Source: Candidatus Eremiobacterota bacterium (GTDB taxonomy: Bacteria; Vulcanimicrobiota; CADAWZ01; Ess09-12). Taken from it: DNA of 33,153 bases. The position numbers and the translations under genes were made by a program. Shown here one piece after another: positions 1-33,153 of the stretch. How positions within the stretch are numbered: position 1 is the first letter of the stretch; every line of letters begins with the position of its first letter. The notes beneath the pieces were generated by a model, which ran no database searches, had not been told where the DNA came from, and worked only from the letters and a program-made list of their open reading frames with translations. Where the stretch lies: contig JAVHLM010000048.1 in the NCBI GenBank assembly GCA_031082125.1, forward strand, positions 4,653-37,805. The letters are read 5' to 3'.

Positions 1-304
1 CACCGGGACCCATCATCCCGCCGCCCTGGCCGCCGGGACCCATCATTCCGCCGCCCTGGCCGCCCTGGCCGCCGGGACCCATCATTCCGCCGCCCTGGCC
101 GCCGGGACCCATCATTCCGCCGCCGCCCTGGCCGCCCTGGCCACCGGGACCCATCATCCCGCCGCCCTGGCCGCCCTGGCCGCCGGGACCGTACTGGTTC
201 TGGTCATTCTGGGCCATAAGGCTTGACGAGAGGCTTGAAAGGGAGAGGGCGATGACAAGCACGGTGATGGTGAGAATAAAGACGTTTTTTGCCGTGAGTT
301 TCAT
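1..304 (-). CDS. Secreted Gly/Met/Gln-rich repeat protein (C-terminus outside window)
   Basis: Partial gene whose 3' end lies beyond the window start. About 101 codons are visible. Residues 1-31 form a typical signal peptide: MKLTAK, then a hydrophobic stretch, ending SSSLMA before Gln. After a short linker (QNDQNQY) the chain becomes a low-complexity repeat of GPGGQGG and GGGMM blocks in units of about 9-13 residues. It starts one base after the TAA of the upstream minus-strand gene, and its ribosome site (GGGGAGGTG) lies inside that gene's end, so the two are probably translationally coupled. I do not recognise a family. Composition suggests a disordered, exported and perhaps surface or metal-interacting protein, but that is inference. 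The DNA repeats are near-identical, so copy number may vary between strains or be mis-assembled. Confidence 0.7.
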   Translation of the reverse strand, partial: MKLTAKNVFILTITVLVIALSLSSLSSSLMAQNDQNQYGPGGQGGQGGGMMGPGGQGGQGGGGMMGPGGQGGGMMGPGGQGGQGGGMMGPGGQGGGMMGPG

Positions 305-305
305 G

Positions 306-926
306 TTAGTGCACCTCCCCTGGTGATGAGGGGGCGCCTTGTGGCGCTTCGTTTCCTGGGGGTGCCGTGCCGCCCTGGTCACCACCGGGGCCGGTGCCCG
401 GGCCTTCCGGTTCCGGCGCGGGGCTGTTCTGGCCGCCTGCGCCGGCCTGGGGAGTGGTGATCTTCTTTCCGGTGATGTTCTCAAGGGCTCCCTTGACCAT
501 CTGCGCCTCGGGGCTGAGGGTGCTCTTATTGTCGATGCTCATCATGGGCCCTCCCATGGAGCCTCGGTTGTTCTTGAGGTAGGTGAGCTGATCCTTGGTG
601 AGGAGTTTTTCCAGGGAGCTCGTCGAGGCGTTCACCTCTGTCTGAAGGGCGAGGTACTGTTCCATACCGGCAAGGAGTTTTGCTTTCTGCTCATCGCTGA
701 GGGGGTAATACTGGTCGCTTTTGAGGCGGAGGATGCCTACGGCGAGCTCATGGATGGTGAGGCTCTCGGGGCCTGAGTAGGCGTTGTTCGCCCCCTGCTG
801 AGAGGTGCTCTGGGAGCCCTGCTGGCGCGTCTTGTCCTTTGAACGGAGGAAGAACCAGTAGATCTGAAAGCAGACGATAAGCGCCAGAAGCCCGATGATA
901 ATAAGCTGTGTCCGGTCTTTTCCCAT
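306..926 (-). CDS. Membrane-anchored protein with LTxxQ-like helical domain and Pro/Gly-rich tail
   Basis: The start is the ATG at 926 (MGKDRTQ), preceded by AAGGAG with good spacing; an open frame extends further upstream but has no ribosome site. 206 residues. Residues 6-26 form one transmembrane helix. A charged helical region follows (about 50-130) with LSDEQKAKLL and LTKDQLTYLK, resembling the LTxxQ pattern of Spy/CpxP-type periplasmic proteins, though the match is only motif-level. The last 50 residues are Pro/Gly/Gln-rich. It is the first gene of a two-gene unit with the repeat protein downstream. A promoter (TTGAAA, 17 bp, TATAAT) reads into it. Periplasmic or extracytoplasmic location is likely; the role is unknown. 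Confidence 0.7.
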   Translation of the reverse strand: MGKDRTQLIIIGLLALIVCFQIYWFFLRSKDKTRQQGSQSTSQQGANNAYSGPESLTIHELAVGILRLKSDQYYPLSDEQKAKLLAGMEQYLALQTEVNASTSSLEKLLTKDQLTYLKNNRGSMGGPMMSIDNKSTLSPEAQMVKGALENITGKKITTPQAGAGGQNSPAPEPEGPGTGPGGDQGGTAPPGNEAPQGAPSSPGEVH

Positions 927-963
927 CGTGTTTTCTCCTTGTCTGGTTTTCTGTGGTGGAGAC

Positions 964-992
964 ATTATAACATAAAACCATGGCCCTTTCAA
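964..992 (-). promoter_or_regulatory. Sigma70-type promoter for the minus-strand pair
   Basis: On the minus strand, TTGAAA (992-987) and TATAAT (969-964) are separated by exactly 17 bp. The site lies about 38 bp upstream of the ATG at 926. It is divergent from the promoter of the plus-strand cluster that starts at 1073. Confidence 0.7.
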
Positions 993-1026
993 ATTTTAGG
1001 GAAAAGGTGCCGCACGAGGGTGGCCG

Positions 1027-1055
1027 TTGACTTTTGGGAGGTGTTCTGTTAGGAT
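1027..1055 (+). promoter_or_regulatory. Candidate promoter for the 1073-7885 cluster
   Basis: TTGACT (1027-1032), a 17-bp spacer and TAGGAT (1050-1055). The -10 box is a 4/6 match. The possible ribosome site GAGGAG follows immediately, so a start of transcription at about +7 after the -10 box would leave little or no Shine-Dalgarno in the message. Either the true promoter is further upstream or the leader is very short. Confidence 0.4.
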
Positions 1056-1072
1056 GAGGAGTATATACTGTC

Positions 1073-2974
1073 ATGGAAGAGAAAGAAGCCTCATCCCTTT
1101 CCGGCTTGAAAAGGTTTTTCTCGCCTCTGGGGCGCAGGGAATACTGGGGGGAGTTCAACACGGTCTATGTGACCGCGTTCTACTGCCTCTGCGCCCTGCT
1201 GGTGACGTATCCCCTCATTGCCCACATGGGGGAGTATATCACCGGCAAGATGACCACCGATCTCCCCAGGGCGGGAATTTTCTCCTTCTGGTGGATCAAG
1301 AAGTGCCTCATCGAGCGCCACGTCTTTCCCCTTTCATGCGATCTCATCAATTACCCCACGGGTCTCTCATTTTATGCGTCGGACCCCCTGTCATCCATTG
1401 CGGGGATGTTCCTCGAACCCCTGTTCGGCTTCCCCGGCGATTATAATGTGATATTCCTGGTGAATCTCGTGGGAGGGGCCCTGGCGGGCTATTTTCTTGT
1501 CTATTATTTCACGAAGAACAGGGCCGGGGCCCTCGTGGGAGGCACCCTCATGGGCTTCTGCCCCGCGAGGTTCTCCACCTATATCGACGGCATCTCCGAT
1601 TTTGTCCATTTCCTGTGGCTGCCCCTCTACGTGCTCTATCTGTCGAAGGTCTATGACAGGAAGGGGCGCGTGTGGGACGAGGTGCTCAGCTGCGGGATAA
1701 TTTTGTTTATGACTTTTTTCGCGAACTGGTATATCGGGCTTTTCGCCCTTCTGATCACGGTATTTCTCTTCGTGTACCGGCTCTTCTTCGTGGAGCGCAC
1801 CGGCGCGGAGAGAGTGCAGCTCTTCAAGAGGTCCCTCCTTGTGGGCCTTGTGGGCGTCGGCCTGGTGTTCCCCTTTGCCGTCGCGCAGTACGTGACGGTA
1901 AACTGGGGGTCCTCCGGCGCCGGGGAGACGATGCTCAGCAAGAGCCGCGCCAAGCGTGCGGCCCTTCTGAGGCGCAACGCCGCGGATCTTACCGAGTTTT
2001 TCACCATGGGAAAGAGCGAGGAGAAGAACCGCTTCTACCCCAACCACCATCTTGTCTATCTCGGCTACCTCGCCCTTCTTCTGGCAGGCTGCGGCCTGTG
2101 GCATGCAAGGCGGGACCGCTCCGTGATTTTCTGGGCCGTCGTGGCGGGCGGGTTCTTCATCCTGGCCCTGGGGCCCACGCTCCTCGTGAATGGGGAGGTG
2201 ATCCCCCCCTGGGCGCTTCTCAACAAGAAGTATCTCAATCTTTTTGGTCTCTTTGTCAAGGTGGTGCCGGGATTCAAGAGCACGAGCCACCCGTACCGCT
2301 TTGCCCTCATCGTGTCCATCGCCCTCTCGGTGCTCTCGGGCTACGGCGTGGCTTGGCTTTTGAGGAAGGCGCAGGATGACTGGCGGAAGTTTCTTGTGGC
2401 GGCGGCCATCGCGATGGTGGGCATCTTTGAGTATGTGATGCTCTCGCCGCTCCCCGCCCCTCTTCCCTACACGAAGCTGGAGCGGCCCCTCATGTACCGC
2501 ATGATGGCCAGGGACAAGGAGCAGTATGCCGTGCTTGACGTGCCCCTGGGCCTGCTCGAGATGCCGGGCTCCCGGGGCCACAAGGCCTATTACCCCACGT
2601 CGCTTTTTTATGTGTATTATCTCACGATCCATGGCAAGCCCATCCCCTATTCCCTCGAGGGCTTCCAGATGGAGCTCATCACGGGCAACTCCTTCATGGA
2701 GCACCTGCAGACGATGGCGGAGACGGGTGATTTCACCGATGAAAAATTCTTTCTTTTCGGGAACCTGAACGAGATGATGAAGCGCCAGTACAGGGAGGTT
2801 CCCGATGCCCTGATATTCCAGGACCTCACCCGGCTGAGGCTGCGGAATTACCGCTATGTGATCCTTCACCGGAGCCTTGTTTCCCCGGAGAAGGCGTCGG
2901 CCCTGGGGGATTTTCTGGGGAAATATCTCGGCGAGCCGGTAAAGTTCGGCGAGCGCTGGATCTATATGCTGTAA
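1073..2974 (+). CDS. Polytopic membrane protein, GT-C glycosyltransferase/YfhO-like
   Basis: 633 residues. A hydrophilic N-terminus of about 35 residues is followed by about 10-12 predicted membrane helices through residue ~465, then a soluble C-terminal domain of about 165 residues. After the first helix comes a loop with TTDLPRAG and then NYPTGLSFYASDPLSS, the pattern of large first periplasmic loops in GT-C-type lipid-linked sugar transferases and YfhO-like proteins. The acidic residue in that loop is a plausible catalytic site. The protein shares layout and local motifs (WW, then YPTG or YFPVG, then a long helix run) with the protein at 4171-5970, so the two look like distant paralogues. 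Substrate unknown; transfer of sugars from a polyprenyl carrier to an envelope acceptor is the usual family role. First gene of a tight plus-strand run (17-bp gap to the next). Confidence 0.7.
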   Translation: MEEKEASSLSGLKRFFSPLGRREYWGEFNTVYVTAFYCLCALLVTYPLIAHMGEYITGKMTTDLPRAGIFSFWWIKKCLIERHVFPLSCDLINYPTGLSFYASDPLSSIAGMFLEPLFGFPGDYNVIFLVNLVGGALAGYFLVYYFTKNRAGALVGGTLMGFCPARFSTYIDGISDFVHFLWLPLYVLYLSKVYDRKGRVWDEVLSCGIILFMTFFANWYIGLFALLITVFLFVYRLFFVERTGAERVQLFKRSLLVGLVGVGLVFPFAVAQYVTVNWGSSGAGETMLSKSRAKRAALLRRNAADLTEFFTMGKSEEKNRFYPNHHLVYLGYLALLLAGCGLWHARRDRSVIFWAVVAGGFFILALGPTLLVNGEVIPPWALLNKKYLNLFGLFVKVVPGFKSTSHPYRFALIVSIALSVLSGYGVAWLLRKAQDDWRKFLVAAAIAMVGIFEYVMLSPLPAPLPYTKLERPLMYRMMARDKEQYAVLDVPLGLLEMPGSRGHKAYYPTSLFYVYYLTIHGKPIPYSLEGFQMELITGNSFMEHLQTMAETGDFTDEKFFLFGNLNEMMKRQYREVPDALIFQDLTRLRLRNYRYVILHRSLVSPEKASALGDFLGKYLGEPVKFGERWIYML

Positions 2975-2991
2975 GGAAGGAGCGTCACCTG

Positions 2992-4122
2992 ATGCCTCAC
3001 GATGAAGAGCGGGGTTCCCTTATAGGAAAAGTGGCCTTTATTGTGGTGCTTGAGCTGTTCGTCATCGCCTTTGTGCTCCCCTCGCTCCGGGACGTGATAA
3101 GCGTGGGGACCCCTTCGCGCATGATGGGGCGCCCCGGCGGCATGGCGCAGCCCAAGGCGACCAAGATCTACACGTCGAAAATGGTGGACAAGTGCCATAC
3201 CTTCGCCGGGTATCCCTGGCCCGAGGAGGACAAGGAGAGGATCACGGCGGTGAGCGACATCTCTCTCAACCCGGTGAGCCAGGCCCTCAAGGCCTGCAGG
3301 GGGCAGATAATGTGCCTGCTCCTCTATGACGCCGTGAGGCAGTCCGATGCCACGTTCTCGCGCTATGGAGAGTTTTTTGAGGGAATGACGAGCAGGATGA
3401 CAGTGAATCCGCTCCGCGACGGGGTGAGCTATTTCTACTACGACCTGGGGGGGAGCATGTACGAGGCGCGGTTCAACCTCTACGTGGCCTCCATGGAGGT
3501 GGGGAACATTGATGTGCTGGTAGCCCCCGTGGCCGTTGACTACGTGGTGATATCGCTTCTTGAGCCCGATCATTTTGCCGGGGGCCTCGGGGCGATGCTG
3601 GCCTACCAGCCCGATCTCCCGGTGGTGGTGCCGCCGGGCAAGGACGCGGCAAGGGTCTTCGGCGAGCACCGGTGCGAGGTGAAGAAGCTGATAGTACTCC
3701 CCGAGGGCTACACTTCCATGAGCGAGCGCGTGGGGATCCTCGTGCTTCCCTGCGCGAACGGCGAGGGCTTCGAGGCCGATCTGGTGGTGCGGGTAAAAAA
3801 CGGTATCGGTATCGTGGCGAGCGCGGGAAGGCCGGGGATGGAGCAGATCATCGCCGAGGCCGAGAAGGCCACGGGGCAGAAGGTCCGCCTTTACGCGGGA
3901 GGGACGAGCCTGCTTATGGGGATGGAGAACGCGGAGGACATGGGGATGATGAAGCGCCTGCGGGCCTCCCATCCCGACATGGTCATCTATGCCAACGCCA
4001 CGACCTCCCTTATGGCCGATGCGGCCATGGAGGAGCTTTACGGGGGGAGGTACATGCCGGTCTCTCTCGGCACGACCCTTCCCCTCGTCAATCCGTCGCT
4101 TTTTTACCGGATGGTGAAGTAA
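2992..4122 (+). CDS. Membrane-anchored metallo-beta-lactamase-fold protein lacking the metal site
   Basis: 376 residues. Residues 11-30 form an N-terminal membrane anchor; the rest should be extracytoplasmic. From about residue 145 the order of motifs follows the MBL subfamily related to ribofuranosyl-aminobenzene-phosphate synthase: YYDLGGS (usually DTGG), VVISLLEPDHFAGGL (usually SHGHYDHTGGL), ADLVVRVKNGIGIVAS, AGRPGM (usually CAHPGI), GGTSLL (usually GGFHL), IYANATTS (usually SHCTG). Only D193 and H194 of HxHxDH survive; the other metal-binding His positions read L189, E191, R280, S306 and N335. It is therefore predicted to be non-catalytic, with a scaffold, ligand-binding or regulatory role. 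It sits between two GT-C-like proteins with short gaps (17 and 48 bp), suggesting it works with them. The fold call rests on motif order rather than on a search. Confidence 0.65.
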   Translation: MPHDEERGSLIGKVAFIVVLELFVIAFVLPSLRDVISVGTPSRMMGRPGGMAQPKATKIYTSKMVDKCHTFAGYPWPEEDKERITAVSDISLNPVSQALKACRGQIMCLLLYDAVRQSDATFSRYGEFFEGMTSRMTVNPLRDGVSYFYYDLGGSMYEARFNLYVASMEVGNIDVLVAPVAVDYVVISLLEPDHFAGGLGAMLAYQPDLPVVVPPGKDAARVFGEHRCEVKKLIVLPEGYTSMSERVGILVLPCANGEGFEADLVVRVKNGIGIVASAGRPGMEQIIAEAEKATGQKVRLYAGGTSLLMGMENAEDMGMMKRLRASHPDMVIYANATTSLMADAAMEELYGGRYMPVSLGTTLPLVNPSLFYRMVK

Positions 4123-4170
4123 AAGGAAGAGGGGAAAGGAGTCCCGTGGCGGGGGGAAAACGGGAAAGGA

Positions 4171-5970
4171 ATGAGTATGCGCCTGAAAGAGCGGCTCAGA
4201 GAGGCGATGCCTTACCTTTACGCTGCCGCGGGGTATCTCGTGCTCGCCCTGGTGTGCACGTGGCCCATAGTGGAGGAGCTCCGGGAAAGGGTTATCGGTA
4301 TTGACATCCCCAGCCCCGACATCGAGGGGGCCCTGTGGGTCCACTGGTGGGTGCGGTATGCCATCGAGAACCACCTGAACATGAACGTGTGCCCCCTGAT
4401 CTATTTTCCCGTGGGGAAAAACGTGCTGATCCACATAGGAAATCTTGCCGAGGGCGTGGCGGCCCTGCCTTTCTATTATGCGTTCGGGTTCCCCGCCTAT
4501 TATAATATTTTGTGCATTGTTCTGATGGCTTTTAACGGCGTGGCGATGTTCGCCCTCTTCAGGCGCTTTACCGGCGACTGGTATACGGCCTTTCTGGGGG
4601 GCTTCGTGGCTGCGTTTAACTGGTATTTCTTCAGGGAGGTGCAGGACGGCCACATCTGCTGCATCGCCACGGGGCTCCTGGCCCTTTATGTGCTGTTTCT
4701 GCTCAAGGTCATCGAGGAGGAGCGCTGGGAGCACGGCGTGATTCTCGCGCTGGTGCTCGCGGCGAACTGCCTGTGGTACTGGTTTTTCGGGGTCTTTCTC
4801 GCCCTTTTCACGATACTGTTTCTGCCTCTGTATTATTACGCCGAGCGGGGGCGCTTTGCCCCGGGGGCCGCACGGCGGCTTGCCTTTTCGGCGGTTTTGT
4901 TCCTGGTGGTGATCCTTCCTTTCGCGGCGACGTTTTTAAACTATCTGCGCCTGGAGAAGACGCTGCCGGGCACGACGTTTTTCGAGGCCTTCCCGCCTCT
5001 TTCTGAGGTGTTCGGGAACCTTGCCCACACGGACCCGCGCAAGCTCACCCTGGGAAACTCGGTGAGCCTGGACAGCGAGCTGCTCGCTTATCCCTATGTG
5101 CTTCTCCTCGTGGGGGGCCTTCTTCCCCTCTTCAGGATCAAGGAGTCGGGGTATTACTGGGTCGTGCTGTGGGTCTTCATGTTCTCCCTCGTGAGCGGCC
5201 CCTATCTGTATGTGGCGGGAGAGTTCCACGGCATCAGGATGCCTTTCGCCTATCTGTACCAGTTCTTTCCGATGTTCTCGCGCCTCAATTTTCCCAAGAG
5301 GCTCGTGGTGATGGCCCTCATCCCCATGGGGATCCTGTTCGTGAAGAACATGGAGTGGATCAAGGGGCTCATCAAGGAGCGCTTCAGGTGGGTCTGGCCG
5401 TTCCTCATGGGGATTCTCGTGGTCCTCACCTGCGCGGAGTTTTACTGGGTCAAGGGGCAGATCCCCATGGACAGCAAGGAGATCTCGATCCCCCAGGTCT
5501 TTCACGTCCTGGCGAGGGAGCCTGACTGCGCCCTCATCGAGGTGCCCTTCCTGTGCTGCTCCAAGTCGATGCTCTACCAGACGGTCCATCACAAGAAGCT
5601 CATGGGGGGCCTCGGCGAGCCTGCCACGTGGCTTCACTCGCCGGACTTCGTGCAGTTTTACAAGTCAAATACGTTCCTGGAGTATCTTCTGGGCCTCAAT
5701 GACCTCAACACGCCGCCCTATGCCACGTTCAAGAAGGAGGATCTTGAGGCGCTCACGGCGCGGGGCTTCAAGTACGTGATATTTTACAAGGGCTACACCG
5801 GCGAGGTGGCGATAAGGACCCTGGGGTACAGCAACCCTACGGTCCAGGAGGAGATTGCGACGCGGATAAAAACGGCCATGGAAAGCAATTTCGGCGCGCC
5901 GATCTACCGCGACGAGAACCTGGCCATCTACCGGATGGCGAAGAAAGAGAAGAACAGCCTGGGAAAATGA
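4171..5970 (+). CDS. Polytopic membrane protein, GT-C glycosyltransferase/YfhO-like (paralogue)
   Basis: 599 residues from the first ATG. A second in-frame ATG at 4177 is better spaced from AAAGGA (6 bp), so the true start may be two codons later. About 10-12 membrane helices span residues 13-430, followed by a soluble C-terminal part of about 165 residues. The first large loop carries DIPSPDIEG, WVHWW and IYFPVGKN, the GT-C-like first-loop pattern with several candidate catalytic acids. Layout matches the protein at 1073-2974. The C-terminal part includes CCSKS and several short strand-like stretches and is probably periplasmic. It follows the degenerate MBL-fold gene and is 17 bp from the radical SAM gene, consistent with one operon. 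Substrate unknown. Confidence 0.7.
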   Translation: MSMRLKERLREAMPYLYAAAGYLVLALVCTWPIVEELRERVIGIDIPSPDIEGALWVHWWVRYAIENHLNMNVCPLIYFPVGKNVLIHIGNLAEGVAALPFYYAFGFPAYYNILCIVLMAFNGVAMFALFRRFTGDWYTAFLGGFVAAFNWYFFREVQDGHICCIATGLLALYVLFLLKVIEEERWEHGVILALVLAANCLWYWFFGVFLALFTILFLPLYYYAERGRFAPGAARRLAFSAVLFLVVILPFAATFLNYLRLEKTLPGTTFFEAFPPLSEVFGNLAHTDPRKLTLGNSVSLDSELLAYPYVLLLVGGLLPLFRIKESGYYWVVLWVFMFSLVSGPYLYVAGEFHGIRMPFAYLYQFFPMFSRLNFPKRLVVMALIPMGILFVKNMEWIKGLIKERFRWVWPFLMGILVVLTCAEFYWVKGQIPMDSKEISIPQVFHVLAREPDCALIEVPFLCCSKSMLYQTVHHKKLMGGLGEPATWLHSPDFVQFYKSNTFLEYLLGLNDLNTPPYATFKKEDLEALTARGFKYVIFYKGYTGEVAIRTLGYSNPTVQEEIATRIKTAMESNFGAPIYRDENLAIYRMAKKEKNSLGK

Positions 5971-5987
5971 AGCGGGAGTGATGCAAG

Positions 5988-7415
5988 GTGAAGGTGCTGC
6001 TGGTGAATCCATCGCTTGACCCGCGGGAGTACAAGAATCCCGTGGCGCAGGCCCTCTTTACAAACGCGATGCCTCTGGGCATCTGCTACCTGGGGGCTGT
6101 CCTCGAGAGGGAGCGCATCGACGTGGTGCTCCTTGACGCGGCGGCGGAGCGCCTCTCCCACGAGGAGGTCCTCGAATTCGTGAGGAAGCATGGCATCGAC
6201 GTCGTGGGGATCACCTCGACGACGAACGGGTTTTTCCGCGCCGTGGGGCTTGCGAGGGTCCTCAAGGAGTACGGGGGGGCGTCGTTCCCCGTGATGCTCG
6301 GGGGGCCCCATGTGACGGACATGCCGCACCACGCGATGTCCTTCGAGTGCTTTGACTACGGCGTGATGGGCGAGGGCGAGGAGACTATCGTGGAGCTGCT
6401 TTCGGTCATCGCCGGGAAGCGTGCCGCCGCCGAGACGGAGGGGATTATTTATCATGAAGAGGATAAGGTGGTTTTCACACCCAAGCGCCCCCTGATTCAG
6501 GATCTTGATACGATACCATTTCCCGCGCGGCACCTGCTGAAGAACCTGGACGTGTACCATTCGCTGCTGGTGGATGTGAAGTATCTCCCCAAGATGAGCA
6601 TCGTGGCCAACAGGGGGTGCCCTTTCCGGTGCATTTTCTGCAGCACTGCATCGATGGGGAAGAAGTACCGGATGCCGAGCCCCGAGCGCTACCTCGAGGA
6701 GATTGATCTCCTCAAGGAGCAGTATGGCGTGCGGGAGATATTTTTCGTGGGGAGCACCTTCACGGCGAGCCGCGAGCACACGGACCACTTCTGCGACATG
6801 CTGCTTTCGAGGGGGACCAATGTGGCCTGGACGGCGTCCACGCGCGTGGACGTCGTGGATAAAGAGCTTCTCGTGAAGATGAAGAAGGCAGGGTGCTGGA
6901 TGGTGCGCCTCGGCATCGAGAGCGGCAACGACGAGGTGATCCGGTTTATAAGGAAGGCGATCACAAGGGAGCGCGTCCGCGAGGTGGCAAAGATGTGCGA
7001 CGAGATAGGGATGCACGCGAAGGGGTTTTTCATGCTGGGCCATCTCCCCGATACCAAGGAGACTATTGACGATACGATTGCGTTCGCCCTCTCCCTTCCC
7101 CTCACGGAGGTGACGGTGCAGCTCAACACGCCTCTCCCCGGCACGCCGCAGTATGACCTGGCGCCTCTTTATGGGAGCTTCAAGGCCGGGGAGTTCTCGG
7201 AGTTTAATTTTTTTGAGCCGGTCTTCGTGCCGAAGGGCCTCACGAAGGAGTATCTCGTGAGGAAGCAGCGCGAGCTTTACCGGCGCTTTTACCTGAAGCC
7301 GGGGACCATAAGGAAGCACCTGGACAAGCTCAGGAGCCCTTACGCGAGGAAGAGCTACATGCAGGCCCTGGGGCTTTTCATCCATCTCACGCTCACGAAC
7401 AGGGCCTCTTCGTGA
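5988..7415 (+). CDS. Cobalamin-binding-domain radical SAM protein
   Basis: 475 residues, starting at a GTG preceded by GGGAG. Residues 1-145 form a B12-binding-like Rossmann domain (VLLVNPSL, GICYLGAVLE, DVVGITSTT, MLGGPHVT, GVMGEGEET). The radical SAM domain follows, with the [4Fe-4S] motif C211-x3-C215-x2-C218 in NRGCPFRCIFCS, then MVRLGIESG and KGFFMLGHLPDT, typical of the Elp3/MiaB/NifB-like barrel. The C-terminal ~90 residues end in a basic helical tail. Family members methylate or rearrange unreactive carbons, often in lipid, antibiotic or cofactor synthesis. The short gap from the membrane protein upstream suggests a lipid or glycan substrate, which is inference. No membrane segment; cytoplasmic. 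Confidence 0.9.
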   Translation: MKVLLVNPSLDPREYKNPVAQALFTNAMPLGICYLGAVLERERIDVVLLDAAAERLSHEEVLEFVRKHGIDVVGITSTTNGFFRAVGLARVLKEYGGASFPVMLGGPHVTDMPHHAMSFECFDYGVMGEGEETIVELLSVIAGKRAAAETEGIIYHEEDKVVFTPKRPLIQDLDTIPFPARHLLKNLDVYHSLLVDVKYLPKMSIVANRGCPFRCIFCSTASMGKKYRMPSPERYLEEIDLLKEQYGVREIFFVGSTFTASREHTDHFCDMLLSRGTNVAWTASTRVDVVDKELLVKMKKAGCWMVRLGIESGNDEVIRFIRKAITRERVREVAKMCDEIGMHAKGFFMLGHLPDTKETIDDTIAFALSLPLTEVTVQLNTPLPGTPQYDLAPLYGSFKAGEFSEFNFFEPVFVPKGLTKEYLVRKQRELYRRFYLKPGTIRKHLDKLRSPYARKSYMQALGLFIHLTLTNRASS

Positions 7416-7516
7416 GGGCTTTCCGGTGAGTGCGCCTGCGCGGTAAGGCGGAGGAAGGGATCTTCGGCGGGCTTTCGTGGGAGATTTCGCGGCGAGAACT
7501 TCGCGGTGAGGATTCC

Positions 7517-7885
7517 ATGGTAAGGGAATCTTCGCAGGGAAAGGGAGTGCAGGGCATGGAGGAGAGGGAACACCCGGCGACAGGCATCGGGGGCCGGATC
7601 AAAAAGGACCTGGTGGTGAGGGAGCAGCTCGCCTATGAGAGGACTGTGCTTGCCAACGAGAGGACGCTCCTCGCGTATCTGAGGACCGCCCTGGCTTTTT
7701 TTGCGGCGGGGGTCACCTTTCTCCATTTTTTTCCCGGCGCCGTCATGGGGATGATAGGGTGGGGCTTTGTCGGGGCGGGGCTCGGCCTTTTCATCACGGC
7801 CCCCCTGAGATACCGCGCGGTAGGAAAGATAATGAAGAGCCATTGCGCGGGGATGGCAAGGCCAGAGCCAGGGGAGGAGCGCTGA
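7517..7885 (+). CDS. DUF202 family small membrane protein
   Basis: 122 residues from the ATG at 7517 (ribosome site GGTGAGGA). A second ATG at 7556 with GGGAGTG would give 109 residues, nearer the usual family size. An open frame runs back to a GTG at 7430 but that extension looks unconserved. The signature LAYERTVLANERTLLAYLRTAL is clear (conserved NERT and LAYxRTAL), followed by two membrane helices and the RYR motif after the second. DUF202 proteins are small inner-membrane proteins of poorly known role. The gene trails the radical SAM gene by about 100 bp and may be the last gene of the cluster. Confidence 0.85.
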   Translation: MVRESSQGKGVQGMEEREHPATGIGGRIKKDLVVREQLAYERTVLANERTLLAYLRTALAFFAAGVTFLHFFPGAVMGMIGWGFVGAGLGLFITAPLRYRAVGKIMKSHCAGMARPEPGEER

Positions 7886-7988
7886 GGCGCGGTTTCCTTG
7901 AAGGGGAAGGCTAGAGCCCAAGGAAGATGCCTTTGTCCTCAAGAGCGGTTTCGAGAGTGATTTCCTCTGTATGCATTGAGATAAGCTC

Positions 7989-8711
7989 CTATCTGATGCC
8001 GAGCATTTTTTTCCACCAGGGGCGCCGGATGTCGGCGAGGGCCAGCTCCCAGTGGATGCGGTAGTCTTCCTTCGCCCGGTTCTCTTCGGCGAGCTTCGCC
8101 GAAAGGGAGGCCACGGCGTCGTCCTTCTGCTGGATGGCTATCTGCACGTTGTTGAGCACGCTTTTCGCCCGTATGATCAGCTCTTTTTTCTGGGCGATCT
8201 CCCTGCTCATGGAAAGAAACCTGTCGGCGACCTCTTCTGCCGGCGCCGGCAGAAGCTTGAGCTTCCGCTCCTGCTCCTCGAACTTGTAGCGGTACATCAT
8301 GAGGCCTGCCTGCAGCCGTTCACGCTCCCGGTCCCATTCGTCGCGCTTTTTTTCATAGTGCTCCAGGGGAATGGAGGGATTCACCAGGTCGCCGCCCGGT
8401 GACGGGGCCCCCTCGCAGGGGCTCATGGGGCGCGCCGTCCTCGGCGCTTCTGATTCGTCCAGAGAGCCCTGTTCTTCCCGGGTGCACGGATCGTCTTCGT
8501 CGCAGGGGGGCATGAGGTCGCATGCCAGGATCTTTTCAAGCGCATCCCTGTGGATAAGCCATTTTCCCCTCCCTGTCCCGTTCGCTTTCTTCACCTGGTC
8601 AAGGCGCTTTCTCTTGACCATAAGGCCGATTGCATTTTCGCTTTTCCCCGTGAGCCGGCTCGCTTCCTGAATGGTCACCCAGGGACCCTGTGATTGCCCG
8701 TTATCTCTCAT
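7989..8711 (-). CDS. HTH-domain protein with long coiled coil and RPWWKK C-terminal motif
   Basis: 240 residues. Residues 10-60 resemble a helix-turn-helix of the excisionase/MerR-like type (WVTIQEASRLTGKSENAIGLMV, ending in KWLIHRDALEKIL). An acidic, Pro-rich linker (65-115) follows, then a long charged coiled coil (about 117-225). LPAPAEEV is at 154-161 and the protein ends with RRPWWKKMLGIR. Both LPAPAEEV and the RPWWKK tail recur at equivalent places in the coiled-coil protein at 14412-15218, so the two C-terminal parts are homologous while only this one has a DNA-binding domain. The ribosome site GGAGG lies 10 bp from the ATG. The aromatic/basic tail could contact membrane or a partner; not tested. 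Confidence 0.7.
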   Translation of the reverse strand: MRDNGQSQGPWVTIQEASRLTGKSENAIGLMVKRKRLDQVKKANGTGRGKWLIHRDALEKILACDLMPPCDEDDPCTREEQGSLDESEAPRTARPMSPCEGAPSPGGDLVNPSIPLEHYEKKRDEWDRERERLQAGLMMYRYKFEEQERKLKLLPAPAEEVADRFLSMSREIAQKKELIIRAKSVLNNVQIAIQQKDDAVASLSAKLAEENRAKEDYRIHWELALADIRRPWWKKMLGIR

Positions 8712-8847
8712 CTGAATGGCACCTCCGTCTCGGCGGACCTTTTAAAAAAAATAGAAACACGCGCTAGATGTGGTATCCAGCCGTGTTCCCGCATAGTAGG
8801 TATTCAGTGGATCTGGAAAAGATCCTGCTTTCCGGGGAGAGATCTTT

Positions 8848-8873
8848 GGCAGGAGAAAATATTTTCTCCTGCC
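8848..8873. other. 26-bp perfect palindrome abutting a stop codon
   Basis: The sequence from GGCAGGAGAAAAT to its exact reverse complement (13 bp per arm, no spacer) directly follows the TGA of the cyclic-nucleotide-binding gene (stop at 8876-8874). There is no U-run on either strand after it, so it is not a standard intrinsic terminator. It could be a dimeric protein site or a messenger-stabilising hairpin. Confidence 0.6.
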
Positions 8874-9425
8874 TCAGGTCCGGGCAAGGTGCTCTCCAAG
8901 CTGCGAGAGGAGCCCGTTGGCCTTTCTGAGGCGCTCGCAGAGGGTGCTCATCAGGTTGATGGAGAACTGCGGAAACTTTTTGATGAGCCTGCGAAAATTC
9001 TGCTTGTTGATGCTGATGAGGAGGCCTTCCTTGAGCATCACGGCCCGCGCCGAGCGCGGCCGGTCGTCAAGAAGGGACATCTCCCCGAAGAAATTGTTCT
9101 TTTTGAGCTCGACGTGGATGACTCTTCCAAAGGACGGTGAGTCCGTCGAGATCGCCACGGAGCCGGTGATGACGATGAACATCTCGCCTCCTGCGGAGCC
9201 TTCCTCGAAGAGGGTGAAGCCGCGGGGATAGTGCTTCATTTCGATGAGGGCGCAGAGCTCTTTCAGCTCGCGCTCTGAGAAGCCGCAGAAGATGTCGGTC
9301 TCTTTCAGCAGGGATATCTTCTCCTCGAGGGCGAGATGGGCTACTCCCACCGGGGAAGTGGTGGGGGTTTCAGCACGTCCTTTCTTCTGGGGCTTTGGGG
9401 TGGGCGAGGGACCTGACTTTTTCAT
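8874..9425 (-). CDS. Stand-alone cyclic-nucleotide-binding domain protein
   Basis: 183 residues from the ATG at 9425, which has GGAG nine bases upstream; the in-frame ATG at 9440 lacks one. After a Pro/Lys-rich N-terminal tail (1-30), a single CNB domain occupies about 35-155: IFCGFSERELKELC, FEEGSAGGEMFIVITGSV, and the phosphate-binding cassette FFGEMSLLDDRPRSARAV with G114, E115 and the phosphate-contacting R124 followed by S125 A126. The last 25 residues are helical. There is no C-terminal DNA-binding helix-turn-helix, so it is not a CRP-type regulator by itself. It probably signals through a partner protein. Both the Arg and Glu needed for cNMP binding are present. Confidence 0.85.
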   Translation of the reverse strand: MKKSGPSPTPKPQKKGRAETPTTSPVGVAHLALEEKISLLKETDIFCGFSERELKELCALIEMKHYPRGFTLFEEGSAGGEMFIVITGSVAISTDSPSFGRVIHVELKKNNFFGEMSLLDDRPRSARAVMLKEGLLISINKQNFRRLIKKFPQFSINLMSTLCERLRKANGLLSQLGEHLART

Positions 9426-9705
9426 GGTGTGGCGCTCCATTTTCGTAAGTATGTTCCACCTTGCGGCTTTGCAGCCTTATGCGGGGTGAGGCCACAGGGA
9501 GCGGCGCGGAAGGTGTCAGGCAAGATGCGCATGGCTTGTGTGTATGGTGCGGGGATCGCTTCCCGGCCTTTCACCAATTTTACCAGAGGGGGAGCGTTCT
9601 GGCAATGGGTTTTGGAAAATTTTCTGCAGAGAGGGGGTATTTTGCCCGTGTGGCGGGCTTTTCCAGGGGTCAGTGAAGAGGTGCGAGCTCTCCTGGAAAA
9701 ATCAG

Positions 9706-9725
9706 CCCACGAGGTGGGGTTTTTT
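9706..9725 (+). terminator. Terminator-like hairpin followed by T-run
   Basis: CCCAC, loop GAG, GTGGG, then GTTTTTT. The stem is 5 bp. A second hairpin with the same arms (CCCACC/GGTGGG at 9738-9750, followed by AATTTTT) lies 32 bp downstream. No gene is confidently read toward them on the plus strand. Confidence 0.45.
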
Positions 9726-9737
9726 ATGGGGTTCTCA

Positions 9738-9757
9738 CCCACCTGGTGGGAATTTTT
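9738..9757 (+). terminator. Second tandem terminator-like hairpin
   Basis: CCCACC and GGTGGG pair around one to three loop bases and are followed by AATTTTT. It repeats the arms of the hairpin at 9706-9718. The two may insulate the operon that starts at 9962. Confidence 0.4.
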
Positions 9758-9886
9758 AAGGAAAGCTTTAAAGCCCCACCTTTATTGATTTCAAGTGGTT
9801 CTGTTATTGCAGAATCTCTTTGCTAAAAGAGTATTAGACGACAGAAGCCTGGTTTTGTGCTCAAATCAGGATTTGTTTCCTTTCCC

Positions 9887-9935
9887 TTGTATGTCGTTGT
9901 AACTTGTGTTACAATATTGTGGTAACAGAGGTTAC
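9887..9935 (+). promoter_or_regulatory. Promoter with two GTAAC-N4-GTTAC operators
   Basis: A candidate promoter (TTGTAT at 9887-9892, 17-bp spacer, TACAAT at 9910-9915) overlaps a palindrome TTGTAAC-N4-GTTACAA (9897-9914). A second copy, GTAAC-N4-GTTAC, lies at 9922-9935. The centres are 23 bp apart, about two helical turns. This layout is what self-repressed toxin-antitoxin operons usually show, and the site reads directly into the gene at 9962. Confidence 0.65.
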
Positions 9936-9961
9936 AGCAACAAGAGGAAAGGCCTGATACA

Positions 9962-10360
9962 ATGAACATCGAAGCTCATCTTGAATCCCTGAGAGAAGCA
10001 TTCTCAACGATAGATCTCTGCGTTGATAAAGGAGCAGAAAACCACCAGCGCGCTATAGGCTTTCTCACCTCCCTCGGCGCGGCGGAAATGCTTGAACTTT
10101 ACCTCCATAAGAGCAGGCTCCTCCATGTGAGCGCGCGCGTTCACCATGAATGGCTGAAGTCAAAAAAGCGGCTCGCTGAAAAGATCCCGCAGGATTTTCC
10201 CCGGAAGGCGGAGATTCTTGAGCTCGTCTATAACATTGAGAAGAACCGCAATGATTTCTGCTATGGCAAGAAAGTGGAGGCTTCGCGCCTGAGAGATCAG
10301 CTTGAGCAGTTCAACGCCCTTAAGGAGCTTTTCAGGGAGGTGGGGCTTGATGAGATATAG
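9962..10360 (+). CDS. Small helical partner of a nucleotidyltransferase (HEPN-like, uncertain)
   Basis: 132 residues, almost entirely alpha-helical by composition, with ribosome site AGAGGAAAGG. It overlaps the start of the downstream nucleotidyltransferase by 11 bp, the usual arrangement of two-gene HEPN/MNT-type modules. Near residue 95 it reads EKNRNDFCYGKK, which lines up with the RN..xH region of HEPN ribonucleases, but the His is replaced. If it is a HEPN protein, the canonical RX4-6H nuclease motif is missing. It could instead be a substrate-binding helical protein of the HI0074 type. The tandem operator upstream suggests the pair controls its own expression. Confidence 0.55.
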   Translation: MNIEAHLESLREAFSTIDLCVDKGAENHQRAIGFLTSLGAAEMLELYLHKSRLLHVSARVHHEWLKSKKRLAEKIPQDFPRKAEILELVYNIEKNRNDFCYGKKVEASRLRDQLEQFNALKELFREVGLDEI

Positions 10361-10973
10361 CAGCGCAGTTCCCTATGCCATGGATTTTGTGTCCTTTGTG
10401 CTTGAGCACCTGGAGCCGGAGCGCATCGAGGCCATAAGAGCGGTGATTCTTTTCGGATCGGGCGCGAGAGGGGAGCTCAGGAAAAAGAGCGATATTGATA
10501 TCTTTTTTGAGGCCTCCGGCGAGCTGTCTGCCCTGGAGAGTGAGATTGAGCGGTATGCCGAGGACTTCTATGCATCGGTAAAATACCGCGATTACTGGAA
10601 GCTCAAAGGCTCTACTCAACACTTCAGCTGCCATGTGGGAAACGCCGATGTCTGGAAAAGCCTCTACCCTGCCCTTGTGGCTGACGGCATCGTGCTCTAT
10701 GGCAAGTATGCCTCTTCCGATGCGCAGGGGAAGACCGGGGTGCTTTTCTTCTGGGACACTGCGCCCACCTATAACAAGCGCATCAATCTATTCAGGACTC
10801 TTTACGGCTATAGGGCCCGTGGGAAAACCTATCCCGGCCTGCTCGGGAAGGCGGGAGGCGAGAAGCTCACCAGAGGGTGTATTCTCGTCCCCCTGGAGTC
10901 GCACAAGATCATCGACGAGTTTTTCAAGAAGCTTGGCGTGGCGGCAAAGAAGCTCTTTGCCGCTTTCTATTGA
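10350..10973 (+). CDS. MNT-type nucleotidyltransferase
   Basis: 207 residues from the ATG at 10350 (ribosome site GGGAGGTGG), overlapping the end of the upstream gene by 11 bp. The nucleotidyltransferase signature is complete: FGSGARGELRKKSDIDIF, with G36-S37 and the metal-binding D48 and D50. The C-terminal ~100 residues (KYPGLL-type region YPGLLGKAGGEKL and the basic stretch RGCILVPLESHK) extend beyond minimal MNT proteins and are probably a helical domain of this subfamily. Known MNT partners AMPylate or otherwise modify a HEPN toxin or a tRNA. Which of the two proteins is toxin and which antitoxin cannot be told from sequence here. Confidence 0.75.
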   Translation: MRYSSAVPYAMDFVSFVLEHLEPERIEAIRAVILFGSGARGELRKKSDIDIFFEASGELSALESEIERYAEDFYASVKYRDYWKLKGSTQHFSCHVGNADVWKSLYPALVADGIVLYGKYASSDAQGKTGVLFFWDTAPTYNKRINLFRTLYGYRARGKTYPGLLGKAGGEKLTRGCILVPLESHKIIDEFFKKLGVAAKKLFAAFY

Positions 10974-11124
10974 GCATCCCGGTATTCATTTTCCACATCA
11001 GTCAGGCTTAGATATTGAGAGACGGCAAGATTCTGTCTGTCTTGATGACCGCCGGGTTGAAAAAGTTAAACAGAGGGGCCCGGAAGGGGGAAGGAAAGAG
11101 GAGGGCGCCACAGAAACAAGGGAT

Positions 11125-14100
11125 ATGGGACATCGCGCGGCGCGAACAGAGAGAGAGGTGCTGTTCCTCGTCACCTCGTGCTTTTTTTTCTCGGGGATGT
11201 GCGGCCTCATCTACCAGGTCCTCTGGACACGGACGCTCTCCCTCATCTTCGGCCACACGACCTTTGCGGTGAGCACGGTCATCACGGCTTTCCTGGGGGG
11301 GCTCGCCCTGGGGAGCGCCCTTATAGGGAGGTGGGCCGACAGGGAGGAGGTGCTGAGAAAGGCAGTGGGAAGGGGGAGCGCCTCGCCGGCGCTGGCGGCT
11401 TACGGGGCCATCGAGGTCCTGGTGGGAGTCTACTGCCTCTTCACGCCGTTGCTTTTCAAGGGCGTGGAGGCCGTTTACCTGAAGTACGCCGGCCTTCCCT
11501 TCTTTGCCCTCAGCATGCTCCGTTTTGGCCTGTGCCTCGTGGTGCTCCTCTTTCCCACGTGCCTGATGGGGGGGACTCTTCCGCTGCTCGCGCGGTTTTT
11601 CATCAGGAGAGAGGGGGAAGTGGGGAAGGGGCTGGGCTTTCTTTATTTCATCAACACGGCGGGAGCGGTGGCGGGGACGGTGGCGGCGGGGTTTTTCCTG
11701 ATTCCTGCAGTGGGTACGACGGCCACGCTCATGGCGGCGGCGACGGTGAATATCGGGATCGGGGCCTTCGTGACGGTGAGCGGAAGAAGGGGTATCGGGT
11801 CTTCGGGCGAGGACGGGGTGCGTGGCGGCGTGGCGGCGGCGCCAGGGAGCCTCGATGAGGCGGGAGGGGAAGCCCTTCCCGGAGAGGGCGGGGAGCCCCG
11901 AGGTGCGTGGCGGTCGTGGCTTTTCATAGGAGTCTTCGCGGCGGCGGGGTTCGCGTCGATGGTCTATGAGGTGGCCTGGACCAGGGCCATCTCGCTTGCC
12001 ATAGGGAGCACCACCTATGCCTTCTCGACGATGCTCGCCACTTTTCTCTCGGGCATCGCCCTGGGGAGCCTCATCTTCAGCAGGCTTGCCGCCCGTCGGG
12101 CCTTCAGCTTCAGATCTTTCGGGTGGACAGAGGCCGCCATCGGCGTGGCGAGCGCCGTCACCATCCCTCTCCTTGGCGCCCTCCCCCTCCTGTTTTTAAA
12201 GGTATTTCCCCTGGTGGAGCGTTCATATGCGCTTCTGTGCGCCGCCGACTTCATGCTCTGCTTTTTCGTGATGATCGTCCCCACGACCCTCATGGGGATC
12301 GCCTTTCCGCTGGCGGGGAAGCTCACGACGAGGCACCTCTCGTCGCTCGGGAGGAGCATCGGCACCATCTATGCCATCAACACCCTGGGGTGCATCATAG
12401 GGGCCTTCTGCGCCGGGTTCCTTCTTATTCCCGGGGCGGGGATACAGAAGAGCCTTGTGACGGCCGTGCTTATCAACGTCGTGGGGGGGCTCGCGGTGCT
12501 CTGGGCCTACGAGAAGAGGACGATGCTGAGGGTGGCGGCCTGCATCGCGGCGCTTGCCGCCTTTCCGGCGGCAGCGCTCATCCCCCCCTGGAACGAGGCG
12601 GTGATGAGCAGCGCCCCTTCAGTCTATGCGCGCTTCTACGGGCAGGGAAAAGTTGATTTCAACACATGCGAGAGGCAGTATGTGGTCTTTCAGCGCGACG
12701 GCATCAGCTCCACCGTGTCGGTATACAAGATTGACCGGCAGCTTTTCCTGCGCGTCAACGGGAAGACCGACGCGAGCACGAGGGGCGACATGGCGACGCA
12801 GGTGCTCCTCGGCTACCTTCCCGCCTTTTACCACCGCGCCCCGGAGCGCGCCTTCGTGATCGGCCTGGGGAGCGGCATGACCATGCGGGCCCTCCTGGAC
12901 ATCCCCTCGGTAAAGGAAGTGACCTGCGCCGAGATAGAGCCTGCCGTCATCGAGGCCCATCGCTATTTCGCCCCTTACGTGAGGCATCCCCTCGAGGACC
13001 CCCGGAGCGCCGTGGTGGTCGCCGACGGGAGAAACAGCCTCATGGCGTCAGAAAGAGAGTATGATGTTATCGTGTCGGAGCCTTCGAATCCATGGATTGC
13101 CGGCGTGGCGAACCTTTTTTCGAAGGACTTCTTCGAGGTGTGCCGGCGGAAGCTCACCGCCGACGGGGTGCTCTGCGCGTGGATCCACGCCTATTACATG
13201 GACCCTGCCGATTTCAGGATGATCGTCGCGACGCTCGGGTCGGTCTTTCCCCACACGGCGGTGTGGCGGGGCACCAGGAGCGATTTTCTCCTCATCGCGG
13301 GGAAGCAGCCTCTTGTCTTTGATTATGACGGCTACGCCGCCCTTTTCGCCTCGTCGGAGGCCTTCAGGGCCTCTCTCGGCGGCATCGGCATCAAGAGCCC
13401 CGATGCCCTCCTCGCCCACTTCGTGCTGGGGGGCGGGGAGCTCAGCGAGGCCTACCGGGCGGCAAGGATAAATTGCGATGAGTATCCCTTTCTTGAGTTC
13501 TCGGCGCCGAAGAGCCTTTACATGGAAACCGTGGATCAGAATGTGGGCGATCTCTATGCCCAGAAGGAAGAGCTCCTCCCTGCCATGCGGGGAGGCCCGG
13601 CCCAGGGCGGGCTCTCAGCCTATTTCTACGAGAAGTTCAACGAGATGACGGCGGACTCCGTCCCGGGGATGGCGCGGCGCGTTCTTGAGGAGGGGCTCTC
13701 GAGGATGCCCCGCCACGTGCAGCTTAATCTGATGTATGTGAATAATCTGATCGCGGCCGCCGACATGCGCGGGGCGCTTGCAAGGGCGGAGAAACTTGCC
13801 GCCCGGAATCCCCAGGAATATCACTACTTCGCGCTGGCGGGCGATCTGTGCCGGAAGGCGGGGGACCAGGGGAAAGCCCTGGAGTGGTACAGGAGCGCCT
13901 ATGAGGTGAGGAGCGACGGGCCTGGCGCGAAAATGAACTATGTGAAGGCGCTGCTGGCGTGCGGCAGGGCCCGGGAGGCCCTCTCCGTGCTTGACGGGGG
14001 GACGACAGGCGCGGCCGTGCCCGGGGAGCGGGAGGCAAGGGAGGACGCTATGGAGCTTGAGGAAGTAGCGAAGGACATGGAAAAGGGGGACTGGCTTGTG

Positions 14101-14328
14101 AAGGCGCGGCTTGGCTCCGGGGCCATGGCGCCCCTGGTGCTCACGGTGCTCCGCGTTCCCCTCGCCGGTGCGGCAGGCCTCGAGGCTCTCGCGCCCGTCG
14201 CCGGGGAGGAGGCGGCCCGGCGAGGCTTCGAAAGCGCGGCGCTCATCGTGAGGGGCGCAGAAGTGCCTGCGGCACTTCTGAGGACGGGTCGGCAGCTGAT
14301 GCACCCGGGAGAGAGAAGGAGTTTTTAG
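11125..14328 (+). CDS. Fused MFS-like membrane domain / spermidine-synthase-like / TPR protein
   Basis: 1067 residues from the ATG at 11125; the open frame continues upstream to 10633 but that part overlaps the nucleotidyltransferase gene and is not coding. Residues 10-220 and 265-490 are two related membrane halves, each opening with the same motif (GLIYQVLWTRTLSLIFGHTT and SMVYEVAWTRAISLAIGSTT). Residues ~505-730 form a spermidine-synthase-like Rossmann domain: VIGLGSGMTMRALL, CAEIEPAVIEAH, DGRNSLM, then VSEPSNPWIAG where polyamine synthases have a catalytic Asp. Residues ~830-960 are TPR-like helices. This fusion is known as MFS/spermidine synthase-like; polyamine synthesis is not established for it. 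The ATG has only a weak ribosome site (AAGGG, close). An intrinsic terminator follows. Confidence 0.85.
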   Translation: MGHRAARTEREVLFLVTSCFFFSGMCGLIYQVLWTRTLSLIFGHTTFAVSTVITAFLGGLALGSALIGRWADREEVLRKAVGRGSASPALAAYGAIEVLVGVYCLFTPLLFKGVEAVYLKYAGLPFFALSMLRFGLCLVVLLFPTCLMGGTLPLLARFFIRREGEVGKGLGFLYFINTAGAVAGTVAAGFFLIPAVGTTATLMAAATVNIGIGAFVTVSGRRGIGSSGEDGVRGGVAAAPGSLDEAGGEALPGEGGEPRGAWRSWLFIGVFAAAGFASMVYEVAWTRAISLAIGSTTYAFSTMLATFLSGIALGSLIFSRLAARRAFSFRSFGWTEAAIGVASAVTIPLLGALPLLFLKVFPLVERSYALLCAADFMLCFFVMIVPTTLMGIAFPLAGKLTTRHLSSLGRSIGTIYAINTLGCIIGAFCAGFLLIPGAGIQKSLVTAVLINVVGGLAVLWAYEKRTMLRVAACIAALAAFPAAALIPPWNEAVMSSAPSVYARFYGQGKVDFNTCERQYVVFQRDGISSTVSVYKIDRQLFLRVNGKTDASTRGDMATQVLLGYLPAFYHRAPERAFVIGLGSGMTMRALLDIPSVKEVTCAEIEPAVIEAHRYFAPYVRHPLEDPRSAVVVADGRNSLMASEREYDVIVSEPSNPWIAGVANLFSKDFFEVCRRKLTADGVLCAWIHAYYMDPADFRMIVATLGSVFPHTAVWRGTRSDFLLIAGKQPLVFDYDGYAALFASSEAFRASLGGIGIKSPDALLAHFVLGGGELSEAYRAARINCDEYPFLEFSAPKSLYMETVDQNVGDLYAQKEELLPAMRGGPAQGGLSAYFYEKFNEMTADSVPGMARRVLEEGLSRMPRHVQLNLMYVNNLIAAADMRGALARAEKLAARNPQEYHYFALAGDLCRKAGDQGKALEWYRSAYEVRSDGPGAKMNYVKALLACGRAREALSVLDGGTTGAAVPGEREAREDAMELEEVAKDMEKGDWLVKARLGSGAMAPLVLTVLRVPLAGAAGLEALAPVAGEEAARRGFESAALIVRGAEVPAALLRTGRQLMHPGERRSF

Positions 14329-14352
14329 GGAAAGGGAGAATGTCTCGGTGCG

Positions 14353-14398
14353 GGAATCACGGCTAGACTATTCTGGCCCGTGATTCCTATTTTTTTTC
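14353..14398 (+). terminator. Intrinsic terminator directly before the next ribosome site
   Basis: GGAATCACGG (14353-14362) pairs perfectly with CCGTGATTCC (14378-14387) around a 15-nt loop, followed by TATTTTTTTT. It ends the transcript of the fused MFS/spermidine-synthase-like gene. The Shine-Dalgarno of the next gene starts at 14399, leaving no room for a promoter after the terminator. Confidence 0.85.
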
Positions 14399-14411
14399 AG
14401 GAGGTGGACCT

Positions 14412-15218
14412 ATGGTGTCCCACATTGTGACGATTTCGCAGGAGGAGCTTGAAGAGCTTGAAAATATTGACGTGGGCGGCGGCAGGAGAAAAGAGGAGCA
14501 GCCCGTGACGAGGGAGGAGCTCAAGAGCCTTCTTGAGGAGGTGATGGAGTCCCGATCCATGCAGCTCATGAAGCCTGTGGAGCAGCAGGCCCTCTTTATC
14601 GCCGGCAGGCTCTCCCAGGAGAACAGGGAGCTCCACGAGCGGATCGAGGCCATCAGGGAAGAGAACGTGGCGCTCAGGGACAAGCTCAAGTGCCTGCCTG
14701 CCCCTGCCGAAGAGGTGACGCAGGTCATGAAGGTGAGGGAGCGGGAGGTGCAGAGCCTCAGGGAGGAGAAGGCGGCTCTCGAGGCGGCCCTCTCTGCCGA
14801 GAAGGGGAGCACCGAGAAGACGTCTCAGGATATCGCCGAGCTCAGGGCGGCCCTTGACGAGGAGGCGACAAAAAAGACGGCGCTCATCAGCGACCTGGAG
14901 CTGAGGCTTGCCGAGGAGAAGGAGCGCCTCAGGAGCATCAAGGCCCGCGAAGAGATGCTTGCCGACAAGGCAAGGCAGGGCGACGCCCTCGTCGTTGAGC
15001 TCGAGGAGCGGATCAAGGAGGTCTTCCTCGAGGAGGGCCGTGTGAGGGCCGAGCTCAAGGCGCAGTGGGAAAAGTCGATCATGCAGCTTCGCGAGAAGCT
15101 GCGCGAGGAGGAAGAGGCCAAGGCGCGCCTCCGCGATGAATGGCACCACGCCGCGACGCAGCTCCAGGAGATGAAGCGGCCCTGGTGGAAGAAAGTGGCG
15201 GGCCTCAGGATATTCTGA
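14412..15218 (+). CDS. Coiled-coil protein with LPAPAEEV and RPWWKK motifs
   Basis: 268 residues, strong ribosome site (AGGAGGT, 6-bp spacing). It is dominated by a charged coiled coil from about residue 35 to 250 with many Glu/Lys heptads. LPAPAEEV is at residues 95-102 and the chain ends with KRPWWKKVAGLRIF (RPWWKK at 256-261). Both motifs are shared with the HTH/coiled-coil protein at 7989-8711, but this one has no DNA-binding domain at its N-terminus, only an acidic stretch (EELEELENIDV). It lies directly behind a terminator, so it is either expressed by read-through or from a promoter upstream of or inside the hairpin. No enzymatic motif. A structural or partner role for the HTH paralogue is possible but inferred. 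Confidence 0.7.
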   Translation: MVSHIVTISQEELEELENIDVGGGRRKEEQPVTREELKSLLEEVMESRSMQLMKPVEQQALFIAGRLSQENRELHERIEAIREENVALRDKLKCLPAPAEEVTQVMKVREREVQSLREEKAALEAALSAEKGSTEKTSQDIAELRAALDEEATKKTALISDLELRLAEEKERLRSIKAREEMLADKARQGDALVVELEERIKEVFLEEGRVRAELKAQWEKSIMQLREKLREEEEAKARLRDEWHHAATQLQEMKRPWWKKVAGLRIF

Positions 15219-15293
15219 AGGTATGCCACCGCGGCCTTCCTCACCGTCCCGGGATTTTCAATGCTCCTGGGCCGGAAGGCGGGGGGGGGCCGG

Positions 15294-16553
15294 CTATGAC
15301 GGCGGTGAGGTGAGGGCTTCTTCGATAAGGGCGGTAAAGCGCCGGCCTTCATGATCCCATGTGTACCGGGGTGCGGCCCTCAGGCACGATTCCCGCGCAG
15401 AGGTGAGGGCCCCGTCCCGGCAGAGGAGATCGTTGACGGCAGAGGCGATGGCGCCTGCAGTGGAGAGATCGGCAAGAAAGCCGGTGCCCTCGCGGTCGAT
15501 GAATTTTTTCAGCTCCTCGAGGCGCCTCTCGGCGAGGACGGGAAGGCCGGCCTGGAGAAACTCGAAAAGCTTGTTGGGCGTGCAGAAGCGCGTGTTGAGA
15601 TCGATGGGCTCATAGGGGATGATGCCGAGAGACGCCGAGGCCGAATGGGAGAGAAGCTCATGCTGGCTCACGGCCTCAAGGAAATGGACTCTGCCCTGCC
15701 CATGGCGCTCCGCGAGGCTTTTGAGGGACGCGCCGTAGTCGCCGAATCCCAGCAGCACCAGGTGGATGTCCCCGTGGAAAAGGGCGGCGCTTTTTACGAG
15801 GTTTTCGAGGTTGCGCCCGGGGAGAAATCCCCCCTGGAAGAGAAGGATCTTTGCCCCGGGAGAGAGGGAGAGCTTTTCCCTGAGAAGGTCGTAGCGCGTT
15901 GCGGCATCGAAGCCCCCTGGCGGGTCGGTGCAGTTGTATATGACGGAGGGTTTTTCTATCCGGTAGCGCTCGGCGAAGAGAGAGGCGAGGGACTCGTTGA
16001 CGGTGATAACCTTACGGGCCTTGGTGATGAGGGCCTTCTCGGCCTTCCCGGCGGCGAGGGCCTCAAGGGGCGAGAGGATCGTCTGGCCTGTATAGAACTC
16101 GTGGGCGTCATACACGAGAGGGACGCCGCGCTGCACTGCGGCGCGCCAGGCAGGGGGAAGCATGGGGAGATCGCATGCCACGTACAGGTGGGCCTCCTCA
16201 ATAAGGGCTTTCTCGCAGTAAGAGGCGTCATAGGGGTGGACCCTCAGCTCCTCGGGCCGCTTCAGGAGCTGCGCCGCGTGGAAGAGGGTGTAGTAAGTCT
16301 TCCGGAGGGTCTTCCTGAGGAAGGGAAAGGAGCCCAGAGCCTTCTTGAGGGGGTCCTTGAGGGCGGGAAGGCCCGACGCCACGCCGGCAAGGACGTTCTT
16401 TATGGCGATGCCGGGGTACGACGGGTCTTCCGGGCGGCCGGCGCCCAGATCGGCAAGGATGACCGCCTCATGGCCCCGCGCCACGAGGCTCCGGGCTTCA
16501 AGCACGATGCGGCGGTCAACGATGGTGTCGGGCGTGAGAAAGACGATTTTCAT
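15294..16553 (-). CDS. Family 4-type glycosyltransferase
   Basis: 419 residues from MKIVFLTPDTIVDRR. The open frame extends 46 codons upstream but that part has no domain features. The N-terminal Rossmann half has VARGHEAVILAD and a DAHEFYTGQ motif (acceptor side); the C-terminal half has the GT-B nucleotide-sugar site: LLFQGGFLPGRNLENLV, VHFLEAVSQHELL, then LNTRFCTPNKLFEFLQAGLPVLA with the conserved Glu of the EX7E motif region. No membrane segment; likely a peripheral cytoplasmic enzyme adding a sugar to a lipid-linked glycan. There is no good Shine-Dalgarno before the ATG, unlike most genes here. It is convergent with the coiled-coil gene and divergent from the polymerase gene at 16667. 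Confidence 0.85.
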   Translation of the reverse strand: MKIVFLTPDTIVDRRIVLEARSLVARGHEAVILADLGAGRPEDPSYPGIAIKNVLAGVASGLPALKDPLKKALGSFPFLRKTLRKTYYTLFHAAQLLKRPEELRVHPYDASYCEKALIEEAHLYVACDLPMLPPAWRAAVQRGVPLVYDAHEFYTGQTILSPLEALAAGKAEKALITKARKVITVNESLASLFAERYRIEKPSVIYNCTDPPGGFDAATRYDLLREKLSLSPGAKILLFQGGFLPGRNLENLVKSAALFHGDIHLVLLGFGDYGASLKSLAERHGQGRVHFLEAVSQHELLSHSASASLGIIPYEPIDLNTRFCTPNKLFEFLQAGLPVLAERRLEELKKFIDREGTGFLADLSTAGAIASAVNDLLCRDGALTSARESCLRAAPRYTWDHEGRRFTALIEEALTSPPS

Positions 16554-16611
16554 AAGAAGAGGGGAATTCGCGGCGGTCCTTACCCTTCCCTCTGAGGGGA
16601 AAAGGGAAGGC

Positions 16612-16625
16612 GGGGAGAATACTCT
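16612..16625 (+). promoter_or_regulatory. 14-bp element shared with 19257-19270
   Basis: GGGGAGAATACTCT occurs here, 41 bp before the polymerase-like gene, and again identically at 19257-19270, 34 bp before the dehydrogenase gene. Its core AGAATACTCT is close to palindromic. A common promoter-proximal element or regulator site is likely, but no clear -35/-10 pair is visible around either copy. Confidence 0.4.
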
Positions 16626-16666
16626 GAAGGGGAGAGAAACGACAGGGAGCACAGGGGATTCTGAAA

Positions 16667-17977
16667 ATGAGCGATATGACTTCCCTCTCAATGGAGGGTG
16701 CCACCCGGGAGGCGCAGAGGGGCGAAACGATGACCGCCATGAGGAAATTAGGCATCGCCTTTCTCATAGGGATTGCGGTCATCGACTGGGGGCGGGTCGC
16801 GGTGCACCTCTCCTCACAGATAACCTTCACGCTGGGCGGCACGGCGCGGAACGTCATGATCCCTCTTTTTCTCGTCTTCTGCTTCATGACGGCCTTTAAG
16901 AAGCGGAGAGCCCTTTCCACGAAAGGGCTCGGGCCCCTAGCCGCATTCTGCGGCTATGCAGGGCTCTCGATCCTGTGGAGCCGCGGGTACGATTTCTGGT
17001 TTTTCGTGAATATGATCGTGCCGGGGTTTCTTGCCCTGCTTATGGCGCGGGCCCTCATGGAAGAGGACCGGGGCTTTCTCTGGGGGAAGCTCCTGCCGGT
17101 GTTCTGCCTTGGCCCCCTCCTCATCGTGGCCAGGGGGCTCATTGATTCGCCGGGCCACCTCCTCTCGATGGGCGAGCTTGACTCGCCTTTCGAGCAACAC
17201 ACCCTCATCGCGATGAATCTGTTGTTTATGATACCCCTTATCGTGGCGCGCCTCATCGATGACAAGGGGAGAATGTCTTTTTACGGCATTGCCCTGGTGC
17301 TCACGATCATGGGCGTGGTGCTCTGCGGCTCCCGCGTGGGGCTTGTGACGCTCGTCCTTGTGATAGTGCTCCTCATCGGGAGTTTTGCGTCGAAGCAGAC
17401 GCGCCTCATCGGCGCCGGGGCCCTCGTGCTCGTCGTGGTCTTCTTCCTCGCTTTCCCGGTGACTCACCAGCGCTTCGTGGGGCTCCTCTCCCTGGGTGAT
17501 GATCCGTATTTGATTACAAGGACGCGTATCTGGGACATGACATGGGATTTTACGAAAGAGCATCTCCTGCTGGGCGTGGGCTTCTCACCCGACACGTTCC
17601 GTGCCCTTGGCGCCGGGCGCTTCGGGAGCGACATGTTTTTCTATGAGCATCCCCACAACGTGGTGCTCCAGGTCCTCTCGTTCCTGGGGATACCAGGCCT
17701 GGTGCTTTTCGGGTGGCTTGCCGTGAGCACGGGGAAGAAGGTGGCGGCCATCATCAGGTCGGCGGAAGGGGAAGAGGGGCACATGGGAAAAGCGCTCGCA
17801 GTGAGCTTCCTTGGGTTTCTTTTTATGAACCTGGTAGAGGGGGGATTCAACAGCTGCCGCATGATGCTCACGCTCTTCATTGGCCTCGCTCTCGTGGAAT
17901 ATCTCGTCTCGCTGCAAGCGGCGGCCGGGGGTGGCGATGAGGCGCTCAGGGCGCCTCCCCGTGAATGCCCGCCATAA
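16667..17977 (+). CDS. O-antigen polymerase/ligase-like membrane protein
   Basis: 436 residues from the ATG at 16667; an alternative start at 16730 (MTAMRKLGI, with GAGGGG upstream) would drop 21 hydrophilic residues. About 11-12 membrane helices follow. The O-antigen ligase (Wzy_C/WaaL) pattern is visible: the helix MGVVLCGSRVGLVTL with the conserved SR.G, then the large periplasmic loop RTRIWDMTWDFTKEHLLLGVGFSPDTFRALG, and the loop motif YEHPHNVVLQVLSFLG with the conserved HN. These proteins join lipid-linked repeat units or transfer the polymer. The 3' end overlaps that of the convergent epimerase gene by 32 bp. It belongs with the neighbouring glycosyltransferase and nucleotide-sugar genes. 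Confidence 0.85.
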   Translation: MSDMTSLSMEGATREAQRGETMTAMRKLGIAFLIGIAVIDWGRVAVHLSSQITFTLGGTARNVMIPLFLVFCFMTAFKKRRALSTKGLGPLAAFCGYAGLSILWSRGYDFWFFVNMIVPGFLALLMARALMEEDRGFLWGKLLPVFCLGPLLIVARGLIDSPGHLLSMGELDSPFEQHTLIAMNLLFMIPLIVARLIDDKGRMSFYGIALVLTIMGVVLCGSRVGLVTLVLVIVLLIGSFASKQTRLIGAGALVLVVVFFLAFPVTHQRFVGLLSLGDDPYLITRTRIWDMTWDFTKEHLLLGVGFSPDTFRALGAGRFGSDMFFYEHPHNVVLQVLSFLGIPGLVLFGWLAVSTGKKVAAIIRSAEGEEGHMGKALAVSFLGFLFMNLVEGGFNSCRMMLTLFIGLALVEYLVSLQAAAGGGDEALRAPPRECPP

Positions 17978-19031
17978 GGGCGGCGATTTTTTCCGAGGCC
18001 CTCCCGTCGCCATAAACGGGAGGGAAAGCTCCCGCGCCGGCGCGGTGGGTTCCGAGGGCGGCGAGGATTTTTTCCGTGTCGGCGCCCGTGAGGACGTTGG
18101 CGCCCGATGCCACCGTCTCTACCCACTCGGTCTCGTCTCTCAAGGTGATGCAGGGGACTCCGAAGAGGTATGCCTCTTTCTGCACGCCTCCCGAGTCGGT
18201 GAGGATAAGGCGGGCGTGGCGCTCGAGGGCGAGCATGTCAAGGTAGCCGAGGGGCTCGGTGACGGTAATGTGGGGCGCTTCTTCGAGGCGCTTCGCACGA
18301 GGGGTACCTTTGAGGGTCTCCCTCGTGCGGGGATGCAGGGGGAGCACGAGGCGCTCACCGGCTTTTGCGAGGGCTTCGATGAGAGCCCCGAGGCGCCCGG
18401 GGTCGTCGGTGTTCTCGGCACGGTGGATCGTGGCGAGAAGGTACGCTTTGGGGGCCAGGGAGAGGGTCTTGAGGATGGCGGAGCGCTCCCTCCCCGGGCG
18501 GGAATGGTAGAGAAGGGCGTCATACATCACGTCGCCGGTGAGATGGACGCCTTTTTCAATGCCTTCATGGGCGAGGTTCTCGACAGCCGTCACCGTGGGA
18601 CAGAAGAGAAGGTCCGATGCGTGGTCGGTGAGGCGGCGGTTCACCTCTTCGGGCATTTTCTTATTGAAGCTCCTGAGACCTGCTTCCACGTGGGCGAGGG
18701 GGATATGGAGCTTCACGGCCGCGAGGGCTCCCGCAAGAGTGGAGTTGGTGTCGCCATAAACGATGACGGCACCGGGGTTTTCCTTTAAGAGGACTTCCTC
18801 GATGGCGGCGAGCATCTGGCCTGTCTGGCTCCCATGGGTGCCGGAGCCGATGCCGAGATGATACTGCGGCGCGGCGATGCCGAGCTCCTCGAAGAAGATG
18901 GCCGACATGCCGTGATCATAGTGCTGGCCCGTGTGGACCAGGATATCCTGGAAATGCCCCTGGAGGGCGCGGCTCACGGCGGCGACCTTCACAAACTGGG
19001 GGCGGGCGCCTACGATGGAAACGATTTTCAC
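17946..19031 (-). CDS. wecB: UDP-N-acetylglucosamine 2-epimerase (non-hydrolysing type)
   Basis: 361 residues from a GTG at 19031 that has a strong AGGAGGT six bases upstream. The fold is GT-B-like. Family motifs are intact: IVGARPQFVK at the start, VYGDTNSTLAGALAA, HVEAGLRSF..MPEEVNRRLTDH, and TDSGGVQKEAYLFGVPCITLRDETEW for UDP binding. The enzyme interconverts UDP-GlcNAc and UDP-ManNAc, or the equivalent 2,3-diacetamido-uronic acid sugars (WbpI type); sequence reading alone does not separate these. Since a 6-dehydrogenase and a sugar aminotransferase lie next door, the WbpI-like role is plausible. Divergently arranged from the dehydrogenase, convergent and overlapping with the polymerase-like gene. 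Confidence 0.9.
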   Translation of the reverse strand: MKIVSIVGARPQFVKVAAVSRALQGHFQDILVHTGQHYDHGMSAIFFEELGIAAPQYHLGIGSGTHGSQTGQMLAAIEEVLLKENPGAVIVYGDTNSTLAGALAAVKLHIPLAHVEAGLRSFNKKMPEEVNRRLTDHASDLLFCPTVTAVENLAHEGIEKGVHLTGDVMYDALLYHSRPGRERSAILKTLSLAPKAYLLATIHRAENTDDPGRLGALIEALAKAGERLVLPLHPRTRETLKGTPRAKRLEEAPHITVTEPLGYLDMLALERHARLILTDSGGVQKEAYLFGVPCITLRDETEWVETVASGANVLTGADTEKILAALGTHRAGAGAFPPVYGDGRASEKIAALMAGIHGEAP

Positions 19032-19256
19032 GGGAGCACCTCCTGGAAGGGGCATTCACGGGGGACGTGCAAAGGTGACGCTTGATGCCCACGCCCCGCA
19101 CGAGTGGAGAGAATTCGCCCATTGCTCATCCTTTCCTCCTTGCGTGCATGGGGAGCGGCGGCGCTTCCCGGAAGGTTTTAATGAAACCCTTTCCGAGTTT
19201 TTAATTTTGTAAATATTAGCAAACTGTCCTTGTTTTCCGGAGGAAAGAAGGGCGCC

Positions 19257-19270
19257 GGGGAGAATACTCT
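19257..19270 (+). promoter_or_regulatory. Second copy of the 14-bp shared element
   Basis: GGGGAGAATACTCT, identical to 16612-16625, lies 34 bp before the start of the nucleotide-sugar dehydrogenase gene. Similar distance to both starts supports a shared regulatory role. Confidence 0.4.
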
Positions 19271-19304
19271 TTTTCTATTTCAGAAAAGCGCAAGGAGTAT
19301 CGTC

Positions 19305-20615
19305 ATGCAAGGCACCGACACGACCCTTATTGAAGAGTTGAAGAGAAAGATCGCTTCCAAGGAGGCCGTGGTGAGCGTCATCGGCGCGGGCTACGTGGGC
19401 CTCCCCCTGGCGCTCGGCTATGCCCGCAAGGGGTTCAAGGTCACGGCCATCGACGACAACGCCGAGAAGGTGAAGCTTCTCTCCGAGGGCGTCAACTATA
19501 TCACGCCCGAGGAGGACCTCAAGGAGCCTGTGGCGGCGGGGAACCTCAAGGCCACCACTGATTATGGCGTGCTCCGGAAGAGCGATATAATCACCATCTG
19601 TGTCCCCACACCGCTCACCAAGCACAAGGAGCCTGACATCTCTTATGTGGTGGCCGTGACGGAGCAGATCAAGAAATATCTTCGTCCGGGGCACCTCGTG
19701 GTGCTTGAGAGCACCACGTACCCGGGCACCACCGAGGAGGTCATCCTCCCAAGGCTTGCCTCTACGGGACTCACTGTGGGGAAGGATTTTTTCCTCGCCT
19801 TCTCACCGGAGCGTGTGGACCCGGGGAATCCCACTTATAACACGTACAATACGCCTAAGATCATCGGCGGCGTTTCGGCGGCGTGCACGGAGCTCACCAA
19901 ACTCCTCTATGAGCAGATCATCGAGGTGGTCCACACGACGAAGTCGCCGAAGGAAGCCGAGATGGTGAAGCTTCTCGAAAATATTTTCAGATGCGTCAAC
20001 ATCGCCCTGGTGAATGAAATGGCGCTGCTCTGTAAGAAGATGGGCATCGATATCTGGGAGGTCATCGAGAAGGCCTCGACGAAGCCTTTCGGCTTCATGG
20101 CCTTCCAGCCGGGGCCTGGCCTCGGCGGCCACTGCATCCCCATCGACCCCTTCTATCTCACATGGAAGGCCAGGGAGTATGACTTTCACACTAAGTTCAT
20201 TGAGCTTGCCGGCGAAATCAACGATCAGATGCCTTACCACATCGTGCTGATGACCATTGACGCCCTCGCATCCAAGGGAAAAGTAATGAAGGGGGCGAAG
20301 ATCCTGCTCCTGGGAGCCGCCTACAAGAAGGATATTGATGATCACCGCGAGTCGCCGTCCCTGAAGATTATCAATCTGCTTGAGGAGCGGGGTGCCCTGG
20401 TGGAGTACAATGACGAGTTTATCCCCCGGATCAAGGTGAAGAGCGGGACAAAGCACTCGGTGCCCTGGAAGGACCCCGGCGGCTACGACTGCGTCATCGT
20501 CGCAACAGACCATTCGTATTATGACTACGGGCACGTGGTGGAGAAAGCCCGCGCCGTCGTGGACACGAGGAACGCCACGGGCCAGAGGGGCAACCCCAAG
20601 GTTTTTATCCTGTAG
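19305..20615 (+). CDS. UDP-N-acetylhexosamine 6-dehydrogenase (WbpA/WecC-like)
   Basis: 436 residues from the ATG at 19305 (AAGGAG, 8-bp spacing). The NAD-binding GxGYVG motif is at 27-32, followed by the central helical domain (KLLENIFRCVNIALVNEMALLC) and the catalytic Cys277 in GLGGHCIPIDPFY, which forms the thiohemiacetal and thioester during the two oxidations. The C-terminal UDP-binding domain includes GAAYKKDIDDHRESPS. It oxidises C6 of UDP-GlcNAc or UDP-ManNAc to the uronic acid with two NAD+. The pairing with a sugar aminotransferase just downstream favours the WbpA-type (UDP-GlcNAc) role, but WecC-type is not excluded. Cytoplasmic. Divergent from the epimerase gene across a 273-bp spacer. 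Confidence 0.9.
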   Translation: MQGTDTTLIEELKRKIASKEAVVSVIGAGYVGLPLALGYARKGFKVTAIDDNAEKVKLLSEGVNYITPEEDLKEPVAAGNLKATTDYGVLRKSDIITICVPTPLTKHKEPDISYVVAVTEQIKKYLRPGHLVVLESTTYPGTTEEVILPRLASTGLTVGKDFFLAFSPERVDPGNPTYNTYNTPKIIGGVSAACTELTKLLYEQIIEVVHTTKSPKEAEMVKLLENIFRCVNIALVNEMALLCKKMGIDIWEVIEKASTKPFGFMAFQPGPGLGGHCIPIDPFYLTWKAREYDFHTKFIELAGEINDQMPYHIVLMTIDALASKGKVMKGAKILLLGAAYKKDIDDHRESPSLKIINLLEERGALVEYNDEFIPRIKVKSGTKHSVPWKDPGGYDCVIVATDHSYYDYGHVVEKARAVVDTRNATGQRGNPKVFIL

Positions 20616-20707
20616 GCTTTGAGGAAGTCCTTTCAGGGGCGCCTTGAAAAGAGTCATGGAAAATAATTTGCACGAGAACTACATTGCCGCACCGCAAGGA
20701 GGAAAAG

Positions 20708-21835
20708 ATGAACATTTCGATGGTTGACCTGAAGGGGCAGTATCACGCGATCAAGGGGGAGATAGACGAGGCCATCTCTTCAGTCCTCGAGGGATCGCAC
20801 TTTATCATGGGGCCCGACGTGGGCGCCCTTGAGAAGGAAGTAGCGGAGTACCTGGGGGTGCGCTATGCCATAGGGGTGGGCTCGGGGACGGAGGCGCTCC
20901 ACATCGCCCTCATGGCCTGCGGCATCTGCGGCGACGAGATGGAGGTCATCGTGCCGACCTTCACGTTCATCGCCACCTCTGAAGTGGTCTCTCTCGTGGG
21001 GGCCGTGCCGGTCTTTGCCGATATAGACGAGAGGACGTATAATATTTCAGTCGAGGATATCAGGAAGAAGATTACGAAGCGGACCAGGGCCATTATTCCG
21101 GTGCACCTTTACGGGCAGCCGGCGGCGATGGACGAGATCCTGGCCCTTGCGAAAGAGCACGGCCTCGCCGTCATCGAGGACTGCGCCCAGTCCATGGGAG
21201 CGGCATGGAAGGGGAGGAAGACGGGGTCGCTCGGCGACGCGGGCTGCCTTTCGTTTTTCCCGAGCAAGAACCTGGGAGGCTACGGCGACGGGGGGATGAT
21301 TGTCACCAACCGCGATGATGTTGCCGAGAAGGCGAAGGCCATCAGGGTCCACGGGAGCAAGAAGAAGTACTTTCACCATATTGTAGGGTTCAACAGCCGC
21401 CTCGACACCCTCCAGGCGGCGATCCTGCGCGTGAAGCTCCGCCACCTCGAGGAGTGGAACGGGCGGCGGCGTGCCTCAGCGGCCCTCTATGACAGCGAGC
21501 TTGAGGGAACGCCTTATGTGACGCCCAAGGTGGCGGCGGGGGCCCATCACGTCTATCATCAGTATACGATAAGGACGCCGAAACGCGAAGAGCTTGCAGC
21601 CTTCCTCAAGGAGAAGGGAATTCCTTCGATGATCTATTACCCTCTGTGCCTCCATCTCCAGGAGGTTTACAAGGGGCTTGGTTATCATAAGGGGGATATG
21701 CCTGAGGCGGAGAAGGCCCAGGACGAGGTGCTCTCTCTTCCCATGTGCCCCGAGCTCACCGCGGAGAAGGTGAAGGCCGTGACGGGGGCGATGAAGGAGT
21801 TTGCCGGGCAGCACCTGGCCGTGGGATCACGCTGA
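20708..21835 (+). CDS. DegT/DnrJ/EryC1/StrS-type sugar aminotransferase (WbpE-like)
   Basis: 375 residues from the ATG at 20708, which follows AGGAGG closely. It is a type I-fold PLP enzyme: GVGSGTEALHIAL near residue 57, EVIVPTFTFIATSEVV, AVIEDCAQSMGA with the Asp that contacts the pyridine nitrogen, and LSFFPSKNLGGYGDGGM with the PLP-binding Lys187. The C-terminal part (HVYHQYTIRT, MIYYPLCLHLQ) is typical of VioA/WbpE/Per-like nucleotide-sugar aminotransferases. With the dehydrogenase upstream it could make the 3-amino-uronic acid sugar, but the intervening 3-oxidoreductase (WbpB) and the N-acetyltransferase (WbpD) are not in this window. It is the last gene before the repeat array. Confidence 0.9.
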   Translation: MNISMVDLKGQYHAIKGEIDEAISSVLEGSHFIMGPDVGALEKEVAEYLGVRYAIGVGSGTEALHIALMACGICGDEMEVIVPTFTFIATSEVVSLVGAVPVFADIDERTYNISVEDIRKKITKRTRAIIPVHLYGQPAAMDEILALAKEHGLAVIEDCAQSMGAAWKGRKTGSLGDAGCLSFFPSKNLGGYGDGGMIVTNRDDVAEKAKAIRVHGSKKKYFHHIVGFNSRLDTLQAAILRVKLRHLEEWNGRRRASAALYDSELEGTPYVTPKVAAGAHHVYHQYTIRTPKREELAAFLKEKGIPSMIYYPLCLHLQEVYKGLGYHKGDMPEAEKAQDEVLSLPMCPELTAEKVKAVTGAMKEFAGQHLAVGSR

Positions 21836-21885
21836 AGGGGCAGGTTTCAGGCGACCGGGGTTAATGGGTCAGCTGCTTCATGGGG

Positions 21886-22664
21886 TGACCAATTAGAAGG
21901 AAGGCCGGGGTAATAGGGTTTTTTGCAGTTAAACAGGTCACCTGATGGGTCAGTGAATCGGTCAGGTGACCTATTGAGAGGAACGCGGTGGTTATCGCGT
22001 TTTTTTCTTTTTAGTAGGTCAGTCACTAGGTCACTTTTTGGTCACCTTGATCAACGCATGACCTAGTGGGTGTTCAGATCGGTCATCTGGCGGCAGGGGG
22101 GTGACCTATTGGAATGGAAGGCGTGGTGATGAGGTTTTTTGCACTTTACTGGGTCACTTGATCGGTCATCTGGCAGGGGGGTGACCTATTGAAAAGGATC
22201 CGGTGGTGGTGGGGTTTTTTGTAGTCTATTCGGTCAGGTTGATTGGTCGCTGTTTGGTCACCCTGTCAGGGTATGACCTATTGAGGTGTTCTGATCGGTC
22301 ATCTGGCAGGGGGGTGACCTATTGGAATGGAAGGCGTGATGATGAGGTTTCTTGTCGTTTACCAGGTCACCTGATGGGTCCGGCGATCGGGATGGTGACC
22401 TATTGAAAAGAACGCGGTGGTTATGAGGTTTTTATCGGTTTGATAGGTCCGTCAATTGGTCATCACTCGGTCAGTCCTTCAGCGCATGACCTAGTGACCT
22501 ATTGGAAAGGGTCTGGCGGCCGGGGGGGTGACCCATTGGAAAGAATGCCGGCGCGCCGAGATTTTTTGTGGTTTAATAGGTCAGTGAATAGGTCAGGTGA
22601 CAGGAGAGCTGACCTATTGAAAAAAATGCTATGGTTATGAGGTTTTTATCGGTTTAGTAGGTCA
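21886..22664 (+). repeat. Array 1: eight 55-bp units in a ~214-bp higher-order repeat
   Basis: Eight units of exactly 55 bp each begin TGACC(T)ATT(G) and end GGTCA (GGTCC once): 21886-21940, 21967-22021, 22102-22156, 22182-22236, 22315-22369, 22396-22450, 22529-22583, 22610-22664. The gaps alternate 26, 80, 25, 78, 26, 78, 26 bp, so alternate units start 213-216 bp apart. Each unit has a T-run at about positions 33-39. The long gaps carry two further GGTCA words at 11-12 bp spacing and an inverted TGACC. No open frame of note. The array fills the gap between the sugar aminotransferase and a promoter for an excisionase-like gene. Confidence 0.9.
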
Positions 22665-22746
22665 GGCAATGGGTCATCAACAGGTCACCCCATGAGGATC
22701 TGACAGAAAGGAGAGCCGGGCACTTTTTGCGGCTTTATGCAGCTTA

Positions 22747-22776
22747 TTGACACTTAATGCTTTATTTTGATATTAT
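22747..22776 (+). promoter_or_regulatory. Promoter for the excisionase-like gene
   Basis: TTGACA (22747-22752), an 18-bp AT-rich spacer and TATTAT (22771-22776). It lies 82 bp after the last unit of array 1 and 31 bp before the GTG start. Confidence 0.75.
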
Positions 22777-22807
22777 AAGAGTACTCGGATGAACGGAGGC
22801 AGCTCTT

Positions 22808-23014
22808 GTGGAAATAAAAGAAACTGAAGTCTATACTATGGATGAAGCTGCCAAATTGCTGAAAATAAGCAAAGCTACTATACAAAGGAGAATACAGAGC
22901 GGATCGCTGCATTCATTGAAAACCGGAAGAATCAGGAGAATCAGAGGTAAAGATCTTATCGCGTTCATAGAGAATGCTGTTGAGATGGGAACGAACAAAA
23001 GGAGCGGATATTGA
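22808..23014 (+). CDS. Small helix-turn-helix protein, excisionase/MerR-like
   Basis: 68 residues from a GTG with GGAGG eight bases upstream. The sequence VYTMDEAAKLLKISKATIQRRIQSG is the winged-helix HTH of the excisionase (HTH_17) family, continuing to RIRRIRGKDLIAFIENA. Its codon use is much AT-richer than the polysaccharide genes upstream. Proteins of this kind act as recombination directionality factors or as small repressors. It is the first gene after array 1 and has its own strong promoter, so it may bind the array or act with the tyrosine recombinase at 24151. Those links are inferred from position only. Confidence 0.75.
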   Translation: MEIKETEVYTMDEAAKLLKISKATIQRRIQSGSLHSLKTGRIRRIRGKDLIAFIENAVEMGTNKRSGY

Positions 23015-23523
23015 GGGGTTGTTGCCCATAAGGCAGAAGAACGCCTGTGGGTGGCAATAAATGAATAAAGTCACTTGCTGGGCAGGCGACTTTACTCAGA
23101 AGATCTCATAATTTAACTGGCACTTAAATTAAAAAAGCCTTATGGGAAAAAGTCAACATCGCTTTGCCTTAGAAGGTTTTTTTATGAAAAAAACCGTGAG
23201 AACAGAATAGACTTTCTCTTCGCCCAGACGACAGAGGAGTGGAAAAAGATGGCGCCCCCTACAGAGAAGGAACGCATAAAGGAAGGAGCACGGAGAGAGG
23301 TGCTTTCCGAGAACCCCGGTATAGGAGAGAGGCTTCTGAGGGTGCCCATTCAGTTGAGGGAGAATAAGATAATTGCAGAAGAATTAGAATGTCTTGTGAA
23401 GGATCGGGGGAGTTGATGGAATAGCTGATGTGATGCTGCCCGGCGTGTACTACGAGTATTACAGGGCGGTGCGGTTGCTGAATATAGTAATACAATGTAT
23501 TTGTCCGTGTAATAAGGAGCATT
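23015..23523. other. Mostly non-coding spacer with gene remnants
   Basis: This 509-bp spacer is AT-rich on the left. It holds an imperfect hairpin (TAAAGTC at 23066-23072 with GACTTTA at 23088-23094) with no U-run, one small open frame described separately (23249-23416), and a second short frame (about 23433-23565) without start support. It looks like decayed coding sequence. Confidence 0.4.
23249..23416 (+). CDS. Small hypothetical protein, possibly a remnant
   Basis: 55 residues starting MAPPTEKERIKEGARREV and ending in VKDRGS. GAGGAG lies about nine bases upstream of the ATG. The frame stays open for about 50 codons before the ATG (from 23112) with protein-like composition, which suggests that this is the tail of a formerly longer gene. 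Charged and helical; no recognised domain. It precedes the ribbon-helix-helix gene by about 107 bp. Confidence 0.35.
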   Translation: MAPPTEKERIKEGARREVLSENPGIGERLLRVPIQLRENKIIAEELECLVKDRGS

Positions 23524-24030
23524 ATGATGGGAGAAAACCGGTTACAGACGATATCACTGAGGGTGCCTGAAGAGACTTATGAAGAGCTGAAGAAATATGC
23601 CGCAGGGCATGGGAAGAACGTGAGTGACGTGGTAAGAGGGCTCATTGACGGGCTGCTCTCGGGGGCTCCCTCTCCGGCGCCAGGGCAGGGAGCGGAGCTC
23701 GCGAAGGAGGTCAGGGAACTAGGGCTGATATTCAAGGAACTTGACGAGCGGGAGAAAAAGACGGAGCGGTATGTAGGGAAGATGGCTGAGCGGCTCAATG
23801 AGGTGCAGGGGGGATTGAACAAGATTGTTTCTGTGGTCGGGCCTCTGATGGGAGGGCCTGCGGCTTTTCCTCGGTTTCCCTCACCATCGTGGAAAGTGCG
23901 TGGCGTGGAAGAGGAAGGCGGGAAAATTCCTGAAGGGGGAAAGCGTGTTGGAAAGCTGCAAAAAAAGGCGGCGGCACTGGTGAAAAAACGTGGGAAAGCC
24001 GTGGTGAAGGGAGTTCGAAAAATGTCCTAA
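23524..24030 (+). CDS. Ribbon-helix-helix DNA-binding protein with helical tail
   Basis: 168 residues; AAGGAG precedes two adjacent ATG codons (23524 and 23527). Residues 5-45 match a ribbon-helix-helix fold (LQTISLRVPEETYEELKKYAAGHGKNVSDVVRGLIDGLL): a short strand with alternating side chains and then two helices. A Pro-rich linker, a charged coiled coil (55-100) and a Lys-rich basic tail (140-168) follow. RHH proteins bind short repeated operators as dimers, and several serve as antitoxins, plasmid copy regulators or centromere-binding proteins. With GGTCA-type direct repeats nearby, this is one candidate for the array-binding protein. That is inference. Confidence 0.65.
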   Translation: MMGENRLQTISLRVPEETYEELKKYAAGHGKNVSDVVRGLIDGLLSGAPSPAPGQGAELAKEVRELGLIFKELDEREKKTERYVGKMAERLNEVQGGLNKIVSVVGPLMGGPAAFPRFPSPSWKVRGVEEEGGKIPEGGKRVGKLQKKAAALVKKRGKAVVKGVRKMS

Positions 24031-24150
24031 AAGCCTACTGCTTCTGAGACATTTTCCCGGGGGAAGGCCTTCTGAGGGCCTGAAAAGAGCGTTTTAAGGC
24101 TCCAAAGAGGGGTTTTAGGTGCTCTTGAGGGGTTACGCCGAGGTTCAAAA

Positions 24151-24903
24151 ATGACAGGAGAGGGGCGGCTTGTGAAGGGTCAGGTGACGGATATGGCGGG
24201 GAAAAAGGTGGGGACCCAGGTCCCCAGGCGGAAGGAAGAGACTGATGAGAGGCCGGGGCGCTACCGGAGCGCCCTGGAGGAGATACGGCATGAATTGCGG
24301 GAGCTTTGGGAAGGTCCGCCCTATGAGCGAGGTGACAAGCTTCCAGCGACTCTTTCACGGGAGGAGTGCCGGCAACTGATGACGGCCTATACGAAGGGGA
24401 AGTGGGCTTTCAGGAATAATTTGATAAGCCGGGTTCTTTATGCGACGGGACTCCGGGGTGAGGAGCTCGAAAACCTGAAGGTGTGCGATGTGAACTATGA
24501 CCAGGGGACGATCTTCGTGAGGTCGGGGAAAGGTGACAAGGATCGGTATGTGTGTTGCGATGGGGAGACCTTTGCGTTGATCAGGAAGTGGGGCGAGGAG
24601 CAGAAGAAGGGTCTTGAGGATGCGGTGATAGGGCTCACGGTAAGGCAGATCAGGAGAATCGTCGAGGAGGCTGGCGAGCTCACCGGGATTGCGAAGAAGT
24701 ACGAGGCGATGGGGCGGGTGTTCTCGTCACACAGCCTGCGACACGCCTTCGCGACGCACTGCTATGAGAACGGGATGAGGACGCTTACGCTGAAAAAGAT
24801 GATGGGGCATGAGTTCCTCGCGACGACGGAGGTATATCTATATACGTCGATGCGGTACGAGGTGGAGGAGTTCAAGAGGGTGGGGCCGCTGGGGAGGGAA
24901 TGA
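24151..24903 (+). CDS. Tyrosine recombinase lacking most of the core-binding domain
   Basis: 250 residues. The catalytic domain is complete: R102 (TGLRGEEL), K127 (SGKGDKDR), H194 and R197 (HSLRHAF), H220 (MMGHE) and the nucleophile Y229 (TTEVYLYTS). Only about 65 residues precede the catalytic domain, mostly charged and unlike the usual four-helix SAM-like core-binding domain, so the protein is either an unusually short integrase or truncated at its 5' end. The ATG at 24151 has no strong ribosome site; an alternative ATG at 24193 is in frame. It follows the ribbon-helix-helix gene and is a plausible mobility enzyme for the surrounding accessory region. Confidence 0.85.
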   Translation: MTGEGRLVKGQVTDMAGKKVGTQVPRRKEETDERPGRYRSALEEIRHELRELWEGPPYERGDKLPATLSREECRQLMTAYTKGKWAFRNNLISRVLYATGLRGEELENLKVCDVNYDQGTIFVRSGKGDKDRYVCCDGETFALIRKWGEEQKKGLEDAVIGLTVRQIRRIVEEAGELTGIAKKYEAMGRVFSSHSLRHAFATHCYENGMRTLTLKKMMGHEFLATTEVYLYTSMRYEVEEFKRVGPLGRE

Positions 24904-25192
24904 AGCTCTTTATTGATGAGAGAAAACGAATTTAACACTGGAATGGAGTGGCCTGGCTTTTGTAGAAGCATCGCTGAGAGAACCAGAGTGATGTAAAAGT
25001 GTTGCAAGTCCGGGAAGGTGATGCAGAAGGTCCATCAGGACTGGTTCACTGCAAGATGAAGGAATATCAAGAGGGAATGGATATGAGAAGAAGTCAAAAG
25101 GGAGAGGGGCGGCCAGATATGACCGCGATTATCTGCCGGTGGTTGAGAGAACAACAAACAACAAAATAAGTGAACTATAAGGAGGAAGAACA

Positions 25193-25678
25193 ATGGATAG
25201 CAGATTGCAGCCTGTTGCGCAGATCTTCACGCTTTCCGAGGGACTTTACCGTAAGTCCCTGAATGGTCTTACACGGGATGAGCTCCTGAGAAGTCCCGGC
25301 GAGAGCTCCAATTCCATGCTCTGGATTGCAGGCCATCTGGCCCACACGAGGTATCTCCTGCTCAATCTGCTGGGAGCGAACAAGAAAAAGCCATGGGATG
25401 ATATTTTCGCACGCGGAGCTGAAAAGGATAATGAGCCGGGCAAGTACCCCGGAATCGAAGAAATAATGAGCGTGTGGGATGAGGCAACCCGGGAGCTTTA
25501 TGAGCGCTTCGAGAAGCTCACGGCGGCAGAGCTTGAGGGTGCCTCGCCGCGGGAGCTTCCTTCTGTCGAGAAGACCTTTCTCGGTGCCCTGAGCTTTTTC
25601 GCTTTTCATGAGACGTATCATGTGGGCCAGCTCGCCTATATCCTCAAATGGCTCGGGAAAGGGCAGCTTGTAGGGTAA
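25193..25678 (+). CDS. DinB-family four-helix metal-binding protein
   Basis: 161 residues with a strong ribosome site (AAGGAGG, 7 bp). The DinB/YfiT-like fold is indicated by four helices and the conserved metal-site His residues: H48 in LWIAGHLAH, and H139 and H143 in FFAFHETYHVGQLAYI. DinB-type proteins bind a divalent metal and include thiol-dependent S-transferases as well as many members of unknown role. There is no obvious partner gene. Base composition is intermediate between the polysaccharide genes and the AT-richer genes downstream. Cytoplasmic; no signal peptide. Confidence 0.8.
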   Translation: MDSRLQPVAQIFTLSEGLYRKSLNGLTRDELLRSPGESSNSMLWIAGHLAHTRYLLLNLLGANKKKPWDDIFARGAEKDNEPGKYPGIEEIMSVWDEATRELYERFEKLTAAELEGASPRELPSVEKTFLGALSFFAFHETYHVGQLAYILKWLGKGQLVG

Positions 25679-25773
25679 GGGGTTATGTATGAAATATCGG
25701 TTTGAATCGTATTTTCATAGAACATCACTGCAAAATGCGGGGGTTATGTGTACAGAATAGCGGTTTGAACCGT
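25679..25773 (+). repeat. Two degenerate 32-34 bp direct repeats
   Basis: GGGGTTATGT, then a short variable part, then CGGTTTGAA(T/C)CGT occurs at 25679-25710 and again at 25740-25773 with a period of 61 bp. The first copy begins directly after the DinB stop codon. Each copy contains a small palindrome-like CGGTTTGAACCG core. Possible regulator sites or a duplication scar. Confidence 0.45.
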
Positions 25774-25879
25774 GGTTGAGGTTGCATGGAGTCATCGCTA
25801 TGAAAAAATAGGGCGCACGGTGCGAAGGAATAACTCCTATGGAGAGAGTCACTTGATATGGGAGGTCGCTGAATAGAAA

Positions 25880-26617
25880 ATGAAAGAAAACTGTGTCCAG
25901 CCCGGTTCTTACCCGATTTGTATGACAATGGGCACCACGGGCTCCCAAATTACGCTTGACACTCTTATAGTGCATGAAGATTCCTTTGCTTTGCTGTTCC
26001 ATGCTGATCCGCATGCAGAGTTCGATGAGTGCCGCATCAAGAAGAACCGTGAGGAGCTCTCCCACCATAGAATCTCTCGTGCACATATTTCGGGAAGCTC
26101 ATTTGCTATGGTTTACGGTAAATTACCCGCCGTCCCTTTCGAAATTATTATAAGGAACAAGGATAAACGCTTTCTTAAGTGGGAATTCCGGCTGAAAAGC
26201 CTCCTGCCAGGGGAAGATCAATCCGGCATTCTCTTCAGAACCATTACTGTAAATGCTTCCTTTTCCATCGGCAATGGCATACAAATCCACATCAGTCATA
26301 TCAGTACCGGCCAGTTTCCCGATGGAGAGAGTTATGCTTTGCTGAAAGGTGATTTTAGTGAGGTATGGGGAACCGAGAGGTTTCTCATGGTCGATATGGA
26401 ACTTGAGACAAGGGTAGAAAGCTATTTATTTGTGCCTTGGCAGTACTTGAATGCTTTCGAGCACCCTATTTTTTTACCGCCCGAGGCCACCATTTCAGGC
26501 TGCCGGTTGGTAAGCATCCCGGAGCTCATAGAAAGCTCTCAGCATGAGCCTCGATTCGAAGGTCCCGATAAATCAACCATCAGAGTATCTATGCAAAAAA
26601 AGAGATGGCTATGGTGA
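25880..26617 (+). CDS. Hypothetical beta-rich protein
   Basis: 245 residues, GGAGGT about 13 bases upstream, which is rather far. I do not recognise a family with confidence. The sequence looks beta-strand-rich with repeated FxxxIxV patterns (ITLDTLIVHEDSFALLFHAD; FEIIIRNKDKRFLKWEFRL). The opening strand pattern resembles the C-terminal Ig-like domain of DUF4179/DUF5643-type anti-sigma proteins, but only loosely. No signal peptide or membrane helix. It has visibly lower GC than the genes up to 21.8 kb, and a non-coding 157-bp gap separates it from the HtrA-like gene downstream. Probably horizontally acquired. Confidence 0.6.
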   Translation: MKENCVQPGSYPICMTMGTTGSQITLDTLIVHEDSFALLFHADPHAEFDECRIKKNREELSHHRISRAHISGSSFAMVYGKLPAVPFEIIIRNKDKRFLKWEFRLKSLLPGEDQSGILFRTITVNASFSIGNGIQIHISHISTGQFPDGESYALLKGDFSEVWGTERFLMVDMELETRVESYLFVPWQYLNAFEHPIFLPPEATISGCRLVSIPELIESSQHEPRFEGPDKSTIRVSMQKKRWLW

Positions 26618-26774
26618 AAAATAAAAGTAGCAGATAAACCTCTCAAGGCTATGCCTGATCCTCCTGCCCCGAGAATATCCTGATAACTGGGGTGGAAAGC
26701 GCTGATTATGGCGGTAGGGAGAGACGCCAGGAATGTTATTGAAATGTCGGTTGCAATCGGTGACGGGAAGTGCA

Positions 26775-27776
26775 ATGAAGATTTCAAAGCAGAATGTCTT
26801 TACCGGTACTCAATGTTTCATTGCCGTCCTTATTTTCATTATGTGGAATACCATTACAAGTGTTGAATGTGCTGTATCTGGTTATGAGCTTCAAGCTGTT
26901 GAAGCGATCAAAAGAGTGAAAAAAAGTGTGGTCGGCGTTTCTGTGAGATATTCTGAAAGTTCTGAAATACGTTGTGGGACCGGACTTATAATTTCTGAGA
27001 ACGGCTATATTATCACCACTGCCCATCTCATCCCGGGGGCAGAAAGGATTCAGGTCAATGTGTCTGACAAGGAAGAGCTCACCGCAAGCCTCATCGGTGC
27101 AGAATGCCACAGTGGTATTGCAGTAGTGAAAATAGAAAGAGGCGATTTGCCTGTTCCTGTTTGGGAAAATTCAGGCAGATTGAGGACTGACGAGATTTTC
27201 TTTGCTTTAGGGCACCCTTTAAAATTTGGATTTACAGTCAGATCATTTTGTGGTATTCGACCAGGGCATGAGGCAATAGCAACAGGAAAATATAATTGGG
27301 ACCGGTCTTCCGGTGATACAGTGATAAACAGGAAGGGAGAAGTTGTCGGACTTTTCGTGGTTTCAGACAGGAAGAAGCCGGATCTTTCCCAACCTGTATC
27401 GTGCGAATTATTTGTCCCTATTGATAAAGCACTGAAAATTTCAAAATTCTTGATTGACAACCGTACAAAGGCAGATTTTGAGCCATTGACGGGGATTTCT
27501 GCGATAAGTGTCACAAAGGAAATGTCCGATTTGTGTAATACGCCCATAAAGTATGGCGTTCTGGTGAATAACGTAGCCAAAGATGGATGCTGTGCGAGGG
27601 CAGGAATATATCCGGGAAATATAATCAGTGAGGTTAATGATACAAAGATTTCTTCGATGAAAGATTTTGAGGCTGTCTTGAGGGATCAGCCTTTGAGACA
27701 GGATATGAAATTCACAGTCTGGCATGGGTTGAGAAAGAAAGAGATAGCGGTAAAGGGGGAAAATTCTGACAAATAA
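26775..27776 (+). CDS. HtrA-like protein with degraded protease active site plus PDZ-like domain
   Basis: 333 residues from the ATG at 26775 (GGGAAG upstream). Residues 1-33 are a signal peptide or anchor. Residues 40-220 follow the trypsin-like HtrA order: GTGLIISENGYIITTAHLI with His84, then CHSGIAVVKI where the catalytic Asp normally stands before (I/L)AV (here Gly114), then WDRSSGDTVINRKGEVVG in place of GNSGGPLxNxxGEVVG. Ser179 is aligned with the nucleophile, but the Gly-Pro of the oxyanion loop is lost. Residues 255-330 look like a PDZ domain (GVLVNNVAKDGCCARAGIYPGNIISEVNDTKI). The Asp loss and altered loop suggest a non-proteolytic, peptide-binding periplasmic protein. The gene is AT-rich relative to the window. 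No frameshift, so it appears maintained. Confidence 0.75.
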   Translation: MKISKQNVFTGTQCFIAVLIFIMWNTITSVECAVSGYELQAVEAIKRVKKSVVGVSVRYSESSEIRCGTGLIISENGYIITTAHLIPGAERIQVNVSDKEELTASLIGAECHSGIAVVKIERGDLPVPVWENSGRLRTDEIFFALGHPLKFGFTVRSFCGIRPGHEAIATGKYNWDRSSGDTVINRKGEVVGLFVVSDRKKPDLSQPVSCELFVPIDKALKISKFLIDNRTKADFEPLTGISAISVTKEMSDLCNTPIKYGVLVNNVAKDGCCARAGIYPGNIISEVNDTKISSMKDFEAVLRDQPLRQDMKFTVWHGLRKKEIAVKGENSDK

Positions 27777-27994
27777 AGCTGAGAATTAAAGTCCGTGAAT
27801 CCGGAGACACGCATACCATAGACCACCTCCGCAAAGTAACAACCTTACCAGCCAGACCATGTGGAGTTTTCAGCGCTTCACCACCTGGTATATTTTCACG
27901 GCGATTCTGTTGCGGTGGAAGATTGCTTCAAAGGCCTTCAGGTGCGCCAGGGGAAAAAGGATGGAGGCGGGGGAGAGTTTCTCACTTTGATTGT

Positions 27995-28046
27995 TTGACA
28001 AATATTACCCAACAAATTATAATAATAAGGGGAAGATGTTGGGTAA
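27995..28046 (+). promoter_or_regulatory. Consensus promoter with 10-bp inverted-repeat operator
   Basis: TTGACA (27995-28000), a 17-bp spacer and TATAAT (28018-28023) match both consensus hexamers exactly. TTACCCAACA (28005-28014) lies in the spacer and its perfect reverse complement TGTTGGGTAA at 28037-28046, with centres 32 bp apart (three helical turns). A strong promoter held by a dimer or tetramer binding both arms fits toxin-antitoxin autoregulation. Confidence 0.85.
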
Positions 28047-28058
28047 GTGGTGGGCGGT

Positions 28059-28373
28059 ATGGATGTCATAAGAGGAGTGCTTGTTGAGGAATTGGAGAAC
28101 TCCCTCAGAATCAGAGAGCGATATCTTGAGAGTCTGCGAGCGCTCCCCAGGGGAAGCCTGCGCAAAAAGCACATCAATGGGCACGATTACTACTATCTGG
28201 CCTTTCGAGAGGGGCGGAAGGTGAAGTATTCATACCTTGGGAAACTCTCTGAAAGCCGCCTGAGAGAGTATGAAGAGGGGCGCAGAAAAAGGGATGAGCA
28301 GAAAAAGGCCGTCAAGAAGCTTGATCAGCAGATAAGATATCTGAGGAAGGCCATCAATGTCAGAGCAGATTGA
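28059..28373 (+). CDS. Small basic helical protein, partner of nucleotidyltransferase
   Basis: 104 residues from the ATG at 28059; a GTG at 28047, touching the operator arm, would add four residues. After a helical N-terminus it has ALPRGSLRKKHINGHDYYYLAFREGRKVKYSYLGKL, a small beta-hairpin pattern also seen in short proteins that read RGSL..k.i.G..YYYL, then a charged helix. The stop overlaps the downstream nucleotidyltransferase by 17 bp, so the two are translated together. It is the obvious candidate for antitoxin and operator-binding protein, although no standard DNA-binding motif is evident. Family name not known to me. Confidence 0.6.
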   Translation: MDVIRGVLVEELENSLRIRERYLESLRALPRGSLRKKHINGHDYYYLAFREGRKVKYSYLGKLSESRLREYEEGRRKRDEQKKAVKKLDQQIRYLRKAINVRAD

Positions 28374-29052
28374 GCTTGTATACAAAATGTTGAAGTCGCT
28401 GCAAGAAGCGGGCATTCTCGGGAATATGATAATCGTGGGGAGCTGGTGCATACATTTCTACAGGCATCACTACAGAGAATCCGAGGTGCTGCCTCCCCTC
28501 AGGACAAGGGACATTGAATTTGACGTGAGCTTTCTCAGGCATGCACGGAACAAGGTCAATGTCATCGAGCTGCTTGAGAAATTGGGCTTTCTCGTGGACT
28601 TTAAAGGGAGCGGATTCACCAATCTTGAGAGCCCTGAGCTCATTGTGGAGTTTCTTGTTCCCGAAAAGGGAAAGGGGAGCTCGGCCCCCCGTGTCATTTC
28701 TGGCTTCGGTATCAATGCCCAGCCTATAAGGTTTCTGAACTTCCTTGAAGAAAGGTTGATAGACGTCAGCTACAGGGATCTTGTGGTCAAAATACCCCAC
28801 CCCGCCTGGTTCGCGATACATAAGCTCATCATATCCAGAAGAAGGCCGGAGCACCAGGCGACAAAAAAGAGCAACGATATTACTCAGGCACTGGCAGTCT
28901 GGGATATGGTCGTCGCCATGGGAGAAAAGGGAGAACTCAGAGAGGTGCTGAGCTGGATCCCCAAGGGATGGCTGAAGCTGGTAAAGGAGTCGCTAGTGCT
29001 TGCTCAGCAGGCAGAGAGACTGGAAGATATGCAGGTCCAGTCACCACGATAG
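28357..29052 (+). CDS. Nucleotidyltransferase-fold protein (GSU2403/AbiEii-like)
   Basis: 231 residues. The nucleotidyltransferase pattern is IIVGSWCIHFYRHHY with G28-S29, and RTRDIEFDVSF with D52 and E54/D56 as the metal-binding acids. A region of strands and helices follows, including FVIP-type LIVEFLVPEKGKG, and a helical C-terminus. This resembles the GSU2403-like and AbiEii-type nucleotidyltransferase families used as toxins in two-gene modules. The gene overlaps the small upstream protein and shares its strong, operator-controlled promoter. Which tRNA or protein it modifies, if any, cannot be told. The missing second Asp of DxD (here D-I-E-F-D) leaves activity uncertain. Confidence 0.65.
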   Translation: MSEQIELVYKMLKSLQEAGILGNMIIVGSWCIHFYRHHYRESEVLPPLRTRDIEFDVSFLRHARNKVNVIELLEKLGFLVDFKGSGFTNLESPELIVEFLVPEKGKGSSAPRVISGFGINAQPIRFLNFLEERLIDVSYRDLVVKIPHPAWFAIHKLIISRRRPEHQATKKSNDITQALAVWDMVVAMGEKGELREVLSWIPKGWLKLVKESLVLAQQAERLEDMQVQSPR

Positions 29053-29363
29053 CGACACAATCACGGAGAGGCTTGAATTTTTGATATTCTGCAAATGGGT
29101 CCGGCAGGCTAGGCCGCCCTTTTTCGGAGCCAGGTTAATGGCGGGCGTGTCTGGCCTGCCGGACCACACCTGAGCTCACAGGCGGCGTAAGGCAGAAGAG
29201 CAGGTCTTTCGGCACCTGGCTCTGTCGAGGGATTGTTGCAGGGTGCCGAGGTAAGTGAAGGCGACCAGGTACGGCAGGCGCCGGGGGCTGTTGAGGGCCG
29301 GCCTGGTGCTGAAGGGGCCTGTACCGGTATTTTGCCCCTTCGGCATGCCCGCTGTTTCGGTGC

Positions 29364-29403
29364 AAAAATCGGCAAAGGGGCCGCGGGGTGAATGCCGATT
29401 TTT
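29364..29403. terminator. Candidate bidirectional terminator
   Basis: AAAAATCGGCA (29364-29374) pairs perfectly with TGCCGATTTTT (29393-29403) around an 18-nt loop. The A-run/U-run flanks make it usable from both strands, but the GC core is only about five bp. Confidence 0.35.
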
Positions 29404-29701
29404 AGCCCTCCCTGAGAGCTGGTTCCCCCTTCAGCATTAATGCCCCTCTACCTTAAAGGGGGATGTGCCAAGGAGGGGGTAGTCTGAAGGGGGAAACTGC
29501 GGCAGGGGGGGCGGCAGAGCCTCTATCAGGGCTTACGTTACGCCGAACAGCGAGGCAAAGGCCGGCCCTCAACATGACGCCGAGTACCCAGCCCAACATA
29601 ACCGGCCGACGAGCCTACCCCCGGCAGAGCACCGGGAGCTCAGAGGAAAGGGGGCGGGCGAGGAGGCCGCCTAACAGAGACACGTAAAGGCTTTGTTGTC
29701 G

Positions 29702-29818
29702 CCCTGGTGGCAGTGTGAACAAGCAAGGGGCGAGGCACCGTGACAAAGAGCTTGTTCAAGTCCTGTTGATAAACCTCACCGTCTTCGGTTTATCAACAGG
29801 ACGGCACTGTCACCAGGG
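29702..29818 (+). ncRNA. Candidate structured RNA: three-way junction of 14, 9 and 16 bp
   Basis: P1 pairs 29702-29715 (CCCTGGTGGCAGTG) with 29805-29818 (CACTGTCACCAGGG). Its only non-Watson-Crick pair is G29710 with T29810, a G-U wobble if the plus strand is transcribed and a C-A mismatch otherwise. P2 pairs 29716-29724 with 29750-29758 (TGAACAAGC/GCTTGTTCA, 25-nt loop). P3 pairs 29760-29775 with 29787-29802 (GTCCTGTTGATAAACC and its exact complement, 11-nt loop). Only A29759 and G29803-G29804 are unpaired at the junction. No family recognised, and no reverse transcriptase or nuclease gene is adjacent. It may instead act as DNA (cruciform, replication or recombination site). Confidence 0.55.
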
Positions 29819-30023
29819 GAGGGAGCGTGGGGAAGTGATCCGGGGAGTGGATCATTAGGGTGAACATGGAGGACATTTTCAGAGCATGGCAGGGGGTCTG
29901 GAGAGATTTTTCATGGCAGGGGCGACCTTCACCCCGGGACAAGGGAAAATAGGGCGAAATTTGAAGGGTCTTCGGAAATCCCTTGGCTATGGGCACCGAT
30001 GGGGCAATGAGGGGGCGGTGAGC

Positions 30024-30476
30024 CTATTTTTCATCCGGCTTGATGAGGGCGATGAATTCCTCCGGTGTCACTATTTTTGTACCATAGAACGTGGGAAAAG
30101 GGAAGTGTTTTTTATTGCCCGTGACAAGGAAATGCGCTTTCCCCTCGAAAGCACATTCCAGGAATTTGTTATCATCAGGGTCAGGGCTTATCACAAAGGA
30201 GTGACCAGGTGAGAGCACTATGGCGGTGTCAAGGACAACCTTAAGTGCGGCGTCGATTTTTTCATTGCTGAGCCGGAACTTGGCTCTACGGATAACCTCA
30301 GAATATTCGAGAAAAATCTCTCGTGAGATGAGATGCTCAAAGGTGCCGGGACATGCCATCAAAAACAGAATTTTTCCCGGGAGGTTATCAGGATTCAAAG
30401 TGCCGGAGACAAACACATTGGTGTCAATGACTACTCTTGGCGCGCTTTTCTTTTCTGTATGCTTTGATTTCGGCAT
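30024..30476 (-). CDS. PIN-domain toxin
   Basis: 150 residues; the ATG at 30476 has GGAGGAG five bases upstream, lying inside the antitoxin gene, which it overlaps by 53 bp. The PIN fold is shown by VVIDTNVFVSG (D18), E57 in IFLEYSEVI, DPDDNKFLECA (D99, D101, D102) and FLVTGNKKHF. This is the pattern of PIN_3-type ribonuclease toxins, in which Asn can replace the last acidic residue. It would cleave RNA when released from its antitoxin. The upstream minus-strand gene encodes a Phd/YefM-like antitoxin, and the pair has its own promoter and operator. Confidence 0.85.
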   Translation of the reverse strand: MPKSKHTEKKSAPRVVIDTNVFVSGTLNPDNLPGKILFLMACPGTFEHLISREIFLEYSEVIRRAKFRLSNEKIDAALKVVLDTAIVLSPGHSFVISPDPDDNKFLECAFEGKAHFLVTGNKKHFPFPTFYGTKIVTPEEFIALIKPDEK

Positions 30477-30720
30477 CTATCTCCTCCGCGGCAAGCCTGT
30501 CGGTTCCTCTTTCTTTCGCCTCTTCCCAGAGATCCTCCAGCGCATTGTAAAGCTTGGCTGCTTTTATGGCTTTTTGGACCTTTTCGATGTTTTCATCGGA
30601 AACAGGAACAAGAAGGGCAAATGGCTTACCTCTTCTCGTGACGACGATTTCTTCATCTTCAGCCTCTTTCATGACTTTTGAGGCATTGACCCTGAAGTCC
30701 CTGACGGTGGCATATTTCAT
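30424..30720 (-). CDS. Phd/YefM-like antitoxin
   Basis: 98 residues from the ATG at 30720, with AAGGAG nine bases upstream. The N-terminus MKYATVRDFRVNASKVMKEA followed by EEIVVTRRGKPFALLVPV is the DNA-binding and dimerisation domain of Phd/YefM antitoxins. The C-terminal half (EKVQKAIKAAKLYNALEDLWEEAKERG) is a charged helix that would wrap around the PIN toxin. It overlaps the toxin gene by 53 bp. Phd-type proteins repress their own operon; a near-palindromic operator lies between the -10 box and the start. Confidence 0.85.
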   Translation of the reverse strand: MKYATVRDFRVNASKVMKEAEDEEIVVTRRGKPFALLVPVSDENIEKVQKAIKAAKLYNALEDLWEEAKERGTDRLAAEEIDAEIKAYRKEKRAKSSH

Positions 30721-30734
30721 AAAATCCATCTCCT

Positions 30735-30786
30735 TGTAGGTCAATTATCCTACATCCATTATAGATGAGAACTACTGAAGAGTCAA
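30735..30786 (-). promoter_or_regulatory. Promoter and operator of the antitoxin-toxin operon
   Basis: On the minus strand TTGACT (30786-30781), a 17-bp spacer and TATAAT (30763-30758). Just downstream TGTAGG-N8-CCTACA (30735-30754) forms a 20-bp site with an AATT centre, 16 of 20 positions symmetric. This is the expected position for antitoxin autorepression. Confidence 0.8.
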
Positions 30787-30807
30787 TGGCAACGCGCGAA
30801 AAACGAT

Positions 30808-30852
30808 GCATAAACTTTCACAGATATCATTCACCCGTTACAGAGTTTATGC
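30808..30852. other. 9-bp inverted repeat between resolvase and antitoxin operon
   Basis: GCATAAACT (30808-30816) and AGTTTATGC (30844-30852) are exact complements with a 27-nt loop. The right arm includes the resolvase TAA stop. There is no U-run, so its role as a terminator is weak; it may be a barrier hairpin. Confidence 0.4.
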
Positions 30853-31404
30853 TCTCTCCGAAGCGGGGCACCACCGGTAAAGGGTGGGAACAGAGACGCC
30901 GAGATTCTGAGCAATCTCCCGGGGCGGCATACCCTCGCTCATGAGCTTTTTCGCCGCTTCCACCTTGCCTGCGGTCATAAGCCGCTTTCTCCCCCCCACA
31001 CGGCCTCTCTTCTTTGCTGCGGCAAGACCTGCTCTGGTGCGCTCTATCAAAAGCTCACGCTCCATCTGGGCAAGAGAGGCCATCACGTGAAAAAAGAATC
31101 TTCCCGCAGGCGTGGTGGTGTCGATGCCGTCGGTGACGCTGTGGAAGTTCACCCCTTCTTCCTGAAGTCTCCCTATGAGCTCGATGAGGCCCTTGACGCT
31201 TCGGCCCAGGCGGTCGAGCTTCCAGATCACCAGGGTATCACGGGTACGGAGATGCTGAAGGGCCTCGGCAAGACCAGGCCGATCCTGTTTTGTCCCCGAC
31301 AGCTTGTCTTTGAAGATTTTTTTGCACCCGGCCTTGCGCAAGGCGTCGAGCTGCAGGTCCAGGCTCTGTTCATCCGAGGAGACGCGGGCATATCCTATGA
31401 GCAT
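30847..31404 (-). CDS. Serine recombinase (resolvase/invertase family)
   Basis: 185 residues from the ATG at 31404 (AAAGGAGG, 7-bp spacing). MLIGYARVSSDEQSLDLQ carries the nucleophile Ser9 and Arg7; LDRLGRS carries the active-site arginines 65 and 68; a long E helix (AQMERELLIERTRAGLAAAKKRG) and a C-terminal HTH (MPPREIAQNLGVSVPTLYRW) follow. Size and order match small resolvases and DNA invertases such as Tn3 resolvase or Hin. Its promoter is boxed between the arms of a 13-bp inverted repeat at 31462-31526, so it is likely self-regulated. It may resolve or mobilise the accessory region. Confidence 0.9.
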   Translation of the reverse strand: MLIGYARVSSDEQSLDLQLDALRKAGCKKIFKDKLSGTKQDRPGLAEALQHLRTRDTLVIWKLDRLGRSVKGLIELIGRLQEEGVNFHSVTDGIDTTTPAGRFFFHVMASLAQMERELLIERTRAGLAAAKKRGRVGGRKRLMTAGKVEAAKKLMSEGMPPREIAQNLGVSVPTLYRWCPASERA

Positions 31405-31461
31405 CTTTTGTCCTCCTTTGTGGCGGGGGGGAATGAAATGAAGATCCGGATCTCGGATCAC

Positions 31462-31526
31462 ATTCTCGAAACTCGCCTCTATAGTACCATATTGAGAGAG
31501 TTATTTCAAGAAAGAGTTTCGAGAAT
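31462..31526 (-). promoter_or_regulatory. Resolvase promoter enclosed by a 13-bp inverted repeat
   Basis: ATTCTCGAAACTC (31462-31474) and its exact complement GAGTTTCGAGAAT (31514-31526) are separated by 39 bp. Within this gap, on the minus strand, TTGAAA (31509-31504), a 17-bp spacer and TACTAT (31486-31481) form a promoter toward the resolvase gene. Related motifs TTCTCAAAACC (31553-31563) and GGTTTGTGAGAA (31585-31596) form a second, imperfect inverted pair upstream. Together they could be a res-type site. Confidence 0.65.
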
Positions 31527-31697
31527 TTTGAGGGGCTTGAAATGGGAGGGCTTTCTCAAAACCGGGAGGGTTATCGAAAACGAGGGTTTGTGAGAAGACA
31601 TATGGAGGCGGAGAAGGCCTGCTAAAATGGCATTGGGGCAATGCTGCGACAGCAGGAGGCAGCTTGTTTCCTATAGGCCCAGTTCGAGGGGAACCTG

Positions 31698-31793
31698 ATG
31701 AACTTCTGGTATTCACATATCAAGCCGGTTGTGGCGGGGCTCGGCCTTGAGACCGATACCATGGAGAGGGCAAACTCAGAGAGCTCTTTGTAA
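31698..31793 (+). pseudogene. Short gene remnant
   Basis: A 31-residue frame beginning MNFWYSHIKPVVAGLGLE, with GAGGGG ten bases upstream and a TAA stop. It has protein-like composition but is too short for a domain, and lies between the resolvase operator region and array 2. Most likely the start of a truncated gene. I see nothing else in 31597-31862. Confidence 0.25.
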
Positions 31794-31862
31794 ATCGGAA
31801 GAATTGGGGGATATTCCATGGTACCCTCCGAGCAGGTGGAGCAAATCGGCAGCTCAGAGAGG

Positions 31863-32213
31863 TGACCTATTGAAAAAGATGGCGTGGTGATAGAGTTTTT
31901 TGCATTTTACCAGGTCATCCAATAGGTCAGCGGATCGGGAAGGTGACCTATTGAAAAGGATGCGGTGGTGATGAGGTTTTTCTTGATTTAATAGGTCAGG
32001 CGATGGGTCATTGTGTGGTCAACCCTGTCAGCCTATGACCTGTTGAGGCGCTCAGAGAGGTCACTTGGTAAGGGGGGTGACCTATTGAAAGGAAAGCCGT
32101 GGTGATAAGGGTTTTTAGGGTTTACTGGGTCACCCGATAGGTCAGGCGATAAGAAAGGTGACCTATTGAAAAATATGGTGCGGTGATAAGGTTTTTCTCG
32201 GTTTACCAGGTCA
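31863..32213 (+). repeat. Array 2: four more 55-bp units of the same repeat
   Basis: Units at 31863-31917, 31944-31998, 32078-32132 and 32159-32213, each exactly 55 bp with TGACCTATTG at the start and GGTCA at the end, and gaps of 26, 79 and 26 bp. Alternate units start 215 bp apart, the same higher-order period as array 1. The orientation is the same as in array 1. A partial further unit starts at 32250 (TGACCTATTGA). It lies in front of a promoter region and a small DNA-binding protein gene, as array 1 does. Confidence 0.9.
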
Positions 32214-32336
32214 GGTGCGGGATCATCATGTGGTCACCCCGTCAGCCTATGACCTATTGAATTTTACCATACTTCTGAAAAATTTGCAGGGCGCAAGGTG
32301 ACACATAAAGAAACAGCGCGTTGAAAGCCTGAATAA

Positions 32337-32384
32337 TTGACAAATAGAGGGTATTATTATAAGTTAACGTATGATAATATTATC
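32337..32384 (+). promoter_or_regulatory. Candidate promoter and palindrome before the RHH gene
   Basis: TTGACA (32337-32342) is followed by an AT-rich stretch with TATTAT and TATAAG; the best -10 box (32358-32363) gives only a 15-bp spacer. GATAATATTATC at 32373-32384 is a perfect 12-bp palindrome just downstream, suitable as an operator. It lies 123 bp after the last unit of array 2. Confidence 0.5.
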
Positions 32385-32401
32385 GCAAAAAGGATGAGAG
32401 T

Positions 32402-32830
32402 ATGGCATCACACATAAAAGATCACCGGAAGGAATGCCTGTGTCCCATATGCAGAAGCGCCCGGGGGGAAACGCGCAGAAACAAGAAAGCCTTTACCGCG
32501 AGCATCAACATCGCGCTTCTCGAGGAGCTGAGAGAATGGGCCCGGGAAAAGCATACCACATTGACAGGCGCCCTCGAGGAAGCGATAAGGTTATTGATTA
32601 AAAAGAAGGAGCATTCCAGGGAAAAGGGAGGGCAGCTTATCGGAAATGACCCGATATCCCCTGAGCTGGCAGTAAAGGTTGACAGGCTCCGTAAAAACAA
32701 GAAAAATACAGGACACTCCATTTCTTCTGAGCCGGCAAGAGGTGTTTCACCGCCAGTTAAGGATTCAGGCAGTGTGAAAGAAGAGCACCGTGCGGGAGCT
32801 CGTGCTCAAGGCCGTGGAGGAACACATTGA
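32402..32830 (+). CDS. Ribbon-helix-helix-like protein with Cys motif, possibly frameshifted at its C-terminus
   Basis: 142 residues, ribosome site AAGGATGAG. Residues 7-22 hold H-x4-C-x-C-x2-C (HRKECLCPIC), a possible zinc knuckle. Residues 30-70 resemble a ribbon-helix-helix domain (FTASINIALLEELREWAREKHTTLTGALEEAIRLLIKK). The C-terminal 60 residues are low-complexity and polar. In another frame the same DNA near the end reads STVRELVLKAVEEHIEKHKEK and stops at 32847-32849, which looks like a real helix, so a frameshift or overlapping remnant is possible. It follows array 2 and is a candidate for binding it. Confidence 0.6.
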   Translation: MASHIKDHRKECLCPICRSARGETRRNKKAFTASINIALLEELREWAREKHTTLTGALEEAIRLLIKKKEHSREKGGQLIGNDPISPELAVKVDRLRKNKKNTGHSISSEPARGVSPPVKDSGSVKEEHRAGARAQGRGGTH

Positions 32831-33153
32831 GAAGCACAAGGAAAAGTAAGGCAGATTCACGTGGTATGAGCCGGGGGGAGAAGAGAAATAAAAGGTATTC
32901 ACCGGGGATCAGGAAGTGTTATCCGACGAGTCGAGAGAATAGTTTCTCGCGGGTCGAGGGGGTATTGTGTTCTGAGTGAAGAAAATGCCGTCTCGCGGGT
33001 CGAGAGAGTATTGTGTCCTGAGTGAAGAAAATGCCGTCTCGCGGGTCGAGGGGGTATTGTGTTCTGAGTGAAGAAAATGCCGTCTCGCGGGTCGAGAGAG
33101 TATTGTGTCCTGAGTGAAGAAAATGCCGTCTCGCGGGTCGAGGGGGTATTGTG
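32831..33153. other. Gene-free end of window
   Basis: After the ribbon-helix-helix gene there is no open frame with start support. A degenerate copy of the 46-bp unit (GAGTCGAGAGAATAG near 32930) leads into the tandem repeat that runs to the window end. Confidence 0.5.
32945..33153 (+). repeat. 46-bp tandem repeat, alternating two variants
   Basis: Units at 32945-32990, 32991-33036, 33037-33082, 33083-33128 and a partial 33129-33153, continuing past the window. Each begins TCTCGCGGGTCGAG. Variants alternate: GGGGG...GTGTTC in units 1, 3 and 5, and AGAG...GTGTCC in units 2 and 4, so the true period is 92 bp. The unit is not a multiple of three and frames hit stops, so it is non-coding. No variable spacers, so it is not a CRISPR array. 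Confidence 0.9.

Follow-up and report, generated by a model that had tools for sequence, protein, structure and literature searches.

Two ordered arrays of an 11-bp site as possible segregation sites of a probable plasmid from Candidatus Eremiobacterota

Contig C48 of a Candidatus Eremiobacterota draft genome is 37,805 bp long, and we analysed its positions 4653-37805 (33,153 bp, referred to as the window, whose numbering is used below). It carries two arrays of one asymmetric 11-bp site, TGACCTATTRA, set out in a regular order of orientations and distances. We propose that these arrays are cis-acting sites of plasmid maintenance, most likely centromere-like segregation sites onto which a protein would be loaded, and we give this reading an even chance of being right. 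A role in segregation is put forward with moderate confidence, the identity of the binding protein with weak confidence. The arrays and their 55-bp units are located as follows.

21859 to 22687, + strand: array 1, almost four higher-order copies of 214 bp with about 32 exact GGTCA/TGACC words
21886 to 21940, + strand: unit A1, 55 bp
21967 to 22021, + strand: unit B1, 55 bp
22102 to 22156, + strand: unit A2, 55 bp
22182 to 22236, + strand: unit B2, 55 bp
22315 to 22369, + strand: unit A3, 55 bp
22396 to 22450, + strand: unit B3, 55 bp
22529 to 22583, + strand: unit A4, 55 bp
22610 to 22664, + strand: unit B4, 55 bp
31863 to 32262, + strand: array 2, same layout as array 1, with 55-bp units at 31863, 31944, 32078 and 32159 and 16 exact words

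The initial annotation had read array 1 as eight units of exactly 55 bp, separated by gaps alternating between ~26 and ~79 bp and nested in a 214-bp repeat. This was confirmed: TGACC stands 50 bp from its partner word in 8 of 8 units, the gaps measure 26, 80, 25, 78, 26, 78 and 26 bp, and successive higher-order copies follow each other at distances of 216, 213 and 214 bp. The common unit ends hold for most units only, since six of the eight begin exactly with TGACCTATTG, the units at 21886 and 22529 begin with TGACCAATTA and TGACCCATTG, respectively, and the unit at 22396 terminates in GGTCC instead of GGTCA. The claim that unit length is selected received modest support from the finding of no indel in 12 units, as compared to a length change in 4 of 10 inter-unit gaps (25/26 and 78/79/80 bp). 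Words had been said to recur every 11-12 bp in the long gaps; they do so at 12 and then 11 bp, and are followed by an extra TGACC..23..GGTCA pair. Two features were absent from that annotation, namely one more site just 5' of the array 1 units (21859-21871) and the whole of array 2, which has the orientation of array 1 and again a TGACC-to-partner distance of 50 bp. The two arrays are direct repeats ~10 kb apart. Identity among the units is 62-87%.

When the GGTCA and TGACC words of both orientations were aligned with their flanks, all positional classes (51 sites) yielded the single asymmetric site TGACCTATTRA, of which both arrays together hold about 50 copies. Each 55-bp unit is therefore bounded by a pair of these sites in inverted orientation, and the additional words in the gaps represent more of them. 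Within each 214-bp copy the orientations follow the string > < <, > < < <, > <, and the steps between sites are 50, 12, 19, 50, 12, 11, 19, 23 and 19 bp. The 3' side of the site differs independently from copy to copy. The initial annotation had proposed that a protein recognises the GGTCA words; our analysis supports recognition by a protein, though the recognised element would not be GGTCA alone but the 11-bp site in both orientations, which explains why the 3' bases vary without compensation.

The density of words is not due to chance: array 1 contains 32 words, compared to a mean of 2.7 and a maximum of 10 in 2000 first-order shuffles, and array 2 contains 16, compared to a mean of 1.0 and a maximum of 5 in first-order shuffles. 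Across six 214-bp copies, the word columns are 95.5% identical versus 78.6% elsewhere; when the word mask was shifted circularly, the observed value was not attained in any of 217 positions. The arrays do not code for protein, since no reading frame stays open for more than 77 aa. The unit interiors differ as much within an array as between the two (0.64-0.70), and the words are far better conserved, which suggests that both arrays are old and that selection acting on the sites, not recent duplication, has maintained them.

The arrays are confined to this contig. The pattern TGACCTATTRAA was counted 10 times across the 7.43-Mb genome, each time inside the arrays (0 occurrences for the reversed control pattern), and the arrays are therefore not a host regulon. 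The search of host and related genomes that the initial annotation had called for was carried out with a sequence model of the unit, which recovered its own 12 copies and nothing else among 149 genomes of the phylum (the host and 148 others). No homologous array was found by BLAST among 57 relatives, the exact layout had 0 matches in GTDB contigs, and no PLSDB plasmid matched the array. In viral contigs there was no homologous array and 61 single matches were judged to be chance; a looser word pattern gave 82 matches there, a few of them with real GGTCA clusters in different layouts (L189, L171, L179 and L195, the last with its words inside a coding gene). Two of these viral clusters, at L171 4295-4552 and L179 10735-10940, have 9-12-bp steps and adjoin VapE-like helicase genes, and are possible phage origins. 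A literature search on the exact site word retrieved no relevant paper among those listed.

Several known kinds of repeat were considered and rejected. REP/BIME elements, CRISPR arrays, integron attC sites and transposon ends have similar inverted-repeat ends, but the present units lie on one contig, with non-identical interiors and unrelated flanks. A REP/BIME identity, which the initial annotation had named as what would overturn its reading, or that of another dispersed repeat does not apply, as 12 of 12 units lie in the two arrays and no dispersed copies were found. A CRISPR array was discarded in view of the 62-87% identity of the units and of "spacers" that are conserved parts of the higher-order repeat. 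Elsewhere in the genome, a CRISPR-like array with unusually divergent repeats and 72-73-bp spacing lies on contig C1 (L136 2320-3240), and 52-bp tandem repeats are found at the end of contig C7 (L130 10007-10183), upstream of a second tyrosine recombinase gene. The 24 densest other repeat regions checked in ~728 kb of the host genome all fell within long open frames. The window also contains, at 29687-30016, a 330-bp element with four copies in the genome (the others at L088 1-332, L223 320-656 and on L265); on either strand it is predicted to fold into a branched hairpin of high stability (z about -6), and its arms differ between copies in a seemingly compensatory manner.

The contig is probably a plasmid of ~37.8 kb. 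The two termini share 31 bp that fall within a single iteron array, unique to this contig in the genome, and judging from the assembly the molecule is very probably circular. The array concerned is the following.

32945 to 33153, + strand: 46-bp tandem repeat including a 22-bp oriV iteron (TATTGTGTTCTGAGTGAAG..), resuming at the other contig end (C48 1-226, on L084)

Elsewhere in the genome this repeat matches a single place, the opening 160 bp of the contig, where it runs in the same direction. The iterons lie directly upstream of repA (L084 348-1709, starting at contig position 348), which encodes a 453-aa protein with a Pfam RPA domain (E 3e-18). Its relatives, encoded by plasmids of Planctomycetota, Deinococcus and Thermus, bear the annotation replication initiator protein A, and the same 22-bp iterons are found upstream of repA in three Planctomycetota plasmid examples; a replication initiator with upstream iterons is arranged here as on named plasmids. 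An early reading of the region as an integrated island was dropped in view of the contig-end overlap and RepA; between the left edge of array 1 and the right end of the contig there were no direct att-type repeats of 11 bp or more. If the contig is circular, the order is resolvase, array 2, RHH (ribbon-helix-helix) gene 32402, oriV iterons, repA, polysaccharide gene cluster, array 1 and HTH_17 gene. Three likely toxin-antitoxin or nucleotidyltransferase gene pairs (window 9962-10973, 28047-29052 and 30024-30744) are consistent with a plasmid. At window 1-190 and L084 3887-4543 lies a gene for a glycine-rich protein with GGMMGPGGQGG repeats.

Seven RepA relatives were examined. In four of them repA adjoins genes for partition, with the annotation ParA or ParA-ParB, and one of these four has a clear parS-like row of palindromes. 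On C48, array 2 and the RHH gene stand where these relatives have their partition genes. No ParA-type ATPase was found on C48 (a PF13614 search matched contigs C50, C3 and C22 only), no credible Walker A motif was present among the ORFs of the contig, and ParM, TubZ and ParB were absent from the ORFs scanned against Pfam. This is therefore not a complete classical partition system. The genes and signals near the arrays are listed below.

22747 to 22776, + strand: promoter-like TTGACA-18-TATTAT (consensus match only), between array 1 and the HTH_17 gene
22808 to 23014, + strand: HTH_17/excisionase-family DNA-binding protein, 68 aa, candidate binder
23195 to 23416, + strand: remnant of a replication-associated gene, C-terminal part of a 399-aa protein that is intact on contig C61
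23524 to 24030, + strand: ribbon-helix-helix protein with a coiled-coil-like tail, 168 aa, candidate binder
24151 to 24903, + strand: tyrosine recombinase, 250 aa, with no recognisable N-terminal core-binding domain
30847 to 31461, - strand: serine resolvase/invertase, with a 93% identical copy on contig C61 and an upstream region conserved to 31596
32402 to 32830, + strand: CPxCR and CopG-like ribbon-helix-helix protein, encoded between array 2 and the iterons of the origin; leading candidate for the binder

Both arrays stop 118-140 bp short of a gene for a small DNA-binding protein and lie 60-80 bp upstream of promoter-like sites without overlapping any; the one at 22747 is 60 bp past the last site of array 1. 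The profile of the RHH family of 32402 matches CopG (PDB 1b01, E 6e-4) and SvtR. This protein, to which a Pfam scan gave no family name, is one of at least 7 family members in the genome with an N-terminal CPxCR motif, and no comparable array lies beside its paralogs. The surroundings of array 1 are partly decayed: the remnant at 23195 is 51% identical over 63 aa (E 1.5e-11) to the 399-aa protein of C61, a contig that carries an intact relative of the module downstream of array 1 as well as the resolvase copy, without GGTCA arrays. Inside its 399-aa gene, C61 contains 33-bp inverted-repeat tandem repeats (L088 4670-4828), which recall origins inside initiator genes. Upstream of the resolvase, at 31462-31596, an inverted repeat (TTCTCGAAACTC / GAGTTTCGAGAA) that is kept on C61 is a likely resolution site. 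PIN/Phd toxin-antitoxin genes are found within the same 10 kb as the resolvase.

The iteron- or centromere-like nature that the initial annotation had suggested agrees strongly with a plasmid contig that has a RepA gene, iterons at its origin and, adjacent to array 2, a gene for an RHH protein. We envisage that a small plasmid-encoded DNA-binding protein would load cooperatively on all TGACCTATTRA sites of both arrays, the most likely candidate being the CopG-like RHH protein 32402, or else the RHH protein 23524 or the HTH_17 protein 22808. The sites spaced by 11-12 bp within a cluster would face roughly one side of the helix, and with inverted sites 50 or 19 bp apart, the DNA could be wrapped, looped or bridged by the protein bound to it. 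The nucleoprotein complex so formed may retain or place the plasmid copies so that they are inherited, and it may control the two downstream genes as well. Segregation is favoured among the maintenance functions because of the number and regularity of the sites, their position by the origin and the RHH gene, and the lack of promoter overlap; the resolvase and toxin-antitoxin genes fit a maintenance region. Counted against it are the lack of a ParA among the genes of the contig, the different families of the genes that follow the two arrays (HTH_17 versus RHH), the promoter-like sites that are not covered, the partial decay around array 1, and the lack of any homologous array in our searches.

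Regulation of the two downstream genes would be an equally simple second role and is the strongest rival to segregation. We considered the possibility that the arrays have no part in segregation and are operators or enhancers through which the plasmid's own RHH or HTH protein autoregulates DNA-binding genes or copy number. A gene for such a protein does follow each array, and the RHH family matches the copy-control repressor CopG. Yet ~32 and 16 sites far exceed the need of a simple operator, the promoter-like sites are not overlapped, and repression needs no regularity across 800 bp, so that we regard this explanation as somewhat unlikely.

We find it distinctly unlikely that the arrays are replication-type iterons, belonging as origin or copy-control (incompatibility) sites to another replication module that is related to the one on C61 and has decayed. 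Array 1 abuts a module whose intact relative has the 399-aa replication-like gene, of which only the end is left here, and GGTCA clusters stand beside VapE/primase-type genes in some viral contigs. However, the C61 module has no such array and holds its repeats inside its own gene, the plasmid already has its own RepA with different iterons, and the viral clusters are analogous only. It is more improbable still that the arrays serve as accessory recombination sites, in multimer resolution or integration, for the resolvase 30847 or the tyrosine recombinase 24151. Each recombinase is near an array and the arrays are direct repeats, but the conservation of the resolvase and its upstream region on C61 ends at 31596, before array 2, C61 is devoid of arrays, and no comparable array was seen with relatives of the tyrosine recombinase. 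The resolution and att regions known so far use few sites. Finally, the idea that the + strand is transcribed into a structured RNA or a tandem series of terminators is hardly credible: some units fold well (21967, z -7.6) and carry a T-run, but this strong fold is not common to the others, only one of eight units has a clear terminator, there is no Rfam match at the gathering score, and in 12 units not one pair was changed on both sides and pairing was below the shuffled mean, which led us to reject RNA and upholds the preference of the initial annotation for protein recognition over RNA pairing.

Segregation sites of other plasmids resemble the arrays in part. In the delta-omega system (type Ib) of pSM19035, an RHH protein binds several separate arrays of one short site, parS1-3, which lie upstream of promoters for plasmid maintenance (PMC5016525). 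Separate arrays with direct and inverted sites are also seen here, where the RHH binder is only a candidate. Unlike in the present case, the pSM19035 heptads overlap promoters and a ParA-type ATPase, delta, is present; the sites on C48 have 11 bp and follow one another at 11-50 bp within a higher-order pattern of 214 bp, and a search for an ATPase found none. The omega heptads are contiguous. In TP228, the RHH protein ParG binds an upstream centromere, parH, composed of spaced repeats in direct and inverted orientation (type Ib; PMC5016525); the style of repeats is alike, but there is a ParF ATPase and no 55-bp or 214-bp order has been described. As to the traits of a type Ib locus, C48 presents an array of short direct and inverted sites and an adjoining RHH gene (32402, the candidate binder), but not the ParA-type ATPase. 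The stbDR region of R388 has two repeat sets with a 9-bp repeat and a 2-bp spacer (11-bp period), and the DNA-binding protein StbA together with the repeats provides stability without the ATPase StbB (PMC3098194). C48 has steps of 11-12 bp and two sets of sites, but together with inverted sites and a 214-bp pattern; stbDR is made of ten direct repeats of another site (TTGCATCAT) around one promoter, without a higher-order repeat. The plasmid proteins considered on C48 are of the RHH and HTH_17 families. Iteron origins of RPA/TrfA/Rep3-type plasmids are represented on the same contig by the 22-bp repeats upstream of RepA, from which the GGTCA arrays differ by their sequence, their inverted members and their not being head-to-tail.

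An array with exactly this layout was not found described in the literature, as the initial annotation had presumed when it knew of no such family, but the broad kind, plasmid iteron or centromere arrays, is recognisable; the apparently new part is the layout of ~50 oriented sites in three modules per 214 bp on a replicon where no motor gene was found. That this amounts to a new class of segregation site, a hierarchical centromere with ~50 oriented 11-bp sites, a three-module 214-bp code, a CPxCR-RHH protein and no dedicated ATPase, is a tentative and rather doubtful suggestion. The analysis also indicates that a draft-genome contig of 37.8 kb with genes for a polysaccharide cluster is likely to be a plasmid. 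How low-copy plasmids manage without a ParA-type motor is a long-standing question, of which StbA of R388 is a well-studied case. The array provides a small site amenable to tests, in which orientation and spacing follow a fixed code; three proteins are candidates for its binder, and the RepA origin next to it is known.

Follow-up and report, generated by a model that had tools for sequence, protein, structure and literature searches.

A strand-specific three-way-junction palindrome carried by unrelated bacterial insertion sequences

The window analysed here is a stretch of 33,153 nucleotides (contig C48, positions 4653-37805) from the genome of a Candidatus Eremiobacterota bacterium, the assembly of which comprises 7.4 Mb in 69 contigs and is 97.6% complete. 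Direct repeats of approximately 213 bp, built of GTGACCTATTG... units, are located at 21879-22711 (four copies) and 31856-32260 (two copies). They flank a stretch of approximately 9 kb with genes for a ribbon-helix-helix-like protein, a tyrosine recombinase, a PIN-domain protein and a serine resolvase, and seem to mark the ends of a mobile island. The resolvase gene is preceded by a 68-nt stretch (31526-31593) that recurs upstream of a resolvase gene on contig C61; on contig C8 it precedes a brnT/copG toxin-antitoxin pair and no resolvase gene is present there, making it a candidate for a res site left behind. Contig C61 shares the resolvase and the repeat described below with the island and in addition encodes a protein with a DisA-type cyclase domain (DACND/DACNH/DAC; L031:9463-10926), which is possibly signalling or defence cargo. 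Other features of the window are a perfect 26-bp palindrome (8848-8873), a tandem repeat of 46 bp that continues up to the contig end (32887-33153) and a self-complementary repeat (29098-29233) that matches the end of contig C47 with 81% identity; past this match, C47 continues into IS91-associated sequence of contig C44.

The element under study is located at 29702-29818 on the plus strand and folds into a three-way junction (3WJ) of 117 nt. Helix P1 is formed by 29702-29716 and 29804-29818 and has 14 base pairs plus a U-G pair at the junction; its 3′ arm is the sharp 3′ boundary of the unit shared between family members. The G-U pair at position 9 (G9-U109 in the window copy) is conserved; the U-G pair is at position 15. 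P2 (29717-29724 with 29750-29757) consists of eight pairs closed by a loop of 25 nt, and P3 (29760-29775 with 29787-29802) of 16 perfect pairs with a loop at 29776-29786; the arms of both helices are supported by the fold and by covariation. A leader of three triplets, TTG-TTG-TCG (29693-29701), recognised by its sequence and its lag-3 periodicity, directly abuts P1. The minimum free energy of the unit is −65.2 kcal/mol compared to −34.3 ± 3.8 in dinucleotide shuffles (z = −8.18; 0 of 200 shuffles equal), which rules out a chance hairpin. The minus strand folds slightly less stably (−60.2, z = −7.99). An earlier reading, made from the sequence only, had proposed a near-perfect junction with helices of 14, 9 and 16 bp that is very unlikely to arise by chance. 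Refolding reproduced the junction at this position as well as the lengths of P1 and P3; P2 is one pair shorter, and the statement that nearly every base outside the loops is used was somewhat generous, given the long P2 loop.

At the gathering score, no Rfam family matched the window or, in relatives, the unit at ten loci, and a permissive search of the region gave matches at chance level only. A known RNA family was rejected on this basis. An intrinsic terminator was ruled out for the window copy, which has no T-run, and neither a sigma-70-like promoter nor a terminator was found nearby. Inspection of the flanks of family members by eye likewise revealed no common plus-strand promoter. A protein-coding reading of the ATG downstream of the unit (MEDIFRAWQGVWRDF...) was rejected, since the frame is lost between copies, with seven extra bases in the C8 copy and a stop codon in the C67 copy.

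The 3WJ is part of a larger dispersed repeat of approximately 410 nt (29603-30016, plus strand), which the sequence-only reading had lacked. Further copies of this repeat are present on C61, C67 and C8, and a fragment on C4. The copies on C61 and C67 contain full-length relatives of the 3WJ (70-74% identity), and the C8 copy is missing the arms of P2 and P3, the join being at a GGC microhomology. The upstream part of the repeat is also found on C44, where it adjoins the gene for an IS91-family (Y2) transposase, the only Y2/IS91 gene found in this genome, and the C4 fragment is colinear with a deleted version of the C44 arrangement; the repeat is therefore IS91-associated. Between the window copy and those on C61 and C67 four pairs in P2 and P3 carry compensated changes, and the 11-nt P3 loop is inverted exactly, that is, the window loop is the reverse complement of the other two. 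Such an exact inversion is a sign that the element behaves as a hairpin in DNA form.

A covariance model built from the window, C61 and C67 copies (R1) identified three more distant copies, one on C24 and two on C6, in which P1 is rewritten yet paired. A later model (R3) added a copy on C7, close to an IS110 gene, and a degenerate copy is located on C5. The copies on C61, C67, C24, C6 and C7 sit in unrelated contexts, and some of them are solo intergenic copies. The two C6 copies, C6a and C6b, lie 3 kb apart in unrelated flanks, between which a unit of approximately 147 nt has been copied. They share 148 nt with 95% identity, and the similarity reaches 18-19 nt beyond P1 on the 5′ side and 1 nt on the 3′ side. 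At a paralogous C6 locus the P1 hairpin alone is left, with a GGCA loop and one compensated pair change. Loss of P2 and P3 leaving a P1 hairpin with GGCA has thus occurred at two independent loci (C8 and C6). A clean empty site, free of the entire unit, was not encountered: the arm-less paralogues on C8 and C6 retain P1. Neither a target-site signature nor a target-site duplication was detected for the unit. Pairing of the P2 loop with the 5′ leader in a pseudoknot (GCCGTTG/CAACGGC) was discarded as a general feature, the complementarity being visible by eye in C6 only.

Outside the source genome, R1 matched one copy in a second genome of the same phylum (SZAS-1, G038), and a pattern scan of public genomes recovered true members in Anaerolineae and in one Peptococcaceae genome. 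The copy from the latter served as a BLAST query that uncovered a variable family on Bradyrhizobium plasmids, some members of which have a P3 of 2 bp or none at all. R3 then revealed extra copies in SZAS-1 and in the Peptococcaceae genome as well as matches in 6 of 400 Chloroflexota genomes. The distribution is sporadic, also within the source phylum, where members are present in 2 of 149 genomes; most genomes surveyed are draft assemblies, and very different relatives are missed because the models were grown from the window. No homologue of the window DNA was found on plasmids. A scan of public genomes with the exact P1 pattern yielded nothing except two viral chance matches with weak covariance-model scores, and pattern matches spaced by 44 nt in Gammaproteobacteria failed the covariance model. 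Altogether, the units range from approximately 60 to 156 nt and make up a previously uncatalogued palindrome family that spans at least four bacterial phyla.

Compensatory changes in P1 to P3, by which the sequence-only reading had suggested checking the fold, are abundant in an alignment with one member per lineage (16 sequences). In 32 of the 39 base pairs both sides have changed while pairing is kept, a result matched by none of 500 shuffles. Cells changed on both sides number 144, compared to 41 ± 5 in shuffles, and the alignment has a covariation score of 0.631, with shuffled versions scoring 0.183 ± 0.016 and slid ones at most 0.10. Altogether, 94.9% of the alignment cells are paired, an absolute value that is inflated because the alignment is fitted to the model, with the slid and shuffled controls staying far below. 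When each member was folded, the plus strand was the more stable one in 16 of 17 lineages, and members contain on average 4.4 G-U pairs on the plus strand and 0.9 on the minus strand (17 lineages). A single strand of fixed polarity is therefore the selected form. The P1 G-U pair that had been taken as a hint of a plus-strand form is thus real, and this polarity applies to the family in general. Particular G-U pairs are kept (alignment columns 10/238, 20/110 and 17/232), and the junction carries TCCAAG in 13 and CGGCA in 15 of the 17 lineages on the plus strand, and in none on the minus strand. Selection thus acts strongly on the pairing of P1, P2 and P3 alike, and on one strand only. Since G-T pairs also form in single-stranded DNA (ssDNA), the plus-strand polarity fits RNA and ssDNA alike.

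Members in unrelated surroundings have in common only the junction and a 5′ leader of approximately 9-20 nt, and the similarity ends at the 3′ foot of P1. For example, the copy in a Chloroflexota IS21 and that in a Peptococcaceae IS3 are 74% identical over 104 nt, with the similarity extending 9-10 nt beyond the junction on the 5′ side and 0 nt on the 3′ side. The leaders are built of (YNG)n triplets such as TCG-TCG-TCG, TTG-TTG-TCG or CTG-CTG-TTG, and their lag-3 identity is 0.546 compared to 0.288 ± 0.035 (17 lineages). CGTC or GTAG occurs in the leaders of some lineages (Peptococcaceae, Chloroflexota and one SZAS-1 copy); others have TGTC, AGTC, CGCC or CTG triplets.

Many members are located at the ends of transposase genes. 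The unit overlaps, or lies up to approximately 50 nt past, the stop codon of istB in IS21 elements (L116, L121, L117, L119, L120 and L098), of orfB in IS3 elements (L054, L074 and L114) and of the transposase gene in an ISNCY element (L118). It is antisense to the transposase gene in all ten IS21, IS3 and ISNCY loci examined. Behind a DUF1670 gene (L091) and Rpn-family genes (C6a and C5) it has the sense direction. Together with the copies near IS110 and IS91 genes, this shows that the unit is carried by unrelated mobile elements in several phyla. The sequence-only reading had set its junction against a simple inverted-repeat transposon end; pairing is kept among the homologues, and the unit lies inside the insertion sequences, close to where their last gene ends (3′), and not at the terminal inverted repeats. 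Its ends match no terminal inverted repeats of the host insertion sequences examined, and the ends of the SZAS-1 IS3 (GTGGACCCCA...) are distinct from the unit and outside it. An obligatory part of IS21 or IS3 elements was ruled out: R3 matched none of 11 sampled plasmid loci of these families. Behind the stop codon, seven of these 11 have no hairpin, and four (L122, L123, L129 and L131) have unrelated strong palindromes within 90 nt of the istB or orfB stop codon (z −4 to −6.5). The unit is therefore an accessory module, and palindromes gather behind transposase stop codons, which suggests a general habit of the last gene of IS21 and IS3 elements. Group II intron maturase genes are located within approximately 0.7 kb of three Bradyrhizobium copies (L098, L103 and L107), possibly by coincidence.

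With a probability of roughly 0.45, we favour the tentative reading that the window element is one copy in a family of large, leader-tagged, REP-like mobile palindromes that form a single-stranded hairpin and are moved in trans. The unit would spread as a hairpin, its strand becoming accessible at the replication fork or in an intermediate of transposition, and an HUH-type (single-strand) transposase would move it in the way proposed for REPs and RAYTs. The region past stop codons may tolerate or favour landing of the unit, which would then hitchhike with the insertion sequence, and the window copy would be a passenger in the IS91-associated repeat on the mobile island. The palindrome more likely acts as ssDNA than as RNA. 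Against this reading stands that no mobilising enzyme was found, since the source genome has no gene for a Y1 (RAYT-type) transposase (PF01797), and that neither a clean empty site nor a target-site signature was detected. The sequence-only reading had left the choice between an RNA with a structured fold and a DNA structure serving replication or recombination; a selected single-strand fold agrees with this, whereas a mobile module common to unrelated transposons was not foreseen.

The antisense placement, the conserved G-U pairs and the high covariation speak against the REP-like reading insofar as they are equally expected of a structured RNA. In that case the plus strand would be transcribed, which in the insertion-sequence copies would give an antisense RNA with its start close to the right end of the element. 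The 3WJ would be a functional RNA domain, for example a transposase regulator or a stable 5′ domain of an antisense transcript. Covariation with conserved G-U pairs on one strand, the conserved junction nucleotides and the constant orientation at the ends of IS21, IS3 and ISNCY genes all point this way and make it a serious rival. It is nevertheless somewhat unlikely, as there is no conserved promoter or terminator, the orientation is sense behind the DUF1670 and Rpn genes, the P3 loop is exactly inverted between copies, Rfam has no match, and the peripheral helices vary down to 2 bp in Bradyrhizobium. The observation of other palindromes behind transposase genes raises the further question whether the unit is just one of many strong hairpins there, which shield or stabilise the mRNA 3′ end or stop transcription and have no identity of their own. 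This explanation draws on the four unit-free IS21/IS3 copies with a palindrome; the seven without one, the identity of the unit in sequence and structure across phyla, the better folding of the strand antisense to the mRNA and the solo copies far from transposases make it very unlikely.

Two other roles of the single strand were considered. As an initiation (priming) site, the ssDNA hairpin would recruit DnaA or primase, with a primer on the 5′ leader, and would be kept to aid second-strand synthesis. The strand polarity and the CTG/TTG/TCG triplets immediately 5′ of the hairpin would suit this, and sequences similar to DnaA boxes (9-mers) are present in 8 of 17 lineages compared to 0.3 in shuffles. 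This enrichment stems largely from the family consensus and does not go beyond it, for which reason a DnaA-box array was rejected as the cause of the palindrome; among 19 (A/G/T)TCCACA sites preceded by T, eight have the TT of the full box, and about half of the lineages have no box. Insertion sequences of the IS21, IS3 and ISNCY types are not known to require a priming site. A precedent for such a site is the DnaA-box hairpin that serves DnaB loading (PMC6127211), and we consider this role quite improbable. The unit could also be a new single-strand cofactor, an RNA or ssDNA 3WJ with its triplet leader, that IS21, IS3 and ISNCY elements recruited independently behind their transposase genes and that takes part directly in transposition or in regulating it; we hold this to be unlikely.

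The REP-like reading invites comparison with known systems. At the ends of IS200/IS605 elements and in the RAYT/REP system, the hairpin is single-stranded, its polarity is fixed and a short leader precedes it on the 5′ side, all of which the 3WJ unit shares. In contrast to these systems, its source genome has no Y1 transposase, its hairpin is far larger and no paired left and right ends were seen; a REPtron (REP plus RAYT), that is, a Y1 gene flanked by the repeats, was not encountered. MITEs and the enterobacterial ERIC and RU elements resemble the unit as non-autonomous intergenic palindromes of approximately 100-150 nt copied around the genome. The 3WJ unit differs in its asymmetry (5′ leader), in ends unlike the inverted repeats of the host insertion sequences examined and in the lack of a detected target duplication; with the SZAS-1 IS3 ends being distinct from it, it is not a MITE of a resident insertion sequence. 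The bridge or seek RNAs of IS110/IS1111 are likewise structured non-coding stretches tied to an insertion sequence, whereas the 3WJ resides in DDE-type IS21, IS3 and ISNCY elements, antisense behind the gene, and also outside insertion sequences, and most sampled IS21 and IS3 elements are without it. In the ABC primosome, a hairpin with a DnaA box loads DnaB onto SSB-coated ssDNA (PMC6127211). This A-site resembles the family in having a stem with a DnaA-box-like sequence on a single strand, and differs from its three-helix architecture and from the half of the lineages that have no box.

Small palindromes of obscure mobility and purpose are common in bacteria. For this family the strand-specific covariation, the sharp boundaries, the periodic leader and the association with transposase ends make the acting strand and the mover directly testable. 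Common insertion sequences would thereby gain a passenger or partner of a new kind, which is overlooked by annotation pipelines. The nearest described class are the GTAG/CGTC REPs. These are scattered over genomes of several phyla, Bradyrhizobium among the hosts, and mostly follow coding regions or separate convergent genes (PMC3733652). CGTC units are single stems of 8-9 bp with loops of 4-5 nt and AT in the first two pairs (PMC3733652); they have no known transposase, and their associations with transposases are reported to be only fortuitous (PMC3733652; Di Nocera et al., 2013). The 3WJ family shares with this class the dispersed palindromes, a tag on one side, with CGTC or GTAG itself in the leaders of some lineages only, and the location behind genes or between convergent genes. 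The GTAG/CGTC REPs are 20-40 bp long with one stem, whereas the 3WJ units have approximately 60-156 nt and three helices, with 14-15 bp in P1, and carry a triplet leader. Because of this size and the number of stems we do not file the family among them; at most it works like one, and unlike the CGTC REPs it is present in low copy number and nested in insertion sequences.
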